Assembly: GCF_900105025.1 (NCBI RefSeq)
Contig: NZ_LT629759.1
Span: 1,426,001-1,490,000, forward strand
Length of the DNA: 64,000 nt
Origin: Parafannyhessea umbonata
GTDB lineage: Bacteria > Actinomycetota > Coriobacteriia > Coriobacteriales > Atopobiaceae
Direction of reading: 5' to 3'
A model generated the notes under the pieces. It ran no database searches. It saw only the letters and a list, made by a program, of their open reading frames with translations, and was not told the origin of the DNA. A program made the position numbers and the translations under genes. Of the stretch, positions 1 to 64,000 are shown in pieces. Positions within the stretch are counted from its first letter, which is position 1. Every line of letters begins with the position of its first letter.

Positions 1-81
1 TGCCTCGCATATGTGCAGCTGAACAACTTTTGGCCCACCGCGGCGTCCCGCACTGTGCGTGCGTGGAGTCAGAACACGCTT

Positions 82-113
82 GCGGGCGAGAAGGACGCGT
101 CCTTCTCGCCCGC
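82..113. terminator. Perfect palindrome, probable terminator
   Basis: Two 16-base arms meet without a loop and each arm contains the word GGCGAGAAG. It lies 34 nt past the stop of the minus-strand flavoprotein gene, where a terminator is expected. No clear U tract follows, so function is inferred from the stem and its position. Confidence 0.6.
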
Positions 114-146
114 GTAGGACGCCTTGCGTCGGGGGCCTTCGCCCTC

Positions 147-1121
147 CTAGCGCTCGGGCATCGTCGGCTGGATGAACTCCTTGTAGCGAGCGACGCGCTG
201 CTTGTACTCGTCGCCACGCTGCAGCTTTGCGAGCTCGCCCTCCATGCGCGCGATGTCCTCGCCGTGGATCTGCTTGCCCTCGGCGGTGTCGTGCGCGCGG
301 AACAGGCCGCGCTCGTCGTAGCACTCCTCGTCGCGGTACTCGACCTCGACCTTGCCTTCGTTCACATGCACATGACCCTCGAGGCCGCACACGGAGCAGA
401 TGGCCTTGTCGGTGCCGGGGACCAGATAGAAGTCGTTGGCGTTGCAGTGGGGGCAGACGCCCTTCTCGCCCTGGTACTGGGCGTGCTCGGGGTCCTTGGC
501 CGCACGGGCGAGGTTAATGCCGATCTGGTGGGCGCGGGACACGACGGCGTCGTCCATCAGGGCGCGCTTGCTCCAGGGCACCCACTCGTTGTCGATGATC
601 TTCCACGTGGGCGTCATGGACTGGATCGCGTGGTCGGACTGGGCGTGCGTGCCCCAGTCGGAGCCGCCGATCGCGATGTAGCTCACGGGCTTGCCCGGGC
701 AGATCACACGCGGGTCCGGCTCCTTGGACGGCTTGCCCTCGGCGGCGAGCCCCTGCGCGATCCGGGTGGACAGCACGTTGTTGCCCGTGTCCATGCGGGG
801 CCCGAAGCGGTCCATGATCGTGTGGAAGAGTCCGGACGCGCCCGTCTCGAAGATGGGGTCGCACATGACGATGCCGTCGGCCTCGGCCATCTTGAAGAAC
901 AGCCAGTCGAAGTCGTCCTTGTGGATGCAGCGGTTGCCGCGGCCGCCCATGAGCGACTTCACGCACGCGATGCAGCCGGTGCAGTGGCGGATGTCCAGGT
1001 CCTGCGCGCGGATGAACTCCACGTCGCAGCCCTCCTCCACCGCGCCCATGAGCGCCTCCTTGCAGATGGAGTCGTTGTTGCCGTTCTTGGTGCCAAACGA
1101 GATGCCAAGTACCTTTGCCAT
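147..1121 (-). CDS. Iron-sulfur-flavoprotein-like NAD(P)H oxidoreductase with C-terminal zinc ribbon
   Basis: A 324-residue protein of the NADPH-dependent FMN reductase / flavodoxin-like family. The N-terminus (ISFGTKNGNN) fits the FMN phosphate loop. Cysteines 47, 50, 53 and 65 form a CX2CX2CX11C cluster as in iron-sulfur flavoproteins, so a 4Fe-4S centre next to FMN is likely. Near residues 223-245 a second set, CPHC...CSVC, forms a zinc ribbon that ordinary family members lack. The start is the ATG at 1121, preceded by GGAAGGA; an ATG 15 nt upstream has no ribosome site. A paralogue lies at 10641-11615. A PucR-type regulator lies immediately upstream. The electron acceptor cannot be told from sequence. 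Confidence 0.8.
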   Translation of the reverse strand: MAKVLGISFGTKNGNNDSICKEALMGAVEEGCDVEFIRAQDLDIRHCTGCIACVKSLMGGRGNRCIHKDDFDWLFFKMAEADGIVMCDPIFETGASGLFHTIMDRFGPRMDTGNNVLSTRIAQGLAAEGKPSKEPDPRVICPGKPVSYIAIGGSDWGTHAQSDHAIQSMTPTWKIIDNEWVPWSKRALMDDAVVSRAHQIGINLARAAKDPEHAQYQGEKGVCPHCNANDFYLVPGTDKAICSVCGLEGHVHVNEGKVEVEYRDEECYDERGLFRAHDTAEGKQIHGEDIARMEGELAKLQRGDEYKQRVARYKEFIQPTMPER

Positions 1122-1204
1122 GTCGGTCCTTCCCACGACGCGGGGCCGCCCCCGGCGGCCCCTACCCTATGCGGATAGCGTAGGTTGGCAGGCGTTGTGC
1201 TATG

Positions 1205-1243
1205 GCACCAAAGATTAAAGTGGCAACCACCCAGCTTTGGTGC
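1205..1243. promoter_or_regulatory. Inverted repeat upstream of flavoprotein gene
   Basis: Perfect 9-base arms GCACCAAAG and CTTTGGTGC are separated by 21 nt, in the leader of the minus-strand flavoprotein gene and just past the regulator gene. It could be an operator for that regulator or a weak terminator. Confidence 0.3.
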
Positions 1244-1268
1244 TACGTACCAGAGCGGACGGACGGCG

Positions 1269-2843
1269 CTACGGCATGTCGGAGAGCCCCTCCATGATCG
1301 CCGCGGCAAAGCTCACAGCAAGGCGGTCGTCCCCGTCCTTCAGGTCGAGGTGGAACAGCTCGTCGATCTTGTTCACGCGGTAGAAGTACGTGTTGCGATG
1401 CACCGACAGCGCCTCCGCCGCGTCTGCGGGGCTCCCCGGGAACCGGACGGACGCCACGGCCGTCTGCAGGTACGCGGTGCCGTGGACGCGGTCGTAGGCG
1501 TCCATTGCCACGACGCGCTTGTCCAGCAGCATGCCCTGGGCGCCCGCGAGCTCCGCGTTGTGCGCGATGACCTCGAAGCGGTGCCGCCACAGGTACACGA
1601 CCCTGGTGCCGGCGTGCGGCCGGACGGCGGCGCGCAGCTCGCGGCTCTCGCGCAGCGCGCGCCGCATGGCAAGCAGGTCGCCAAACGGCTCGCTCGAGTA
1701 CGCGCGCATGTCGTTGTTCGTGAGCATCTGCGTCAGGCCGCGGTCGCGCGATACCCTGCGCTCGCAGCGCTCGTACGCGTCGAAGCCCACGTCTTTGGCC
1801 GGCCCCACCGCCACCAGCAGCACGAGCGCGCCGCCCGTGACGCACCAGACGACGCCCGGCATGCTCCTCTGCACGATGGCGCCGGCGCGCGCGTAGTACT
1901 CCTCGTTCGCGTCCGCGGGGCCGCACACGTTCAAGAGCACGTACGTGTCGTCCGCGGCAAGCCCCAAAAGGTCCAGGTGCGCCTGAAGCGCATCCTCGCT
2001 CACGAACGCGCCCTCCAGCACGTCCTTCAGGATGGACGAGCCCTTGCCAAGGCGTCCGCCCGCGGCGCCCAGGCGCTCTATCATGATGCCCGCGAGGTCG
2101 CTCGCGAAGTCGACGAGCTCCAGGTCGAGCCCCGTCATGGCGTGCGTCACCTCGAACACGTCGAAGCGGCCCATCTCGAGCCGGTGGTGGTAGATTATGG
2201 ACGTCACGGCGCGGTCCTTCTCGCCCGCGCGCTCGGACAGCACGGAGTGGCGCGCGCTGCGCACGGAGCTGATGACGCCGTCGTCGCGCAGGCGGCGCTC
2301 CACCTCGGGCGTGATGTAGCCCGCCTCCAGCACGGAACGCACGTCGTCCGAGGTGGGCAGCGTGCCCGCCGTCGCCAGGATCTTGTGCTCCGTGTTCGAT
2401 ATGTTGACCGGGTTCTCGAGCACCGCGGCCGCCCTCTGGGCAAACTGCCGTATGTCGTAGGACTCCAGGAAGCAGTCGAACAGCTGGTTGCGCCGCGCGC
2501 CCAGCTCGCCGCTGCGCTGCACGAGGCCCAGAAACGCGCCGCGGAACTCGATCGGCGCAAGGTCGCCCCAGCAGTACACGACGCCCGGCTCGCGCGCCGC
2601 GGCCGCATCCTCGCCCACGGCGTCCCCTTCCTCGCCCTGCGCGTACACAAGGAGAAGGCCCTCGTCATGGCCCGGCGCACCCTCCTGGGCCAGGTCCGCG
2701 CGGGACCCCAGGCGGATGACGCCCTCCGCGCGCTCGCCTGCGCCCCACTCGGGGGAAACGACCATGTCCCATCCCAGTTGAGCGTCGTCCGCCACGTCAA
2801 AGCCCCGTATGGGCAGCTCGCTCAGCACCGTTCTCAGCTTCAT
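1269..2843 (-). CDS. PucR-family transcriptional regulator
   Basis: A 524-residue protein. The last 60 residues contain a PucR-type helix-turn-helix (DAAEALSVHRNTYFYRVNKI), the C-terminal domain typical of PucR/CdaR-like regulators of purine and carboxylate catabolism. The N-terminal 350 residues look like a sensor region but show no motif I can name. The ATG at 2843 is chosen because the frame upstream runs into the divergent leader and reads as non-coding; AAGGA lies about 11 nt upstream. It is divergent from the phosphotransacylase-kinase operon at 3010, so it probably controls that operon, the downstream flavoprotein gene, or both. The ligand is unknown. A related regulator lies at 11831-13195. 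Confidence 0.75.
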   Translation of the reverse strand: MKLRTVLSELPIRGFDVADDAQLGWDMVVSPEWGAGERAEGVIRLGSRADLAQEGAPGHDEGLLLVYAQGEEGDAVGEDAAAAREPGVVYCWGDLAPIEFRGAFLGLVQRSGELGARRNQLFDCFLESYDIRQFAQRAAAVLENPVNISNTEHKILATAGTLPTSDDVRSVLEAGYITPEVERRLRDDGVISSVRSARHSVLSERAGEKDRAVTSIIYHHRLEMGRFDVFEVTHAMTGLDLELVDFASDLAGIMIERLGAAGGRLGKGSSILKDVLEGAFVSEDALQAHLDLLGLAADDTYVLLNVCGPADANEEYYARAGAIVQRSMPGVVWCVTGGALVLLVAVGPAKDVGFDAYERCERRVSRDRGLTQMLTNNDMRAYSSEPFGDLLAMRRALRESRELRAAVRPHAGTRVVYLWRHRFEVIAHNAELAGAQGMLLDKRVVAMDAYDRVHGTAYLQTAVASVRFPGSPADAAEALSVHRNTYFYRVNKIDELFHLDLKDGDDRLAVSFAAAIMEGLSDMP

Positions 2844-3009
2844 GCGCCCCGTCCTTCTCGCCGTTGTACGCGTGCACAAGTCTAACACGCGCCCGCTCCG
2901 CACATTTTGGGGCTGCTGCCATGGGTTTTGCCATGCCCGCAACATACGCTTTGCTACGGATTTAATGGGGCGCTCCTGCATCGCGCCCCGCGAGGGATTG
3001 GAGAAGCGC

Positions 3010-4011
3010 ATGGCACGACTGATTGACGAGCTCATCGCAAAGGCGAAGGGGGCGCCGCGCCGTGTGGCGCTGCCCGAGGCAACGGACGCGGACACGCTCC
3101 GCACCGCCCGCACCGTCCTGGACGAGGGCATCGCCCACCCCGTGCTCGTAGGCCCGGCAGACGAGGTGCGCGCCGCGGCCGCGCAGGCCGGCGTCGACCT
3201 TGGGGGCATGGAGCTTGTGGACACCTCCGACGAGGCGGCGGCGGACGCGCTCGCAAAGCGCTACATGGCCGCCGGTCGCGAGAGGCTCGTGTCTTCGAAG
3301 GGCGCGCGCCGCAAGGTGAAGAAGCCGCTGTACTACGCCATGGTGCTCGAGGACCTGGGCGACGTGGACTGCACGTTCTGCGGCCACGTGAACACCACGG
3401 GCGACGTGCTGATGGCCGCGCAGATGATGATCGGCCTCGCGGACGGCGTCGACGTGCCGTCCATCCTCGCGCTGGCGCAGGTGCCGGGCTTTGCCGGCCC
3501 GGAGGGCGACGTCATCGCCCTCACGGACTGCGGCCTGAACCCGGAGCCCACGGCCGAGGAGCTTGCCTCCATCGCGATCGCCGCATGCGACAACGTGAGG
3601 TCGATCATGGGCTGGGAGCCGCGCTGCGCCTTCGTGTCGTACTCCACGGACGGCTCCGGGGAGAGCCCGTCCATCGAGCGCGTGCGCAAGGCAGTCGACG
3701 TAGCCCGCGCGCGCCGCGCCGACCTGTGCATGGACGGCGAGTTCCAGCTGGACGCCGCCATCGTGCCGGCCGTGGCCGCGAAGAAGGTGAGGCGCGAGAG
3801 CGCCGTCGCCGGCCGCGCGAACGTGCTGGTGCTGCCCGACCTCAACTGCGCGAACACCATGATCAAGACCATCCAGCTCTTCGCGGGCGGCAAGGGCTAC
3901 GGCCACACGCTCAGCGGCTTCCGCCGTCCCGTGGCGGACAGCTCGCGCGGCGCCTCCGTCGAGGAGATGGTGGGCGACATAGCGATGCTCGTGCTTGCGG
4001 CGGCAGAGTAG
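3010..4011 (+). CDS. Phosphate acetyl/butyryltransferase
   Basis: A 333-residue member of the phosphotransacetylase/phosphotransbutyrylase family, which converts acyl-CoA plus phosphate to acyl phosphate plus CoA. Family features are RVALPEATD near the start, a GLADGVDVPS loop, SYSTDGSGES and DGEFQLDAAI mid-protein, and ANVLVLPDLNCANT near the C-terminus. The ATG at 3010 follows GGAG and excludes a longer frame across the divergent promoter. It lies 17 nt before a butyrate-kinase-like gene, which suggests a butyryl or other short or branched acyl substrate rather than acetyl. A paralogue is at 17239-18246. Substrate is unproven. Confidence 0.85.
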   Translation: MARLIDELIAKAKGAPRRVALPEATDADTLRTARTVLDEGIAHPVLVGPADEVRAAAAQAGVDLGGMELVDTSDEAAADALAKRYMAAGRERLVSSKGARRKVKKPLYYAMVLEDLGDVDCTFCGHVNTTGDVLMAAQMMIGLADGVDVPSILALAQVPGFAGPEGDVIALTDCGLNPEPTAEELASIAIAACDNVRSIMGWEPRCAFVSYSTDGSGESPSIERVRKAVDVARARRADLCMDGEFQLDAAIVPAVAAKKVRRESAVAGRANVLVLPDLNCANTMIKTIQLFAGGKGYGHTLSGFRRPVADSSRGASVEEMVGDIAMLVLAAAE

Positions 4012-4028
4012 CAAAGGGAGGAAACACC

Positions 4029-5153
4029 ATGGCATATCGCATCCTTACGCTCTCCCCCGGCTCGACCTCCACGAAGGTGGCGGTCTTCGAGGGCGAGAAG
4101 TGCCTCATGAGGGCGAACGTGACGCATCCGGCAGAGGAGCTCGCCCGCTTCGAGAGGGCCGTCGACCAGCTTGACTACCGCGTCCAGACCGTGCTCGACG
4201 AGCTTGCGAAGGCGCACTTCTCGCCCAGCGACATGGACGCGTTCAGCGGCTACTGCGGCGGCATGGGCCCCACGCGCGGCGGCATCTTCGCGATCGACCA
4301 GACCGTGTGCGACCACGTTCTGAACTGCGGCATGAACCACCCCGCCATCCTGGGCGCGCCCATCCTGTACAGGTTTGCGCAGGACACGGGCAAGCCGGCG
4401 TTTGCCGTGAACCAGCCGGACACCGACGAGCTGGACGACGTCGCGCGCATCACGGGATATCCCGGCGTGTATCGCAAGAGCCACGTGCACTGCCTGAACC
4501 AGAAAGAGTGCGCCATCCGCTTTGCCCAGAGCATAGGCAAGGCATACGACGAGGTGAACGTGATCGTGGCCCACGTGGGCGGCGGGCTTTCCGTCGCGGC
4601 GCACCGCCACGGCTGGATGGTCGACACGAACGACGTACTGGAGGGCTCCGGACCGTTTGCGCCGAACCGCTCCGGCGACGTGCCGCTGAAGCCCGTCGTG
4701 GCGCTCGTGGCGGACGGCGCCGAGTCCAAGGCCGAGGCCATGGCGCGCATTGGCAAGACCGGCGGACTGAAGGGGCTTCTTGGCACGGATGACGCCCGCG
4801 CGATCGACCAGATGATCGCGGGCGGCGACCCATGGGCGACCGTGGTGTACGACGCCATGGCCTACCAGACCGCAAAGGCCATTGGCGGGTTCGCGGCCGC
4901 GCTGGAGGGCGCGGTGGACGGCATCGTGCTCACGGGCGGCGTGTCGCACGACCCGATCTTCGTGAACGCCGTGCGCCGCCGCGTGCAGTGGATCGCGCCC
5001 GTCGCCGTGTACGCCGGAGACTTCGAGATGGAGGGCGCCGCCGCGGGTGCCGTCCGCGCGCTCGACGGCACCGAGTCCGTCATGACCTACACCGGCGAGC
5101 CGTCATGGGACGGCTTCAAGCTCTCCGGGGCACCGAGGGATGTGGAGGAGTAG
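4029..5153 (+). CDS. buk: Butyrate kinase-type acyl kinase
   Basis: A 374-residue member of the acetate and sugar kinases/Hsp70/actin superfamily, butyrate kinase branch. It makes carboxylate plus ATP from acyl phosphate and ADP. Visible features are the N-terminal phosphate loop (SPGSTSTK; N is usual at the first position), VAHVGGGLSV, and VLTGGVSHD near the adenosine site. The ribosome site GGGAGGAA precedes ATG 4029. The gene follows the phosphotransacylase closely and is followed without a gap by an MFS gene, so the three form an operon for making ATP from an acyl-CoA and moving a substrate or product. Branched-chain fatty acid kinase is the main alternative name. Confidence 0.88.
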   Translation: MAYRILTLSPGSTSTKVAVFEGEKCLMRANVTHPAEELARFERAVDQLDYRVQTVLDELAKAHFSPSDMDAFSGYCGGMGPTRGGIFAIDQTVCDHVLNCGMNHPAILGAPILYRFAQDTGKPAFAVNQPDTDELDDVARITGYPGVYRKSHVHCLNQKECAIRFAQSIGKAYDEVNVIVAHVGGGLSVAAHRHGWMVDTNDVLEGSGPFAPNRSGDVPLKPVVALVADGAESKAEAMARIGKTGGLKGLLGTDDARAIDQMIAGGDPWATVVYDAMAYQTAKAIGGFAAALEGAVDGIVLTGGVSHDPIFVNAVRRRVQWIAPVAVYAGDFEMEGAAAGAVRALDGTESVMTYTGEPSWDGFKLSGAPRDVEE

Positions 5154-6425
5154 ATGACGGAAACCGCCAAAGCACAAGGTGGCAAGTCCGGGGGCTTCCA
5201 CTACGCCTACCTTATCGTGCTGTCGTGCATCATGATCACGTGCCTGCCGTGCGCGCTCGCGCTCAGCTGCGCCGGCATCTTCTTCACCCCGGTGAGCGAG
5301 TACCTGGGAGTGGCTCGCGCCCAGTTCACCCTGTACTTCTCGATACTCAACATCGCGATGATGCTCACGCTGCCCGTCGCCGGCAAGCTCATGGGCAAGT
5401 CCGACCTGAGGGTCGTTCTTTCCGCGGGCGTAGCCCTCACGGGCGCAGGCCTTCTGCTTATGGGGCGCTGCAGCGCCCTGTGGCAGTTCTACCTGTGCGG
5501 CGCCGTCATGGGCGTCGGCGTGGCGCCGCTCATCTACCTGGCCGTGCCCACGCTCATCAACGCGTGGTGCGTAAAGCGCGTCGGCTTCTTCGTGGGGCTC
5601 TGCATGGCGTTCACCGGTATCGGCGGCGTCATCTTCAACCCGGTGGGCACCGCCCTCATCCAGTCCGGAGACGAGGGCTGGCGCCTGGCGTACACCGTCT
5701 TCGGCATCATCACGCTCGTGGGAACGCTGCCGTTCACGCTGTTCGTGGTGCGCTCCAAGCCCAAGGACAAGGGTCTGCTGCCCCTGGGCGCGGGCGAGGC
5801 GACCGACACGTCTAGGCCCGCGGCGGAGTCCGGTGGCGTGATCGCCGCGAAGGCCATGCACATGCCGGCGTTCTGGGCGCTCGTGGTGTTCTGCGGCATC
5901 ATCACCCTGAACCAGACCATCTACCAGTTCCTGCCCAGCTACGCCCTGTCCTTCTCGTCCAGCCTTCCCCAGGTCGCGGCCGCGTCCGGCGTCGTCGCGT
6001 CCGCCGCGATGGCCGGCCAGGCGATCGGCAAGGTCCTTCTGGGCATCGTGAACGACCGGTCGCTGCGCGCCGGCGTCTTCGTGGGCATGGGCTGCGGCGT
6101 TGCGGGCGTCCTCGTGATGTGGCTGCTGCCGTCCACGCTTGCGCTGCTGCTTGCGGGCGCGTTCCTGTTTGGCATCGTGTACGCCCAGACCGTGGTGCAG
6201 ACCCCGCTTCTGGTGCGCTACGCGTTTGGCTCGGCGGACTACCCCGCGATCTACTCGCGCGTTTCGATGGCAGGCTCGCTCATGAGCGCCGTGGCCGCGG
6301 TGTTCTGGAGCCTGGTGATCGACTCCGCGGGCGGGTTCCCCCTCATGTTCGTGCTCGGCATCGTCTGCATGGCGATCTGCCTGGCATCCGCGCTGTTTGC
6401 CATCGCGCACAAGGCGGAGGCATAG
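5154..6425 (+). CDS. MFS transporter, OFA-like
   Basis: A 423-residue polytopic membrane protein with about twelve hydrophobic segments and the MFS arrangement, including a central soluble loop after VVRSKPKDKG. It resembles oxalate/formate antiporter-like carriers common in Coriobacteriia. The ATG directly follows the kinase stop codon, and the ribosome site GGAGGAG lies in the end of that gene, so translation is coupled. Context suggests carboxylate uptake or product export. Substrate unknown. Confidence 0.8.
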   Translation: MTETAKAQGGKSGGFHYAYLIVLSCIMITCLPCALALSCAGIFFTPVSEYLGVARAQFTLYFSILNIAMMLTLPVAGKLMGKSDLRVVLSAGVALTGAGLLLMGRCSALWQFYLCGAVMGVGVAPLIYLAVPTLINAWCVKRVGFFVGLCMAFTGIGGVIFNPVGTALIQSGDEGWRLAYTVFGIITLVGTLPFTLFVVRSKPKDKGLLPLGAGEATDTSRPAAESGGVIAAKAMHMPAFWALVVFCGIITLNQTIYQFLPSYALSFSSSLPQVAAASGVVASAAMAGQAIGKVLLGIVNDRSLRAGVFVGMGCGVAGVLVMWLLPSTLALLLAGAFLFGIVYAQTVVQTPLLVRYAFGSADYPAIYSRVSMAGSLMSAVAAVFWSLVIDSAGGFPLMFVLGIVCMAICLASALFAIAHKAEA

Positions 6426-6458
6426 CGCAGGTTCGTGCCCGGCCACATAAGCATCGCA

Positions 6459-6493
6459 AAAGGCGGCGAGTCCCTTTGGACCCGCCGCCTTCT
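6459..6493. terminator. Bidirectional terminator between convergent genes
   Basis: Arms AAGGCGGCG-GTCC and GGAC-CGCCGCCTT form a long stem between the MFS gene (plus) and the hydrolase gene (minus). Read on the minus strand the stem is followed by a short T run. Confidence 0.75.
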
Positions 6494-6572
6494 TGTGCAC
6501 GCTGCCTGCGCATAGGAATCGCACGGCCTCGTTGGATGACCGGGACGCACGCCCCTCCGCCTGATCCTGCTC

Positions 6573-7451
6573 CTACGCGCGACCTTCCGCCGCGCCATCG
6601 GCCTTCGCGCTCCCGCGACGCCTGCGACCAGACCTCACGCGCGGCTTCGGCCTCTCGATCAGCGCCCTGAACTCCGGCGAGTCCGGGTCCACCCCGTCCT
6701 CGCTCATCACGTGCAGGCACCCGCGCAGCTCGGGCAGGCTGATGTTCTGCCAGCGCATGCCGCGGTCGTCCTTCGCCCACAGCGCCAGCTCGCGCCACCC
6801 GGCAAGGTCGGCCGGCACGAACTCGTGGTCGTAGTGGCCGGTCATGATGGAGTCCACGTCAAGCCCCTCCATCTTGCCCAGCGTTTGCACCCACTCGTCC
6901 ACGCTCGTCGAGTCGTCGTAGAACAGCGTCATGCACGGCGTGACGGCGTCCCCGGAAAGCAGCACGCGCTCGCCTTCGACCACGTAGCCCATCGACCCGC
7001 GCGTATGCCCCGGCAGCGCCACCGCGCGCACCGTCTCTCCGCCCAGGTCCAGCTCGTAGCCCTCCGCGACGTGCCACGTCCGCGGCCTCGCCCCCTCCGC
7101 GGTCGAGAAGAACGTGCCCTCGGGAAGCTCGAACCTCTCCCTCAGCTGCTCGCGAATGCGCGCCTCCGCGTCCTCCTCGGTCTCCCAGAAGCCGTCGTCG
7201 ACGGCGCTGATGCCGACCTTCTCGAACGAGTACGCGCCACCCACGTGGTCGTGGTGATGGTGCGTCAGCAGTACGGTGACGGGCAGGCTCGTGATGCGCT
7301 CCACCTCGGCCCGCAGGTCACCCACGCCCTCCATCGTGTCCACCAGCGCCGCGCGCTCATCTCCCACAATCAGGTAGCAGCGGTTTCCCGCTATGTCGGC
7401 AAGCCTCCATACATGCGGCCTCACCTGGGCAGACTCGATCCTCGCTTCCAT
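6573..7451 (-). CDS. Metallo-beta-lactamase-fold hydrolase
   Basis: A 292-residue MBL-fold protein. The HHHHDH metal motif (LLTHHHHDHVGG), a second His in LPGHTRGSMGY, an Asp in LLSGDAV and a final His in MTGHYDHE are all visible, so the dinuclear metal site appears intact. The family includes glyoxalase II-like thioesterases and lactonases, and a role in thioester hydrolysis would fit the acyl genes around it. The last 20 residues are an Arg-rich tail (RSGRRRRGSAK). GAGGAGGGA precedes ATG 7451; longer upstream frames cross a terminator and are rejected. Confidence 0.8.
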   Translation of the reverse strand: MEARIESAQVRPHVWRLADIAGNRCYLIVGDERAALVDTMEGVGDLRAEVERITSLPVTVLLTHHHHDHVGGAYSFEKVGISAVDDGFWETEEDAEARIREQLRERFELPEGTFFSTAEGARPRTWHVAEGYELDLGGETVRAVALPGHTRGSMGYVVEGERVLLSGDAVTPCMTLFYDDSTSVDEWVQTLGKMEGLDVDSIMTGHYDHEFVPADLAGWRELALWAKDDRGMRWQNISLPELRGCLHVMSEDGVDPDSPEFRALIERPKPRVRSGRRRRGSAKADGAAEGRA

Positions 7452-7489
7452 GTCCCTCCTCGTCGGCGCCTCCGGGCGCCACTCGCGCA

Positions 7490-7522
7490 GGGGGCGGTCG
7501 CACGTGCGCGCGACCGCCCCCT
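7490..7522 (-). terminator. Hairpin terminator
   Basis: Arms AGGGGGCGGTCGC and GCGACCGCCCCCT enclose a short loop between the membrane-protein gene and the hydrolase gene, separating the two minus-strand units. The U tract is poor. Confidence 0.6.
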
Positions 7523-7603
7523 GCCGCGCACCCGCAACGCTATGCGGTGCGCGCTCTCTTTCAAACGTTTGCGGCCGGCAATACCTGCAGCCAGTCCCGC
7601 CGC

Positions 7604-8113
7604 CTACGCCATCTGCGGCGCGGGGTCGTTCGTCGCCTTGCGCGCAAGGTTCTCGATCGGACCCTGCAGGAAGAACGTCACGATGTAGCAGACCACCCAC
7701 ACGGGGATGATGTTCTGCAGGAAGCCAAACACCGACGCGATGAGCGGCGCACCGCCCAGCACGCACGCGTCCAGCGTTCCCACCAGGTAACACAGGATGA
7801 TCGCGTATACGGTGTTGATGGGCAGGTTCACCAGCAGGCCAAACTTCAGGCCGTCGGACGGCTTCGCGTGCTTCGTGGCCCACTTCACGCTCTTCTCGGG
7901 AAGGGAGGGAATCATGCCGATGACCGTCGCGATGCACCAGGCGAACACGAAGTTAATGAAGAACATGGGCCAGATCCAGGACTGGCCGGCAGGCAGCGTG
8001 GCCGTGTGGAACACGTAGAGCGCCAGCCACTCGCACAGCACGCACAGTACCAGTGCGGTAAAGAGGTTCAGGACCGCGGCCTTGACGAACCTCGTGGATG
8101 TCTTCATGGGCAT
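7604..8113 (-). CDS. Small integral membrane protein, unknown function
   Basis: A 169-residue protein with four strongly hydrophobic segments (about residues 12-35, 46-68, 90-113 and 121-150) and a short cytoplasmic-looking loop (PSLPEKSVKWATKHAK). There is no catalytic motif. The layout recalls small DUF2798-like membrane proteins, but I cannot confirm that. AGAGAGGAA precedes ATG 8113. It sits alone between two terminators inside the acyl-metabolism region. Confidence 0.65.
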   Translation of the reverse strand: MPMKTSTRFVKAAVLNLFTALVLCVLCEWLALYVFHTATLPAGQSWIWPMFFINFVFAWCIATVIGMIPSLPEKSVKWATKHAKPSDGLKFGLLVNLPINTVYAIILCYLVGTLDACVLGGAPLIASVFGFLQNIIPVWVVCYIVTFFLQGPIENLARKATNDPAPQMA

Positions 8114-8209
8114 GATATTTCCTCTCTCTAAATGCTAAGCTTCCCGCTTACCTGCACAAGCGCAAGGCTCGTGCATATTGCCTGTTACACGGCCTAATGG
8201 CCAGAAAGT

Positions 8210-8243
8210 GCGAGGTGCGCAAGCGAGCTTTCGCGCACCTCGC
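8210..8243 (-). terminator. Hairpin terminator after hydrolase gene
   Basis: Perfect 11-base arms GCGAGGTGCGC and GCGCACCTCGC with a 12-nt loop lie about 35 nt past the stop of the minus-strand CocE-like gene. Confidence 0.65.
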
Positions 8244-8278
8244 CGCCCCAAGGGGCCGGCGGGAGACCCCGCCACGTG

Positions 8279-10198
8279 CTATCGGTGGATGTAGCTCCCC
8301 GCCTGGTAGCGCGGTGGAACCACAGGCACCTCGATCCAGGAGGCGTGCTCTCCTCCCGTGTGGACGTTGTGGGTGCCACGGTTGTCCGTGTCCCACGACA
8401 GCGGCTCGAACCAGCCATCGCGGATGTAGCGGCCGGAGATCTGGACGCGGAAGCGCTCGCCCTTGTGGTACACGCGCGACGTCGGCACGATCGCGATGTC
8501 CACGGCGCGCACCTCGCCGTCCTCCAGCTTGTGCGTGTCCGTCATGGTGTAGACGGGCGTGTGCTTCTTCGTAAGGCCGGCATCGACGGTCGCGCGAGAG
8601 ACGCGGCACTTGCCCCATGCGCCGGGGTGCGGCTCGTCGAGCGTGAGCCACGGCACCCACGTGCCGTCCTCGGACGCCTTCTGGATGTTCACGAAGAGGT
8701 CCATGTCGTCGTAGCCGTCGCAGCTCACAAACAGGTGCAGGCTCATGTAGCCCGTGATCTCGACGTCCTCCGGGACGGTGAGGTCGAAGTCGACCTCCTC
8801 GGTCGACGGATCGTAGGAAGCCTTGCCCTCGGTCGCAGGAGCCTCGGTCGCAAGCTCGTAGCACTTGGCGGGATGGTCAAGCTCGACGCAGTCCTTGGGT
8901 GCCGACGCGTCCAGATACAGCTTCTTGTACACGGTGCGCTTGATGGGCCACGCCTTCTCGGGGCGCTTCTCCTGGTAGTCGATGTCGTATCCGTCCATCA
9001 CGTCCAGGCGTACGCGCGGCATCATCTCCCAGCCGTTGTGGATGCCCTTCAGGTAGCGGTCGTAGTAGCGGCGCAGCTCATCCAGGTTGTACGGGTTGTA
9101 CGTGTCGGGCCACTCGAAGTCGCGGTGGATGCGCAGCCACTTCTGGTGGCTGCGGCAGCGGCGCCACGCGTTAATCGATCCCGGCAGGTGGAAGTGCGAC
9201 CATCCGCCCGTCTGGTACACGGGGACCTTCACCTTGCGGAAGTCGGCGCGCTTGTCGTTCCAGTACGCGTTCATGTCCGGGTACATCTTCGCCATGGCGA
9301 CCTGGTCGTCCACGCCGTTCGGGCCCGTCACCTGCGCGGCGATGAACTTGTTGAACGAAAGCGCGGGCACGCCGCCCTCGAAGAAGCTCTCGCGGTACAG
9401 ATCGGTCGTGCACTCCCACGGCGCGATGCACGCCAGGTGGGGCGGCTGCTCTGCGGCGATGCCCCACTGGTGCATGGCGACGCCGGAGTTTCCGCTCATG
9501 CCGACCTTGCCGTTAGACCACGGCTGCGCCGCGACCCACTCCACGAAGTCGTAGCCGTCCTCGCGGTCCTGGTGCATGAACATGTGCACGGAGCCCTCGG
9601 AGTGGCCCGCGCCACGCACGTCCACGTTCGCGACGGCGTAGCCCTGGTAGCACCAGTACAGCGGGTCCGGGCTCTCGAACTTGGCGCACTTGGACACCGT
9701 CATCGGCGGCACGCCCATGATCTGCCACTCGCTCATGCCGTCGCCCGGGCGCTTGCCAAACCAAGACCACGACACGATGGTCGGGACCTTCTCGACGTCC
9801 TTCGGACGGTAGATGTCGCAGTAGATCTTCGTGCCGTCGCGCAGGACGACCTCCTGGTCCTGCATGCAGATGACGCCGTCCGCCGCCTCGTACGTGTGCG
9901 GGTTGAACGGCGGGCAGAAGCCCTGACCCATGCGCGCCATCGGGTCGTCGGACGCGGAGAGGTCAACCTCGGCCTGGTTATCGTTCGGCTGCCTCGCCAC
10001 GCGGTACGCGGCCATCACCTCGTCCTCGCCAAACTGCTCGCGGTGCAGGAAGATGTAGCCCTCCGTGTCCGGGTCCCAATAGATGGGGCACGCGTCCTCG
10101 TCAAAGCTCGCGCACTCGCCGCTCATCTGGATCAGGTCGTGCAGCTTCTTGTCCTTTACCGGCACCCATTCGGCCGGAATCTTGGGCTCCAGGAACAT
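8279..10198 (-). CDS. CocE/NonD-family acyl hydrolase (X-Pro dipeptidyl-peptidase S15-like)
   Basis: A 639-residue protein with the CocE/NonD layout: an alpha/beta-hydrolase domain with VVLRDGTKIYCDIYRP at its start, an oxyanion segment (VSWSWFG), the DVRGAGHSEG strand-turn, and the nucleophile elbow VGMSGNSGVAMHQW carrying the candidate serine. A C-terminal jelly-roll domain follows (FDLTVPEDVEITGYMSLHLF). Members hydrolyse esters or amides such as acyl esters and dipeptides. It starts at ATG 10198, only 11 nt after the stop of an acyl-carrier-protein gene, with AGGGGG spanning the junction, so the two are co-translated. That pairing is unusual and suggests it may act on, or release, a carrier-bound acyl group. 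There is no signal peptide, so it is probably cytoplasmic. Confidence 0.8.
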   Translation of the reverse strand: MFLEPKIPAEWVPVKDKKLHDLIQMSGECASFDEDACPIYWDPDTEGYIFLHREQFGEDEVMAAYRVARQPNDNQAEVDLSASDDPMARMGQGFCPPFNPHTYEAADGVICMQDQEVVLRDGTKIYCDIYRPKDVEKVPTIVSWSWFGKRPGDGMSEWQIMGVPPMTVSKCAKFESPDPLYWCYQGYAVANVDVRGAGHSEGSVHMFMHQDREDGYDFVEWVAAQPWSNGKVGMSGNSGVAMHQWGIAAEQPPHLACIAPWECTTDLYRESFFEGGVPALSFNKFIAAQVTGPNGVDDQVAMAKMYPDMNAYWNDKRADFRKVKVPVYQTGGWSHFHLPGSINAWRRCRSHQKWLRIHRDFEWPDTYNPYNLDELRRYYDRYLKGIHNGWEMMPRVRLDVMDGYDIDYQEKRPEKAWPIKRTVYKKLYLDASAPKDCVELDHPAKCYELATEAPATEGKASYDPSTEEVDFDLTVPEDVEITGYMSLHLFVSCDGYDDMDLFVNIQKASEDGTWVPWLTLDEPHPGAWGKCRVSRATVDAGLTKKHTPVYTMTDTHKLEDGEVRAVDIAIVPTSRVYHKGERFRVQISGRYIRDGWFEPLSWDTDNRGTHNVHTGGEHASWIEVPVVPPRYQAGSYIHR

Positions 10199-10209
10199 CC
10201 TCGCACCCC

Positions 10210-10458
10210 CTACTCGTCCAACAGCTCGCACACGAAGTCCGTCGCCTCGCCAAACGTCTCGCAGCGGCGGAACTTCATGAACGGCACCTCGATGTCAAGC
10301 TCGTCCTCGAGGTAGGTGGTCAGCTGCGACACCTGGACGCTCTTGATGCCCAGGTCCGCGAACTTCGTGCCCTCCTCAAACTCGGAGGCGTCCTTGCCAA
10401 ACAGCTGGCTTGCGCGCGTGGTGAGCGCGTTCCACACTTCCTGACGATCCTCGTCCAT
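10210..10458 (-). CDS. Free-standing acyl carrier protein
   Basis: An 82-residue acidic helical protein of the phosphopantetheine-carrier family. The attachment serine lies in DLGIKSVQ; the usual Asp before Ser is Lys here, which is unusual. The C-terminal half (YLEDELDIEVPF...TFGEATDFV) matches its paralogue at 18425-18664 better than a housekeeping fatty-acid ACP. AAAGGGG lies upstream of ATG 10458. It is the first gene of a two-gene unit with the CocE-like hydrolase. No carrier-protein ligase or phosphopantetheinyl transferase is in the window. Confidence 0.8.
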   Translation of the reverse strand: MDEDRQEVWNALTTRASQLFGKDASEFEEGTKFADLGIKSVQVSQLTTYLEDELDIEVPFMKFRRCETFGEATDFVCELLDE

Positions 10459-10581
10459 GACGAACCCCTTTCAAACGTGTATTCCGTCATGAACGAGTCT
10501 CGCCAACTCCGCCCCCGCGCAACATGGCATCGGGTTCAAAACTGTGGCCGCGGGCACGCGCCCGTTTGTGCACCAGTGCAA

Positions 10582-10613
10582 GTGCCGAGAAGTACCGCCG
10601 CCCTTCTCGGCAC
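10582..10613 (-). terminator. Hairpin terminator
   Basis: Perfect arms GTGCCGAGAAG and CTTCTCGGCAC flank a 10-nt loop just past the stop of the flavoprotein gene. The arms are a one-base variant of the repeated GGCGAGAAG word. Confidence 0.65.
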
Positions 10614-10640
10614 GCCGCGTCGCGTGCCGCGGCGCCTGGG

Positions 10641-11615
10641 CTACACCGTGGGGAACTCCATCTCGCAGTAGCGCTTGTACTCGTCCTGGATGGAGTCGCG
10701 CTTCTGCATGAACTCGATGCGGGTCTTGATGATCTCGTTCAGGTGCTCGGCGCGCGCCTTGTCGTCGTTGCGGTCGCGGATGAGGCCATTTGCGGCAATC
10801 TTCAGGCGGGGCTTGCCGTTCTCGTCGGTCACCAGGTCGCCGCCGGCGCCGCACACCGCGCACTCCCACGGGAACTCGACGCCGTCCCAGTGCGGGTCGC
10901 CGGGGTACACCAGGCTGGAGTGGCAGTTGGGGCACACGCCGTCGTCCTCATCGCCCAGCCACGTGCGCTCCTCGACCGGCGTCTCCATGGCCTGCCACAC
11001 GTTGTCGGCCATCTTCACCACGCGCTCCATCTGCTCCGGGTAGGTGAGCACGGAGCCCGGACGTGCGGAGCGCTGTATCATGAAGCGGTCCACGACCGTA
11101 AGCGACATGGTGAACATCGTGGCCTGCAGGCTCTCGAGCGTCAGGGTCTGCCAGTCGTGCTTGGAGCCGCCCACCGCGATGAGGCCCGCGACCGTGTGCG
11201 GGTTCTCCTTCACCACGCCGATGGACAGCAGGAAGCTGAGCTCGTACGCCAGGAAGCGCTGCGCAAAGCGGGTGTACAGCGAGCTGGGCTGCAGGTCGTA
11301 GCTCGGCACCGCAATGAGCACGCCGTTGCAGGTGTGCATCTCGGCCACGAGCCTGTCCACGTCGTCCTTCTCCTTCAGGACGCAGCCCTTGTACTCCTTC
11401 GTTGGGTCCTGCGCGATGGCGCCCATCTGCATGGTGCAGCCCTCGCAGCCCGTGCACGGCAGGATGTTGTAGTCAAACAGGTTGACGAGCTCGACGTCCG
11501 CGCCCTTCTCCTGCAGGCGGGCGAGCGCCGCCTTCAGAGCGATCTCGCCGTTGCCGTTGTGCATGCCCGCGCAGATGCCCATGACCTTGTGCTTGCGTGC
11601 AGCCTCTTCTGCCAT
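10641..11615 (-). CDS. Iron-sulfur-flavoprotein-like NAD(P)H oxidoreductase with zinc ribbon (paralogue)
   Basis: A 324-residue paralogue of the protein at 147-1121. The flavodoxin-like N-terminus (ICAGMHNGNG) is followed by cysteines 54, 57, 60 and 78 (CX2CX2CX17C), again suggesting a 4Fe-4S cluster, and a C-terminal zinc ribbon (CPNC...CAVC) near residues 235-265. The spacing before the fourth cysteine and the middle region differ from the first copy, so the substrates may differ. GAGAGGAGC precedes ATG 11615. A PucR-like regulator sits directly upstream on the same strand, as for the first copy. Confidence 0.8.
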   Translation of the reverse strand: MAEEAARKHKVMGICAGMHNGNGEIALKAALARLQEKGADVELVNLFDYNILPCTGCEGCTMQMGAIAQDPTKEYKGCVLKEKDDVDRLVAEMHTCNGVLIAVPSYDLQPSSLYTRFAQRFLAYELSFLLSIGVVKENPHTVAGLIAVGGSKHDWQTLTLESLQATMFTMSLTVVDRFMIQRSARPGSVLTYPEQMERVVKMADNVWQAMETPVEERTWLGDEDDGVCPNCHSSLVYPGDPHWDGVEFPWECAVCGAGGDLVTDENGKPRLKIAANGLIRDRNDDKARAEHLNEIIKTRIEFMQKRDSIQDEYKRYCEMEFPTV

Positions 11616-11830
11616 AGCTTGCTCCTCTCAACAGGCGCCCCTTGCGCCGTTTGCTGAGAAGAGCATGCGCCTTCGCCCGCGGCGGCGCCATGCGTGCGCG
11701 CACAACGCTCTTGCGGGCTTCGCCTGCAGCTTTGTGCGAACGAACAGGGTTTGCCGGGGGCGCGCTGGGGCCCGCACAAGCGGGGCCGTCAGCACCCCCG
11801 ACGCTCGTGCGGCGACTACCCGCGCGGCAC

Positions 11831-13195
11831 CTAATCGCGCGGGTGCTCGCGCAGCTGCTCGCGGGTGTGGCGAAAGCGCGGGCAGAACAGCCCCAGGTAC
11901 ATGAGGACGCGAAATCCCACCTGCATCTGGAACACGTCCTCCCCGCTCGACAGGTCGCAGCCCAGGATCTTGCGGATGGTGCCCAGGCGGTACAGCAGCG
12001 TGTTCTTGTGCAGGCTCAGCTGCGCGGAGGCGCGAGCGGTCGACTGGCCGTTCTGCAGGTAGCCAAAGAGCGTGTTCATGAGGTCGGAGTCGTGGATGCG
12101 GTCGTGCTCCATGAGGGCCACCAGCGTCGGCGGGCAGATGTCCAGCAGGTCGTCCGTCTGGTTCGTGCGCTCAAGCAGCTTCACGTAGCTCAGGTAGTCG
12201 TAGCGCATGACGCGTCCCACCTCGAGCGCGTTCGAGACCGTCTGCCCAAAGCGGATGGCGTCGTGCGCCTGCTCGTAGCCGCTGTGCACGCCCGTGAGCG
12301 ACTCGAACCGGTTCGATATGCCAAACAGGAGGTCGTTCAGGTCGCCCACGTCGCGCATGCGGCCAAGCTCGAACTCCGTCAGGTCCTGCCCCTCGTCCTT
12401 GCACACCAGCATGACCAGCTGGTTCTTGTGCAGCGCGTACAGTCCGTGCGTCAGGAGCGGCTGCAGCTGGCCCGCGACGTTCTGCATGTTTCCCACCTGC
12501 GCGAAGGGGTTCCTGGGCACGGCCACCACCACGCGCATGCGATCGGACCGCCTGAAGTTGATGGCGGCGGCGCGGCGCTCGAGCGAGGTGGCGTCCGGGT
12601 GGTCGTTCTCAAGAAGCGACGCCAGGAAGTACGACCCCATCTGGCCGCGCGTGCTCAGGTACACGGGGTTCTTCTGCAGCTCCTGCGCCACGATGCCAAC
12701 CAGCAGGTCAAAGCCGCGCTCGTCCTCGGGCGTGACGGTGCGCCCGCGCTCCACCAGCAGCACGTGCGCTATGCAGATGCCGTGCACCATGGCCGCGCCC
12801 ACCAGGGTGTTTGCCTGCATCCGGTCGTTGAAGTGCACGCATGGGCACACGCTCTTCGCAAGGTGCTCGTCCAACCCGCGCTCGTGGATGTAGGCGATGC
12901 CCTCCTCGCTCACGAAGCCGCTGCGCAGCTCGTCGCGCATCACGCGGGCGAACTCGGAGTCGTCGTCCGGCGCCACATCCATCTTGCGCGCCACGTAGCG
13001 ATAGTTCGCGTCGATCACGGCAACGGGGTTTCCCAGCACCCGCGCGGCCACGTCCACGATGTGCTGAAGTCCCATGTCCGAGAAGAGCGCGTTGATCATC
13101 TGCTTGCCGGCATCCTCCTGCCAGCACTCGTCTCCCGGTCGAGGGGCCTTGCGCTTCTCGCCCGCGTTGTCACATGCCGGCATGCGCTCCTCCAT
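11831..13195 (-). CDS. PucR-like transcriptional regulator
   Basis: A 454-residue protein ending in a PucR-type helix-turn-helix (ASAQLSLHKNTLLYRLGTIRKILG). The N-terminal half has a GAF-like look (AVIDANYRYVARKMDV) that may bind a ligand. GGAGGA precedes ATG 13195. It lies between an MFS gene and the zinc-ribbon flavoprotein, all on the minus strand, and is probably the local regulator. It resembles the regulator at 1269-2843 mainly in the DNA-binding end. Confidence 0.72.
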   Translation of the reverse strand: MEERMPACDNAGEKRKAPRPGDECWQEDAGKQMINALFSDMGLQHIVDVAARVLGNPVAVIDANYRYVARKMDVAPDDDSEFARVMRDELRSGFVSEEGIAYIHERGLDEHLAKSVCPCVHFNDRMQANTLVGAAMVHGICIAHVLLVERGRTVTPEDERGFDLLVGIVAQELQKNPVYLSTRGQMGSYFLASLLENDHPDATSLERRAAAINFRRSDRMRVVVAVPRNPFAQVGNMQNVAGQLQPLLTHGLYALHKNQLVMLVCKDEGQDLTEFELGRMRDVGDLNDLLFGISNRFESLTGVHSGYEQAHDAIRFGQTVSNALEVGRVMRYDYLSYVKLLERTNQTDDLLDICPPTLVALMEHDRIHDSDLMNTLFGYLQNGQSTARASAQLSLHKNTLLYRLGTIRKILGCDLSSGEDVFQMQVGFRVLMYLGLFCPRFRHTREQLREHPRD

Positions 13196-13223
13196 CCCCG
13201 TCCTCCGTTCGCGAACGTCCGCC

Positions 13224-13259
13224 GGCGGGAGGGTCGGGACATGCCCGCACCCTCCCGCC
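13224..13259 (-). terminator. Hairpin terminator after MFS gene
   Basis: Arms GGCGGGAGGGT and ACCCTCCCGCC with a 14-nt loop lie about 60 nt past the minus-strand MFS stop and before the regulator gene. Confidence 0.65.
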
Positions 13260-13321
13260 TAGCGTGAATTACAACAATCTATCATGCGCGATGGGCGCGC
13301 CGTGCCACATCGAGCGACTCG

Positions 13322-14527
13322 CTACTTTGCGGCAGCCTCGCGCGCGACTGCCTGCACGGCCTCCTCCGCCTCCTGGGCGGGCGTCAGCTTCGCATAATGA
13401 ATCATGCCAAACACCACCAGCACCACGATGATCGCGATGCCCAGGACGAACTTCTGGCCAATCTGCGCACCGAACGGTGCGGTGGCCGCCTCGAAGAACA
13501 GCGGCGACAGCGCCATGCCAAAGTTGGTTCCGGCCATGCCGATGGCAAGGTTGAAGGCGCGACCCTCGTTCGTGCTATTGCCGGCTGCAAAGTTGCCCTG
13601 CAGAGGCACATACGTCTCCTTGCCGAGCGAGGTGACGAAGCCGGCGGCGCACAGAACGACAAGCGACGGCGCCACGAGCGCGAGTGCGAGGCCCACGATC
13701 GTCACGCACCAAGCAAGCGGCATCGCGCGGTTCTTGAAACGCTTGAACAGCGGTCCCACTAGGAGTCCCGCGAAGATGCCCGCCACCGTCATGATGGTGG
13801 ACGCCATGGCGCTCTCGCCCGTTCCGCCAAAGCCGCGCTCGGCCACAATCAGGGACACGTTTGTCGAGAAGAGCTGGAAGCACAGCACGAATACGAAGCT
13901 GATTAGCGTGATGAGCGCGACTTCCTTGGGCATGTTCTTGAAGACGTTGCTCTTGCGCTTGGGCTCGAGGTGACCCATGGGGAGACAGATCGCCTCGATG
14001 ATGATGAACGGCAGCTCGGCGGCGTATGCGGCGTAGGCCATATACCACTCGCGTGCGCCGAGGATGCCGGAAAGCGTGGTCCAGAGGATGCCGCCCAGCG
14101 CGACGAACGTGGAGTACACGCCCATGATGCTACCGCGCTGCTGTCCCTCGAAGTAGTCCGCAATCAGGGCGTCGGTCCCGTTCTGGATGCCGCCGATGCC
14201 GATTCCGATGAACACGGAGGCCGTGAGCACCTGCCAGAGCTCCGCATGGAACGCCACGACGGAGAGGCCCGCGACCATGATCAGCACGTGGCACGCAAGC
14301 GCGGTGTGGCGCTTCTGCACGCGCGTCGCGAGCACGGACGAGACGAACATGGCCGAGAGCGCCATACACAGCGGGATGATGCCGATGCACATCTGGACCG
14401 CCGCGATGTTCGCGTCCGGAAAACTCTTCGCGATCGAAGACAAGATGGGAACGGGAACGAGCATCCCCATTATGCACATCGCGGCAGAATAGATGCCGAC
14501 GATGTACTTGACCTGCGTCTTATTCAT
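13322..14527 (-). CDS. MFS transporter
   Basis: A 401-residue carrier with about twelve hydrophobic segments. The loop after helix 2 (VLATRVQKRHT) and the basic central loop (EPKRKSNVFKNMPKE) fit the MFS fold. It is closer to sugar/drug-type MFS proteins than to the OFA-like carrier at 5154. AAAGG lies upstream of ATG 14527. An IS110-type element inserted about 80 nt upstream of the start and may have altered its promoter. Substrate unknown. Confidence 0.78.
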   Translation of the reverse strand: MNKTQVKYIVGIYSAAMCIMGMLVPVPILSSIAKSFPDANIAAVQMCIGIIPLCMALSAMFVSSVLATRVQKRHTALACHVLIMVAGLSVVAFHAELWQVLTASVFIGIGIGGIQNGTDALIADYFEGQQRGSIMGVYSTFVALGGILWTTLSGILGAREWYMAYAAYAAELPFIIIEAICLPMGHLEPKRKSNVFKNMPKEVALITLISFVFVLCFQLFSTNVSLIVAERGFGGTGESAMASTIMTVAGIFAGLLVGPLFKRFKNRAMPLAWCVTIVGLALALVAPSLVVLCAAGFVTSLGKETYVPLQGNFAAGNSTNEGRAFNLAIGMAGTNFGMALSPLFFEAATAPFGAQIGQKFVLGIAIIVVLVVFGMIHYAKLTPAQEAEEAVQAVAREAAAK

Positions 14528-14626
14528 GATTCACACCTTTCTGCAAATCGAGTGGACAAGAAGCGATGGAACTCGCCCTCGTCCGGATGCCTTTGGCGCC
14601 AATCGCCTAGACGATATGTAGAGTGA

Positions 14627-14725
14627 TCGGGACCTCACTCTGTAAAGCAGTGGCCATCGAGTGGCAGCGTGGGTTAGGCTCGGTCTTGAAGGAGTCCGGC
14701 TTACCACATTCACAGGAGGTCCCGA
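14627..14725 (+). promoter_or_regulatory. Inverted repeat masking the transposase ribosome site
   Basis: TCGGGACCT at 14627-14635 is perfectly complementary to AGGTCCCGA at 14717-14725, and the latter overlaps the end of the AGGAGGT ribosome site. In transcripts entering from outside, the pairing would hide the site. Confidence 0.45.
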
Positions 14726-14727
14726 CC

Positions 14728-15813
14728 ATGTTGTACTCTACCAGCATCGGCCTTGACGTGCACGCCCGTTCCATCAGCGCCGCGGCGTTCGTCTTCGAGA
14801 CGGGCGAGGTCGTGCAGCGCACGTTCGGCTACGACCCCGACGCGGTCGCCGCCTGGGCGGCCTCGCTGCCGCAGCCCGCGGGCTGCCTCTACGAGAGCGG
14901 CCCCACGGGCTTCGACCTGCAGAGGAGGCTCGTCGCCCTCGGGCTGCCCTGCCACGTGGGCGCCGTCTCGAAGATGGTGCGGCCCTCGGGCGACCGCGTC
15001 AAGACCGACAGGAGGGACGCCCTTTTCCTCTCGAGGCTGCTGGCCGTGGGAGAGTTCGTCGAGTGCGCCCCTCCCACGCCGGCCATGGAGGCGGCGCGCG
15101 ACCTGTCCCGCGCCCGCGAGGACGCGCGCGAGGCGCTGATGAGGGCGCGCCACCAGCTGTCGAAGTTCCTGCTCAGGAAGGGCCACGTGTGGCCGAAGGG
15201 CAGGTCCACGTGGACCAGGGCGCACCGCGAGTGGCTGCGCTCCATCGAGCTCGACGACCCGTGCGAGCGGCTCGTGCTCGAGGAGTACGTCGCGCAGGTC
15301 AGGGAGTGCGAGGAGCGCCGCGACCGCCTCGACTCGGCCATCGCCGAGAGGTCCGGCGCCGACGACCTCGCCGGCGTCACCTCCAGGCTCCGCGCCCTGC
15401 GCGGCGTCTCGACCGTCACCGCCTTCGGGATCGCCGTCGAGATCGGCGACTTCTCCCGCTTCGCCAGCCCCAGGGCGCTCATGTCCTACGTCGGCCTCGT
15501 GCCGTCGGAGTCGTCGTCGGGCGAGACGACCTCGAGGGGCGGGATCACCAAGACCGGCAACTCGCACGTCAGGCGGCTCCTCGTCGAGGCCGCCTGGCAC
15601 CACGCCAGGCCCCTGTCGCCGGCCTCCGAGACCGACGTGGCCTCGTCGGCGGGGCTCCCGGCGGAGGCGGCGGGGATTGCGGCGCGGGCCAACCGCAGGC
15701 TGCACCGCAGGTACCTCGACCTAAGGGCGAAGGGGAAGGGCGCCAACGTCACCAACGTCGCCGTCGCCCGCGAGCTCGTCGGGTTCTGCTGGGCGCTCGC
15801 CCTCTGCGGGTGA
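14728..15813 (+). CDS. IS110-family DEDD transposase
   Basis: A 361-residue transposase. The RuvC-like N-terminal domain shows GLDVH (Asp10), CLYESGP (Glu) and KTDRRDA (two Asp), giving the DEDD tetrad. The C-terminal domain has GVSTVTAFGI and PSESSSGETTSRGGITKTGN with the serine region conserved in this family. The strong AGGAGGT at 14714-14720 fixes the start at 14728; an in-frame ATG 105 nt upstream lacks a ribosome site. Known IS110 recombinases work with an element-encoded guide RNA. The gene is identical to the copy at 53410-54495. Confidence 0.92.
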   Translation: MLYSTSIGLDVHARSISAAAFVFETGEVVQRTFGYDPDAVAAWAASLPQPAGCLYESGPTGFDLQRRLVALGLPCHVGAVSKMVRPSGDRVKTDRRDALFLSRLLAVGEFVECAPPTPAMEAARDLSRAREDAREALMRARHQLSKFLLRKGHVWPKGRSTWTRAHREWLRSIELDDPCERLVLEEYVAQVRECEERRDRLDSAIAERSGADDLAGVTSRLRALRGVSTVTAFGIAVEIGDFSRFASPRALMSYVGLVPSESSSGETTSRGGITKTGNSHVRRLLVEAAWHHARPLSPASETDVASSAGLPAEAAGIAARANRRLHRRYLDLRAKGKGANVTNVAVARELVGFCWALALCG

Positions 15814-16124
15814 GCCGCCGAGCCGCGAAACCACCCTCCCGCACGCGCGGCGCGGCCGAGGCGCGTGGGGCACCCCGCGATTCGACTATGCGCAGCGAGG
15901 CCGGGCCTCGCCACGCGCGACCCTAGACCAGCGGAGCTCCCCAGCCGAAGCGTCGGAATGCGTTAGCCAACACGCGGATATCAGACTTGCAGTCGTGCGT
16001 CGAACCAGACACGCCCTGGGCGCCGTCGCGCGGGAGGTGGCCATAGAAAAAGGTGGGCCGGTCCCCGAGAAGTCGGAGGCTGGCCCACCTTTGCCACTTG
16101 ACAAGTCTATCTACATATCAGTCG
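15814..16124 (+). ncRNA. Candidate bridge/seeker RNA region of the IS110-type element
   Basis: About 310 nt between the transposase stop and the right end hold no gene but many inverted segments. In IS1111-type elements the guide RNA is encoded in the non-coding tail after the transposase. Within it, ATATCAG (15978-15984) and CAGTCG (15990-15995) repeat the sequence at the right element/target junction (ATATCAGTCG), as a guide segment might. No transcript end can be seen, so this is a region call only. Confidence 0.4.
16049..16092 (-). terminator. Terminator inside the right end of the IS element
   Basis: Arms AAAGGTGGGCC and GGCCCACCTTT form an 11-bp stem. Read on the minus strand it is followed by TTTTT, so it stops transcription arriving from the adjoining kinase gene. 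The same structure lies in copy 2. Confidence 0.75.
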
Positions 16125-17236
16125 TCGAAGCCCTGGAACACGGGCACGCCCGTGTAGGTCTTGGGCCGCTCCTCGCCGCTCAGCACGCGGCGGGCGCCCG
16201 CGGCCATGGCCTCGAGCTCGAACTCGCCAGGATACGCCGTGACCGGCGCGACCCAGCCGCACGTCTGGCGCACGTGGTCGACGAGCTCGGCGCTGTGCGC
16301 CATGCCGCCACCCAGCAGGATACCGTCCACGTGCCCGCCCAGCGCGCCCGCCATGGCGCAGATCGCCTTGGTGAGCTGGTACAGGAGGGCGTCCCACGCG
16401 CGCTTGGCGGCCGCGTCCCCGGCCGCCGCACGGCTCTGGACCTCGCGGGCATCCGAGGTGCCCAGCAGGTCCACAAAGCCGCCCGTCTTCATGCACATGC
16501 GACGGAGCTCCGCCGTGGTGCGCCCCGCGTCGATAAGGTTCAGCACCTCCGCCACGGGAAGCCCTCCGCAGCGCGTGGGGGCCATCATGCCCTCGCCGCC
16601 CACGATGTCGTAGCCGTCGACCATGCGTCCCAGGTGGTGCGCGCTCACGGAGATGCCTCCGCCCACGTGGCAGACCACGAGGTCAAGCTCCTCGTAGCGG
16701 CGGCCCATCGACGCCGCGTGGCGGATGGCCGTCTCCTTGAGGTTGAGCGCGTGCAGGTGCACGTGGCGGTAGACGCCCTTGACGCCGGTCATGCGGGCAA
16801 GGTCGCAGAGCTCGTCGGTGTCGGGCGGGTTCACGACAAAGGCCGGCCTGCCGGCTGCCTGCGCCAGCTCGTGCGCAATCTGCGGGCCGAGCTGCGCCGG
16901 GTGCTGCACGCCGTTTGCGCCGCGGCGCGCGTGGTCCAGCAGGGTGTCGTTCACCTCGTAGGTGCCGCCCTCCACGGGCATGAGTCCGCCGCCGCGGCCC
17001 ACGAAGGCGTCCATCGTGTTGGGGTCGATGCCTGCCTCCGCGAGCGCGGACATGATGGTCTCCATGCGGTAGGGCATCTGCTCTGACACGCCCGCAAAGG
17101 TGGAGAGGGTCGCGGCGTCGTGGTCCACGGTCTTCTCCATGAGGGCGCGCTCGCCCTCGAACACGCCCACCTTGGTCGAGGTGGAGCCGGGGTTGATGAC
17201 GAGGATGCGAAAGTCCCTCTTTTTGACGTCTTCCAT
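16118..17236 (-). CDS. buk: Butyrate kinase-type acyl kinase (second copy)
   Basis: A 372-residue paralogue of the kinase at 4029. It has the canonical NPGSTSTK phosphate loop, VCHVGGGISV, GGLMPVEGGTYEVN and LLGGGMAHS. The start is ATG 17236, with AAGGAGG in the end of the upstream phosphotransacylase gene and 2 nt between the genes. The stop codon lies within the shared end of the IS110-type element, so the last residues (QGFDD) may have been set by the insertion. The longer frame upstream overlaps the phosphotransacylase and is rejected. Confidence 0.88.
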   Translation of the reverse strand: MEDVKKRDFRILVINPGSTSTKVGVFEGERALMEKTVDHDAATLSTFAGVSEQMPYRMETIMSALAEAGIDPNTMDAFVGRGGGLMPVEGGTYEVNDTLLDHARRGANGVQHPAQLGPQIAHELAQAAGRPAFVVNPPDTDELCDLARMTGVKGVYRHVHLHALNLKETAIRHAASMGRRYEELDLVVCHVGGGISVSAHHLGRMVDGYDIVGGEGMMAPTRCGGLPVAEVLNLIDAGRTTAELRRMCMKTGGFVDLLGTSDAREVQSRAAAGDAAAKRAWDALLYQLTKAICAMAGALGGHVDGILLGGGMAHSAELVDHVRQTCGWVAPVTAYPGEFELEAMAAGARRVLSGEERPKTYTGVPVFQGFDD

Positions 17237-17238
17237 GT

Positions 17239-18246
17239 CTAGTCCTCCTTCAGCGCCTGGGCGCGAACGCAGCTCATCACGACGTTGCCAACGAGCTCGG
17301 GAACGGGGGACGAGCGCGAGCAGTCGCACACGACCTTCTTGAAGCCCTGGAGGAAGGGCCCGTACGCGTTTGCGTGCGCGAAGTTCTGCACGAGCTTGAC
17401 GCCGATGTTGCCCACGTTGATGTCGGGCCAGACGATCACGTTGGCGCGACCGGCGACCTCCGAGGGGCGGTGCACCTTCTTGGCGGCAACGTCCGGGCGG
17501 ATGGCGGCGTCGAGCTGGAACTCGCCGTCGATCTTGAGCTCGGGCGCGAGCTCGTGGGCAGCCGCGACGGCGTCGCGTACCTTCTGCACCAGCTCGCCCT
17601 CGCTGGAGCCGTCCGTGGAGTAGCTGAGCATCGCGACACGCGGCTCCCAGCCGGTGAGCGCGGCCACGGTGCGCGCGGAGGTGACGGCGACCTGGGCGAG
17701 CTTCTGGGAGTCGGGGTTCACGCACACGGCGGAGTCCGCGAAGCCCAGCAGGTTGCCCTCGCTCCCCTCCCAGCCCGGAACGTCGAATATGCCCGCGGAG
17801 CTCACGGTGGTGACGCCGTCCGCCAGGCCGATGATCTTCTCGCCCGCGAGGATGACGTCACCCGTGGAGCAGTCGATGCCACCGAAGCTCACGTCCACGT
17901 CCCCGATGCGCTGCATCATGAACGCGCGGTCCATGGCGCGCGCGGCGTGACGGCGGACGCCCTTGGACTTGTACGGGCAGGCGGGGATGACCTCGAAGCG
18001 CTTGGAGAAGGACTCGTTTCCCTCCTCGTCGGTCACGTCCACGAGCTCGACCCCGGCAAGGTCGACGCCCTCCTCCTGCGCCTTGGCGCGAATGGCCTCC
18101 GCATCGCCCACGATGGCGCACCTTGCGAGGCCGCCCTTCGTGAGCTCCGCCGCGACCTCGAGGATCTTTGGGTTCTCGCCCTCGTAGAACGCGACGCGCT
18201 GCGGGTCCTGCGCCGCCCTGCGGCGCACGTCGTCCATAAGACTCAT
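17239..18246 (-). CDS. Phosphate acetyl/butyryltransferase (second copy)
   Basis: A 335-residue phosphotransacylase with RVAFYEGENPKILEVA, IIGLADGVTTVSSAG, SYSTDGSSEGE, DGEFQLDAAI and ANVIVWPDINVGNIG. GGGAAG precedes ATG 18246. It pairs with the kinase 2 nt downstream, and the unit follows an acyl-carrier-protein/DUF35/thiolase set on the same strand. It may take an acyl group released by that thiolase, from CoA or possibly from the carrier protein; the latter is speculation. Confidence 0.86.
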   Translation of the reverse strand: MSLMDDVRRRAAQDPQRVAFYEGENPKILEVAAELTKGGLARCAIVGDAEAIRAKAQEEGVDLAGVELVDVTDEEGNESFSKRFEVIPACPYKSKGVRRHAARAMDRAFMMQRIGDVDVSFGGIDCSTGDVILAGEKIIGLADGVTTVSSAGIFDVPGWEGSEGNLLGFADSAVCVNPDSQKLAQVAVTSARTVAALTGWEPRVAMLSYSTDGSSEGELVQKVRDAVAAAHELAPELKIDGEFQLDAAIRPDVAAKKVHRPSEVAGRANVIVWPDINVGNIGVKLVQNFAHANAYGPFLQGFKKVVCDCSRSSPVPELVGNVVMSCVRAQALKED

Positions 18247-18272
18247 GCTTGGTCTTCCCTTCGCTTAGGTAA

Positions 18273-18305
18273 GGGACGGGGCGACCTCGCGGGTCGCCCC
18301 GTCCC
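18273..18305 (-). terminator. Strong hairpin between carrier-protein and phosphotransacylase genes
   Basis: Arms GGGACGGGGCGACC and GGTCGCCCCGTCCC with a tiny loop. It lacks a U run, so it may be an attenuator or processing site rather than a full stop between the two minus-strand units. Confidence 0.5.
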
Positions 18306-18424
18306 TGGGTCTGGTCTTCCGGTTTTCGCTCGCGCGTGCGGGTCCAAGCCCCCTCGCGCGACAGCCCGAGCAGTCCCGCCATCCGCCCGTGCATGGGCGA
18401 CGTATGGCCGCTCTTCTCGGCCTC

Positions 18425-18664
18425 TTACTCCTCGTACTCCTCCGCGACGCGGTCGACGAGCTCGCCGAAGGTCTTCATCTTCATGACCTCGTGGATGGTG
18501 ACCTCGACGTCGAGCTCGTCCTCGATGAGGGAGGTGAGGGCGATCATCTTCATCGACTCCTTGCCCAGCTCGTCGAAGGGGGTGTCAGCGGTGATGTCGC
18601 CCTTGTACTGATAGGCGGTCTTGGCGAATCCTGCCAGCTTGTCGAAGAGCTCCTTGTTGTCCAT
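18425..18664 (-). CDS. Free-standing acyl carrier protein (second copy)
   Basis: A 79-residue carrier protein. The attachment serine is in ELGKESMKM, with Glu in place of the usual Asp. TSLIEDELDVEVTI and KTFGELVDRV align with the protein at 10210-10458, so the two are paralogues distinct from a fatty-acid ACP. AAAGGAAC precedes ATG 18664. It follows the DUF35 and thiolase genes by 50 nt on the same strand, which implies the thiolase product or substrate is carrier-bound. Confidence 0.82.
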   Translation of the reverse strand: MDNKELFDKLAGFAKTAYQYKGDITADTPFDELGKESMKMIALTSLIEDELDVEVTIHEVMKMKTFGELVDRVAEEYEE

Positions 18665-18714
18665 CGTGGTTCCTTTCCATCAAATGTTTATCTAAGCGAT
18701 TTTGGTGGGCCGAG

Positions 18715-19182
18715 CTATGCCTCGACCTCGTCGAGCTCGAAGCAGAGCTCGCTCCAGGTGACGGTCTCGTCCGAGCCGGGCTTGAGCGGGGTAACGCGCT
18801 CGATGGGCTTCGCGTGGACGCGAATCTTCTCGTGGTTCTTGTACAGGCGCTCCTGCAGGCCCTTCACGACCTTCTTCTTGCCGCAGAAGATCACGAACGT
18901 GTACTCCGGGCCCTCGTCCAGCTTCACCTTGCCGTAGCCGTAGGGCTCGACGGCCTTGAGGTAGGGCTTGTCGTTCTGGATGCCGGGGACGGTGAAGGAC
19001 TCGAGGGTACCCTTGCCGCTGAGCTCGACCCACTCGGTGTCGGCGCAGCCACACGTGTTGCAGCCCAGGTGGGGCGGGAACTCTATCGCGCCGCACTCGA
19101 CGCACTTGCGACCGTAATACTTGCCCTGGGCGACGCCGTCGTAGAACTTCTTTACGATCGGCTCCATGTCTTCAAGAAGCAT
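18715..19182 (-). CDS. DUF35 OB-fold / zinc-ribbon acyl-CoA-associated protein
   Basis: A 155-residue protein with an N-terminal rubredoxin-like zinc ribbon (Cys 27, 30, 41, 44) and an OB-fold (GTLESFTVPG through YTFVIFCG). DUF35 proteins form complexes with thiolase-like enzymes, for example in archaeal thiolase/HMG-CoA synthase and in PhlB of the phloroglucinol acyltransferase. The thiolase gene 35 nt upstream on the same strand is the obvious partner. ATG 19182 follows a GGAGGAA site. Confidence 0.85.
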   Translation of the reverse strand: MLLEDMEPIVKKFYDGVAQGKYYGRKCVECGAIEFPPHLGCNTCGCADTEWVELSGKGTLESFTVPGIQNDKPYLKAVEPYGYGKVKLDEGPEYTFVIFCGKKKVVKGLQERLYKNHEKIRVHAKPIERVTPLKPGSDETVTWSELCFELDEVEA

Positions 19183-19217
19183 TGTCTGGTTCCTCCTCGT
19201 GGAAGTCTTCGTGACGG

Positions 19218-20504
19218 TTACTCGTGCGTGCGCAGGATCTGGCAGCGGATGTTCTGGCCGCCGCCAAAGCCACGGAGGAACGTGGTCCTGGGGAGCTTGG
19301 GCATCTGGGTCGCGCCCGCCTCGCCGCGCATCTGCTTGACGGCCTCGTAGATGTCCGCGACGCCCGACGCGCCGTGGGCGTGGCCGAAGTTGCAGCGGCC
19401 GCCGTGGGTGTTGATGGGCTTGTCGCCGTCGAAACCGCAGCGTCCGTCGATCGCGTACTGCCAGGCCTCGCCGCGCGGGATGTAGCCGACCTCCTCGGCG
19501 CTGACGATGTCGCCAGCCAGGAAGAAGTCGTTCACGAACAGCAGGTCGAGCTCGTCGGGCTTCACGCCGGTGTACTCGTACACCTGCTTGGCGCCGTCCT
19601 TCGTGCCGTTGTACTCGTTGTCAGGGGTCGCACCCTCGTAAGCGGCGGCGCCGGTGCCGAGGACGTCGATGATCTTGTGGTCAAGACCGCGGGCGACCGC
19701 CATGTCCGTGGGCATCACGACGAGCGCGGCGGCCCCGTCGCACTTGGTCTCGAAGCCGGTCACACGCAGGTACTGGGTGACCTTGGGGTTGAACATAGAG
19801 GAGAGGAACTGGTCCGCGTTCTCCATGCCGTTCGCCTTCGCGGCGTCGTCGAAGTCGGACTCGTAGAACGCAAGCGGGTTGAGCACGGCGTTCCTGCGGA
19901 GGCTCTTGGACATGCCGTTGAGCGCGGCGTCGATCTGCTCGGCCGTGAGGTCGTACTCCCAGCGGTACTTGTTGATCCAGTTGTCGAAGCTGATGCCAAA
20001 GGCGGAGTCCAGGGGACGGCCATAGGCGCGGTCGTACACCATGGGGATGGAGGGGAGCATCTCCTCCAACGGGAAGTCGCGACGGTAGCAGCCGGGGGCT
20101 CCCACGACGGGCAGCGATGCCGCAAGGTCAACCGCACCGGACAGCACGATGTCGTACGTGCCGCAGGCCACCGCCTGGACGGCCTCCTGCAGGGCGACGT
20201 AGCCGGTACAGCACGCCTCGGAGTGGTGGACGGAGCCGATGCCACGGACGCCAAACCAATCGGCGACCTGCATGTTGGGCGTAAGGGAGTCGCCAATCAT
20301 GAACGGGTTCGCCGCGCCGTGGTAGAAGTACTGGATGTCGCGCGGCTGAAGGCCGGCGTCCTTGATGGCCTCGAGCGCCGCATAGCCAAAGGCGTCGCCC
20401 TCGCTCATGCCCTTCGTCTCGGGGTGATCCTCGAAGTTCTTGAACGGCGTGCAGCCCACACCGACGATGGAGACGCTGCGTGCCTGCTTGCCCAGCTTGA
20501 CCAT
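19218..20504 (-). CDS. Thiolase-family acyltransferase (SCP2/PhlC-like)
   Basis: A 428-residue thiolase-fold protein. The nucleophile is Cys98 in SEACCTGYVAL. The C-terminal histidine motif is NFGHAHGASG, after NTHGGRC. The last segment reads FGGGQNIRC rather than the C-x-GGG motif of biosynthetic thiolases, so the second catalytic cysteine seems absent, as in SCP2/PhlC-type members. AAAGGAC lies upstream of ATG 20504. With the DUF35 and carrier-protein genes downstream it forms a compact unit that probably cleaves or forms a carbon-carbon bond in a beta-keto acyl compound. Substrate unknown. Confidence 0.82.
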   Translation of the reverse strand: MVKLGKQARSVSIVGVGCTPFKNFEDHPETKGMSEGDAFGYAALEAIKDAGLQPRDIQYFYHGAANPFMIGDSLTPNMQVADWFGVRGIGSVHHSEACCTGYVALQEAVQAVACGTYDIVLSGAVDLAASLPVVGAPGCYRRDFPLEEMLPSIPMVYDRAYGRPLDSAFGISFDNWINKYRWEYDLTAEQIDAALNGMSKSLRRNAVLNPLAFYESDFDDAAKANGMENADQFLSSMFNPKVTQYLRVTGFETKCDGAAALVVMPTDMAVARGLDHKIIDVLGTGAAAYEGATPDNEYNGTKDGAKQVYEYTGVKPDELDLLFVNDFFLAGDIVSAEEVGYIPRGEAWQYAIDGRCGFDGDKPINTHGGRCNFGHAHGASGVADIYEAVKQMRGEAGATQMPKLPRTTFLRGFGGGQNIRCQILRTHE

Positions 20505-20823
20505 TAGCCCACGTCCTTTGCGCTTGCTGTCCTTCACTTGACAGCACGTATCGTACGGACGCGCGCCCCAGGGCTTAAGAACAACGGTGCAGCATGCGTT
20601 TCAGCTTGTGGGACAAATTGGCGGCATCTTGTATCTTTCAGCAGGTAAACACGTCGTTATTTCGACGCAATCACAAAGCTCAATATCAATTAACGCAGTT
20701 CCGAGCGGTAGGATATCGAAGGCGAACGGTATGGCGCAACACGACGGAGACTGACTGTGTCCCATCGAGCCACTGTGTTTCACCCTTGACTTGGCCACGC
20801 GCAACCGCCGCCGGAATACAGGT
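20505..20823. promoter_or_regulatory. 319-bp intergenic region upstream of the thiolase gene
   Basis: Between the TetR stop and the thiolase start. The composition is more AT-rich than in the flanking genes, as in a promoter. A near-palindrome CGTATCGTACG (about 20547) could be a TetR-type operator for the thiolase unit. I see no gene here. Confidence 0.35.
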
Positions 20824-21420
20824 CTAGTCCCACCCCTGCGGCGCCTTCGGAGTCTGCCGGACGCTCTCCTCGGAAAGGAAGAATGGCGCGTAGTAGAGCC
20901 TGTTCAGAACGGCCGCAATCTTCTGCGGCTCGATCTCGGGGTGCACTTCGAGCCAGTACTGGACGAGGTTGTTGTGTCCCGCGATCACGAAGGACAGGTA
21001 CAGGTCGCGCGTCACGGGGTCGCCACCAAGCGAGGCAAGCCTGTCGCGAAAGTAGTCGTGCATGAAGATGGTCGCCTTGTGCACAAACGAGGGGTCGCCA
21101 TGGGGCCCGTTCAGCACGACGATCTTGTCGCGGTGTCCCTGCAGAAGCTCCATGCGGCTCACCATGGAGACCGTGGGGTCAAGCTCCGAGATTCCAAACC
21201 GTGCCTTGAGCGCCATGTTGTTGATGCGCCGCATGTTCTGCAGAAGCTCGCTCTCGAAACGCTTCACGACGTCGTCGACCGAGTCGAAGTGCCTGTAGAA
21301 CGTCGACCGCGAGACCTTCGCGAGCTTGATCACGTCGGCCACCCGGATGTCGGGAATGTCAGTCGTCTCCATCAGCTTGAAGACCGCTGTCTCAATCTTG
21401 TCGTCGATGTCGTCTGGCAT
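20824..21420 (-). CDS. TetR/AcrR-family regulator
   Basis: A 198-residue protein with an N-terminal TetR helix-turn-helix (RVADVIKLAKVSRSTFYRHFDSVDDVVKRF) and a helical C-terminal half for ligand binding and dimerisation. AAAGGAG precedes ATG 21420, which is preferred over an ATG 18 nt upstream. It is codirectional with, and 320 nt upstream of, the thiolase-DUF35-ACP genes and probably regulates them. The ligand may be an acyl-CoA. Confidence 0.8.
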   Translation of the reverse strand: MPDDIDDKIETAVFKLMETTDIPDIRVADVIKLAKVSRSTFYRHFDSVDDVVKRFESELLQNMRRINNMALKARFGISELDPTVSMVSRMELLQGHRDKIVVLNGPHGDPSFVHKATIFMHDYFRDRLASLGGDPVTRDLYLSFVIAGHNNLVQYWLEVHPEIEPQKIAAVLNRLYYAPFFLSEESVRQTPKAPQGWD

Positions 21421-21502
21421 GCCCACTCCTTTCAACATGCCCTAGGATATTGCAACATCGCACGCCCCTCCGCAAGCTTCCGCCCAAACGATTCCCCGCG
21501 CG

Positions 21503-21536
21503 CCGCAGGCGCACGCGCACCGCAGGCGCACGCGCA
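21503..21536. repeat. Tandem 17-bp duplication
   Basis: Two adjacent perfect copies of CCGCAGGCGCACGCGCA lie in the TetR upstream region, probably a replication-slippage product. Confidence 0.8.
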
Positions 21537-21538
21537 AG

Positions 21539-21584
21539 AAAGGCCCGCCGCGGTCGATTCCGCGACAGGCCTCGTGCATGTCAA
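21539..21584 (-). terminator. Repeat copy 1 of a terminator hairpin
   Basis: A 46-bp segment with a GGCCCGCCGCGG-type stem that matches 22299-22344 at 44 of 46 bases, in the same orientation. It lies directly after the DUF2442 stop (minus strand). Confidence 0.7.
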
Positions 21585-21586
21585 AC

Positions 21587-21898
21587 CTAGTTAGCCGCTG
21601 CAAGAACATCGTAGGTGTTATATGTATCCCCATGTTCATATACATACTCGGGGGCGACATCGACATTCCTATCGTCCCACGTGGGTACCCCATGAAACAG
21701 CTTGACCCCGCGGAACACTTCTGGATCATCCAGAACGTCAAACACCGGCCCCTGCAGAGTCGTTGTGTCAAACAGCTTCCTTTCCCCATTATCGAATGTG
21801 ACCAACAGCATTCGTCCTACGAGTGGCTTAACGTCAATGATCCTAGTCTCGTGTGCGCCGGGGTTTCCTGCATAGCATATTCCGTCTATCTCGTACAT
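21587..21898 (-). CDS. DUF2442 protein
   Basis: A 103-residue protein of the DUF2442 type: RIIDVKPLVGRMLLVTFDNGERKLFD, then a central PVFDVLDDPEVFRGV and a C-terminal TWDDRNVDVAPEYVYE. DUF2442 genes usually pair with DUF4160 genes, and a broken DUF4160 frame lies just upstream here. Pairs of this kind have been proposed as toxin-antitoxin-like or mobile modules, without firm biochemistry. Base composition is lower in GC than that of its neighbours. Confidence 0.78.
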   Translation of the reverse strand: MYEIDGICYAGNPGAHETRIIDVKPLVGRMLLVTFDNGERKLFDTTTLQGPVFDVLDDPEVFRGVKLFHGVPTWDDRNVDVAPEYVYEHGDTYNTYDVLAAAN

Positions 21899-21906
21899 GA
21901 ATCCCC

Positions 21907-22206
21907 CTATCTCAATGGCTCAATCTTTGAGAAGTGCTCACCCCTCACTGCCTTATTCCATGCCGCATAAACCTCCTCTTCATGCAGAGCAAGCCATCCA
22001 ATCACAATTTTCAGTTGCCGTTTTGGTAACGATCCGGCGAGCAGCTCGCCATCAATCCCGACTGACGCCTAATACTCTCCGTAATAAACGTGCACGTGTG
22101 GCTTGTTATGTTGCTGCGTGTCTTTGAACAGTAGATAGATAACGATACCCGCAAATCTTGTGAGCTCAGGCGTTCCTTTTGCCCCTCCAACTCGAATTGT
22201 CGAGCC
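21907..22206 (-). pseudogene. Broken DUF4160 gene
   Basis: The frame reads LTRFAGIVIYLLFKD, then KPHVHVYYGEY, an in-frame TAG at 22069-22071, then ASVGIDGELLAGSLPKRQL and VYAAWNKAVRGEHFSKIEPL. This is the full DUF4160 pattern with a nonsense codon (probably from GAG) in the middle. Upstream in frame there is a TGA at 22207-22209 and no ATG/GTG/TTG before the conserved part, so the start is lost as well. It is the usual partner of the intact DUF2442 gene 8 nt downstream. Confidence 0.8.
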
Positions 22207-22298
22207 TCAAACCATAAATAGTTAGGTCAAGTATACCCAGCCCATCGCACGCCGATGAATTGTCTCTGCGCAAGGACGCTCTGTTAGTCTTTCACGGC

Positions 22299-22344
22299 AA
22301 AGGCCCGCCGCGGTCGATTCCGCGACGGGCCCCGTGCATGTCAA
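22299..22344 (-). terminator. Repeat copy 2 of a terminator hairpin, after PEP carboxylase
   Basis: Same 46-bp sequence as 21539-21584, with stem GGCCCG-CCGCGG / CCGCG-CGGGCC. It is in the right place to terminate the PEP carboxylase gene, which ends at 22376. The nearby 22207-22298 holds no gene that I can see. Confidence 0.75.
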
Positions 22345-22375
22345 GCTGTAGTGCGCCGCAGTGTGGGCGCACGCA

Positions 22376-25249
22376 TCACCCCGTGTTCTGCAGGCCGGCG
22401 GAGACTCCGGACACGGTGCAGAGGATGAGGTAGATCAGGCGCTCCTTCTCGTCCGCCGTAAGCACCTCGCCACGTAGCCTCATGCGCGCAAGCGACATGA
22501 CCTGCGCGATGGACAGCGCGTTCACGTACGGCAGGCGCATGCGGATGACGGGGCCAAGCACGCGGCGGTGCTGCAGCGGCCAGTCGTCACCCACGATGGC
22601 AAGCACCCACTTGCGCGTCAGGCGCATCTCGTCCAGGACCTTCTGGCTCAGGTCGTCGCGATCGCCCAGCGACAGGTACAGCTTGCCGATGCGCTCGTCC
22701 GTCTTGGAAAGCGACATCTCGATGTTGTCGATGAACGTCGAGAAGAGCGGCCATTCGCGGTAGGCACTCTGCAGTCGCTCCAGGTCGTTGAACTTCTCGC
22801 ACGCCGTGCCCAGGCCGTACCACGCGGCCAGGTTGATGCGCGCCTGCGACCACGAGAAGATCCACGGGATCGTACGCAGGTCGTCCAGGGACTTCGCGCC
22901 CAGTCCGCGCTTGGCGGGGCGGCTGCCGATGGGCATGAGGCCAACCTCGGTGAGCGGCGTGACGGTGCTGAACCACTCCGCGAAGCCGTCCGTGTTCAGC
23001 AGGTCGAGGTAGCGGTCGCGGCTCGCCTTGCTCAGCGCGTCCGAGACGTCCTCGTACTCGTTCGTCGACTCCGTGTTGAGGAGCTCGGTCGAAGGCGCGC
23101 TCTGCATGAGCGTCGCGCCGGCGACCTCCTCGATGTGGCGACGGGCCAACGTCTTGTTGCCGTAGCGCGCGAATATGACCTCGCCCTGCTCGGTGAGCTT
23201 GAAGCGGCAGTTCACGGAGCCCTTCGGCTGCGCCAGCACCGCGCGGTTTGCGGGGCCGCCGCCACGGCCGACGGCGCCGCCACGGCCGTGCATCAGCGTG
23301 AGGTCGATGTCATTCTCGTTCGCCCACTTAGCGATGGCCGCCTGGGCCTTGTGCAGCACGAACGTCGCCGTGGTCGGACCCTCGTCCTTCGAGGAGTCGG
23401 AGTAGCCGAGCATGACCTCCATCTTGCGGCCGGTCTGGGACAGGCGGCGCTGGACGTCGGGCAGCTCCAGCATCTGGTTTAGGGTGTCGACGGCGTTCTC
23501 GAGGTCCTCCACCTGCTCGAACAGGGGAATGACGTCGAGCACGGGCACGTCCTCCTCGTGCGCGAACGCGAGGCGCGCGAGCTCGTAGACGTCTGCAACG
23601 TTCTGGGCGCTCTTCGTGAAGCTGATGATGTAGCGGCGTGCGGCCTTCACGCCGTTGCGGCGCTGGATCGACCCGATGGCGCGGAAGGTGTCCAGCACCT
23701 CCTTCGTCATGGGCGCAAGCTCGCCGTTCTCGCCCCAGCGACCGTGCTCGCGGATGTCTGCGAGCGCGCGGCTGTGCACGAGCGAGTGCTGGCGGAACTC
23801 CATCTCCACCAGGTGGAAGCCGAAGGTCTCCGCCTGCCAGATGACCTTCTGGACCGGGCCGTACGCCGTGCGGACGGCGCCGGCCTTCGCGAGGGACGAC
23901 TGCACCACCCTCAGGTCGCGGATGTAGTCCTCCGCCGTCTGGTACATGATGTCCGCCGTGCGCTGGATGGTGGCGTCCAGACGGTTGGATATCACGATCA
24001 TGGCGGCGCGGTGCAGCTCGGACGCAGACACGCGCAGCGCGGAGGCGGAAAGCGCCTCGCTCATCTCGACCTGGTGGCTCCACAGGTTCATGAGCTCCTT
24101 GGAGGGCTTCGTCGTGCGCGCGTCGAGCGTGAGGTTGCGGCCGACCCACGCGGTGCGGTCACGCAGCGCCTCCAGCACGTGGACGCGGTACTTCTCGGAC
24201 ACCTCGCGGCTGACCTTCGCGGTGACGTTGGGGTTGCCGTCGCGATCGGAGCCAATCCAGCTGCCGGGGTGGAAGAACGCGGGGCAGACGGGCGGCACGG
24301 TGCCGGCCTTGTCGCCCAGCTCCCAATCGTCGAAGCGACGGTACACGTCCGGCACGGTGTCGAACAGCGTGCTGTCGAAGATCGAGATGACCGTGTCGGC
24401 CTCCTGGACCGGCGTCGGCTTCTTGATGGCGATGGGACTCGTACGCAGCAGGGCCTCTATCTCCTGCAGCATGCGGCGCTCGTTCTCCGCGCGCTCCGTC
24501 GGCCCCAGGTACGGGCGCTGCTCAAGCAGATCCGCGATGCGGCGGATCTTGCCCTCGGTCGCCTTGCGGCGTGCCTCGGTGGGGTGCGCGGTGAACACGG
24601 GGTGGAACTCCAGGCGCTCGAGCAGCGCGTGCGCCTTCGCGCGGCCGCACTCGTCCACGAGCTTGTCGTAGGCCACGGTGATCTCGTTCACGGGATCCTC
24701 GCGCGACTGCGTGTCGACGCTCGCCTCGCGGGCGCGCAGCGCGTGCACGCGGTAGTTCTCCTCGCAGATGTTTGCAAGGTGGAAGTAGGCGGTCAGAGCG
24801 CGCACGATGAGGGTCTCGTCCTCGAGGGACATCTCGTCGATGGTGCTCACGCAGTCGTCGAACGCGTCACGTCCCTCCTGGTCGTCGTCGCCCGCGGTCT
24901 CGCTGCGCGTCGCGACCAGCGAGTCGTGCAGGATGTGGTCGAACTCGTCGCGCAGGCGCGGGTCGTACTCCTTCAGCACCTTGCGCACCAGACGCAGGAA
25001 CAGCGTCATGTTCGCCCTGATGGAATCGGGGACGTCCACGCCGGTGAGCATCGTTGCCGCCTGGGCGAGCTCGGCCGCCTCCTCCGCCGTCGGGTAGATG
25101 GTGGGGCGATCCTCGCGCTTGAAGTTAAGAAGCTCCTCGATCGTCTTGGGGTTCTTCTGGGCAAAGTCCTCGGCCACGCTCTTGAGGCCGATGCCCCTCT
25201 CCCCCGCGCAGCCGGTCGCCTGGCCGGCCGCACCCGTAACTTCTGACAC
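22376..25249 (-). CDS. ppc: Phosphoenolpyruvate carboxylase
   Basis: A 957-residue cytoplasmic enzyme that adds bicarbonate to PEP to give oxaloacetate, replenishing the C4 pool. All diagnostic motifs are present: FTAHPTEARR with the catalytic His, GSDRDGNPNVT, LGYSDSSKDEG, MHGRGGAVGRGGGP, QPKGSV, and the C-terminal LQNTG. The length is normal. I chose the GTG at 25249 because GAGGAGGA lies just upstream; a TTG 36 nt further out has no such site. It is transcribed divergently from a flippase gene. Confidence 0.95.
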   Translation of the reverse strand: MSEVTGAAGQATGCAGERGIGLKSVAEDFAQKNPKTIEELLNFKREDRPTIYPTAEEAAELAQAATMLTGVDVPDSIRANMTLFLRLVRKVLKEYDPRLRDEFDHILHDSLVATRSETAGDDDQEGRDAFDDCVSTIDEMSLEDETLIVRALTAYFHLANICEENYRVHALRAREASVDTQSREDPVNEITVAYDKLVDECGRAKAHALLERLEFHPVFTAHPTEARRKATEGKIRRIADLLEQRPYLGPTERAENERRMLQEIEALLRTSPIAIKKPTPVQEADTVISIFDSTLFDTVPDVYRRFDDWELGDKAGTVPPVCPAFFHPGSWIGSDRDGNPNVTAKVSREVSEKYRVHVLEALRDRTAWVGRNLTLDARTTKPSKELMNLWSHQVEMSEALSASALRVSASELHRAAMIVISNRLDATIQRTADIMYQTAEDYIRDLRVVQSSLAKAGAVRTAYGPVQKVIWQAETFGFHLVEMEFRQHSLVHSRALADIREHGRWGENGELAPMTKEVLDTFRAIGSIQRRNGVKAARRYIISFTKSAQNVADVYELARLAFAHEEDVPVLDVIPLFEQVEDLENAVDTLNQMLELPDVQRRLSQTGRKMEVMLGYSDSSKDEGPTTATFVLHKAQAAIAKWANENDIDLTLMHGRGGAVGRGGGPANRAVLAQPKGSVNCRFKLTEQGEVIFARYGNKTLARRHIEEVAGATLMQSAPSTELLNTESTNEYEDVSDALSKASRDRYLDLLNTDGFAEWFSTVTPLTEVGLMPIGSRPAKRGLGAKSLDDLRTIPWIFSWSQARINLAAWYGLGTACEKFNDLERLQSAYREWPLFSTFIDNIEMSLSKTDERIGKLYLSLGDRDDLSQKVLDEMRLTRKWVLAIVGDDWPLQHRRVLGPVIRMRLPYVNALSIAQVMSLARMRLRGEVLTADEKERLIYLILCTVSGVSAGLQNTG

Positions 25250-25301
25250 TGCGTTCCTCCTCTGCCGTCTGACGATGGGCGCCAACGCATTAGCTCGCAG
25301 G

Positions 25302-25330
25302 AATATTGCGAGTACACCTTACCGCGACAA
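25302..25330 (-). promoter_or_regulatory. Candidate promoter of ppc
   Basis: On the minus strand TTGTCG is followed after 17 nt by AATATT, a fair sigma-70-type pair about 50 nt upstream of the ppc start. The rest of the 25250-25618 intergenic stretch shows no gene; it must also hold the flippase promoter. Confidence 0.45.
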
Positions 25331-25618
25331 CGTGGGCGTCACCACTTTGGCACGCACGCGAAACTCAATATTCACCTATCGGGCGAGAAAAACACGGCGC
25401 CCAAGGAAGAAACCGCACCTCTGGCCGAATTCTGGGCAACGTGGGTGGCCCTTCTCGCTAACCAAGCCCCAATCGCATGACGCGCGGCATCGCCCCACAA
25501 CGGCTATGCTTGTGTCACGCGAGCTTGCGCCACGCGAGCGGGCGCGGGCGAGAAGACCGCGCGCCTTGCGCCGGAGCCCGCCGCCAACTGCAGCCCACCA
25601 CCACACGAAGGCGCACCC

Positions 25619-27076
25619 ATGAGCAACCCCCTCCGCAACCTCAGACGCACCACCCCGCAGCCGACAGGCCAGCCAGATGGCGTCTCCACACGTCTCCGCA
25701 ATGCACGCGCGCGTGCCGCCGCCCCATCGCAGGCAAAGGCAAAGTCCCAGGAGCCGGGGTTCCTGCGCCGCGTGGTCGACCACTGGTGGGACCGCCTCAT
25801 CGGCGCCGTGTATTCCGGCTCGCTCTCCAGCCAGACCGCGCGCTACGCCGCGCACGACTCGCGGCTCGACTACGTGATGAACTCCATCGGCATGGGCGTC
25901 TGGGGCGCGCTCTTCCCCATCCTCACCATCGTGGCGTCGCGCCTTGCCGGCGCGGAGCAGGCCGGCATGTTCTCCATGGCGTTCGTGATCGCGAACCTGC
26001 TCATCTTCATCGGCAACTACGGCGTGCGCACCTACCAGGTGTCCGACATCGACGAGACCGAGTCGTTTCTGGCCTACCAGATCCACCGCGTCCTGGCATG
26101 CGTGCTCATGATCCTTGCCGGCTGGCTGTTCTGCCTGGTCAGGGGCTATGCGGGAGAAATGCTCACCATCTGCTGGGGAACGTTTGCCTTCAGGGTGATA
26201 GACGCGTTCGCGGACGTGTACGAGGGCAGGCTGCAGCAGATGGACAAGCTGTACCTTTCGGGCGTCTCGCAGGCGGTGCGCTGCGTCGCCGGCGTCGCGG
26301 CGTTTACCGTGGTGCTCTTCGTCACGCGCTCCATCCCCGTGGCGTCCATCGCGCTTGCCGTCGTCGCGCTGGCGTCGCTCGTGATCGTCACCATACCGCT
26401 CGCCCTGTTCGAGACGCCCAAGTCCCGCGGCTGGGAGCTGCAGGAGGTCCGCGAGATCTTCCAGGAATGCTTCCCAGCGTTTCTCGCCCAGTTCATCTTC
26501 ACGCTGGTGGAGTCCATCCCCAAGTTCGTGATGGAGGGCACGCTCGCCTACCAGAGCCAGCTGTACTTCAACGCGATCTACTTCCCCGCGCAGAGCATCC
26601 TCATGGTGATCGGCCTGGTGTACAAGCCGCAGCTCGTGCGCCTGGCAAACATCTGGTCGGACCCCAGCCGCCGCAGGCGCTTCGACCTCATCATCGTGGC
26701 GGTGCTGGCGCTCACCGCGCTTGTTACCGTGGTCTACCTGGGCTTCGCCGCGTGGATCGGCATCCCCATAACCAGCTTTCTCTATGGGCTCGACTTCGAG
26801 CCGTACCGCACGGCGCAGTACATGATGATCGTGGCCGGCGGCATGACCGCCGCCATCGACTTCCTGTACCAGATCGTGACGGTCCTTCGCCAGCAGGAGA
26901 AGGCCACCAGCGCCTACGGCATCGCGCTCGCCGTGGTCACGATCCTCTCCATCGTGCTCGTGCGCACGATGGGCTTCTATGGCGCCGTGTGGGCGTACCT
27001 GGTGGTCATGATCGTGCTGCTGGGCCTCATGATCTTCCAGTACGTGCGCGTGCGCCTGAACCCCAAGGAGTTCTAG
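25619..27076 (+). CDS. MATE/Wzx-like polysaccharide flippase
   Basis: A 485-residue membrane protein with about twelve to fourteen hydrophobic segments after a basic, Pro/Ala-rich N-terminal tail of about 50 residues. The layout and motifs (YVMNSIGMGVWGALFPILTI, VIANLLIFIGNYGVRTYQVSD) fit the MOP superfamily polysaccharide-export branch that flips lipid-linked sugar units. GAAGG precedes ATG 25619. No glycosyltransferases are adjacent, so the cargo is not defined. Confidence 0.75.
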   Translation: MSNPLRNLRRTTPQPTGQPDGVSTRLRNARARAAAPSQAKAKSQEPGFLRRVVDHWWDRLIGAVYSGSLSSQTARYAAHDSRLDYVMNSIGMGVWGALFPILTIVASRLAGAEQAGMFSMAFVIANLLIFIGNYGVRTYQVSDIDETESFLAYQIHRVLACVLMILAGWLFCLVRGYAGEMLTICWGTFAFRVIDAFADVYEGRLQQMDKLYLSGVSQAVRCVAGVAAFTVVLFVTRSIPVASIALAVVALASLVIVTIPLALFETPKSRGWELQEVREIFQECFPAFLAQFIFTLVESIPKFVMEGTLAYQSQLYFNAIYFPAQSILMVIGLVYKPQLVRLANIWSDPSRRRRFDLIIVAVLALTALVTVVYLGFAAWIGIPITSFLYGLDFEPYRTAQYMMIVAGGMTAAIDFLYQIVTVLRQQEKATSAYGIALAVVTILSIVLVRTMGFYGAVWAYLVVMIVLLGLMIFQYVRVRLNPKEF

Positions 27077-27152
27077 GAACGCCGGGCGCGGCGCCCCATC
27101 CCGCCTCCCACCGCCCACCCGGCCCCGTTCGCGGGCGAGAAGCGCATACTGT

Positions 27153-27185
27153 CTTAACTGTATTAGTTTCACTAGTACACTTAAG
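27153..27185. promoter_or_regulatory. 33-bp palindromic operator of the GntR-ABC operon
   Basis: CTTAA-TGTA-TAGT and ACTA-TACA-TTAAG half-sites match symmetrically around a short centre, with three mismatched positions per arm. It lies about 57 nt upstream of the GntR start in an AT-rich promoter, where the YtrA-type repressor of the operon would bind. Confidence 0.65.
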
Positions 27186-27241
27186 ACGCAGAGACGCACG
27201 GCTACCTTTGGCATATGCCACGACGTCGGATCGGAGGCGAC

Positions 27242-27601
27242 GTGATCCAGGTCAACTACCAAGACTCTCGCCCCATCTACCAGCAGGTTCACGATGGCTT
27301 CAGGCGGCAGATCCTGGCGGGCGTGCTACGCCCTGGCGACCAGCTGCCCTCGGTCCGCGAGCTGTCAACAAGGCTTGCGGTGAACCCCAACACCGTGCAG
27401 CGGGCGTATCGCGAGCTGGAGCAAGAGGGCTGCGTCTACTCCGTCCGGGGCAAGGGTAGCTTCGTGGCGGACGCGTCGGACGCCGCTCGGACGCACCAGG
27501 CGGAGCTCCTCGGGCGGTTCGACTCGCTCGTCCAGGAGCTGCAGGCTCTGGGCGTCACGCCCGAGCAGCTCCGCCAGAGACTTGAGGGAGGCACAACATG
27601 A
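27242..27601 (+). CDS. GntR-family (YtrA-type) regulator
   Basis: A 119-residue protein: a winged helix-turn-helix (PIYQQVHDGFRRQILAGVLRPGDQLPSVRELSTRLAVN is the region, followed by NTVQRAYRELEQEG) and a short C-terminal helix pair, as in YtrA-type regulators of ABC transporter operons. I place the start at GTG 27242 because GGAGG lies 5 nt before it; an ATG 27 nt upstream has no clear site. It overlaps the ABC ATPase start by 4 nt, and a large palindrome lies in its promoter, so the operon is probably self-repressed. Confidence 0.85.
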   Translation: MIQVNYQDSRPIYQQVHDGFRRQILAGVLRPGDQLPSVRELSTRLAVNPNTVQRAYRELEQEGCVYSVRGKGSFVADASDAARTHQAELLGRFDSLVQELQALGVTPEQLRQRLEGGTT

Positions 27602-28485
27602 CGAACGCAATCGAGGTGCACGAGCTTCACAAGGCATTTGGCGACGTCAGAGCGTTGGGCGGCGCAAGCCTCACCGTGCCCGCAGGTTCCGTGTACGGCC
27701 TCGTGGGGCCAAATGGCTCTGGAAAGACGACGCTTTTGTCCATCGTGCGCGGTGTCGTACGCCCAACCTCGGGAGAGGCCCTCGTCTTTGGCAGGCCCCC
27801 GCTTGACGACCCCGCGGTCAAGGGCCGCATCGCATTCGCGTCCGGAAACCCCTACTTCCTCAAGCCGGAAAGCGCGGACGGCATGGCACGGTTCTACCGC
27901 TCCGTGCTGCCGAGCTTCGACGTGGACCGCTACCTGGAGCTCGCACCGCTCTTCGAGGTCGACCGCACCCGTCCGCTCAGGAAGCTCAGTCGCGGTGCCC
28001 GTGCGAAGGCCGCGCTCCTGCTCGCCCTCTCCTGCACCGCCGACCTGCTCCTGCTGGACGAGGCCATGGACCTCGTAGACCCCATCGCCCGCAAACGGAT
28101 GTGGAGCGTCGTGCTGGACCAGGTCTCATCGCGAGGGCTCACCGTCGTCGCGGCCACCCACAACCTGCGCGAGCTGGAAGGCGTGTGCGACCACCTTGCG
28201 ATTCTGGACAGGGGCGTCGTGCGGGACGAGGCTGATCTCAACGAGCCCGTATCAGATATCGTGAAGGTTCAGGTCATGCTGCCGGAGGGTGCCGAACTGC
28301 CCACAGGACTCGAGGTCGTCCACGCGAGACCCGAGGGAAGGCTGCTCACCCTCCTGGTGCACGGCAATGCGGGCGGGGTGCGAGAAGAGCTAGACACCGT
28401 CCACCCAACGTACCTCGATATCGTGCCGCTCTCTCTTGAGGAAAGGTTCGTCTGCGAGCTTGGAGGCGATGATCATGAGGCTTAA
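27598..28485 (+). CDS. ABC transporter ATP-binding protein, YtrB-like
   Basis: A 295-residue ATPase. Walker A is GPNGSGKT (37-44), Walker B LLLLDEAMD, and the switch His lies in VAATHN. The signature reads LSRGARAKA instead of LSGGQ, common in YtrB/CcmA-like exporters. The C-terminal 70 residues form an accessory domain. The ATG overlaps the regulator gene by 4 nt, and the stop overlaps the permease start. Substrate unknown; such operons often respond to cell-wall antibiotics or export peptides. Confidence 0.87.
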   Translation: MTNAIEVHELHKAFGDVRALGGASLTVPAGSVYGLVGPNGSGKTTLLSIVRGVVRPTSGEALVFGRPPLDDPAVKGRIAFASGNPYFLKPESADGMARFYRSVLPSFDVDRYLELAPLFEVDRTRPLRKLSRGARAKAALLLALSCTADLLLLDEAMDLVDPIARKRMWSVVLDQVSSRGLTVVAATHNLRELEGVCDHLAILDRGVVRDEADLNEPVSDIVKVQVMLPEGAELPTGLEVVHARPEGRLLTLLVHGNAGGVREELDTVHPTYLDIVPLSLEERFVCELGGDDHEA

Positions 28486-30256
28486 GGACACGGGTACCAT
28501 CCGCCGCACGCACGCATCATGCGGCCTTGGGCTCTTCGCGGACACGTGCCTGAGGATGCCGCACATCATGCTCGGGAGTCTGCTCGTCTACCTTGTACTT
28601 CTCGTTCCCTTGGCGCTGTCCGAAACGAAGCCTGACTCGATGGCCAACCTCGAGACCGCGCTCAGTGCCACCATACACCCGCTCGTTCCCCTAACGGCGC
28701 TCCTCTCGTTCTACAGCGTCGCGACGGCCTTCTCGTGGACGTTCGACCGCCAGGCAACAGATCTCTACGGGGCGCTACCCGTACGCAGGAGGACCCAGTT
28801 CCTCGCGCTGCTGCTCTCTTCGGTCGCGGCTCCCCTTTTCGGCCTGTTGGTGGCATGGCTCGTTTCCTGCGCGATTCTTGGATTCGGCCCGAATGTCGCC
28901 CCGATGATCCCTTGGCTGGGGGTGCAGCTTCTTCTCGTCGTCACGTTCAGCGGTCTTTCGGTGCTGTGCACGCAAGCCGCCGGACGCGCGGGGACTGCGT
29001 TCCTCTGCTTTATGATGGTAGGAATCTATGCCGAGGCCATGCGCCAGCTGGGACATGCGATCTACTTCTTGGTCGACCCTACCTTCGGGCTCTTTCTCCA
29101 GGGCGTGCACGCAAACGCAACCTGGCTTAGCCCACTTGCGCGCCTGTACCAACTCTCCCTGCACATCACGGGCGCAGCGGGAACGCCAGCGCCATGGATG
29201 TCGCAGCTTTGGCAGGCCCTTGGTGTGTACGCCCTTGTGAGCACGCTCTGCATGGGCGTTGCGGCGTGGTTGTTTGGACGGCGCGACCTCGAGCGCGCCG
29301 GAGACGGCTTCGTGTACGTGGCAGCACAGGAGTTGGTGGTCGCACTGTTCAGCCTCGCGATGGGGGCAGGCCTCGCATGCGTACTCTTCTTCATGGTGAT
29401 AGGGCCGGCCAAGTGGCAGCTCTCGGGCGTCCCAGCGCCCCTAATCTGTCTGGTAACGACGGCGTTCACCGCGCTCTCCTACGCAACGGTCACGGCGGTG
29501 GCGAAAAGGAGCGTGCGCTCGGTACGCGGACACATCCCCGTCCTTGCCGTAACGGCATCCATCGCGCTCGTCGCCAGCGTTGCGCTGGGTTGGGCAGGCA
29601 CGAGCAACGCCTCATACATCCCTCCCGCCAGCGAGATAAAGAGCGCGACCATGTCTGAGCTTTCCATGCCAATCACCAGCAAGAGTGCCATCAAGTCCCT
29701 TCGCAACCTGCACGCAAAACTCAATGAGGCCCGTACATCCTCATACGGCGCGACGTGGAAGGCCTACAGTTCCTTCGATATCGCATACCAGATGAAGGAT
29801 GGATCGAGCGTCATCCGCAGCTACTCACTACCCTGCACCGAAGACGGAACCATTCTGGACACCGACGCAGCAATCGCGGTGCGTCGCTTCAAAGCCGAGG
29901 GCGCCCTCGATGCCAACCTGAGGCAAACCGTCTCCAGCATGCTTGCCGGTAAGGAAGAGGTATGGGTGTCCGTGGACTGCCAAGACTCCTCCAACGGCAC
30001 CGATACGTCGTACAGGGTCTCGTCAGCCGATTACTCCAGCCTTCAGGAAAAGCTCGACGCCGATATCAACAAGAACGGCGCCGCTCGCATTACCTCGGTT
30101 CCGAATGAGTCCGCCTTGAGCCTCTCTATGAGCTACGCCTCTCCTTCCAAGGGAGACCTGACGATCACCATGGTCCTTAGTGAGAAAACTACCCCGTCGA
30201 CCTTGGCATGGCTACGCGAGCGCTATGCAACCACGATGCCCGCTTTGCGTGAATAG
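28475..30256 (+). CDS. ABC transporter permease with C-terminal soluble domain
   Basis: A 593-residue membrane protein. About ten hydrophobic segments fill the first 400 residues, and roughly 190 polar residues follow the last one (from SYIPPASEIK), probably outside the membrane. GGAGG at 28462-28466 fits ATG 28475 (8 nt) better than the ATG at 28469 (2 nt). It overlaps the ATPase gene by 11 nt and ends the operon, followed by a terminator at 30356. It is the membrane partner of the ATPase. Confidence 0.8.
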   Translation: MRLKDTGTIRRTHASCGLGLFADTCLRMPHIMLGSLLVYLVLLVPLALSETKPDSMANLETALSATIHPLVPLTALLSFYSVATAFSWTFDRQATDLYGALPVRRRTQFLALLLSSVAAPLFGLLVAWLVSCAILGFGPNVAPMIPWLGVQLLLVVTFSGLSVLCTQAAGRAGTAFLCFMMVGIYAEAMRQLGHAIYFLVDPTFGLFLQGVHANATWLSPLARLYQLSLHITGAAGTPAPWMSQLWQALGVYALVSTLCMGVAAWLFGRRDLERAGDGFVYVAAQELVVALFSLAMGAGLACVLFFMVIGPAKWQLSGVPAPLICLVTTAFTALSYATVTAVAKRSVRSVRGHIPVLAVTASIALVASVALGWAGTSNASYIPPASEIKSATMSELSMPITSKSAIKSLRNLHAKLNEARTSSYGATWKAYSSFDIAYQMKDGSSVIRSYSLPCTEDGTILDTDAAIAVRRFKAEGALDANLRQTVSSMLAGKEEVWVSVDCQDSSNGTDTSYRVSSADYSSLQEKLDADINKNGAARITSVPNESALSLSMSYASPSKGDLTITMVLSEKTTPSTLAWLRERYATTMPALRE

Positions 30257-30355
30257 TCGCGTCTCACTCGCACGCCAGCGCGTTTTGCTCTACCATGTTC
30301 CGTGCGGAATGAGGTTCTCCGCGGGGCAGAAGCCCCAAACCGCCTTCGGGATGAT

Positions 30356-30395
30356 GACCTCTGCCACTGTTATGGCGGCAGAGGTCTTTTCTTTT
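30356..30395 (+). terminator. Rho-independent terminator of the GntR-ABC operon
   Basis: Stem GACCTCTGCC / GGCAGAGGTC followed by TTTTCTTTT, a textbook terminator. Confidence 0.9.
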
Positions 30396-30447
30396 GCCGC
30401 GAGGACAAGGCCGCCCGAGCCGGACGGCCACGACGGAAAGAACGTTC

Positions 30448-31674
30448 ATGGAAGAGAGACTTCGCAGGGTTTGGCAAAGCTATGGGGGCGTTATCGTGCT
30501 GGGTGCAGTGGGCATCCCCATCGGTATTGCGGTGGGCGCCATAGACGCGGTGTTCGGCCGCGTGCTCATAGCGATCGGAGCTATCCGCGACGCGCACCCG
30601 TTCTGGTTCATACCGTTCCTCGCGGCGGCGGGCGCGCTCATTGCCTGGTCCTACCTGCGCTTTGGCAAGAACACCGGCCGTGGCATGAGCCTGGTGTTCG
30701 ACGTGGGCCTCGGGCGTGAGAACGTGATACCGCTGCGCCTCATCCCGCTCATCATGGGAGGCACGTGGATCACGCACCTGTTTGGCGGCAGCGCCGGCCG
30801 AGAGGGCGTCGCCGTGCAGATCGGTGCGACGCTCTCGCACTGGATCGGCTCCAAGCTGCCGTTCAGGCACCCCGGCAACACCTTCCTTCTGGTGGGCATG
30901 GCCGCCGGCTTCGCGGGGCTGTTCCGCACGCCGCTCGCCGCGACGCTGTTTGCGCTCGAGGTGCTGGTCGCCGGCAGGCTGGAGCTGCAGGCGCTCTTCC
31001 CCGCGCTCACGGCGTCCATCGCGGCAAGCGCCACGTCGGGCGCCCTTGGGCTCGAGAAGTTCGAGGTGCCCCTGGCCGTGAGCACAACCTTGGACCCAAG
31101 GACGCTCGCCCTCCTTGCCGTGCTGGGTGTGTGCTTTGGCGTGGTGGGAGGCCTGTTTGCCTGGTGCCTGAAATGGGGCAAGAAGATCGCCGCCGCGCGC
31201 ATCGAGCATCCCGTCAAGCGCATCGCCATCATGGGCGCGGCACTCTCCGTCGTGTTCCTGCTGCTGTGGCAGGGTCGCTACTCCGGGCTTGGCACCAACC
31301 TCATCTCCGCGAGCTTCGTGGACGGTGCCGCCGGCATCCGGCCGTGGGACTGGGCGCTCAAGTTCGCGCTCACGGTGCTCACGCTGTCCGCGGGGTTCCA
31401 GGGAGGCGAGGTCACGCCGCTCTTCTCCATCGGGGCGAGCCTCGGCGTGGTGCTGGGCGGCCTCATGGGCCTTCCCGTGCCGCTGGTTGCGGCGCTGGGA
31501 TACGCCGCCGTGTTTGGCTCTGCCACGAACACGCTGCTTGCGCCCACGTTCATAGGCGCGGAGGTGTTTGGCTTTGCCTACCTGCCGCACTTCTTTGTGG
31601 TGTGCGCCGTGGCGTACCTGTTCAACATGGACAAGTCGATCTATGCGCTGCAGGAGGTTGGCTACCGCAGGTAG
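30448..31674 (+). CDS. ClC-family chloride channel/antiporter
   Basis: A 408-residue ClC protein with about ten to twelve membrane segments. The selectivity motif GGSAGREGVAVQIGA carries the gating glutamate (Glu119), and FQGGEVTPLFSIGASLG is the second conserved loop. Pro after GREG is replaced by Val, as in YfeO-like members. There is no CBS domain. ATG 30448 follows GGAAAG. It may exchange chloride or fluoride; a fluoride-type ClC cannot be excluded. Confidence 0.85.
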   Translation: MEERLRRVWQSYGGVIVLGAVGIPIGIAVGAIDAVFGRVLIAIGAIRDAHPFWFIPFLAAAGALIAWSYLRFGKNTGRGMSLVFDVGLGRENVIPLRLIPLIMGGTWITHLFGGSAGREGVAVQIGATLSHWIGSKLPFRHPGNTFLLVGMAAGFAGLFRTPLAATLFALEVLVAGRLELQALFPALTASIAASATSGALGLEKFEVPLAVSTTLDPRTLALLAVLGVCFGVVGGLFAWCLKWGKKIAAARIEHPVKRIAIMGAALSVVFLLLWQGRYSGLGTNLISASFVDGAAGIRPWDWALKFALTVLTLSAGFQGGEVTPLFSIGASLGVVLGGLMGLPVPLVAALGYAAVFGSATNTLLAPTFIGAEVFGFAYLPHFFVVCAVAYLFNMDKSIYALQEVGYRR

Positions 31675-31703
31675 CCTCCTGGTCCAAACCGGCGGGGGCG
31701 CGC

Positions 31704-32969
31704 CTAGCCAAGCTCTGCGGCAAGGCGGCTCGTGAGCGGGTCGTAGCCCTGTCCCAGCACGCAGGCGACGTAGCCCTGAGCCCACTGTGGCGTGCAGCCG
31801 GGGCTGCCCGACGTCGCCGCGAGGGCAGGCGTGTAGTCGCGGAGCATATACGTGGTCATGTCGTGCCCGTGGCCCTTGTGCGTGACGACGGGCTCGAGCG
31901 CGTAGCGCACCACGCGACAGCCGCCGTCCGGGTCCTTGTGCAGCGTGACCTTGGCCATGCCGCCCACCATCGTGGGGTCGTCGCGCTGCGTGGACACGAA
32001 GTTCCCCACGGACCAGAAGCACACGCCCGTGCCGCCGCGGGCGGTTTGGAACGTCTCCACCGGTCCTATCACGTGCGGGTGCCCACCCACGATCACATCC
32101 GCCCCGCCGTCCGCAAGGAGCTGGGCCCACTGCCGCTGCGACGCGGTGGGTTCGCTCACGTACTCCGCGCCCCAGTGCGGGCACACCACCAGCATGTCCG
32201 CGTGCGTGCGGGCGTACGCCATGGCATCGCGGACGTGCTCCTCCGCAAGCATCGAGACGGCACCCTTTGGGTCCGCAAGCCCGTTGAGGCTGAACGTGAA
32301 GTTGAGCACCGCCACGCGGAAGCCGTCCTTCTCGTATATGTACACGCCATTTGGCACGTCCGTCGCGGGCGCGTCCGGGTCGCGCATGCCTACGACGGCG
32401 ACGCCGGGATGGCGCCGGTGCCAGAAGCTAAGCTCGCTCCCAATGGCGGGATACCCCGCGTCCATCGCGTGGTTCGACGCCTTCAGCACCACGTTGAAGC
32501 CAGCCTTCGCCTCCGCGTCGCCCATCTGCTGCGGCCCGTTGAACTGCGGATAGCCCGAGAAGGGCGCGACGTCCCCGCCGAGGGGCGTCTCTTGGTTCAA
32601 GATCTTGAGGTCCGCCCCGCTAAGCTCGCCCTTGACGTGCGCAAACACGTGGTCGAAGTCGTAGTTGCCATCTGAGGTGGCACCGCTTTGGTACACGCCC
32701 TCGTGCATGAGGACGTCCCCCACCATCACAAGGTCCACGTCCACGCCGGGCTGTGCCACGTACGGCCGGTCGCTCACCGTGCCCAGGGGCGCGAGCTCTG
32801 CCGCGGACGCGACGGAAACCTTGCGCGGCGCACCCAGCACGTGCAGCGCCATCGACGCAACTCCGAGCGCCACCACGATCACGATGGCGCAGGCCGCCTG
32901 CAGAAGCACGCTTGGATAGCGCCCGGGCCCATGGCCCGCCCCCGTGCCCGTGGCCTGCGTTTCTCGCAT
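31704..32969 (-). CDS. CapA-family metallophosphatase-fold protein
   Basis: A 421-residue protein with one N-terminal membrane anchor (about residues 22-45) and a large extracellular domain of the PGA_cap type. Motifs are VMVGDVLMH, ILNQETPLGG, KASNHAMDAG, VVCPHWGAEY and GGHPHVIGP. CapA/PgsA proteins take part in poly-gamma-glutamate or capsule attachment, but no capB/capC genes are adjacent, so the role here is open. AGGGGGG precedes ATG 32969. Confidence 0.85.
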   Translation of the reverse strand: MRETQATGTGAGHGPGRYPSVLLQAACAIVIVVALGVASMALHVLGAPRKVSVASAAELAPLGTVSDRPYVAQPGVDVDLVMVGDVLMHEGVYQSGATSDGNYDFDHVFAHVKGELSGADLKILNQETPLGGDVAPFSGYPQFNGPQQMGDAEAKAGFNVVLKASNHAMDAGYPAIGSELSFWHRRHPGVAVVGMRDPDAPATDVPNGVYIYEKDGFRVAVLNFTFSLNGLADPKGAVSMLAEEHVRDAMAYARTHADMLVVCPHWGAEYVSEPTASQRQWAQLLADGGADVIVGGHPHVIGPVETFQTARGGTGVCFWSVGNFVSTQRDDPTMVGGMAKVTLHKDPDGGCRVVRYALEPVVTHKGHGHDMTTYMLRDYTPALAATSGSPGCTPQWAQGYVACVLGQGYDPLTSRLAAELG

Positions 32970-33298
32970 GCGCGCCCCCCTGTGTCAGAAGTCTTTTCCA
33001 CATGGTAGGCGAAGGGCGGCGCAGCGGAGCTCTCTTTCAGCTGTCTTTCGGGCGGCGGCGCAAACCGCATGTCACCTGAGGATTTGAGCCGACACCTTTG
33101 CCCTGTCTGTCGCGGCGCCATGCGGTCCGCCACCTCGCGAAAAAAACACGCCCCCTCATAGGAGAAGCGCGTTGGGTCGCTTCTGAGAACGAGGAGGATG
33201 GCATGAGCCACGCGCAGGGCACCAAGGGCAGATTCGATTCAAATGGGCATTGCTGTTCAACCCTTGAACAGATTTATTGGTCTCAGGGGGAAAGCAGC
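32970..33298. other. Divergent intergenic region
   Basis: The 329 bp between the CapA-like and MerR-like genes hold the promoters of both. GAGGAGG at 33191-33197 followed by ATG 33203, in frame with the MerR-like gene, would give a 32-residue N-terminal extension. I see no other gene. Confidence 0.4.
33254..33270. promoter_or_regulatory. Palindromic operator candidate upstream of MerR-like gene
   Basis: TGTTCAA-CCC-TTGAACA is a perfect palindrome with a 3-nt centre, 28 nt upstream of ATG 33299. MerR-type dimers bind such sites in their own promoters. Confidence 0.45.
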
Positions 33299-33835
33299 AT
33301 GAAGTCAAGGCGCCAACGCAAGAAGCTGGGTCAGGCCGGCTGGAAGATCTCTGAGGTCGAGAGGTTGACGGGGCTGAGCCGCAGGGACATTCAGCGCGTC
33401 TGCTACCAGGGCGAAGGCGGCATCGGGCTTCTGTCGCCAAAGGAGACGAAGTGGGGATACCGCGTGTACTCGGCGCAGGACCTGAAGGTGCTGTACGCGG
33501 TGTCCCTGCTGAAGGAGCGCGGCAAGACCCTCCCCCAGGTGAAGAGGGAGTTCGAAAGGGTGCACGCAGACGTCGACGCGATTCTGGACGAGCAGATAGA
33601 CCTCCTGCGCGAGGAGATCGAGAAGAGCGTGAGCAGGTACCACAAGGCGCTCGCACTTGGCCGCGCGAAGGACCGGGACGCACTGGAGCGGCTGTTCAGG
33701 CACATAGTCGCGTTCGAGCTGACGTTTGCGGGAGACGACGGGCGGGACTCCGCGCTGGACCTCCCCGAGATGGAGCTGCTGGTGGAGCTGATGTACGGAC
33801 CCGGCAGCTACGAGGGCATACGTGGGCTTCTGTAG
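33299..33835 (+). CDS. MerR-like transcriptional regulator
   Basis: A 178-residue protein with an N-terminal MerR-type winged helix (WKISEVERLTGLSRRDIQRVCY, then LLSPKETKWGYRVYSAQDLKVLYAV) and a long amphipathic helix (DILDEQIDLLREEIEKS begins after residue 80). The C-terminal effector domain is small and unclassified. ATG 33299 follows AGGGGGAAAG; ATG 33203 with a stronger ribosome site is a possible alternative start. It is followed 42 nt later by a membrane-anchored protein that may be its target. Confidence 0.72.
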   Translation: MKSRRQRKKLGQAGWKISEVERLTGLSRRDIQRVCYQGEGGIGLLSPKETKWGYRVYSAQDLKVLYAVSLLKERGKTLPQVKREFERVHADVDAILDEQIDLLREEIEKSVSRYHKALALGRAKDRDALERLFRHIVAFELTFAGDDGRDSALDLPEMELLVELMYGPGSYEGIRGLL

Positions 33836-33877
33836 CAGGTCCGCTTCGATGCAGGAAGACGAGCGAAAGGAAATGAA

Positions 33878-34429
33878 ATGGAACAGGACACCAAGATTCG
33901 CTCCGCCGTCGAGACAGCACGGAAGAACAGGGTTCCCCTTATCGTGATAATCCTCGTGCTGATTGTCGTAGGAGGGTACGCAGGCTACCGCATAGGGTCG
34001 GCCATGAGCCCCAAGGTGAGCGGCGTCGAGGCTAGAAACGAACGAGTCACCACCGTCGATGCGGTCTTCGAGCAAGTCCAGGCCCAAGGCACGCTTGTAT
34101 GCGCCAGCCAGAGCTATGACCTCTACTCAAAGGTCGAGAGCTCGAACCGTGACCTACTCAATCTGTTTGACGTTCCCTTCACCAAGAACAAGTACTGGAT
34201 GCGCTACGTGGGCGCCATACAGGCCGGCGTCAATCTGAAGACCGCAAAGTTCACTTCCCAGAACAAGGACAAGAAGAGCGGTATGCCAAAGAGCGTCGTC
34301 GTGGAGCTGGACGCGCTTAGTGGCGGGCTCATCGACCAGGCAAAGACGTTCGCCAAGCAGAACCTTCAGACGATGTTGAGGGGTGCGATGGGTTCCGATG
34401 TCAAGGTCACCATCAACTGGAGGTCTTAG
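33878..34429 (+). CDS. Membrane-anchored DUF4230-like protein
   Basis: A 183-residue protein with one N-terminal transmembrane helix (about 19-40) and an extracellular part. YWMRYVGAIQAGVNLKTAKF followed by VVVELDALSGGLIDQAK resembles DUF4230. The C-terminal part ends soon after, so it is short for the family. AAAGGAAATG-type spacing fits ATG 33878. Probably cotranscribed with the MerR-like gene. Confidence 0.6.
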   Translation: MEQDTKIRSAVETARKNRVPLIVIILVLIVVGGYAGYRIGSAMSPKVSGVEARNERVTTVDAVFEQVQAQGTLVCASQSYDLYSKVESSNRDLLNLFDVPFTKNKYWMRYVGAIQAGVNLKTAKFTSQNKDKKSGMPKSVVVELDALSGGLIDQAKTFAKQNLQTMLRGAMGSDVKVTINWRS

Positions 34430-34466
34430 TAGCAAGAGATAGAGAAAAGAGCTAACAGACAAGATC

Positions 34467-34494
34467 GCCAGCCTCGGGGTTTCCTGAGGCTGGC
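34467..34494. terminator. Terminator between convergent genes
   Basis: Perfect 9-base arms GCCAGCCTC and GAGGCTGGC with a 10-nt loop, followed by a T-rich stretch on the plus strand. Confidence 0.8.
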
Positions 34495-34561
34495 AATCGT
34501 CTTTACCGCATGGGTCGCAGGCGCAGGCTGCGGTGTGACCGATATGGTGTGACCGATATGC

Positions 34562-35911
34562 CTACGCGAGAGAGCCCATCGGGTCCCACGGGGCAAGCAC
34601 CGTGGGCTCCTCCGTCTCGTAGGTGTGACGCTCCTCCTCCGTCAGGTACTTCTTGTCGACTACCACCTGGTAGACGTACTCGTCAAACCACGCGTCGGAC
34701 AGCGTGTCGAAGCCGTCGCGACCATGGTCCTTGCCCCAGGAGTTCTCCACCTTCCAGAGCGTGGGCTCGCCCTTCTCGTCCAGGCGGACGCCCTCCAGCA
34801 CCATGGCGTGGGTCATGAGGCTCTCGCCGTAGTCCAGGCGCTCGGCCTTGTCCATGCAGCCCTCCACGGGGAAGCCGAAGAGTGCGTCCACGTCGAGCGC
34901 CGCCGTGTCCATGATGCCCTCGTCTTGCAGATAGCTTTGCGCGACGTCGCAGCCAAACCACACGGGCAGGTCGTCCTTGAGCTGCGCGATGGCGACGCGC
35001 TTGAGCTCCGCGGGCGGCAGGTTGAGGTAGCGCACGCCGTGGTCCTCCCACACGTTGCCCAGGCGGCTGACCGTATACGTGTGTCCAAAGGGCTTGTCCG
35101 CCGTGGGCGCGCTGATGAGCGAGACGTACGCGTCGACGTCCATGTCGACGGCGGTCTTGAAGAACTCCTGCGGCGTGAAGGTGCCGGAAAGCGCGAGCTT
35201 CTGGTCCTTGTCGCGAAGGCGCACGGAGAAGGACGCGGGCGGCTCGCCCAGGCACACTGCCAGAAGGTGATAGACCTCGTCCATCATCTGCTTCTTCATG
35301 GCAAGCAGGTCGTCCGTGCCCACGCCGGCCTCGTGGCTCTGGCGCAGGCGCTTCGCGGCGCCGCGCAGGTAGCGCGTGAGGTAGCGGTCGAGCTCGCGGG
35401 TGTTCCTGGAGCAGGCGGTTTCGGGCATGGCCTCCTTCGGCACCACGCCGTACTTCTTCACGAGACTGCGGAACATATCCCACTGGCCGCCGTCGCCGAT
35501 GGGATCCGCGAGCAGGAAGGACACGAGGCGGCCGTCGAGCGGCTCGTCCAGGGTGTCGAGGATGTTCTGCAAGAACCAGTTGCTCTTCTCGAGCTTGTCC
35601 CAGAACAGCGGGTAGGCCTGAGAGAGCTCGAAGGTCTTGAGGTTGTACTTCTTGATCACGCGGTAGCGCATGGTGTTCAGGCTCGCGAACATCCAGCAGC
35701 GGCCGGAGCGCTCCTGGTTGCACCGGTCGCCCTGCGTGACCTCGAGGTCGAAGCCCAGCGCGTTGGCGGCGACACCCTCGGGGCGGCGCGCGGCGGCGCG
35801 GATTCCGCTCGAGGTGACGGCGTTCTTCGCGACGGCGTTCACGCGCTCCGCGCCAAAGCGCTCGCGCGAGTCGGCAAGGTCCTCGGGGGTGATGCTGCTC
35901 ATCTTGTCCAT
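34562..35911 (-). CDS. pepC: Aminopeptidase C (bleomycin hydrolase family)
   Basis: A 449-residue cysteine aminopeptidase of family C1B, cytoplasmic, which trims peptides from the N-terminus. The catalytic residues are Gln66 and Cys72 in NQERSGRCWMFASLN, His in MTHAMVLEG and Asn in VENSWG. Length is typical. GGGAGGAA precedes ATG 35911; an in-frame ATG further upstream has no site. It fits an amino-acid-fermenting lifestyle. Confidence 0.93.
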   Translation of the reverse strand: MDKMSSITPEDLADSRERFGAERVNAVAKNAVTSSGIRAAARRPEGVAANALGFDLEVTQGDRCNQERSGRCWMFASLNTMRYRVIKKYNLKTFELSQAYPLFWDKLEKSNWFLQNILDTLDEPLDGRLVSFLLADPIGDGGQWDMFRSLVKKYGVVPKEAMPETACSRNTRELDRYLTRYLRGAAKRLRQSHEAGVGTDDLLAMKKQMMDEVYHLLAVCLGEPPASFSVRLRDKDQKLALSGTFTPQEFFKTAVDMDVDAYVSLISAPTADKPFGHTYTVSRLGNVWEDHGVRYLNLPPAELKRVAIAQLKDDLPVWFGCDVAQSYLQDEGIMDTAALDVDALFGFPVEGCMDKAERLDYGESLMTHAMVLEGVRLDEKGEPTLWKVENSWGKDHGRDGFDTLSDAWFDEYVYQVVVDKKYLTEEERHTYETEEPTVLAPWDPMGSLA

Positions 35912-36182
35912 GTGTTCCTCCCGGATTCTTGGTCGTTCGTACTCTGATGTCATCAGGAGCATAGCACGCGGACGCATGCACCTTGCGGTGCGGACGTCTG
36001 CGCGAGCGCGCTCGATGTTGGGAATCGCGGGATTGGCCTGAGCTGGAACCAGCGTTGTGAAGCTTTTCTCGCCTGGCGTTAGTCATATGTATATTACTTT
36101 CTGCCGTGGGTATCTTGGCTTCAACAACGGACGGCGTGCGGCACCACGCCGCTGCCGGAACACACTTACAGAGGGAGGCAGC

Positions 36183-36983
36183 ATGGACAGGCTCAAGGGC
36201 AAGGTCGCGGTGGTAACGGGCTCTACCAGCGGCATCGGGATCGGCATCGCGCGGGAGTTCGCAGCGGAGGGCGCGCACGTGGTGGTGTGCGGAAGGCGCG
36301 AGGCGCGCGGCCAGGAGGTGGTGGAGCAAATCGCGGCCGAGGGCGGCAGCGCGAGCTTCCACCGCATGGACCTGACGGACCTCTCCACGGTGGACGCGCT
36401 CTTTGCGGACACGGCGCGCGACCACGGCCACATCGACGTCCTGATCAACAATGCCGCGGGCGTGGGACTGAAGGACGGGCGCGTGGACGAGATCTCGCTC
36501 GAGGATTGGGACGCGATGTTCGCCTCTGGCGTGCGCGGGACGTTCTATGCGATAAAGGCAGTGCTTCCATACATGATCGAGGCAGGTGGCGGCTCGATCG
36601 TGAACATCGGCTCCATGGCTTCGATCTCTGGCGACCTGGGCTCTACCGCCTACGCGTGCAGCAAGGCCGGCGTGGACATGCTCACGTCGTCCGTCGCGCT
36701 GCAGTACGGCAAGCAGAACATACGCTGCAACTGCGTGCGCCCGGGCCTCATCGTGACCCCGCAGAACGAGGCCCACGTTCCCCAGCAGCTCAAGGACGTC
36801 TTCCTGAGCAACATCGAGGTCAACCGCTACGGCAACCCCGCTGATATTGCACATGCCTGCACGTACTTCGCCTCCGACGAGAGCGCCTACGTCACGGGCC
36901 AGGTCATCAACGTGGACGGCGGCCTCAACTCGCACGCCCCCACCGTGGCGCAGTTCCGCTCCGCCGGATCGAGAACCTGGTAG
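36183..36983 (+). CDS. Short-chain dehydrogenase/reductase
   Basis: A 266-residue classical SDR. The cofactor motif TGSTSGIG (12-19), NNAAG, catalytic Ser in GSMASISG and YACSK (Tyr, Lys) are intact, and the C-terminus has NVDGG. GAGGGAGG precedes ATG 36183. Such enzymes reduce 3-oxoacyl, steroid or sugar carbonyls; bile-acid hydroxysteroid dehydrogenases of gut Coriobacteriia belong to this fold, but nothing here proves that substrate. A MarR regulator starts 1 nt after its stop. Confidence 0.87.
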   Translation: MDRLKGKVAVVTGSTSGIGIGIAREFAAEGAHVVVCGRREARGQEVVEQIAAEGGSASFHRMDLTDLSTVDALFADTARDHGHIDVLINNAAGVGLKDGRVDEISLEDWDAMFASGVRGTFYAIKAVLPYMIEAGGGSIVNIGSMASISGDLGSTAYACSKAGVDMLTSSVALQYGKQNIRCNCVRPGLIVTPQNEAHVPQQLKDVFLSNIEVNRYGNPADIAHACTYFASDESAYVTGQVINVDGGLNSHAPTVAQFRSAGSRTW

Positions 36984-36984
36984 C

Positions 36985-37491
36985 ATGTCAGACCATTCGC
37001 AGCCGGCCACGGATGCCAGTGACGCGGACAGCACGGGGGCAGAGCCCGCGGGCGAGAAGAACGCGGGCAACGCGACCCTTGCCCCCGCCTACCGCATGCG
37101 ATCCGTGTTCGAGCGCAAGGTGGTGGCGCCGTACCGCGACACGTACCGCGGGGAGCTTGGGCAGGCGCAGGTGGAGCTGCTCGAGCTGCTATACCAGCAC
37201 GGACCGCTGCATCAGCGCGAGGCGGCAGAAGAGCTGCGCACCTCGAAGCAGCACGTGTCGAAGATGGTCGCCCGGCTGGGGCAGATGGGCTACGTCTGCC
37301 AGGGCGCAGACGACGCCGATGCGCGCAGTCACGTCGTTGCCCTCAGCGAAGCGGGCCGCACCTACGTGGACCTACACATCGCAGAGGGGTCAAAGCGGGC
37401 ACGCGAGCTCTTCTCGCACCTAAGCGCTGCGGAGCGCGCGGAGCTTGACCAGGCCATGCTCACGGTCGCGCGCCTGCTAGAGAAGGCGTAG
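36985..37491 (+). CDS. MarR-family regulator
   Basis: A 168-residue protein with a 35-residue acidic N-terminal tail and a MarR winged helix (LLYQHGPLHQREAAEELRTSKQHVSKMVARL is the region) with the wing DDADARSHVVALSEAG. It starts at ATG 36985, one base past the SDR stop and without a good ribosome site, so it relies on coupling to the SDR gene. It is the probable regulator of that pair. Confidence 0.82.
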   Translation: MSDHSQPATDASDADSTGAEPAGEKNAGNATLAPAYRMRSVFERKVVAPYRDTYRGELGQAQVELLELLYQHGPLHQREAAEELRTSKQHVSKMVARLGQMGYVCQGADDADARSHVVALSEAGRTYVDLHIAEGSKRARELFSHLSAAERAELDQAMLTVARLLEKA

Positions 37492-37607
37492 GCCGCTGCG
37501 TCGGCAATGCCCAGCGTCAGACGGAGCCATATAATGTCGGAGCAAGATTCGTCCCTTGGCGTCTCTTGTTCCGACTATTTGTATTCGCGAAAGGTCGTGT
37601 TTGAGTC

Positions 37608-38453
37608 ATGGCAACGTCCGAATGTTTGGACAGCAAGACACTCCCCTCCCACCGTTCTGCCACATTGAAGAGGTACGCAGTCACTTCTCTTAAAGTTGCA
37701 GCGTTCTTCGTGGGGTGGGCTTTAACCACGGCGATAACTATCCCGGCGAAGAACCCGGCAGTCTGGCGGTTTTTTGCCGAGCTGACTCCCATGCTGTCAA
37801 TGGTTCTGCTCACGGTGGTGTTCATCCTCATCGAGAGGCGAAAGATCGCCGTTCCGATAAGGGAGCATGCCGGTAAGGGAGCCTTGGTTGGGCTCATCAT
37901 CGGGACTGTCTGGATTGGCCTGGCGGCGGGAGTTCTTCTCGCAACCCATCAGCTGACGATTGCCGGAGGAAACATGGTCCAGTTGCCGTGGCTCTGGATG
38001 CTTTCTGCCTTCGTCAACGTCGTAATGCAGGAGCTTCTTGTGCGCGGGTACATCTATCAGCTGCTGAAGACCAATTGCAACTTGCCTGTTGCAGTCGTTG
38101 TCTCGACCGCGTTGTTCACGCTCATGCATGGAGGGGCGTTCGAGGCGGGATTGCTGCCGGTGGCGAACGTCGTCTCCATGTGCCTCTTCACCACCGCTCT
38201 GTACGAGGCGGAGGGAACGCTGCTGGCGCCGATCATGGCACACGCGGTATGGAATATGGTCGGCGGCGTGATTCTTGGTGGAGTGGGCCTGGCAGACGAC
38301 TACCCCAGTCTCTTCAACATGACGCCGTCCACAAATGCACTTCTTTCCGGCGGCTCCTGCAAGATCGAGGGAAGCGTTGTCGTATTGGTTCTTAACGTTG
38401 TGCTGATGCTGGTCTTTGCAATCGCTGCGAGGAAGGCTACGGGCATGCGGTAG
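37608..38453 (+). CDS. CPBP-family intramembrane protease
   Basis: A 281-residue protein with about eight membrane helices. The CPBP/Abi motifs are MQELLVRGYIY (the first Glu of EExxxR is Gln), FTLMHGG and HAVWNMVGG. Members cleave prenylated or membrane proteins, or protect against bacteriocins. The Gln-Glu in motif 1 occurs in some bacterial members, so activity is possible. No bacteriocin genes are adjacent. Confidence 0.8.
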   Translation: MATSECLDSKTLPSHRSATLKRYAVTSLKVAAFFVGWALTTAITIPAKNPAVWRFFAELTPMLSMVLLTVVFILIERRKIAVPIREHAGKGALVGLIIGTVWIGLAAGVLLATHQLTIAGGNMVQLPWLWMLSAFVNVVMQELLVRGYIYQLLKTNCNLPVAVVVSTALFTLMHGGAFEAGLLPVANVVSMCLFTTALYEAEGTLLAPIMAHAVWNMVGGVILGGVGLADDYPSLFNMTPSTNALLSGGSCKIEGSVVVLVLNVVLMLVFAIAARKATGMR

Positions 38454-38842
38454 ACCGCGCGAGAACACCTGGACGGACGCGCTAGAGCACAAACCTTTCC
38501 GTGCAAATCTAAGAAAGTGTCCCCCTCGCTCTCGGACCAAACTCGCACGAGTAGCTCAGTAATAACCTCTCCCCTAATTAAATTATAGAAGTTGCTCGTT
38601 CACGAAAGTACACCCATAAAGACAGTGCTCATCACGGAAAGTCCCATGCCGTGATGAGCACCACAGGTACGTATCGGTGTCTATCAGCTATAAATGAGCC
38701 CATTTAAGCACGATTTATAATATACGAAACCACCTAAATCTATAAAGAGATGGGGCACGTCTAGCTTCAATGGTCGACAACGAGAATGACTTAGGTAAGG
38801 GACCAACCTAATCTGAATGGCAGTAGAGGATTGAAGAACGCT
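38454..38842. other. AT-rich intergenic region at the island edge
   Basis: Base composition falls sharply here and stays low to about 42.9 kb. The only clear structure is a hairpin at 38625-38661 with perfect 13-base arms GTGCTCATCACGG / CCGTGATGAGCAC and no U tract. I see no gene. Confidence 0.6.
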
Positions 38843-39085
38843 CTATATTTCGACCACTTCAAACTCCACATCGTCAGTCGAATTCTCATCGTATGGGTAA
38901 TCACCAGGATTGCTCATATGGAGTATTTCTCCGCCTTCTTCGTAACAACTTATTCCATATAGTGCAGCATCAGTTGCTTCAGACTCAGAACTGAACGTTC
39001 CTCGGCAATTGTCATCACCATATTCTTCCATACTGTCAAACTCTTCACCATCTGGAAAGGTGAGTATGTATTTATACTTTGTCAC
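38843..39085 (-). CDS. Small acidic protein, unknown
   Basis: An 80-residue, strongly acidic protein (KYILTFPDGEEFDSMEEYGD...) that starts at GTG 39085 after GAGGTGG. It has no membrane segment and no known motif. Acidic composition and position beside low-GC genes recall small immunity or anti-restriction-type proteins, but nothing more specific can be said. Confidence 0.5.
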   Translation of the reverse strand: MTKYKYILTFPDGEEFDSMEEYGDDNCRGTFSSESEATDAALYGISCYEEGGEILHMSNPGDYPYDENSTDDVEFEVVEI

Positions 39086-39155
39086 TTAGAACGCCACCTC
39101 TCGTTAAGTGTTTCCCCAGATACAGGACAACCAGATTGCGCGCCACCTTTAGATA

Positions 39156-40502
39156 TCATGCACGAGGTATTGGAGGGGGAGTCTCATCAAATAATGAAGA
39201 CAAATCAGAGCGATCTCGCGCAATTTCCCAATTCTTCATTCCCGGTTTCCACACCAAGCTCTCGGGGCGCAGCTGACCATTCCTTGCCATCTGTTGCAAT
39301 TGCGTCATAGAGAAGAATCCTGCGTCGAGACCATCTCTAGCAATGTGATATCCATCAACTGGTACCGACGGAGGCGTCTGACTCGGATATTGAATAAAAC
39401 TGCTCTGATTCATAGCAGTCGCTATGTTCTGTCCGACAGCACTCCCAACAGCCATGCCCGCGGCAAGCCCGACGGGGCTAAATCCAGCATCCCCAGCGAT
39501 GTTGACGCTCCCGCTACCAGATTTACCAAGATCTCCTAATGCATTTGCTCCAGCTACACCAACCGATGTCTGAGCCTCCACCTGATAGGCAGGAAAGTTT
39601 TCGCTTTGAGTCCTCTTATGCCATCCGTATTGCATCTCCTCACGGTTGACTCGCAAAGTTTCTGCATAGTTTTCCATGTTGGTTCGCTGCATATCGCGAA
39701 TCTGTTTTACTCGCGCCTCTTTTTCTGCCTGAATGGTGGCAAGCGTTACATCACGTGTCACAGACATCAGCTGGGAATAGCCAACGCTCGCCTTATCCAG
39801 TTCTATCGCCCCCACGTCGATGGAAGCTACCTTCACGCCAAAATCCTGGAACAACCTAGGTGTTACTTTTTCTGCAATCTTCAAATTAATGGATGAGATT
39901 TGCCGCTCTATCTGTAGCAACGGCAAATCGCAGTCAGCGAGCATGTTCGTCACGACTTCCTTCGTGTATCGTGATACAGCATCGCGAATCTGTTTGATGA
40001 AATCATCAGGAGTAAACGTCGACAGTCTGTGTAGAGTGACAAAGTGTCTGTAGTCCTCTATCCGATAGGTCAAGGTCCCTCTCACGGCAAGTGGCACCGC
40101 AACATCCGGATAGCGCGCATCAAAGGCGTCGAAGTAAGGCACAGCAAACCTCGTCTGAATTATCTTTGCGAGGTTAATGAAATACACTTCAGCTTGGAAA
40201 GGCGTGCCCCCATCATAAGCAAGTCCCAGAATTGAAGATAATACGGGGAGATTACCTGTCTTGAGAATCTCGTCAAAGGGACCCTCAATGTAATCAACGC
40301 GGGCGCCGTCTCCGTAAAAGAAAGCTGCCACCTCTCCGGGTTTGACGCGGAGTGCCGAGCCCCACCGGATGGCATTTTCCTTACGAGTTTTTCCCACAGA
40401 CATCCCATTCGGAGACCATTTCCAAATGAGATATTCTTGTTCGTCGCAGCGGATTTCGTCCATCAAACCGCCGCCTAAAGGCTTCCTTTTGAAAACACTC
40501 AT
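39156..40502 (-). CDS. SPFH-domain protein with C-terminal GYF_2 domain (YdjI-like)
   Basis: A 448-residue protein. Residues about 20-280 are an SPFH/band-7-like domain of the YdjI / virion-core-protein type (YLIWKWSP, VKPGEVAAFFYGDG, YTKEVVTNMLADCD, a long helix QAEKEARVKQIRDMQRTN). A Gly/Ala-rich linker follows, and the end (YHIARDGLDAGFFSMTQLQQM...KPGMKNWEIA) is a GYF_2 domain that binds peptides. ATG 40502 is preferred to ATG 40520, although neither has a strong ribosome site. It lies 23 nt after a zinc-ribbon membrane protein gene, matching the YdjG-YdjI pairing of the Bacillus ydjFGHI membrane-stress operon, but no PspA gene is present. Confidence 0.75.
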   Translation of the reverse strand: MSVFKRKPLGGGLMDEIRCDEQEYLIWKWSPNGMSVGKTRKENAIRWGSALRVKPGEVAAFFYGDGARVDYIEGPFDEILKTGNLPVLSSILGLAYDGGTPFQAEVYFINLAKIIQTRFAVPYFDAFDARYPDVAVPLAVRGTLTYRIEDYRHFVTLHRLSTFTPDDFIKQIRDAVSRYTKEVVTNMLADCDLPLLQIERQISSINLKIAEKVTPRLFQDFGVKVASIDVGAIELDKASVGYSQLMSVTRDVTLATIQAEKEARVKQIRDMQRTNMENYAETLRVNREEMQYGWHKRTQSENFPAYQVEAQTSVGVAGANALGDLGKSGSGSVNIAGDAGFSPVGLAAGMAVGSAVGQNIATAMNQSSFIQYPSQTPPSVPVDGYHIARDGLDAGFFSMTQLQQMARNGQLRPESLVWKPGMKNWEIARDRSDLSSLFDETPPPIPRA

Positions 40503-40525
40503 TTTGTCAAGCCTGCCCATATAAG

Positions 40526-41257
40526 TCAGCGAAGTGCAATAGAGTTAAAAATGAAAAGAAAGACGAGAAGGAGCATCAGAAGCCCATAACGCATGAACGA
40601 TTTGAAAGAGGCCGATTCTATCTGCTTGTGCACATTGGTGTAAATCTCCTCGATCTGAGAAAGTTCGTGAGTGCCTGATAAAGATATCTCTGCCTTCTGG
40701 TAACACTGATTCATCTTTGATAGCCAGGCTTGGGAGTACGCTTTTGCACGCTGCAAATCTGAAGCATTATTGTATCCGCTTAACCCACCAATACCGTTAA
40801 TTGCATGTGGATCAATGTTCGAAGATGCTGTAAACATGAACTCTAAAATGTCTTCCTTCGTATTCGGAATCGCGAAGGTCTCAATGAGATTAACCGCTTT
40901 CCGGTCGTTCTGTGGGAGACCGGCGAGCCCAAGGGCTCGCGCTATCTCGTGATCTTTACCATTACTTTGGTTTTGCAGAGCTGCGAGCTGCTGCTCAAGC
41001 TCCCTAACTCGCGAAGCCGATGTGTCGCCTCTCAATTCCCAGCCACAAGATGGACAAGTCGATGAAAAGGAAGGCATGAGTTCACCACAGTTGGGGCACT
41101 TGACTACTTCACCAGCAAACTTCACTTTACGCGTATCGGAAGAATGCCCATCTGAAACCGAGATAGGTACAGCTCGACCAGGCAGGGGCGATCCACAATG
41201 CGAACAGAACCGAGCACCATTGGCGTATTCCGTCCCACAATGAGTACAGAAAGGCAT
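40526..41257 (-). CDS. Zinc-ribbon, coiled-coil, membrane-anchored protein (YdjG-like)
   Basis: A 243-residue protein with two zinc ribbons at the N-terminus (CTHC...CSHC and CPNC...CPSC), a helical segment (VRELEQQLAALQNQ) and a single C-terminal transmembrane helix (about 222-240), so it is tail-anchored with the ribbons in the cytoplasm. It precedes the SPFH gene on the same strand. By analogy with YdjG it may recruit the SPFH protein to the membrane; this is inference. Confidence 0.7.
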   Translation of the reverse strand: MPFCTHCGTEYANGARFCSHCGSPLPGRAVPISVSDGHSSDTRKVKFAGEVVKCPNCGELMPSFSSTCPSCGWELRGDTSASRVRELEQQLAALQNQSNGKDHEIARALGLAGLPQNDRKAVNLIETFAIPNTKEDILEFMFTASSNIDPHAINGIGGLSGYNNASDLQRAKAYSQAWLSKMNQCYQKAEISLSGTHELSQIEEIYTNVHKQIESASFKSFMRYGLLMLLLVFLFIFNSIALR

Positions 41258-41787
41258 AGCAGCCCCTTACAACAGTAGTCTGTAAATAATAGTAGTGTAG
41301 CCCACTCACTAAGGGCACAGTGCAAGAAACGAGTCCTTATGTGCTACAAGTAACTGTCAAATGAAACTGGTAATCGTATCGGGAAACCCAGATTTGACTT
41401 CATCCTCCTCTCAAGCCGATGCTTGCAATAGTTGGATCCCCACATCGGTTGGAATAACTTCACTCCCGCAAGCATAGTACGCACCCTGATTCCGCATTCT
41501 CACAAAACTTCACTTTGTTCACTGGACTTTGGAAGAGACTTATTTAATGGCGCTGACTAATGCTTTGCTCCGCCAAGTTGACATGCAGTGGGCAGTATCC
41601 AAGTGACGCGTCCTATACCTATATTTCACGCAGACGCAAATATGTCGTAAAAGCTGCCGATAGTCAGTCGTTGGCTTCATTACTTACTGATTATGGTTTT
41701 ACTCACTTATCGATTGTGGTAATAGGTACTTACTGATTATGGGAATATAGAGGTTATGACCATGAGATTCATCTTGAGAGATCCCTT
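41258..41787. other. 530-bp low-GC intergenic region
   Basis: AT-rich, no open frame that I can support. Apart from the 23-bp-period repeats at 41683-41751 and the promoters of the two flanking genes, I see nothing in it. It could be a remnant of decayed DNA. Confidence 0.5.
41683..41751. repeat. Three direct repeats with 23-bp period
   Basis: CTTACTGATTATGG (41683), CTTATCGATTGTGG (41706) and CTTACTGATTATGG (41729) start exactly 23 bp apart, about two helical turns, ending about 36 nt before the ATPase start. The first and third cores are identical. They look like binding sites for a multimeric regulator. Confidence 0.75.
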
Positions 41788-42948
41788 ATGATTAACCGCG
41801 ACATTACCTCGTGGGTGCAGAAGAATGCTGGTTGGTTTCCCGTGGTATCCATCACCGGACCAAGACGGGGCGGAAAGTCGACCCTAGTCCGCGCGATCTT
41901 TCCCGACTATCGTTACGTCAATCTGGAGGATTCCGGCATCCGTTCCATGGCACTCGATGATCCGGTTGGATTTGTCCGTAACAGGCCATCTCACCTCATC
42001 ATCGACGAGGCACAACTTGCTCCTGAACTCTTTAATATGATTCAAGTGGTCTCGGATGAGGTTGGCACCCCGGGCCAGTACATACTTTCTGGTTCGCAGA
42101 ACTTCCTGCTACTCAAGCAAATCACGCAGTCGCTCGCTGGCAGGGTCGGCATCCTGAAGCTACTCCCGCTCTCGTTCAGGGAGGCACTTTCCGCGGATCC
42201 AGAACTTGAGGTGAGCGACTTCGTGCTGCGTGGCGGATATCCACGGCTTTACGACGTGGATATGCCCTCCGAGGTCTATTACGAGAACTATATCGCCGCC
42301 TACATCGAGCGAGACACCTCGGGATACGTTGCTCCCCGCAACTTCAGCATGTTCAGGAGCTTCATCGCGGCGTGCGCGGCAAACTGCTCCAACCTCCTCA
42401 ACCTCACGGGCCTTGCCAACGACGTGGGAATCAGCGTCCAGACTGCACGCTCGTGGCTTTCGCTTCTTGAGTCAAGCTACGTAGTCTTCCTGCTGCAGCC
42501 ATATCATGCCAACCTGCGCAAGCGGCTTACCAAGACCCCCAAGCTCTACTTCTACGACACGGGCCTCCTCTGTCATCTGTTGGGAATCCGCACCAAGGAG
42601 CAACTCCTGACCTCCCCACAAAGAGGCGCAATATGCGAGGATCTCGCAATCGAAGAAACGATCAAGCGCCATCAAAACGCCGGAAGGCAGCCGCAACTCT
42701 TCTTCTATCGCGATGACAGCAAGATCGAGGTCGACCTCGTGGACATCACGGACTCAAGCAAGCCGGAGCTAGTGGAGATAAAGTCCTCGGCAACGTTCCG
42801 TCCCTCGTTCACGCGACACCTCTCGCACGTCGGCGAGCTCCTGCACATCGACAACGAATCACAGTCAGTCGTGATGGACGCAGAGGAGACGACCGTGGTG
42901 GGTGGTCGCACAATTTGGTCGATGCGAGACTGGCTCATGCGCGAGTAA
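41788..42948 (+). CDS. AAA-type ATPase with DUF4143 domain
   Basis: A 386-residue protein. Walker A is GPRRGGKST (usually GPRQxGKT), Walker B LIIDEAQ, then sensor-1-like ILSGSQNF. The C-terminal half is DUF4143, a winged helix and restriction-endonuclease-like fold with KIEVDLVDI and LVEIKSS (the D-x-D / E-x-K-like residues). Such proteins are widespread, often in variable islands, and of unknown role. No partner gene is adjacent. The region upstream carries direct repeats. Confidence 0.85.
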   Translation: MINRDITSWVQKNAGWFPVVSITGPRRGGKSTLVRAIFPDYRYVNLEDSGIRSMALDDPVGFVRNRPSHLIIDEAQLAPELFNMIQVVSDEVGTPGQYILSGSQNFLLLKQITQSLAGRVGILKLLPLSFREALSADPELEVSDFVLRGGYPRLYDVDMPSEVYYENYIAAYIERDTSGYVAPRNFSMFRSFIAACAANCSNLLNLTGLANDVGISVQTARSWLSLLESSYVVFLLQPYHANLRKRLTKTPKLYFYDTGLLCHLLGIRTKEQLLTSPQRGAICEDLAIEETIKRHQNAGRQPQLFFYRDDSKIEVDLVDITDSSKPELVEIKSSATFRPSFTRHLSHVGELLHIDNESQSVVMDAEETTVVGGRTIWSMRDWLMRE

Positions 42949-43064
42949 ACCGGTGCGGTAGGAAGCAACGCATCACGCAGGTAGACGACCACAGGATTCG
43001 TTGTGCCACCGCATGCAACAGGAGCGCCAGAAGCAGGAGTGCCAGAGTCGACGCGTGCAAAGCA

Positions 43065-43102
43065 CGAGCCCGGCAGGCGGTACCAACGCCGTCTACCGGG
43101 CT
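43065..43102. terminator. Terminator between convergent genes
   Basis: Arms GAGCCCGG and CCGGGCTC with an extended, slightly imperfect inner stem, followed by TCTTCTC. It serves the ATPase gene and possibly aspS. Confidence 0.75.
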
Positions 43103-43166
43103 CTTCTCGCATGGTTTTAGCCTGTCGTCGCGGAATCTGTCGTGGCGACCAAACGTGGCTCGTGGG

Positions 43167-44933
43167 CTACAGGAGCCTAAGCGAGACCTCCTTAAGCTGC
43201 TTGCCGGAGACCTCGGACGGCGCGGCGCTCATGAGGTCGGAGCCGCTTGCCGTCTTGGGGAACGCCATGACCTCGCGGATGTTGTCCGCGCCGGCCAGCA
43301 GCATGCACACGCGGTCGAGGCCGAGCGCGAAGCCGCCCATGGGGGGCGCGCCAAACTTGAGCGCCTCCATCAGGAAGCCAAACTGCGCCTGGGCGCGCTC
43401 CGGCGTGAAGCCCAGCTTCTCCAGGATCTTCTCCTGCAGCTCGGCGTTGTGGATACGCATGCCGCCACCGCCGGCCTCGTAGCCGTCCATCACGAAGTCG
43501 TAGGTGTGAGAACCCATGGCCAGCGGGTCACTGTCGAGCAGGTCGAGCTCGTCCTCGTTGGGCTGGGTGAACGGCTGGTGCTCGGAGTCCAGGCACTTTC
43601 GGTCCTCGTCCCAGTGGAACAGCGGGAAGTTGACGACCCACAGGAAGTCGTGGCCCTCGCGCGGCACGTCGAGCGCGTCCGCCATGTGGTTGCGCATGCC
43701 GCCCAGGATGGTGTCGGCCTCAAGACGGGCGCCCACGGCAAACATCACGAGGTCGCCGGGCTCGACGTCCATCTCGGCGCGCAGGTTGGCCATCTCCTCG
43801 TCCGAGAAGAACTTGACGATAGGGCTCGTGACCGATCCGTCCTCGCGGAACGCGATGTAGGCGAGGCCCTTCGCGCCGAACTCCGCCGCGACCTTCGCCA
43901 GCTTGTCGATCTGCGCACGGGGCCACTTGCCGGCGCCCTTCGCGTTGATGGCCTTGACGTACTGGCCCTCCGTGTTCGCGGCACCCGAGAAGAGCTTGAA
44001 CTTGGACTCGCCAAAGATCGACGTGACGTCGTGCAGGGTCATGCCAAAGCGGGTATCGGGCTTGTCGATGCCATAGGTGTCCATGGCGTCCCAGTACTCG
44101 ATCCGGCGCAGCGGCAGCTCCATCTTCACGCCCATGCGGCCAAACGCGTCCGCAAGGGTCTGCTCCAGCGCACCCATCACGTCGTCCTGGGTCACGAAGC
44201 TCATCTCGACGTCCACCTGCGTGAACTCGGGCTGACGGTCCTTGCGCAGGTCCTCGTCGCGGAAGCACTTCGCCACCTGGTAGTAGCGCTCGACGCCGCC
44301 CACCATCAGGAGCTCCTTCAGAAGCTGCGGGGACTGCGGCAGCGCGTAGAAGTGGCCTGGCTGCATGCGGCTGGGAACCAGGAAGTCGCGGGCGCCCTCC
44401 GGCGTGCTCTTGAAGAGCGACGGGGTCTCGACCTCTAGGAACTCGCGGTTGTGGAACGCCTCGCGCAGCGCAAACGTGAAGTCGGAGCGCAGCCTCAGGT
44501 TGGACGCCATCTTCGGGCGGCGCAGGTCAAGGTAGCGGTAGCGCAGGCGGACGTCCTCTGCGGTGTCCACGTGGTCCTCGATCTGGAACGCAGGCGTCTT
44601 CGAGGTGTTCAGCACCTCGATGTCCGTGACGTAGACCTCGATCTCGCCGGTCGCGAGCTTCTCGTTCGCCTCGCCCTCGGGACGCGGGCGCACGGTGCCG
44701 GTCACCTTGATCGGCCACTCGGAACGGATGGTCTCCGCGGTGTGGAACGCCTTCTCGTCGCAGACCTCGGGGTCAAACTCCAGCTGGGTCGACCCCTCGC
44801 GGTCGCGCAGGTCCACGAAGATGAGGCCGCCGTGGTCGCGACGGTGCCAGACCCAGCCGGTCAGGGTGACCTCGGCGCCGATGTCGGCCTTGCGTAGCTC
44901 TCCGCAGGTGTGGGTGTGCATGCTAAATGGCAT
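43167..44933 (-). CDS. aspS: Aspartyl-tRNA synthetase
   Basis: A 588-residue class II synthetase of the bacterial type. The OB-fold anticodon domain (VTLTGWVWHRRDHGGLIFVDLRDREG) is followed by motif 2 (CFRDEDLRKDRQPEFTQVD, with ERYYQVAK before it), the bacterial GAD insert, and motif 3 (GGFALGLDRVCML). GAGAGGAA precedes ATG 44933. Essential; charges tRNA-Asp (and tRNA-Asn if the organism lacks AsnRS, which cannot be judged here). Confidence 0.96.
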   Translation of the reverse strand: MPFSMHTHTCGELRKADIGAEVTLTGWVWHRRDHGGLIFVDLRDREGSTQLEFDPEVCDEKAFHTAETIRSEWPIKVTGTVRPRPEGEANEKLATGEIEVYVTDIEVLNTSKTPAFQIEDHVDTAEDVRLRYRYLDLRRPKMASNLRLRSDFTFALREAFHNREFLEVETPSLFKSTPEGARDFLVPSRMQPGHFYALPQSPQLLKELLMVGGVERYYQVAKCFRDEDLRKDRQPEFTQVDVEMSFVTQDDVMGALEQTLADAFGRMGVKMELPLRRIEYWDAMDTYGIDKPDTRFGMTLHDVTSIFGESKFKLFSGAANTEGQYVKAINAKGAGKWPRAQIDKLAKVAAEFGAKGLAYIAFREDGSVTSPIVKFFSDEEMANLRAEMDVEPGDLVMFAVGARLEADTILGGMRNHMADALDVPREGHDFLWVVNFPLFHWDEDRKCLDSEHQPFTQPNEDELDLLDSDPLAMGSHTYDFVMDGYEAGGGGMRIHNAELQEKILEKLGFTPERAQAQFGFLMEALKFGAPPMGGFALGLDRVCMLLAGADNIREVMAFPKTASGSDLMSAAPSEVSGKQLKEVSLRLL

Positions 44934-45126
44934 CTTGTTCCTCTCGTCTCTTCCGCCCCGTGCCGTGACGGACGGACTTGCAGATGACGGCAGGCCGGCG
45001 TAGACGGCGCCGACGTGCGCGATGGTACATGATAGCAGCGTTCGGGGCGCCACGGCGTCGTCTGCGCAAAGCTCCGCCGCATCGAAACGAATCCGACACG
45101 CGCCGGACTCCAAGCCGGGACGCCGC

Positions 45127-45170
45127 GTCCTTCTCGCCCACGACGTAAAAAACCGCCTGGCGAGAAGGAC
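45127..45170. terminator. Inverted pair of the repeated word
   Basis: Arms GTCCTTCTCGCC and GGCGAGAAGGAC (12 bp, perfect) flank a 20-nt loop in the 461-bp region between aspS and the HAD gene. Each arm carries GGCGAGAAG. The remainder of 44934-45394 holds only promoters. Confidence 0.55.
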
Positions 45171-45227
45171 TGGACGCCTCCGCAGATACCTGTTTCCTGG
45201 CGATTTCAACCGTATGCAGAAGTTTTC

Positions 45228-45256
45228 TTGATACTGTTGGCGTTTTGTCTTATAGG
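45228..45256 (+). promoter_or_regulatory. Candidate promoter of the HAD phosphatase gene
   Basis: TTGATA and TATAGG are separated by exactly 17 nt, about 140 nt upstream of ATG 45395, in an AT-rich stretch. Confidence 0.5.
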
Positions 45257-45394
45257 CGTTTCGCCATATATCTGACAGATTCCTCTGGTAACGTTTCCGT
45301 GACGGTCGGAACCCGCGCGCTCCCCCGAGCGCCCACGCAACAGCCAACCGACTGCGCCGCCCCGGCGCCCCGACCGCTCAGAATCGAGGCAACC

Positions 45395-46045
45395 ATGACG
45401 TACAAGGCAGCCATCTTCGACCTGGACGGGACCCTCCTTAACACCATCGAGGATCTTCACGCCTCCGTTAACTATGCGCTCCGCGCGAACGGCTTCCCGG
45501 AGGTCACCATAGAGGAGACCACCTCCAACGTGGGCAACGGCGTGCGACAGCTCGTGCACCGCTCGCTTCCCATGGGCACCCCCGAGGACGCGCAGGAGCA
45601 GGTGCTCTTAACGTTCAAGGCGCACTACTCCCGCAACTTCTGCCAGAAGACCGCGCCGTACGAGGGCGTGACGCAGATGCTGCACGCCATCTCCGCGGCG
45701 GGCATGTACCGCGCCGTCGTATCCAACAAGCCGGACGCCGCGGTGCAGAGGCTCGTGGCGGAGTTCTTCCCCGGCCTGTTCAACGCGGTCGCGGGAGAGC
45801 GTGACGGCGTCAGGCGCAAGCCCGCGCCGGACACGGTGAACGAGGTCATGTCCGCGCTTGGCGTGACGCCGGACGAGTGCGTGTACGTGGGCGACTCCGA
45901 GGTCGACGTCGAGACCGCGGCAAACGCGAAGACCGCATGCGTCTGCGTTTCGTGGGGCTACCGCAGCGTAACCGCGCTGAAGGACGCCGGCGCAAAGGTG
46001 ATCGTGGGTACCACGGGGGAGCTTGCCGACGCGCTGCTTGACTAG
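45395..46045 (+). CDS. HAD-family phosphatase, phosphoglycolate phosphatase-like
   Basis: A 216-residue HAD hydrolase. Motif I is FDLDGTLLNT with the two catalytic Asp, motif II VVSNK, motif III the Lys in RRKPAPD, and motif IV YVGDSEVDV. The helical cap between motif I and II places it with Gph/PGPase-type enzymes. The start at ATG 45395 follows GAGG and puts motif I at the usual place; a longer frame upstream lies over the promoter. Physiological substrate uncertain. Confidence 0.88.
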   Translation: MTYKAAIFDLDGTLLNTIEDLHASVNYALRANGFPEVTIEETTSNVGNGVRQLVHRSLPMGTPEDAQEQVLLTFKAHYSRNFCQKTAPYEGVTQMLHAISAAGMYRAVVSNKPDAAVQRLVAEFFPGLFNAVAGERDGVRRKPAPDTVNEVMSALGVTPDECVYVGDSEVDVETAANAKTACVCVSWGYRSVTALKDAGAKVIVGTTGELADALLD

Positions 46046-46254
46046 CGCTCCCAAGGCCGAGCGCGCCTCCGCCACGGTTTGTCCCCCTTATACCCCCTCC
46101 CCATCCCAAGCTTTCACCACGTTGCCCATCCTTACGTCTGCGTAGGTATGGGCAACGCTTGCCTAACGGTTCGGGACGCGCGGCCAAACGGTGCGGGCAT
46201 CGCGGTAAGATGCATGCATCCAAAGGTCAGTTCCTTTTAGAGAAAGGACGCGAT

Positions 46255-46563
46255 ATGGGTAAGAAAGCAGCCGAGGCGCTCGAGATAAATTACGACGAGC
46301 TCGCCGACTACCTGCACAAGAACCACTCTGTGTACATGAAGGTCGGCAACGAGGTCTACTACCTCACAGACGTCAACTACGAGGCATGGCGCGCCCAGGA
46401 CACCAGCATCCGCAACTCCAAGAACCACTTCGTCGACTGCAGCGACCTTGTCCCCACGGTAGACGAGTTCCTGGCGCTCCCGTTCGTGAACGGACACACC
46501 ATCAAGGAGGTCTTCCCCTCCGCAACGTTCTACGCGTCTACGCCGGGCGTGAAGCAGCCGTAG
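46255..46563 (+). CDS. Small conserved protein, unknown
   Basis: A 102-residue soluble protein (INYDELADYLHKNHSVYMKVGN, then EVYYLTDVNYEAWRAQD). It has a clear ribosome site (AGAAAGGA) and its own terminator. The composition and the Tyr/Asp-rich middle look like a real folded protein, but I do not recognise a family. It may be confined to Coriobacteriia. Confidence 0.65.
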   Translation: MGKKAAEALEINYDELADYLHKNHSVYMKVGNEVYYLTDVNYEAWRAQDTSIRNSKNHFVDCSDLVPTVDEFLALPFVNGHTIKEVFPSATFYASTPGVKQP

Positions 46564-46619
46564 CGACGGCGCGCGCCAAGGCGGCGCACCCAAGCACGGA
46601 CTCGGACATAGCAAAGCCG

Positions 46620-46651
46620 CGGGGCGAGAAGAGCATGCTCTTCTCGCCCCG
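46620..46651. terminator. Perfect 32-bp palindrome, terminator
   Basis: Arms CGGGGCGAGAAGAGCA and its complement meet without a loop between two convergent genes. Both arms carry the GGCGAGAAG word, as at 82-113. Confidence 0.7.
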
Positions 46652-46771
46652 TCCCTGTGCCAAACGAATGCAATGCCATGCTCGTGGCCGCCCACCGCGC
46701 GCCACCCAACATCGCGGCCGGGACAAGGCGGCCGGACGCATCCCGCGCCCGGCGCGCGCATGTCGCCAGCC

Positions 46772-48394
46772 CTACTCCGCCGTGCCCTTCGTGGCCTCCA
46801 TGGACTCGCTCACCTCGAGGTCCTCGTCCTGCTTCGTGAAGCCCCTCTCCAGCACGGGGATGAGCATGCGGTACGAGTTCTCCGTCGCGTTCACGTGCGG
46901 CGAGCGCTTCGCATAGCGCTTGACAGCCGCCGCGGACCTGTTGATGGCCACCAGCGTGCCGGCTCCGGCCACGCAGCCGCCCGGGCAGGCCATGCCCTCG
47001 ATCAGGTAGCCGGGGTACTTGCCCTTCACGGCGTCCTTCATCATCTTGCGGCAGTCGTCCAGCCCCTCCGCGTTCACCACGTTCACCTCGCGGTCCGGAT
47101 AGCGGCGGTGGATCGCGTTGACCACGGCCGTCGCCACGCCGCCCGCCACGGCAAAGTTGCGGCCGTCCGTCGAGGCCACGTCAAAGTCGCTCTTGTTGTC
47201 GTCCTCGAGCGAGAGGTAGTCGATGCCCTTGGCGTCCATCATGCCCGCCATCTCCTCGAACGTGAGGACGAAGTCCACCTCGCTCCTCACGCTCTTGCGC
47301 ATGGCCTCGAGCTTCTTCGCGGAGCACGGCCCCACAAACACGATCTTGGCGTCGGGATGCTGCATGCGGATCATGCGCGCCGTCAGCGTCATGGGCGTGA
47401 GCGCCATGCTGATGCAGTCCGCGTGCTCCGGAAATTCGCGCTTTGCCATGACCGACCATGCCGGGCAGCACGAGGTTCCCATGAACGGCAGCTTGTCCGG
47501 CACCTCGTCCAGAAAGTCGTCCGCCTCCTGGCAGGTGCAGAGGTCCGCACCCAGGGCGACCTCCTCCACGCCAGAGAACCCCAGCAGCTTGAACGCCTCG
47601 CGCAGCTTGCCCACGTTGCCCTTACCGCCAAACTGGCCCACGAACGCGGGCGCCACGGCCGCGATGACCTCCTCGCCACGCGCGATGGACCAGATGACCT
47701 GCGCAATCTGGCTCTTGTCCGCGATGGCGCCAAACGGGCAGTTGATGAGGCACTGGCCGCAGCTCACGCACTTGTCGTAGTTTATGTCCGCGCGGCCGTG
47801 CTCGTCAGAGCCGATCGCGTGCATGCCGCACGCGTCCGCGCACGGGCGCACGTGGTGGTGGATCGCGTGGTACGGGCACGTCTTGAAGCACATGCCACAC
47901 TTCACGCACGCGTCCTGGTCTATGTAGGCCTTCTTGTCCCTGAAGCTGATGGCCTTCTTCGGGCATATCTCGCGGCACGGGTGCGCAAGGCAGCCCTGGC
48001 ACGCGTTCGTCACCTCGTACACGTTGTCCTTGCACGCGTTGCACGCGAACTTGATCACGTTGATGAGCGGCGGCTCGTAGAACACCTCGTCGCTGTTGGC
48101 TGCCTTCTCGAACCCCTCGCTCACGCGCTCCGGCCTGTCCATGCCGGAAAGCGGAAGCCCCATCGCAAGCCTGATGCGCTCGCTGATGATGGCGCGCTCC
48201 AGAAAGACGCTCTCCCTGTACGTCGCGACGTCGCCCGGCAGGATCTTGTACGGAAGCTCGTCGAACTCCTTGTCGAGCTCCTGCGTGGACTCGCCCTGCG
48301 CGTCAAGCTTGTAGCAGATTTTTGCGACCTCGCGAAACACGCTCCGCCTGATCTCGGTCAGGTTCGTGTAAACGCCTCGCATGGTATCTGCCAT
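46772..48394 (-). CDS. [FeFe]-hydrogenase-like protein with ferredoxin domains
   Basis: A 540-residue protein. A helical N-terminal region is followed by several ferredoxin-like cysteine clusters (CNAC, CQGC..C...C, CVKCGMCFKTC, CVSCGQCLINC) and then the H-cluster domain with TSCCPAW, FVGPCSAKK and EGMACPGGCVAGAG. All four H-cluster cysteines are present, so it could be a real hydrogenase, monomeric, with the group B type of layout; a sensory role is possible. GAGAGGTG precedes ATG 48394. No maturase genes are in the window. Confidence 0.85.
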   Translation of the reverse strand: MADTMRGVYTNLTEIRRSVFREVAKICYKLDAQGESTQELDKEFDELPYKILPGDVATYRESVFLERAIISERIRLAMGLPLSGMDRPERVSEGFEKAANSDEVFYEPPLINVIKFACNACKDNVYEVTNACQGCLAHPCREICPKKAISFRDKKAYIDQDACVKCGMCFKTCPYHAIHHHVRPCADACGMHAIGSDEHGRADINYDKCVSCGQCLINCPFGAIADKSQIAQVIWSIARGEEVIAAVAPAFVGQFGGKGNVGKLREAFKLLGFSGVEEVALGADLCTCQEADDFLDEVPDKLPFMGTSCCPAWSVMAKREFPEHADCISMALTPMTLTARMIRMQHPDAKIVFVGPCSAKKLEAMRKSVRSEVDFVLTFEEMAGMMDAKGIDYLSLEDDNKSDFDVASTDGRNFAVAGGVATAVVNAIHRRYPDREVNVVNAEGLDDCRKMMKDAVKGKYPGYLIEGMACPGGCVAGAGTLVAINRSAAAVKRYAKRSPHVNATENSYRMLIPVLERGFTKQDEDLEVSESMEATKGTAE

Positions 48395-48481
48395 GGTGTC
48401 ACCTCTCGTCCGTGCCCTAAGCCGCCGCGGACCGCACGCCGCGCCCCGCGCGAGGGCCACCGCGGCCCACGCACCCATTAT

Positions 48482-49537
48482 CTAGCAACGCGCCCCCGCA
48501 TCATAGTCCAAAGGCGAGAAGAACTTCCCAAAGCGGGCCGGCCACCCCGCCTCAAGGCGCAGCGCCTCTCCGGTCGCGGGGTGGGTGAGCTCCTCGCACA
48601 CCGCGTGGAGCATGAGGCCGCCCGCCCCCGCCGCACGGCCACCCGAACGGCCGCCCGCCGCGCGTCCGTACAGCGCGTCGCCCACGATGGGATGTCCTGC
48701 GTGCGCAAGGTGAACGCGAATCTGGTGGCGCCGCCCCGTTCCCAGCTCAAGCAGCAAAAGCGACCTCCCGCCGCGCCGCGCGAGCACCGTCACGAGCGTG
48801 AGGGCCGGCTTGCCTCCCGCGCTCACGCGCATGCGCCGCGCGTCGTGCCTGTCGCGCCCAATCGGCGCGTCCATCCGGCGCACGCCCGCGTCAAACGAGC
48901 CCTCCACAACGGCCAGGTAGCGCTTGCGCATGCCGTGCGAGGCGACCAGCGCGTCGAGCGCCGGCTGGAACTCCGGCGCAAGCGAGAAGAGCACGACGCC
49001 AGTGGTGTCCACGTCCAGCCTCTGCACGGCCTGCGGCGCGGAAGGAACCCCCTCGCGCGCAAGCAGCGCGGCCACGTCATCCGTCAGCGTCCGCGCGCCG
49101 GTGCCGTCCCCGTGCACCAGAATGCCGGCCGGCTTGTCAACCGCCATCAGAAACGGGTCGCGATACAGGACGCGAGGCTCTTCTCGCCCGCGCGCGCCCG
49201 CGGCGCTGGCGGCACCCGCATGCGGTGCGTCCGCCGGCGCCAGCGCCAGCGTCACCACGACGCCCGGCGCAAGCGCGTCCTGTCGCCGGAGCGCCGCGCC
49301 CCCGCACGAAAGCGCACCCGCCTCGAACGTGCGCGCCACCACCGGCTTCGAGCGCACGAGCGCCGCGAGAAGCCCCTGCGCCGTACACGACGCCTCCACG
49401 CGGTAGCGCACCTGCCGCGGTCGTCCGCCCACGCCGTCCTCCGCGTCCAGGTACGTCGCAAGCCCGCCGGCCACGAGCCCGCCTCCCGCGCCCGCGGCCT
49501 GCACGCCACCCGCGCAGGCCGCGCCAGCCGCCGTCAC
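48482..49537 (-). CDS. RluA-type pseudouridine synthase
   Basis: A 351-residue RNA pseudouridine synthase. The catalytic Asp lies in QRLDVDTTGVVLFS, and LGTGRRHQIRVHLAHAGHPIVGDALYG is the second signature. The N-terminal 120 residues are Ala/Gly-rich with a weak S4-like look. GGAGGAGG precedes GTG 49537, which overlaps the stop of the LysR gene, so the two are coupled. The target RNA (23S rRNA or tRNA) cannot be told. Confidence 0.88.
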   Translation of the reverse strand: MTAAGAACAGGVQAAGAGGGLVAGGLATYLDAEDGVGGRPRQVRYRVEASCTAQGLLAALVRSKPVVARTFEAGALSCGGAALRRQDALAPGVVVTLALAPADAPHAGAASAAGARGREEPRVLYRDPFLMAVDKPAGILVHGDGTGARTLTDDVAALLAREGVPSAPQAVQRLDVDTTGVVLFSLAPEFQPALDALVASHGMRKRYLAVVEGSFDAGVRRMDAPIGRDRHDARRMRVSAGGKPALTLVTVLARRGGRSLLLLELGTGRRHQIRVHLAHAGHPIVGDALYGRAAGGRSGGRAAGAGGLMLHAVCEELTHPATGEALRLEAGWPARFGKFFSPLDYDAGARC

Positions 49538-50487
49538 GCCTCCTCCAGTCCGAGCATCGCGCTTTCGCCACCGGCAAGCTCCGTCGCCAGCAGCTCGTAG
49601 AACGCCAGGATCACGCTCCACACGTGGTCGGAGTCCCTCCACGCCGCACTGATGGTGATGGCCGCCTCTTCGCCCAGGCCCACGGCGCGCAGGCGCGCGT
49701 CCGGGTGGTCGCCCATGGCGCGCATCGCAAGCGCGCGCGGCACAAAGCAGGCGCCCATGCCGCGCGCCGCCAGGTCTATCAGCGTCTCGGAGTTCTTGGA
49801 GTACACGCGCACCCACGGACGCACGCCGGATCGCTCAAGCAGCCGGCGCGAGAGCGCCCCCGGCTCGTCCGCCTTGCCCAGCATCATGAACGGGCAGCGC
49901 GCAAGCGGCGCCAGGTTGCCGCGCGCCGCCTCGCGCACGGCCTCGTCCACGTCGTCGCACACGTCCCGCAAGAGGCCCTCCGCCACGAGCATCACGATCT
50001 TCTCGCGACACAGCCTGCGCACCACCAGGCCGGGCTCGTCGTCCGGCACCGTCGCGACGGCAAGGTCCACGCGCCCCTCCTTCAGAAGGCTCACCAGCTC
50101 CTGGTTTTCCGACTCGTGCAGCAGCACGTTGATGCCGGGGTGCTCGCGCTGGAAGCGCGCGATCGTGGCGGGCATCAGCATGTGGCCGCGCGTGCTGGCC
50201 ACGCCCACGCCCAGAAGGCCGCGCTCGTCGCGCGAGATGTCCAGAAACTCCTGCCCCATCGTGCGCCGCAGCGCCTGGAAGCGCCGCGCGTAGCCCAGAA
50301 ACACGTCGCCGGCGTACGTCAGCGTCAGCGGCACCTTGCGGTTCACCAGCCTGACGCCCAGCTCCGCCTCCACGCCCGCGATGTGCGCGGACAGCGTCTG
50401 CTGCGTCACGGACAGCCGCTCGGCCGCCTTGGTGAAGCTCTTCTCCTCCGCAAGCGCCACGAAGTAGTCCATGGTCGAGAAGTTCAT
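49534..50487 (-). CDS. LysR-family regulator
   Basis: A 317-residue LysR-type regulator: N-terminal helix-turn-helix (MDYFVALAEEKSFTKAAERL, then SVTQQTLSAHIAGVEAELG) and a periplasmic-binding-like effector domain. ATG 50487 follows GGGGGAGGG. It is divergent from the NhaC-type antiporter, with two adjacent palindromes in between, so it most likely regulates that gene. Confidence 0.88.
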   Translation of the reverse strand: MNFSTMDYFVALAEEKSFTKAAERLSVTQQTLSAHIAGVEAELGVRLVNRKVPLTLTYAGDVFLGYARRFQALRRTMGQEFLDISRDERGLLGVGVASTRGHMLMPATIARFQREHPGINVLLHESENQELVSLLKEGRVDLAVATVPDDEPGLVVRRLCREKIVMLVAEGLLRDVCDDVDEAVREAARGNLAPLARCPFMMLGKADEPGALSRRLLERSGVRPWVRVYSKNSETLIDLAARGMGACFVPRALAMRAMGDHPDARLRAVGLGEEAAITISAAWRDSDHVWSVILAFYELLATELAGGESAMLGLEEA

Positions 50488-50537
50488 GGGCCTCGCCCTC
50501 CCCCGCCCCGTGGCCTCGCGCACGCGCGGGCCGCATC

Positions 50538-50566
50538 ACAAGTTGATCTTGTATCGCATATCGATA
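50538..50566. promoter_or_regulatory. Two adjacent 15-bp palindromes, LysR operator candidates
   Basis: ACAAG-TTGAT-CTTGT (50538-50552) and TATCG-CATAT-CGATA (50552-50566) are perfect 5+5+5 palindromes sharing one base, in the divergent LysR/NhaC promoter. Confidence 0.5.
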
Positions 50567-50669
50567 ATAACAGTTGGACTTACGCGTGTGACCCCCCTAA
50601 CCTAAGTGCCGCATACAGGGTGGCGCGCGCCGGCGGACCGGCGCGCCTTGGGCTGCGGGGAGCGGCAAC

Positions 50670-52049
50670 ATGGTCGAGGCGGGCATTCTTCTTACGTTTG
50701 CGCTGGTGCTTCTGGCGGGCATCGTGCTGGGGGCGCCGCTTCTGCCCCTGCTGGTGTTTGGCATGCTGCTGTTTGCGAGCTACGGCCTGTGGCGCGGCTT
50801 CTCCGCACGCGAGGTGGCGCGCATGGCGGCCAGCGGCCTCAAGTCCGTCGGGAGCGTGCTCACGCTCTTCGTGCTCATCGGCGCCCTCACCGCAAGCTGG
50901 CGCGCCGCGGGCACCATCCCGGCGATCACCTGCTGGTCCGCAACGCTCGTGAGCCCCAGGAACCTCGTCCTTCTCAGCTTCCTGCTCACGTCCGCCATGT
51001 CCATGCTCGTGGGCAGCTCGTACGCCGCGGCCGCCACGGTCGGCGTCATCTGCATGACGATCGCCACCGCCATGAAGGCGGACGTCGCGCTGGTGGGCGG
51101 CGCCATCCTCGCCGGCGCGTTCGTGGGCGACCGCTGCTCCCCCATGTCCTCCTCCGCCGCGCTCGTCGCCAGCATCACCAAGACGCAGGTGTTCGACAAC
51201 GTGCGCCGCATGGTCCGCACGGGCGTCGTGCCGTTTGCGCTGTGCTGCGTCGTCTATGGCATCGCGGGCATGACCAGCTCCGGCAGCGCCGTGAGGCCGT
51301 CGTTCGCCGGCTCGTTCGCGTCCTCGTTCGACCTCGGCTGGATCGTGATCGTGCCCACCGTCCTCATCCTCGTGCTGTCGCTCCTGAAGGTGAGCGTCAA
51401 GAGGACCATGGTCGCGAGCCTAGTGGCCGCACTTCTCGTCTGCGTCTTCGTGCAGCACGTGAGCGTCGCGGAGCTGCCGGCCATCCTCGCGTTTGGCTAC
51501 AAGTGCAAGAACATGGCCATCGCGCGCATGGTCAACGGCGGCGGCATCGTCTCTATGCTCCACATCGCGCTCGTCGTGGGCGTGGCGTCCACGTACTCCG
51601 GCATCTTCCGCGAGACCGGCCTGCTCCTGGGCCTGCGCGACTACGTCGACAAGGTCGCGCGCCACTCCACCCCGTTCGTGAGCGTGCTGCTCACGAGCAT
51701 CGCCACGTGCGTCATCGCGTGCGACCAGGTCGTGGCCCTCATGCTCACGTGCCAGCTATGCGAGGGCACGGAGCGCGACGGGTCCGCCCTCGCGCTCGAC
51801 CTCGAGAACAGCGCCGCCGTCATCCCGTCCGTCATCCCCTGGTCCACCTCGTGCGTCGGCATCGTCGCGTTTGTGGGCATGCCCATGACGAGCATCCTCT
51901 GGAACTGCCTCAGCGTCCTCATCCCCCTGTGGACGCTCGCGATCTCCATGTACCAGCACTCCCACGCCGGCTTCAGCGACACGCACACGGCGCGCCTGCT
52001 GGGCCTTGACCGCCGCGACGACGCGCGCCGCCTGGCAAGGGCTGCGTAG
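50670..52049 (+). CDS. NhaC-family Na+/H+ antiporter
   Basis: A 459-residue membrane protein with about eleven to twelve hydrophobic segments. The signature AGAFVGDRCSPMSSSA, with Asp in GDRCSP, and a repeat-like GGGIVSML in the second half fit the NhaC type. It may move sodium, or a carboxylate or amine as some relatives do (malate/lactate antiporters). GGGGAG precedes ATG 50670. Regulated probably by the divergent LysR protein. Confidence 0.84.
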   Translation: MVEAGILLTFALVLLAGIVLGAPLLPLLVFGMLLFASYGLWRGFSAREVARMAASGLKSVGSVLTLFVLIGALTASWRAAGTIPAITCWSATLVSPRNLVLLSFLLTSAMSMLVGSSYAAAATVGVICMTIATAMKADVALVGGAILAGAFVGDRCSPMSSSAALVASITKTQVFDNVRRMVRTGVVPFALCCVVYGIAGMTSSGSAVRPSFAGSFASSFDLGWIVIVPTVLILVLSLLKVSVKRTMVASLVAALLVCVFVQHVSVAELPAILAFGYKCKNMAIARMVNGGGIVSMLHIALVVGVASTYSGIFRETGLLLGLRDYVDKVARHSTPFVSVLLTSIATCVIACDQVVALMLTCQLCEGTERDGSALALDLENSAAVIPSVIPWSTSCVGIVAFVGMPMTSILWNCLSVLIPLWTLAISMYQHSHAGFSDTHTARLLGLDRRDDARRLARAA

Positions 52050-52101
52050 GCGAGAAGAACCGCGCACCCGCGTCCGCACCCCCCCCGGATGTGCGGCACA
52101 T

Positions 52102-52147
52102 ACGACAGACGCCCTGACCAACGAATGCTGGTCAGGGCGTCTGTCGT
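52102..52147 (+). terminator. Strong terminator hairpin
   Basis: Nineteen-base perfect arms (beginning ACGACAGACGCCCTGACCA) with an 8-nt loop, about 50 nt past the NhaC stop and before the insertion-sequence nest. Confidence 0.85.
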
Positions 52148-52211
52148 TATGCGATGGGCGCTGTGCGCGATGGCCGTCCCGCGCGATGGCTGCCGCGCGG
52201 GAGAGGTGGCG

Positions 52212-53189
52212 CTAGTTGTTGTGTGCCATGACGTTGTTTACACCGACGATGCGTGACATCGGCGGGAGGCCGCCGCAGGCGCCGTGGGGCCTGGCCCAAT
52301 TGTAGCGGTCGATGAAGGGTGAGAGGGCTGCCGCCCTCTCACCCTCGCTCGCGTAGGCGCGCGCGTACTGCCACTCCTGCGCGAGCGTCCTGTTCATTCG
52401 CTCCACTTTCCCGTTCTGCCAGGGGCTGTAGGGCCTGGTGTACCTGTGCTCGATGCCGGACGCCGCGAGCCACTCGTTGAACAGCCGAGAGCGGTACCCC
52501 GGCCCGTTGTCGGTCATCACGCGCTCGACCTCGACGCCGAGGCCGCGGTAGAAGTCCCGGGCGCGACCCATGAACGCGACGCAGGTCTCCTTGCGCTCGT
52601 CGCCGAGCAGCTCGGCGTAGGCCACCCTGCTCCTGTCGTCGACCGCCACGTGCAGGCAGGCGGTGCCCGCCCCAGAGTCGGCGTGGCGCAGGGCGTCGGC
52701 GCCGCGCGCCCTCCAGCCGCCGCCGTCGGGGACCCTCGCGACCTTCTTTACGTCCACGTGCACGAGCTCGCCGGGCCTCTCCCTCTCGTAGCGGCGCGGG
52801 GTCACGGGGCCGCGCCTCCTGGGCTCGCCGGTCACGCGGTCGACGTCGGCCAGGCGCGGCAGGCCGTTGCGCGCGACGATCCTGGCGCAGGTGCGTGCGG
52901 GCACCCCGGTCTCGGCGGCGAGGGCGAGCGGGGCGAGCAGGCGGGCGCGGCGGGCCCCCACGACCCTCGCCTCGACGTCGGGGGGCGTGAGCCTCGCGAG
53001 GCGCGAGGGGCGGCTGCGGCGGTCCGACAGCGGCTCGCCCGCCTCGGCCCTCGCGATCCACTTGTGGGCCGTCTGCCTGCTCACGCCCGCCTCCCGGGCG
53101 ACGGCGGACACGCTCTCGCCGGCGCGGACGCGCTCGACGAGCCTCTGCCGCCCGCGGGGCGTGAGCCGTGAGTTAGAATGCTGGAACAA
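52212..53189 (-). CDS. IS481-family transposase
   Basis: A 325-residue transposase with an N-terminal helix-turn-helix (VSAVAREAGVSRQTAHKWIA) and a DDE integrase core: LVHVDVKKV (Asp), VMTDNGPGYRS (Asp) and SPWQNGKVERMNR (Glu). All three catalytic residues are present. It appears to start at TTG 53189 after GAGAGGAG. The stop codon TAG lies just outside the inverted repeat, in the flanking CTAG. Confidence 0.88.
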   Translation of the reverse strand: MFQHSNSRLTPRGRQRLVERVRAGESVSAVAREAGVSRQTAHKWIARAEAGEPLSDRRSRPSRLARLTPPDVEARVVGARRARLLAPLALAAETGVPARTCARIVARNGLPRLADVDRVTGEPRRRGPVTPRRYERERPGELVHVDVKKVARVPDGGGWRARGADALRHADSGAGTACLHVAVDDRSRVAYAELLGDERKETCVAFMGRARDFYRGLGVEVERVMTDNGPGYRSRLFNEWLAASGIEHRYTRPYSPWQNGKVERMNRTLAQEWQYARAYASEGERAAALSPFIDRYNWARPHGACGGLPPMSRIVGVNNVMAHNN

Positions 53190-53287
53190 GGGGGGGCTCC
53201 TCTCGCTGCAACCTTCGACAAGTCACAGCTTGGGGGAGTCCTCCCCTTTTGTCACGTCATGTGTCAACAACCTGTTGGCACACAACA
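52217..53287 (-). mobile_element. IS481-family insertion sequence
   Basis: Terminal inverted repeats TGTTGTGTGCCA (left 52217-52228; right complement 53276-53287) bound a 1071-bp element, with similarity continuing inward (GTTGTT-ACAC). CTAG lies at 52212-52215 and again at 53289-53292, one base from each end, and may be a short target duplication; the second copy also belongs to the IS110 end. Only one copy is in the window. Confidence 0.82.
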
Positions 53288-53409
53288 GCTAGACGATATG
53301 TAGAGTGATCGGGACCTCACTCTGTAAAGCAGTGGCCATCGAGTGGCAGCGTGGGTTAGGCTCGGTCTTGAAGGAGTCCGGCTTACCACATTCACAGGAG
53401 GTCCCGACC

Positions 53410-54495
53410 ATGTTGTACTCTACCAGCATCGGCCTTGACGTGCACGCCCGTTCCATCAGCGCCGCGGCGTTCGTCTTCGAGACGGGCGAGGTCGTGCAGC
53501 GCACGTTCGGCTACGACCCCGACGCGGTCGCCGCCTGGGCGGCCTCGCTGCCGCAGCCCGCGGGCTGCCTCTACGAGAGCGGCCCCACGGGCTTCGACCT
53601 GCAGAGGAGGCTCGTCGCCCTCGGGCTGCCCTGCCACGTGGGCGCCGTCTCGAAGATGGTGCGGCCCTCGGGCGACCGCGTCAAGACCGACAGGAGGGAC
53701 GCCCTTTTCCTCTCGAGGCTGCTGGCCGTGGGAGAGTTCGTCGAGTGCGCCCCTCCCACGCCGGCCATGGAGGCGGCGCGCGACCTGTCCCGCGCCCGCG
53801 AGGACGCGCGCGAGGCGCTGATGAGGGCGCGCCACCAGCTGTCGAAGTTCCTGCTCAGGAAGGGCCACGTGTGGCCGAAGGGCAGGTCCACGTGGACCAG
53901 GGCGCACCGCGAGTGGCTGCGCTCCATCGAGCTCGACGACCCGTGCGAGCGGCTCGTGCTCGAGGAGTACGTCGCGCAGGTCAGGGAGTGCGAGGAGCGC
54001 CGCGACCGCCTCGACTCGGCCATCGCCGAGAGGTCCGGCGCCGACGACCTCGCCGGCGTCACCTCCAGGCTCCGCGCCCTGCGCGGCGTCTCGACCGTCA
54101 CCGCCTTCGGGATCGCCGTCGAGATCGGCGACTTCTCCCGCTTCGCCAGCCCCAGGGCGCTCATGTCCTACGTCGGCCTCGTGCCGTCGGAGTCGTCGTC
54201 GGGCGAGACGACCTCGAGGGGCGGGATCACCAAGACCGGCAACTCGCACGTCAGGCGGCTCCTCGTCGAGGCCGCCTGGCACCACGCCAGGCCCCTGTCG
54301 CCGGCCTCCGAGACCGACGTGGCCTCGTCGGCGGGGCTCCCGGCGGAGGCGGCGGGGATTGCGGCGCGGGCCAACCGCAGGCTGCACCGCAGGTACCTCG
54401 ACCTAAGGGCGAAGGGGAAGGGCGCCAACGTCACCAACGTCGCCGTCGCCCGCGAGCTCGTCGGGTTCTGCTGGGCGCTCGCCCTCTGCGGGTGA
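53410..54495 (+). CDS. IS110-family DEDD transposase, second copy
   Basis: Same 361-residue sequence as at 14728-15813, with no difference in protein or visible difference in DNA, so one copy arose recently. AGGAGGT precedes ATG 53410, and the same ribosome-site-masking repeat lies upstream. Any guide RNA carried on the same transcript would be cut by the IS21 insertion. Confidence 0.92.
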   Translation: MLYSTSIGLDVHARSISAAAFVFETGEVVQRTFGYDPDAVAAWAASLPQPAGCLYESGPTGFDLQRRLVALGLPCHVGAVSKMVRPSGDRVKTDRRDALFLSRLLAVGEFVECAPPTPAMEAARDLSRAREDAREALMRARHQLSKFLLRKGHVWPKGRSTWTRAHREWLRSIELDDPCERLVLEEYVAQVRECEERRDRLDSAIAERSGADDLAGVTSRLRALRGVSTVTAFGIAVEIGDFSRFASPRALMSYVGLVPSESSSGETTSRGGITKTGNSHVRRLLVEAAWHHARPLSPASETDVASSAGLPAEAAGIAARANRRLHRRYLDLRAKGKGANVTNVAVARELVGFCWALALCG

Positions 54496-54537
54496 GCCGC
54501 CGAGCCGCGAAACCACCCTCCCGCACGCGCGGCGCGG

Positions 54538-54543
54538 CCGAGG
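54538..54543. repeat. Target duplication of IS21, left copy
   Basis: CCGAGG directly precedes the TGT end of the IS21 element. The same 6 bp follow the other end at 57073-57078, and they occur once at the uninterrupted site (15856-15861). Confidence 0.9.
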
Positions 54544-54675
54544 TGTGTTATGTCAATAGTTCTTGAGCGAATATCGCATCGGGATTTGAGCGGATTTCTC
54601 ACTTGACTTGGGCGGGCCCTGCGCAATTCTCGCGGGGCCCGCCCTCCGCCGCTTCGGGCGCGGCCGCCGGACCGC

Positions 54676-55434
54676 CTACTCCGCGCCGCCCCCGTCCGGG
54701 GACATCAGCGCGTGCCTCACGCGGTAGGACTCGCCCCTGAACTGGAGGAGCCTGCCGTGGTGGACGACGCGGTCGATCACGGCCGCGGCCATCTGGTCGT
54801 CGCCGAAGACGGACCCCCACCTCGAGAACTCCAGGTTGGTCGTGAAGACGACGGACTGCGTCTCGTAGGCCTGCGAGACCACCTGGAAGAGCAGCCTGGC
54901 CCCGTCGACGTCGAGCGGGAGGAACCCGAGCTCGTCGACGACCAGCAGCTCGGCACGGCCGACCTGGGCGAGCTCGCGGTCGAGCCTGCCCTCGTCGCGG
55001 GCCCGGCGCAGCCTGCCGACGAGCGAGGAGGCGGTGAAGAAGCGCGCGGGCCGCGCCGACTGGCACGCCAGCACGCAGAGCGCCTCGGCCATGTGGGTCT
55101 TGCCCGTGCCGACGTCGCCCATGAGCACGAGGTCCTCGCGGCCGCCCAGGAACGACAGCGAGAGCAGGTCGTCCCTGCCGAAGCCGTCCGGCCAGGACAC
55201 GCACGACCAGTCGTAGCCCTCGAAGGTCTTGGCCTGCGGCAGGGCGCACCTCCTCAGGAGCTGCGCCCTCTTCGAGGCGTCCCTGCTCGCGCCCTCGGCC
55301 TCGAGGTAGCCGAGGAGGTACTCGACCTGCCTGGGCGTGCCCCTCCTGGCCCACTCCGCGAGCACGGACTTCGTGAGCGAGCACCTCTTGCCGGCCTCCA
55401 CGACCGCGTCCGCCACGCTCGCGCTACTCTGCAT
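54676..55434 (-). CDS. istB: IS21 helper ATPase IstB
   Basis: A 252-residue AAA+ ATPase. Walker A is GDVGTGKTH, Walker B LLVVDELGF, and sensor residues follow in VFTTNLEFSRW. IstB proteins guide the IstA transposase to the target. It overlaps istA by 11 nt and starts within the end of that gene, so translation is coupled. Length is normal and no damage is seen. Confidence 0.92.
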   Translation of the reverse strand: MQSSASVADAVVEAGKRCSLTKSVLAEWARRGTPRQVEYLLGYLEAEGASRDASKRAQLLRRCALPQAKTFEGYDWSCVSWPDGFGRDDLLSLSFLGGREDLVLMGDVGTGKTHMAEALCVLACQSARPARFFTASSLVGRLRRARDEGRLDRELAQVGRAELLVVDELGFLPLDVDGARLLFQVVSQAYETQSVVFTTNLEFSRWGSVFGDDQMAAAVIDRVVHHGRLLQFRGESYRVRHALMSPDGGGAE

Positions 55435-56887
55435 CCCGCGCCGCCTCCCCGAGGAAGCCGTCGTAGACGGCGAGGTCGGCCTGCCCCGGCTCGGGGCCGC
55501 CCGCGGCCACGCGCCTCGCGAGCGCGTCGCAGGACGCGTCGTCCGGGACCCTGCCGCCCGCGAAGATCCTCGCGGCCGCCTCGCAGGCGGCGCCGAAGCC
55601 GGAGTGCTCGGACGCCCTCCCTATCGCCCTGAGGGCCTTCCTCCTCCCGGCCTTGTCGCAGCGGTCGAGCTCTCCCACGAGCGCCCCGGGCATGTCGCGC
55701 CTGATGGTCGACTCCCCGAAGGCCCTCGGCCTCGCCACCAGCGCCGGGATCAGCGACGCCGGGTTCCTCACGGTCTCGCCCTCACCGAAGCTGCGCGCGA
55801 GCGTGGCGACGCGCCTGCCCCGGTCGGCGAGGACCTCGACCGACCTGGCGCGCACGCCCACCACGAGCTCGCGGTCGTGCCAGGCGGGCCCGACGCAGTA
55901 GAGGTTGCCGTCCACGCGCACGTAGCCGCGCTTGTCGGCGCGCGCGTGCGTCCACCTGACCGCGTCGAAGGGCGCGCCCGGCAGGGCCAGCATCCCGGCG
56001 AGGTCCTCGCGGAGCGCCTCCGGCGTGGGCGCCCCGGCCCTGTTCCTCGCGCCGGCGTTGATCCGCTCGCAGCCGGCCCTGAGCCCCTCGTTGAGCTCGT
56101 CGACCGAGGCGGCCTCGGGCACGGGGACGAGCAGGTTCCGGCGGAGGAACCCCACGGCGTTCTCGACGGAGCCCTTCTCGTTGCCGGAGTGCGGGTTGCA
56201 GAAGCGGACCTCGCAGCGGTAGTGGGCCCTGAAGTGCGAGAACAGCTCGGACTCGGTGACGATGCCGCGGAGCATGCGCCCGGCCTCCGTGGCGTTGTCG
56301 AGCACGAGGACGCGCGGGGCCCGCCCGGCCCACTCGAAGACGAGGCGCAGGCCCCAGCAGAGGCACTCGGACCTCTCGAGCTCCATTGCCACGCAGAAGC
56401 GGGCGTTCGAGTGGGGCAGCGTCACGACGAGGAGCCTGAGGGTGCGCGGGACGCCCGCGACGACCGCGCGGAACGACCCGTAGTCGACCTGCGCGGTGCC
56501 GGGCTCCCAGGCGAGCTCGAGGTAGCCCTCGCGCGGGGAGCGCGAGTGCCCGCGCCTCCACTCGCCCACGTATCGGCACACGGTCGAGTAGGAGCCCGCG
56601 TAGCCGCGCTCCTCCACCAGCCTGTCGTAGATCCTCTTCGCCGTGTGGCGCTGCTTCCTGGGCGCGCCGAGGTCGGCCTCCAGGACGGAGTCCACCCACG
56701 CGGCGTCGGCGTCGATCGCGGGGTGCGGCCTCGCGCTCACGGGCGCGGCCGGCGACATGTCCTCCATGTCCGCGTACTTGCGGACGGTGTTGCGGCTCAC
56801 ATGGAGCTCGCGCGCTATCTGCGACCTGGACGCACCACCGGCGTCCAGTTCCCTGATAGCCTGTCTTGTGTCAAGGGGCACGGTCAT
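55424..56887 (-). CDS. istA: IS21 transposase IstA
   Basis: A 487-residue transposase with an N-terminal helix-turn-helix (SRSQIARELHVSRNTVRKY) and a DDE core: AQVDYGSF (Asp), VLVLDNATEA (Asp) and NEKGSVENAV (Glu). Length and order are normal for the family, and the element looks complete and potentially active. Confidence 0.92.
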   Translation of the reverse strand: MTVPLDTRQAIRELDAGGASRSQIARELHVSRNTVRKYADMEDMSPAAPVSARPHPAIDADAAWVDSVLEADLGAPRKQRHTAKRIYDRLVEERGYAGSYSTVCRYVGEWRRGHSRSPREGYLELAWEPGTAQVDYGSFRAVVAGVPRTLRLLVVTLPHSNARFCVAMELERSECLCWGLRLVFEWAGRAPRVLVLDNATEAGRMLRGIVTESELFSHFRAHYRCEVRFCNPHSGNEKGSVENAVGFLRRNLLVPVPEAASVDELNEGLRAGCERINAGARNRAGAPTPEALREDLAGMLALPGAPFDAVRWTHARADKRGYVRVDGNLYCVGPAWHDRELVVGVRARSVEVLADRGRRVATLARSFGEGETVRNPASLIPALVARPRAFGESTIRRDMPGALVGELDRCDKAGRRKALRAIGRASEHSGFGAACEAAARIFAGGRVPDDASCDALARRVAAGGPEPGQADLAVYDGFLGEAARDAE

Positions 56888-57072
56888 CCTTCCTTCCTCT
56901 CCGGGCGGGCCTCGTCCGACTCATCATCAATCCCGCCCGGAGGAAACATAGCGGGGGCCGTGCCCCTTGCGCGGCCCGGGCACGGCCCCCATGCGAATAC
57001 TGCTCAATTCCCGATGCGTACGGTGGTCAGGTCCCCGTGCGACATCCGCGCAGTTCCTATTGAAAATCAACA

Positions 57073-57078
57073 CCGAGG
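57073..57078. repeat. Target duplication of IS21, right copy
   Basis: CCGAGG immediately after the CA end of the element; see the left copy at 54538-54543. Confidence 0.9.
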
Positions 57079-57265
57079 CGCGTGGGGCACCCCGCGATTC
57101 GACTATGCGCAGCGAGGCCGGGCCTCGCCACGCGCGACCCTAGACCAGCGGAGCTCCCCAGCCGAAGCGTCGGAATGCGTTAGCCAACACGCGGATATCA
57201 GACTTGCAGTCGTGCGTCGAACCAGACACGCCCTGGGCGCCGTCGCGCGGGAGGTGGCCATAGAA

Positions 57266-57309
57266 AAAGGTGGGCCGGTCCCCGAGAAGTCGGAGGCTGG
57301 CCCACCTTT
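57266..57309 (-). terminator. Terminator in the right end of IS110-type copy 2
   Basis: Same stem and minus-strand T run as at 16049-16092. Here it would end transcription of the DUF4282-like gene. Confidence 0.75.
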
Positions 57310-57334
57310 GCCACTTGACAAGTCTATCTACATA

Positions 57335-58117
57335 TCAGTCGAGCTTGTGGCCGCACTCGCCGCAGAAGTGGTCGCCCGGCTCGACGGGGGCGCCGCAGTT
57401 GGGGCAGAACGACGTCTTGGGTGCGACCTCCGTGGGAGCCACGGGAGCGGGGTCCGCGGGAGCCTGGTTGGAGCGGTCGAGCACCGTCGTGGGCGCGGTC
57501 TCGAAGGCGTCGGGCTCGGGCGTCGGCACAGGCTCGGGTGCGGAAGCGACGGGCGCCTCGGGTGCGGGAGCCGGAGCGACGGGGGCAACCGGCGCGGGCG
57601 AGGGAGTCGGTGCCGGAGCGGGCGTCGCGGGCGCGGAGGACGCGTCGCTAAAGAGCTTGCGCCTGATATCCGAGGTGTTGCGCGCGATCATGACGTTCAG
57701 TATCGCGAACTCGTAGCCCACGCGGAGCAGGATCTCGAGCACGATGCACAGCAGGGCCATGCCCACAAGAGAGCCCAAAAACGCGCCGAAGCCAAAGCTG
57801 AGGGAGCTCAGGGCAACCGATGCGCAGGCAAACAGGATGAACAGGGCGTTAAAGATGTAGAGCGCCTTCAGGATCTTGTCGATGAGCAGGATGTCGAAGC
57901 GCAGGAACGGACCCCAGCTCTTTTTGTCCTTGAAGCTCAGGTGGAGCTCGTTCTTATCGGAGATGAAGCGCTTGTAGCCCATGACCGTGAGTACGATGGC
58001 CGCGATGAACGCGACGAGTATGAGCACGCCCTCTGCTGCGCCGAAGCCAAAGAGCTGCCCCAAGGGGTTGCTGTTGTAGCCGTAGCCCCCGTAGCCGTAC
58101 GAGTTGATTCCAAACAT
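57335..58117 (-). CDS. DUF4282-like membrane protein with C-terminal zinc ribbon
   Basis: A 260-residue protein with three or four hydrophobic segments in the first 150 residues. FLRFDILLIDKILKALYIF and RVGYEFAILNVMIARNTSDIR resemble DUF4282. A Pro/Ala-rich linker of about 70 residues leads to a zinc ribbon (CPNC...CGECGHKLD). AAAGGAA precedes ATG 58117. Its stop codon lies within the shared end of the IS110-type element. It pairs with the next zinc-ribbon gene. Confidence 0.72.
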   Translation of the reverse strand: MFGINSYGYGGYGYNSNPLGQLFGFGAAEGVLILVAFIAAIVLTVMGYKRFISDKNELHLSFKDKKSWGPFLRFDILLIDKILKALYIFNALFILFACASVALSSLSFGFGAFLGSLVGMALLCIVLEILLRVGYEFAILNVMIARNTSDIRRKLFSDASSAPATPAPAPTPSPAPVAPVAPAPAPEAPVASAPEPVPTPEPDAFETAPTTVLDRSNQAPADPAPVAPTEVAPKTSFCPNCGAPVEPGDHFCGECGHKLD

Positions 58118-58209
58118 GTGCGATTCCTTTCGTTGGTGCGGTCAGTCTGACGCGGGGGTGGCGGAAGCCGTTCTTCTCGCCCGTCCCGCGGAAGGCCCTG
58201 GAACAAAAC

Positions 58210-59115
58210 CTAGAACTTGATGGTCGGATAGACCTCCTGGTAGTCCTGCAGCGCGATCACCTTGCCCGTGTTGGGGTCCTTGCCGTCGGCGATCGGCCTC
58301 AGGATCTCTTCCTTGTACGGGGCGGGGTCCTCGTAGACGAGGTCGGTCGTCCACGCGTTCGATATGCACGCAATGCGTGACTGCAGGTCGTTGAGGCAGC
58401 GCATGACCGCGGCGTGCTGCGTGGCGTACGAGCTGCCCTCGGGAACCTGGATGCTCGAGAACGAGGTCGCGTCGCTCTGGATGCTCTGCTCCAGGGCGTA
58501 GCACTCCTGCGCCGCGGCGTAGCGCTTGCTGAAGTCGGTGCTCAGGTAGATGGTGTTGAACGTGGTCGCGCAGCTCGCGATGCGGGAGTCGTAGTCGCCC
58601 AGCCTGTTGTAGTACGGCAGAATCTGAGCCTTGAACTGCGCGTCCGTCGCACTCTTCTCGGCATCGCGCTGCGCCTGGGCCGCCGCCTCGGCCTTGCGCT
58701 CGGCCTCCTCCTCGGCCTTCTCCTCCGCCTTGGCCTTCGCCTCCTCGGCCTTCCTCTTGGCCTCGGCCGCCTTCTTCCGGTCTGCCTTGCCCTTGGCAGC
58801 CTCGCTCTTCTCGCCCGCGACCCCCTGGGCCTGCCCGTCGCGTGCCTGCCACGGCAGAGCGTTGCCACTTGCGCTCCACGCGATCAGGAACACGAGCGCA
58901 AGGGCGAGAAGGGCCGCCGCCACGATGGCAACGATGGTTCCCGTGCCAAGCTTCCGTTTGGCCTGCGACGTCGGGACGCCCGCTGGTGCAGTGGCTTGCG
59001 CGATCGTGGCGTCTGGCGCGGACGATGCGTCTGCGACCGGGGCGCCGCACCTTGCGCAGAACTTCTTGCCGGGCTGAATAGGTGCTCCACAGCTTGTGCA
59101 GAAGCGAGTCGCCAT
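58210..59115 (-). CDS. Zinc-ribbon, membrane-anchored, coiled-coil protein
   Basis: A 301-residue protein: N-terminal zinc ribbon (CTSC...CARC), one transmembrane helix (about 59-82), a long Lys/Glu/Ala coiled coil (about 100-155) and a C-terminal domain outside the membrane. I do not recognise the last domain. It is codirectional with the DUF4282-like gene 92 nt downstream; both carry a zinc ribbon, so they may work together at the membrane. Confidence 0.65.
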   Translation of the reverse strand: MATRFCTSCGAPIQPGKKFCARCGAPVADASSAPDATIAQATAPAGVPTSQAKRKLGTGTIVAIVAAALLALALVFLIAWSASGNALPWQARDGQAQGVAGEKSEAAKGKADRKKAAEAKRKAEEAKAKAEEKAEEEAERKAEAAAQAQRDAEKSATDAQFKAQILPYYNRLGDYDSRIASCATTFNTIYLSTDFSKRYAAAQECYALEQSIQSDATSFSSIQVPEGSSYATQHAAVMRCLNDLQSRIACISNAWTTDLVYEDPAPYKEEILRPIADGKDPNTGKVIALQDYQEVYPTIKF

Positions 59116-59304
59116 CTTTCGTCCAATCTTCCGGTACCCTTATCGCGGTTGCGCGTGGGCAAATGCTACCACGCCGACCCGACCGAACGTCGTCGGACGG
59201 GCTCATCTAATGCATCCGTAACCAACCGACGGCGGATCGTTCCAACCTAGCACATGCCTTGCGATGCGAGGGCACTCGGACGAGATCCACGCGGGCGCGG
59301 GAGA

Positions 59305-59345
59305 CATCACAAACCGACAGAACGCGATTCTGTCAGTTTGTGATG
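59305..59345 (-). terminator. Long hairpin 2 downstream of hisS
   Basis: CATCACAAACCGACAGAA and TTCTGTCAGTTTGTGATG pair over 18 bp with one mismatch and a 5-nt loop. It resembles hairpin 1 in its outer CATCAC and CTGACAG-like parts. It has no strong U tract. Confidence 0.5.
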
Positions 59346-59385
59346 GGCCACGAGGGCAGAAAGGCCTCTTTCTTGCCCAAAAAGG

Positions 59386-59426
59386 CATCACTACCTGACA
59401 GATGTGGCATCTGTCAGGTAGTGATG
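59386..59426 (-). terminator. Terminator of hisS
   Basis: Nineteen-bp perfect stem (CATCACTACCTGACAGATG and its complement) with a 3-nt loop, followed on the minus strand by CCTTTTTGG. The 343-bp stretch 59116-59458 holds no gene; besides these hairpins it contains the promoter of the gene at 59115. Confidence 0.88.
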
Positions 59427-59458
59427 TAGTGGGGCGGTGGTGTCGCGGGCGCCTTCGG

Positions 59459-60772
59459 CTATGCCAGGCGGGACTTCACCTCGCTGGCGAGGTCCGCCAT
59501 GGGCACCTGCACCTGCTCGTGCGTGGACATGTCGCGAAGCGTGGCCACGCCGGCCGCGACCTCGTCGGAGCCGAGCACGACGCACAGGCGCGCGTTGTGC
59601 TTGTCCGCCTGCTTGAACTGGCTCTTGAGCGAGCGGCCCTGGTAGTCCGCCTCGGTGCGGACGCCCGCCTGGCGAAGCGCGAGCGTGGCGCGGAAGACGG
59701 CGTCGCGCTCGTCGGCGCCGGTGCACGCGACGTACACGCACGCGGGCTCGTCGCCGTCCACGTTTACGCCGAGGGTCTGGAGCGCCAGGTACATGCGCTC
59801 GAAGCCGACGGCAAAGCCGATGCCCGGCGTGGGCTTGCCGCCCTCGAGCTCCATCAGGCCGTCGTAGCGGCCGCCGCCACCGATGGCGCCGACGCCCGCG
59901 CCCTGGCACTCGACCTCGAACACGGTGCGCGTGTAGTAGTCGAGCCCGCGAACGAGCGTGGGGTCCTCGACGTAGTCGATGCCGGCCTCGTCCAGGTACT
60001 GCTTGACCTTGGCGTAGTGCGCGGCGCAGTCGTCGCACAGGTTGTCCTTCGCGAGAGGGGCGTCCGCCATGACCTCACGGCAGTGGTCGTTCTTGCAGTC
60101 AAAGCTGCGCAGAGGGTTGATCTCGGCGCGCTCCAGGCAGTCCTCGCACATCTCGTCCTTGTGGTCGAGGATGAAGTCGCGGACCTTCTGGCGGTAGGCG
60201 GGACGGCACGCGGCGTCGCCCATCGAGTTGATGCGGAGCGTGAGCTGCTTGGGGTCGAAGCCCATGCGCTTGTAGAACTCCATCAGCATGATGATGCACT
60301 CGGCATCCGCCGCGGGGTCCGGGGCGCCGAGCCACTCGACCCCCACCTGGTGGAACTGGCGCAGGCGCCCCTTCTGCGGGCGCTCGCCGCGGAACATCGC
60401 CTCGCCATACCACAGCTTGACGGGGGCACCGCCCTGCGGGACGAAGTTGTTCTCGACCGCGGCGCGCACGACGCCGGCCGTTCCCTCCGGGCGCATCGCC
60501 ATGCGCTGCTTCGCCTTCAGGCCGCTCTCCGTGCCGGCGTCCAGCAGGCGCTCCATGAGCGCGCCGGAGAACACGCGGAACATCTCCTTGCGGACGACGT
60601 CCGTCGACTCGCCGATGCCGTGCACGAACGTGTCAACCTGCTCGATGGCGGGGGTCTCTATCATGTCGAACCCGTACGCGCCAAAGAGCTCGCGCGCGAC
60701 GTCCTGCATGTGCTGCCACGCACGCATGTACCCGCCGTACAGGTCCTCGGTACCCTGGATCTTTTGAGCCAT
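59459..60772 (-). CDS. hisS: Histidyl-tRNA synthetase
   Basis: A 437-residue class II synthetase. RPEGTAGVVRA (motif 2 region), RGLDYYTRTVFEV (histidine-specific loop) and GIGFAVGFERMYLAL (motif 3) are present, with a C-terminal anticodon domain. The cysteine-rich insert (CEDCLERAEIN, CDDC) is seen in a subset of HisRS. GGAAGGAGG precedes ATG 60772. Essential. Confidence 0.96.
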   Translation of the reverse strand: MAQKIQGTEDLYGGYMRAWQHMQDVARELFGAYGFDMIETPAIEQVDTFVHGIGESTDVVRKEMFRVFSGALMERLLDAGTESGLKAKQRMAMRPEGTAGVVRAAVENNFVPQGGAPVKLWYGEAMFRGERPQKGRLRQFHQVGVEWLGAPDPAADAECIIMLMEFYKRMGFDPKQLTLRINSMGDAACRPAYRQKVRDFILDHKDEMCEDCLERAEINPLRSFDCKNDHCREVMADAPLAKDNLCDDCAAHYAKVKQYLDEAGIDYVEDPTLVRGLDYYTRTVFEVECQGAGVGAIGGGGRYDGLMELEGGKPTPGIGFAVGFERMYLALQTLGVNVDGDEPACVYVACTGADERDAVFRATLALRQAGVRTEADYQGRSLKSQFKQADKHNARLCVVLGSDEVAAGVATLRDMSTHEQVQVPMADLASEVKSRLA

Positions 60773-60975
60773 GTCTGGCCTCCTTCCGCGCCTTCAGCGC
60801 GACCATGGCCGTGGCCACAAACGCCGTACGACGCACGACGCCTTCCACGTCCAACAGGTAGGCAGTATACGCCTCTGGCCCCTGCCGGCGGAGTCCGACG
60901 CCCAACCTTAACTCTCCGCACAACGACGCCGCATATTGGGGCGGGGGGCGCGTCCGCGGCCCGCAAGCACCGTCC

Positions 60976-61512
60976 CTATCGCAGGGTCTCGCGCTCGTAG
61001 TCGCTCATCGGCACCAGCCAGCCGCGCTCGGCGAGCGCCTCCCCTATCGCGTCCAGGTCCTCCTCGCTGTCGGCGACCACGTGGTGGAAGTGGTAGCCGC
61101 TCGTCGTCCCGCTCAGGAGGGACGACCTGCTGTCCTTCAGCTCCGCCAGAAAGCGCTCCACGTCGCGTCGGCTCGACAGTCCCAGCGCCGCGGACATCTG
61201 CCCGTAGGTGCGGTGGTTCACCATGGTGTCCTCCACCGTGCCACCCATGTCCACGATCAGGTAGAGCTCGTCGGCCACCTCGCCCGGACCGTGGTGCAGC
61301 TTGAACAGACGGCGCGGGCGCCTGTCGCGCACCAGCACGTAGCCGCGGTTCGTGGATGCGACGCCATGCCCGTCCGCGCGCAGCAGCGCCACGTCCTGCA
61401 CGATCACCTGTCTGCTCACGCCCAGCTCGCGCGCAAGGGCGCCGCCAGATACCGGGGTCGGCGCCTTCTCCAAGAGCTCCACTATGCGCGCGCGACGCTC
61501 CCCGCCGCCCAT
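60976..61512 (-). CDS. niaR: NiaR-type regulator of NAD synthesis (HTH plus 3H domain)
   Basis: A 178-residue protein with an HTH_11-type winged helix (GGALARELGVSRQVIVQDVALL) and a 3H domain whose metal-ligand histidines are visible (KLHHG, NHRTYGQ, YHFHHV). NiaR binds nicotinic acid and represses nad genes in Firmicutes and relatives. The start lies 2 nt after the nadC stop with GGAGGGCAGG upstream, so it is the last gene of the nad operon and probably autoregulates it. Confidence 0.88.
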   Translation of the reverse strand: MGGGERRARIVELLEKAPTPVSGGALARELGVSRQVIVQDVALLRADGHGVASTNRGYVLVRDRRPRRLFKLHHGPGEVADELYLIVDMGGTVEDTMVNHRTYGQMSAALGLSSRRDVERFLAELKDSRSSLLSGTTSGYHFHHVVADSEEDLDAIGEALAERGWLVPMSDYERETLR

Positions 61513-61514
61513 AA

Positions 61515-62372
61515 CTACCTGCCCTCCACCGTAAGGTGCTTCAGCGACAGGTCCAGTATCGGGGCGGAATGCGTAAGCGCGCCGGACGACACGTAGTCAA
61601 CGCCCAGGTCCACCAGGGTCGCGGCCTTTTCGGCGTCCACGTTGCCGGACACCTCCACCTCGGCCCGCCCCGCAATGATGCCCATGGCCTCACGCATGAG
61701 CTCGTGGTCCATGTTGTCGAGCATGATGATGTCCGCACCCGCGTCCACGGCCTCGCGCACCATGTCCAGGGTCTCGACCTCGACCTCGACCTTGCGCACG
61801 AACGGCGCGTGCCTGCGGGCGGCCTCGATGGCCTCGCGCACGCCGCCGGCCGCGTCTATGTGGTTGTCCTTAAGCAGCACGCCGTCCGACAGGTTGTAGC
61901 GGTGGTTGCCTCCCCCGCCCACACGCACGGCCTCCTTCTCGAAAACGCGCATGTTCGGGCAGGTCTTGCGCGTGTCCACAAGCCGCGTGCGCGTCCCGGC
62001 AAACAGCGCGGCCATCGAGCGGGTCATCGTCGCGATGCCGCTCATGCGCTGCAGGTAGTTCAGCGCGACCCTCTCGCCCGAGAGCAGCGCGCGCACGTGG
62101 GCGTGCACGCTTCCCAGCACCTGCCCCTCGCGCACGTCGTCTCCCTCCGATACGGAAAGCTCCGTCGTGGTGGTCGCGTCCAGCAGCTCGAACGTCCGCG
62201 CAAACACGTCGAGCCCGCAGATGACGCCGTCCTGCTTCGCGATCAGCTGCACGCGGCCCACGGCCTCGGGGCCAATGACCGATGCCGTCGTGACGTCCTC
62301 GCTGGTGACGTCCTCGCGCAGGGCCTGCAGTATGAGCGGCTCCGCCTGGAGCCTCAGGCTGACGGGATCCAT
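61515..62372 (-). CDS. nadC: Nicotinate-nucleotide pyrophosphorylase
   Basis: A 285-residue enzyme that makes nicotinate mononucleotide from quinolinate and PRPP. The active-site run is DTRKTCPNMR, EKEAVRVGGGGNHR and VLLKDNHID, plus EVEVETLD and IIMLDN near the C-terminus. GAGGAGG precedes ATG 62372. It overlaps nadB by 19 nt and precedes niaR by 2 nt, one operon. Confidence 0.95.
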   Translation of the reverse strand: MDPVSLRLQAEPLILQALREDVTSEDVTTASVIGPEAVGRVQLIAKQDGVICGLDVFARTFELLDATTTTELSVSEGDDVREGQVLGSVHAHVRALLSGERVALNYLQRMSGIATMTRSMAALFAGTRTRLVDTRKTCPNMRVFEKEAVRVGGGGNHRYNLSDGVLLKDNHIDAAGGVREAIEAARRHAPFVRKVEVEVETLDMVREAVDAGADIIMLDNMDHELMREAMGIIAGRAEVEVSGNVDAEKAATLVDLGVDYVSSGALTHSAPILDLSLKHLTVEGR

Positions 62373-63601
62373 CCGTGCCTCCTCCTCACGATGTCCCGCG
62401 CCGCCAGGCGCGAGAAGACCAGGCTCTCGAGCAGCGAGTTGCTGGCCAACCTGTTCTTGCCGTGCACGCCGTTGCAGCTCGTCTCGCCCGCGGCGTACAG
62501 GTGCTCCATCTGCGTGCGGGAGTCCTGGTCAACGTGGATGCCGCCCATCAGGTAGTGCTGCGCGGGCACCACGGGGATCGGCTCCCGCGTGATATCGTAG
62601 CCCTCCTCAAGGCAGTGCTGGTAAATGTGCGAGAAGTGCTCGCGACACACCTCTTCCGGCACGTTCGCGAACGAGAGCCACACGTGCCTGGTGCCGTCCT
62701 TCTGCATCTGGCGCCTGATGGCGGCAGACACCACGTCGCGCGGCTGGAGCTCGTCCGTGAAGCGCTCGCCGTGCGCGTCCAGGAGCACCGCCCCCTCGCC
62801 GCGGCATGCCTCCGATATCAGGAAGGAGCGACCAGGCTTGGTCGAGAAGAGCGTGGTGGGATGTATCTGCACGTAGTCCATGTGCTCGAGCGCCACGCCG
62901 TGCTCCTGGCACACGCGGCAGCCGTCGCCCGTGAGGCAGGGGTAGTTCGTGGAGTGCTCGTACAGGCCGCCGACCCCGCCCGTGGCCAGCACCGTGTCGC
63001 GGGCCCGGATGGCAAGTCCTTCTCCCCTGGCGTCCCGCGCGTGCACGCCCACGCAGGCGCCGTCCTTCACCAGGAGGTCGTCCATGGTGGTGTACTCCAT
63101 GATGCGCACGTTGCGCAGCTCGCGCACGCGCGCCAGCAGCTTGGTGGTGATCTCCCTGCCAGTGACGTCCGCGTGGTGCACGATGCGGTTTCTGCTGTGC
63201 GCGCCCTCGCGCGTGTAGTCCAGGTCGCCCGCGGGCGTGCGGTCAAACTCCACGCCCATGCGGATGAGGTCGTTTATGATCTCGCGGCTCGACCAGATCA
63301 TGGTGTCCACGCTCTCGGGGCGGCATTCGTTGTGGCCGGCGCGCATGGTGTCGTCGAACCAGTAGTCGTAGTCGTCGTGGTCGCGCATCACGCAGATGCC
63401 GCCCTGCGCGAGCATGGAGTCGCAGCTTGCCACGTCCTGTTTGCTGAGCATCGCGATGCGCAGGTGGCGCGGCAGGTTCAGCGCCGCGTACAGCCCGGCC
63501 ACGCCGCAGCCCACGATGCACACGTCAAAGCTTATGTCACGCTCGCCCTGCGCCGCGTCCCTTCCCTCGCTCGTCACGACAGCCCCCTCCCGCGCGCTCA
63601 T
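62354..63601 (-). CDS. nadB: L-aspartate oxidase
   Basis: A 415-residue flavoprotein that oxidises aspartate to iminoaspartate. FAD motif CIVGCGVAGLYAA, SMLAQGGI, SRNRIVHHADVTG, VLATGGVGGLY and QIHPTT are present. It ends right after the FAD domain (LASNSLLESLVFSRLAA), so the C-terminal helical domain of about 100 residues found in E. coli NadB is missing, as in some anaerobes, where fumarate is the likely acceptor. The ATG overlaps the nadA stop (ATGA). Confidence 0.94.
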   Translation of the reverse strand: MSAREGAVVTSEGRDAAQGERDISFDVCIVGCGVAGLYAALNLPRHLRIAMLSKQDVASCDSMLAQGGICVMRDHDDYDYWFDDTMRAGHNECRPESVDTMIWSSREIINDLIRMGVEFDRTPAGDLDYTREGAHSRNRIVHHADVTGREITTKLLARVRELRNVRIMEYTTMDDLLVKDGACVGVHARDARGEGLAIRARDTVLATGGVGGLYEHSTNYPCLTGDGCRVCQEHGVALEHMDYVQIHPTTLFSTKPGRSFLISEACRGEGAVLLDAHGERFTDELQPRDVVSAAIRRQMQKDGTRHVWLSFANVPEEVCREHFSHIYQHCLEEGYDITREPIPVVPAQHYLMGGIHVDQDSRTQMEHLYAAGETSCNGVHGKNRLASNSLLESLVFSRLAARDIVRRRHGWIPSA

Positions 63602-64000
63602 CGTGCCGCCAGCTCGAGCATGCGCTCGAGCGGGGCCATGGCCCTCTCCGCGTTGTCCGGAAGCGACACCTCGCCGAGGTTGCCCTCGAGCGCGGCGAGG
63701 ACCTTCTCCGGCCCCACCATCGCCATGTTCGGGCAGATGGGCGGCGTCGCCGGGAAGTAGACGCGCTTGCCCTGGCCGGCCGTGAGGGGGCCGATCTCGG
63801 CCGCGACGCCCACCACCGTCAGCACGATGAACTCGTGCGCGTCGCTTTGGGCGATGTGCTCGATGATCTGCTTCGTCGAGCCTATGTAGTCCGCCTCGCG
63901 CAGCACCTCCTCGGAGCACTCCGGGTGCGCACAGACCTCCGCCTCGGGGTGCTCAAGCTCCAGGCGCTCCACCTCCTGTGGGATGATGCGCTGGTGCGTG
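63598..64000 (-). CDS. nadA: Quinolinate synthase, partial (3' part)
   Basis: The C-terminal 133 or so residues of NadA; the gene continues beyond the window edge. CAHPECSEEV and ICPNM carry two of the three cysteines of the 4Fe-4S cluster, and ADYIGSTKQIIEHI is typical. It condenses iminoaspartate with dihydroxyacetone phosphate. First visible gene of the nad operon; the promoter and any NiaR site lie outside the window. Confidence 0.93.
   Translation of the reverse strand, partial: THQRIIPQEVERLELEHPEAEVCAHPECSEEVLREADYIGSTKQIIEHIAQSDAHEFIVLTVVGVAAEIGPLTAGQGKRVYFPATPPICPNMAMVGPEKVLAALEGNLGEVSLPDNAERAMAPLERMLELAAR

Follow-up and report, generated by a model that had tools for sequence, protein, structure and literature searches.

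A toxin-antitoxin operon behind ppc in Parafannyhessea umbonata, probably inserted with a long duplication of its target

A broken dhiTA operon lies between two copies of a hairpin

The window, the whole stretch of 64,000 nucleotides of Parafannyhessea umbonata DNA that was analysed, carries on its minus strand ppc, one copy of a 46-bp hairpin stretch, a broken DUF4160 gene, a DUF2442 gene, a second copy of the hairpin stretch and tetR, which is the conserved neighbour across the site from ppc (Table 1). The two hairpin copies are direct repeats whose starts are 760 bp apart, and they are identical at 44 of 46 positions. The original prediction, which was built on this repeat, proves exact in its positions, its shared direction and its identity. 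The stop codon of the DUF2442 gene lies 2 bp from the distal hairpin copy.

Table 1. Features of the locus downstream of ppc (positions within the window).
Feature	Position	Strand	Remarks
TetR-type regulator gene (tetR)	20824..21438	-	PF14278, 29.1 bits (cut-off 26.1); 89.5% identical DNA in G001
ppc-distal hairpin copy	21539..21584	-	left flank native, retains part of the G001 T-run
714-bp insert	21585..22298	-	G+C about 0.50; missing at the same site in G001 and G002
dhiA (DUF2442) antitoxin gene	21587..21898	-	intact, 103 aa; PF10387
dhiT (DUF4160) toxin pseudogene	21907..22173	-	expected start codon missing; interrupted by one in-frame stop
ppc-proximal hairpin copy	22299..22344	-	right flank native (aligns to G001); then TTTGCC on the gene strand
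ppc, phosphoenolpyruvate carboxylase	22376..25285	-	PF00311, 712.8 bits; the cassette sits after it

The outer flanks of both hairpin copies are native and the inner flanks are foreign. The lower G+C that had been reported for the DUF2442 gene is confirmed, at 0.51 for this gene and 0.49 for positions 21899-22298 compared to 0.65 for the window. We saw no terminal inverted repeats in the insert (end-against-end score 6, shuffle mean 6.1), and the window's list of open reading frames holds none of more than 130 aa that overlaps it. A search of positions 20500-23000 with Rfam returned no family at the gathering score. The DNA that separates tetR from the distal hairpin copy includes a GC-rich short tandem repeat (21496-21535), and similar stretches occur elsewhere in this genome and in its relative G001.

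Both gene assignments hold up. The DUF2442 protein scores 29.3 bits against PF10387, above the Pfam cut-off of 23.9, and its residues 1-95 are 55% identical to an antitoxin encoded in another genome of the sample, G029. The DUF4160 gene is recognizable from its read-through translation, with X at the stop (PF13711, 76.5 bits), and it is indeed broken, with one TAG in frame and without a start codon at the position that its relatives use. The pair can therefore yield antitoxin but no toxin.

DUF4160 and DUF2442 correspond to the DhiT/DhiA pair of Dickeya dadantii, in which the toxin gene comes first and in which overproduction of the toxin inhibited growth, whereas co-expression of both genes did not (PMC8198452, in excerpt). 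A pair of this type in Thermus increases plasmid persistence and has been called a ‘persistence-enhancing module’; plasmids without the second open reading frame gave zero transformants, whereas transformants were obtained without the first (PMC12724237, in excerpt). The pair in the window shares with these systems the DhiTA order, with the DUF4160 gene upstream of the DUF2442 gene on the same strand, and the close spacing. It differs in that its toxin is broken, and in its flanking duplication, which the excerpts of the two papers (PMC8198452, PMC12724237) do not mention. The intact toxin reading frame that belongs to a DhiTA pair is missing here, which makes this a decayed member. These protein matches identify the 714 bp as a toxin-antitoxin operon of the DhiT/DhiA (DUF4160/DUF2442) type, in which the antitoxin gene is intact and the toxin gene is not.

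Intact copies of dhiT exist elsewhere, for example in G029 (locus L003). PADLOC made no call for DhiA or a DhiT relative, and among 72,556 plasmid records DUF4160 relatives were found in 24. In the family to which the genome of locus L116 (described below) belongs, 5 of 88 other DUF4160 loci (L184, L230, L239, L243 and L255) have an in-frame stop, so broken toxins recur or some of these stops are sequencing errors.

The hairpin stretch is confined to this site

At up to three mismatches, the hairpin pattern matches twice in the window, compared to a shuffle mean of 0.02, and nowhere else in the whole genome. The search of other genomes that the original prediction had proposed gave three matches in 140 genomes of the family, all at this site, in the window's genome and in G001; the pattern was not found at this threshold in the other 138. 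With two copies in this genome and three matches in the 140, we reject a dispersed hairpin family at this site. When flanks separated by a 600-bp gap were scored against each other, the site gave 40 and 38 (in two overlapping windows) and the next best of 626 windows gave 15. As none of the 140 genomes other than these two yielded the hairpin, it is most probable that the second copy arose at the site itself.

We infer that the hairpin stretch is a terminator from its pairing, which comprises 12-14 continuous pairs. The terminator scan listed neither copy, and the T-run after both copies is weak.

The site is empty in both congeners

The genus comparison comprises three genomes, namely that of the window (G000), G001 and G002. 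Neither G001 nor G002 has a DUF2442 match, and in both of them tetR still adjoins ppc. In G001 we found tetR, a single hairpin and ppc without the cassette, which is the relative that the original prediction had said to look for; G002 is cassette-free as well, with one hairpin of different sequence. Two terminators without the cassette, which had been named as evidence against an insertion boundary, were seen in neither congener.

Alignment to G001 locates the junctions. Window positions 22299-22900 and 20821-21587 align to positions 12021-12622 and 12574-13322 of G001 contig C25, with an overlap of 49 bp. The alignment in G001 runs on through the single hairpin, and nothing in G001 aligns between the window's two copies. 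Because both flanks overlap in one G001 hairpin, the duplicated DNA is target DNA that was present once. Each window copy differs from the G001 hairpin at 2 of 46 positions, one of them private to that copy and the other shared by both.

The identity of the 3' part of ppc is 94.8% between G000 and G001, 91.9% between G000 and G002 and 91.7% between G001 and G002, and the corresponding values for tetR are 89.5%, 83.8% and 82.7%. These identities make G001 the sister genome and place G002 as the outgroup. With the outgroup empty, a single insertion on the branch leading to the window's genome is enough. Two routes had been offered for the origin of the repeat. The first, an insertion at ppc that duplicated the hairpin, is supported by the empty sites in G001 and G002. 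The second, recombination between existing terminator copies, is disfavoured, because the hairpin is single-copy in G001 and, at up to three mismatches, unfound in 138 of the 140 genomes, so that a second copy to act as partner is not known.

A probable insertion with duplication of the ppc hairpin

We consider it likely that the dhiTA operon entered downstream of ppc by insertion with long target duplication, and that the hairpin was duplicated around it in the process. This reading starts from the sister's single-copy empty site, the native outer flanks, the foreign composition of the insert and its lack of transposon ends. A bare operon of about 0.7 kb, consisting of the two genes and their upstream region, would have entered the intergenic site after ppc in the same orientation as that gene, leaving 46 bp of target sequence on either side of itself. 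The duplication could have arisen if the foreign fragment was joined where a break with long staggered ends had occurred, or where the hairpin had stalled a fork, and the target was filled in or copied twice in the process; the sequence would fit break-and-fill and template switching alike. Decay of the toxin gene may have followed later and left the orphan antitoxin.

The insertion may have had a side effect on ppc. Read on the gene strand, the bases after the hairpin are TTTTCTTTG in G001, TTTGCC at the ppc-proximal copy and TTTCTTG at the distal copy, so that the insertion would have cut the ppc hairpin off from the greater part of its T-run. Since the ppc-proximal hairpin has lost this run, we predict that ppc transcripts may now read into the cassette and end at the second copy.

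A second dhiTA insertion at an unrelated target

At loci L116 (a Veillonellaceae bacterium) and L113 (Selenomonas sp.), dhiTA (PF10387) lies directly behind a deaminase gene (PF00383), and the pair is flanked by two copies of the last 44 bp of that gene, which are alike at 38 of 44 positions in L116. Genome G192 has one 44-bp copy followed by the same downstream DNA, and the cassette is absent at that site, although the genome has one DUF4160 match at another place. Its single copy matches the upstream copy of L116 at 41 of 44 positions and the downstream copy at 35 of 44. At six further loci from this search (L136-L139, L150 and L153), the same two neighbours are 84-234 bp apart, too close to hold the cassette.

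As read from these alignments, the same gene pair is inserted at two unrelated targets in two bacterial groups, with 46 and 44 bp duplicated. In both insertions dhiTA has the orientation of the upstream gene. The 46-bp and 44-bp repeats are mutually unrelated, which argues against a recombination site carried by the cassette. As the repeat derives from the target, the cassette elsewhere is expected to carry a repeat of its own target. Hence the earlier expectation that an inserted cassette would bring the same repeats along does not apply literally: L116 and L113 do have a repeat of their own target, but most other dhiTA loci tested have none that is detectable. These two are the only dhiTA insertions for which we have a matching empty site.

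Other routes to the same arrangement

The empty sites could instead reflect loss, if a cassette between two hairpins was ancestral and was removed from G001 and G002 through recombination between the copies. Direct repeats of 46 bp can recombine, and a clean loss between them would give exactly the state of G001. However, two losses would be required, as G002, the outgroup, also lacks the cassette and carries a hairpin of another sequence, and insert-like DNA turned up, at any position, in just 2 of 139 further genomes of the family. We therefore regard an ancestral cassette as improbable.

Nor do we favour a two-step history, to which we give, if anything, less weight, in which the hairpin was duplicated first by tandem duplication or slippage and dhiTA came between the copies later by ordinary recombination. 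Hairpins are prone to slippage, and neither copy looks older than the other, as each has one private change relative to G001. On the other hand, a cassette-free relative with two hairpins was not seen, both congeners having one, and dhiTA has the same architecture at an unrelated coding 3' end in L116.

We rate as least probable that a recombinase supplied in trans integrated the pair site-specifically, as an integron cassette or a non-autonomous integrative element with the 46 bp as att site. The gene-hairpin-gene-hairpin order does resemble a cassette array, the doubled end of the deaminase gene in L116 is reminiscent of att sites at the ends of genes, and a Vibrio cholerae metagenome-assembled genome is listed with a DhiTA pair (PMC12654330, the excerpt of which does not state an integron location). 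On the other side, the hairpin is reused nowhere in the genome at up to three mismatches, the repeats of the two dhiTA insertions are unrelated, no reading frame of more than 130 aa overlaps the insert and, by eye, the repeat ends misfit the integron core site.

Relation to known insertions

Insertion with long target duplication, our preferred explanation for the ppc site, has precedents. It was reportedly described by Nobusato et al. in 2000. The excerpts of later papers derive it from a comparison of two Helicobacter pylori genomes, often with restriction-modification genes (PMC1643837), treat it for restriction-modification systems (PMC3874152, PMC2654758, PMC3031569), and describe the duplications as long and variable, of the order of 100 bp (PMC3874152, PMC3031569). 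The resemblance is close. In both cases one genome carries a small addiction-type module that a related genome lacks, long direct target duplications form its flanks, and the insert gives no hint of a recombinase; in the window, as in that class of insertion, the target is directly duplicated around the insert and is single-copy in the relative. The differences are that here the module is a toxin-antitoxin pair in two other bacterial groups instead of a restriction-modification system in Helicobacter pylori, and that the duplications of 46 and 44 bp, although long, are shorter than the order of 100 bp given in the excerpt of PMC3874152.

A transposon with target site duplication would likewise be flanked by direct target repeats. 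The 714-bp insert, however, has neither the terminal inverted repeats nor the transposase of a transposon, with no open reading frame above 130 aa, and its duplication is far longer. Transposon target duplications usually span a few bases.

To our knowledge, the spread of small recombinase-free addiction modules between bacterial genomes is poorly explained. The two independent dhiTA insertions would extend to a toxin-antitoxin pair the mechanism proposed for restriction-modification systems. What is new here is the toxin-antitoxin pair in place of a restriction-modification system; the kind of insertion itself is known. We found no report of long target duplication around a toxin-antitoxin pair in the literature searched, a scope outside which most subscription papers fell. 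For the window's genome, insertion would account both for the doubled hairpin behind ppc and for the orphan antitoxin gene, and the combination of a direct repeat with an empty site is a simple signature that can be searched for across small addiction modules.

More speculatively, bare toxin-antitoxin operons may be minimal mobile units without a recombinase of their own that recurrently enter gene ends and terminators and duplicate about 45 bp of the target, with dhiTA as the clearest example and HicA-type pairs perhaps doing likewise. We put this forward as a tentative and rather doubtful generalization. If it were true, the duplication would leave the ends of both neighbours intact, so that arrival would be nearly cost-free.

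Flanking repeats around other toxin-antitoxin pairs

We looked for flanking repeats in two samples of dhiTA loci, which have four loci in common. The first came from a GTDB scan with a DhiT alignment, of which the best 80 of 400 relatives were taken; 64 of these 80 loci gave testable pairs and no pair was called in 16. A repeat score of at least 17 was reached by 5 of the 64 pairs compared to 6 of 2105 control windows, these six belonging to three loci, and a looser version of the test gave 5 of 78 loci compared to 4 of 272 controls. The second sample comprised 151 genomes of the family to which the genome of L116 belongs, with 90 loci, 88 of them testable. Here a flanking repeat was found in 4 of 88, compared to 1 of 504 control windows, or 4 of 561 with a slightly different core length. 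The idea that dhiTA is always flanked by repeats is thus ruled out, as most pairs in both samples have no detectable repeat.

Fisher tests on these counts assume independent windows, and the windows are not independent; L110 and L111 represent one arrangement in a dispersed repeat and L113 and L116 one insertion. Once L110 and L111 (dispersed hairpin family) and L039 (contig end) are set aside, the five positives of the first sample leave L113 and L116. The hairpin that flanks dhiTA in L110 and L111 has 73-74 matches per genome, some of them counted on both strands. In these Selenomonas ruminantium loci the repeated hairpin is long, some 80-110 bp, and lies at about 4795-4905 and 5585-5695; by eye, the stems of the copies beside dhiTA differ and pairing seems to be kept. 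At L039, in G029, a 139-bp repeat surrounds dhiTA, but we rejected this candidate: one copy runs up to the end of its contig, and adjoining DNA is found again close to the end of a different contig. No match joining the two L039 flanks was found in 16 genomes of its genus. The repeat at L051 is of 16 bp only. Candidate flanking repeats were also noted at L186, L227, L180 and L275, the last in an apparent split gene.

HicA pairs from the genomes of the second sample gave 7 of 69 compared to 4 of 126 control windows (70 loci, with L205 left out), in a test that kept the better of two core positions per pair and so favours HicA. Flanking repeats may thus be a trait that is not specific to dhiTA. 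Taken together, repeats are commoner around dhiTA and HicA pairs than around arbitrary stretches, in counts that are small and drawn from non-independent windows.

Some individual loci have related arrangements. At L299, a HicA-type pair lies between copies of 95-96 bp (1311-1406 and 2319-2413) of the apparent start of a neighbouring gene, a candidate for a similar insertion. In G007, a 73-bp direct repeat (97% identity; 522-594 and 1349-1421) lies beside the DUF2442 gene of locus L007; it resembles a tRNA 3' end by eye, although ARAGORN found no tRNA gene at this locus. At L012 in the same genome, a terminator-like hairpin occurs three times after a DUF2442 gene, at 1777-1819, 2674-2716 and 2788-2830 (100, 86 and 74%).
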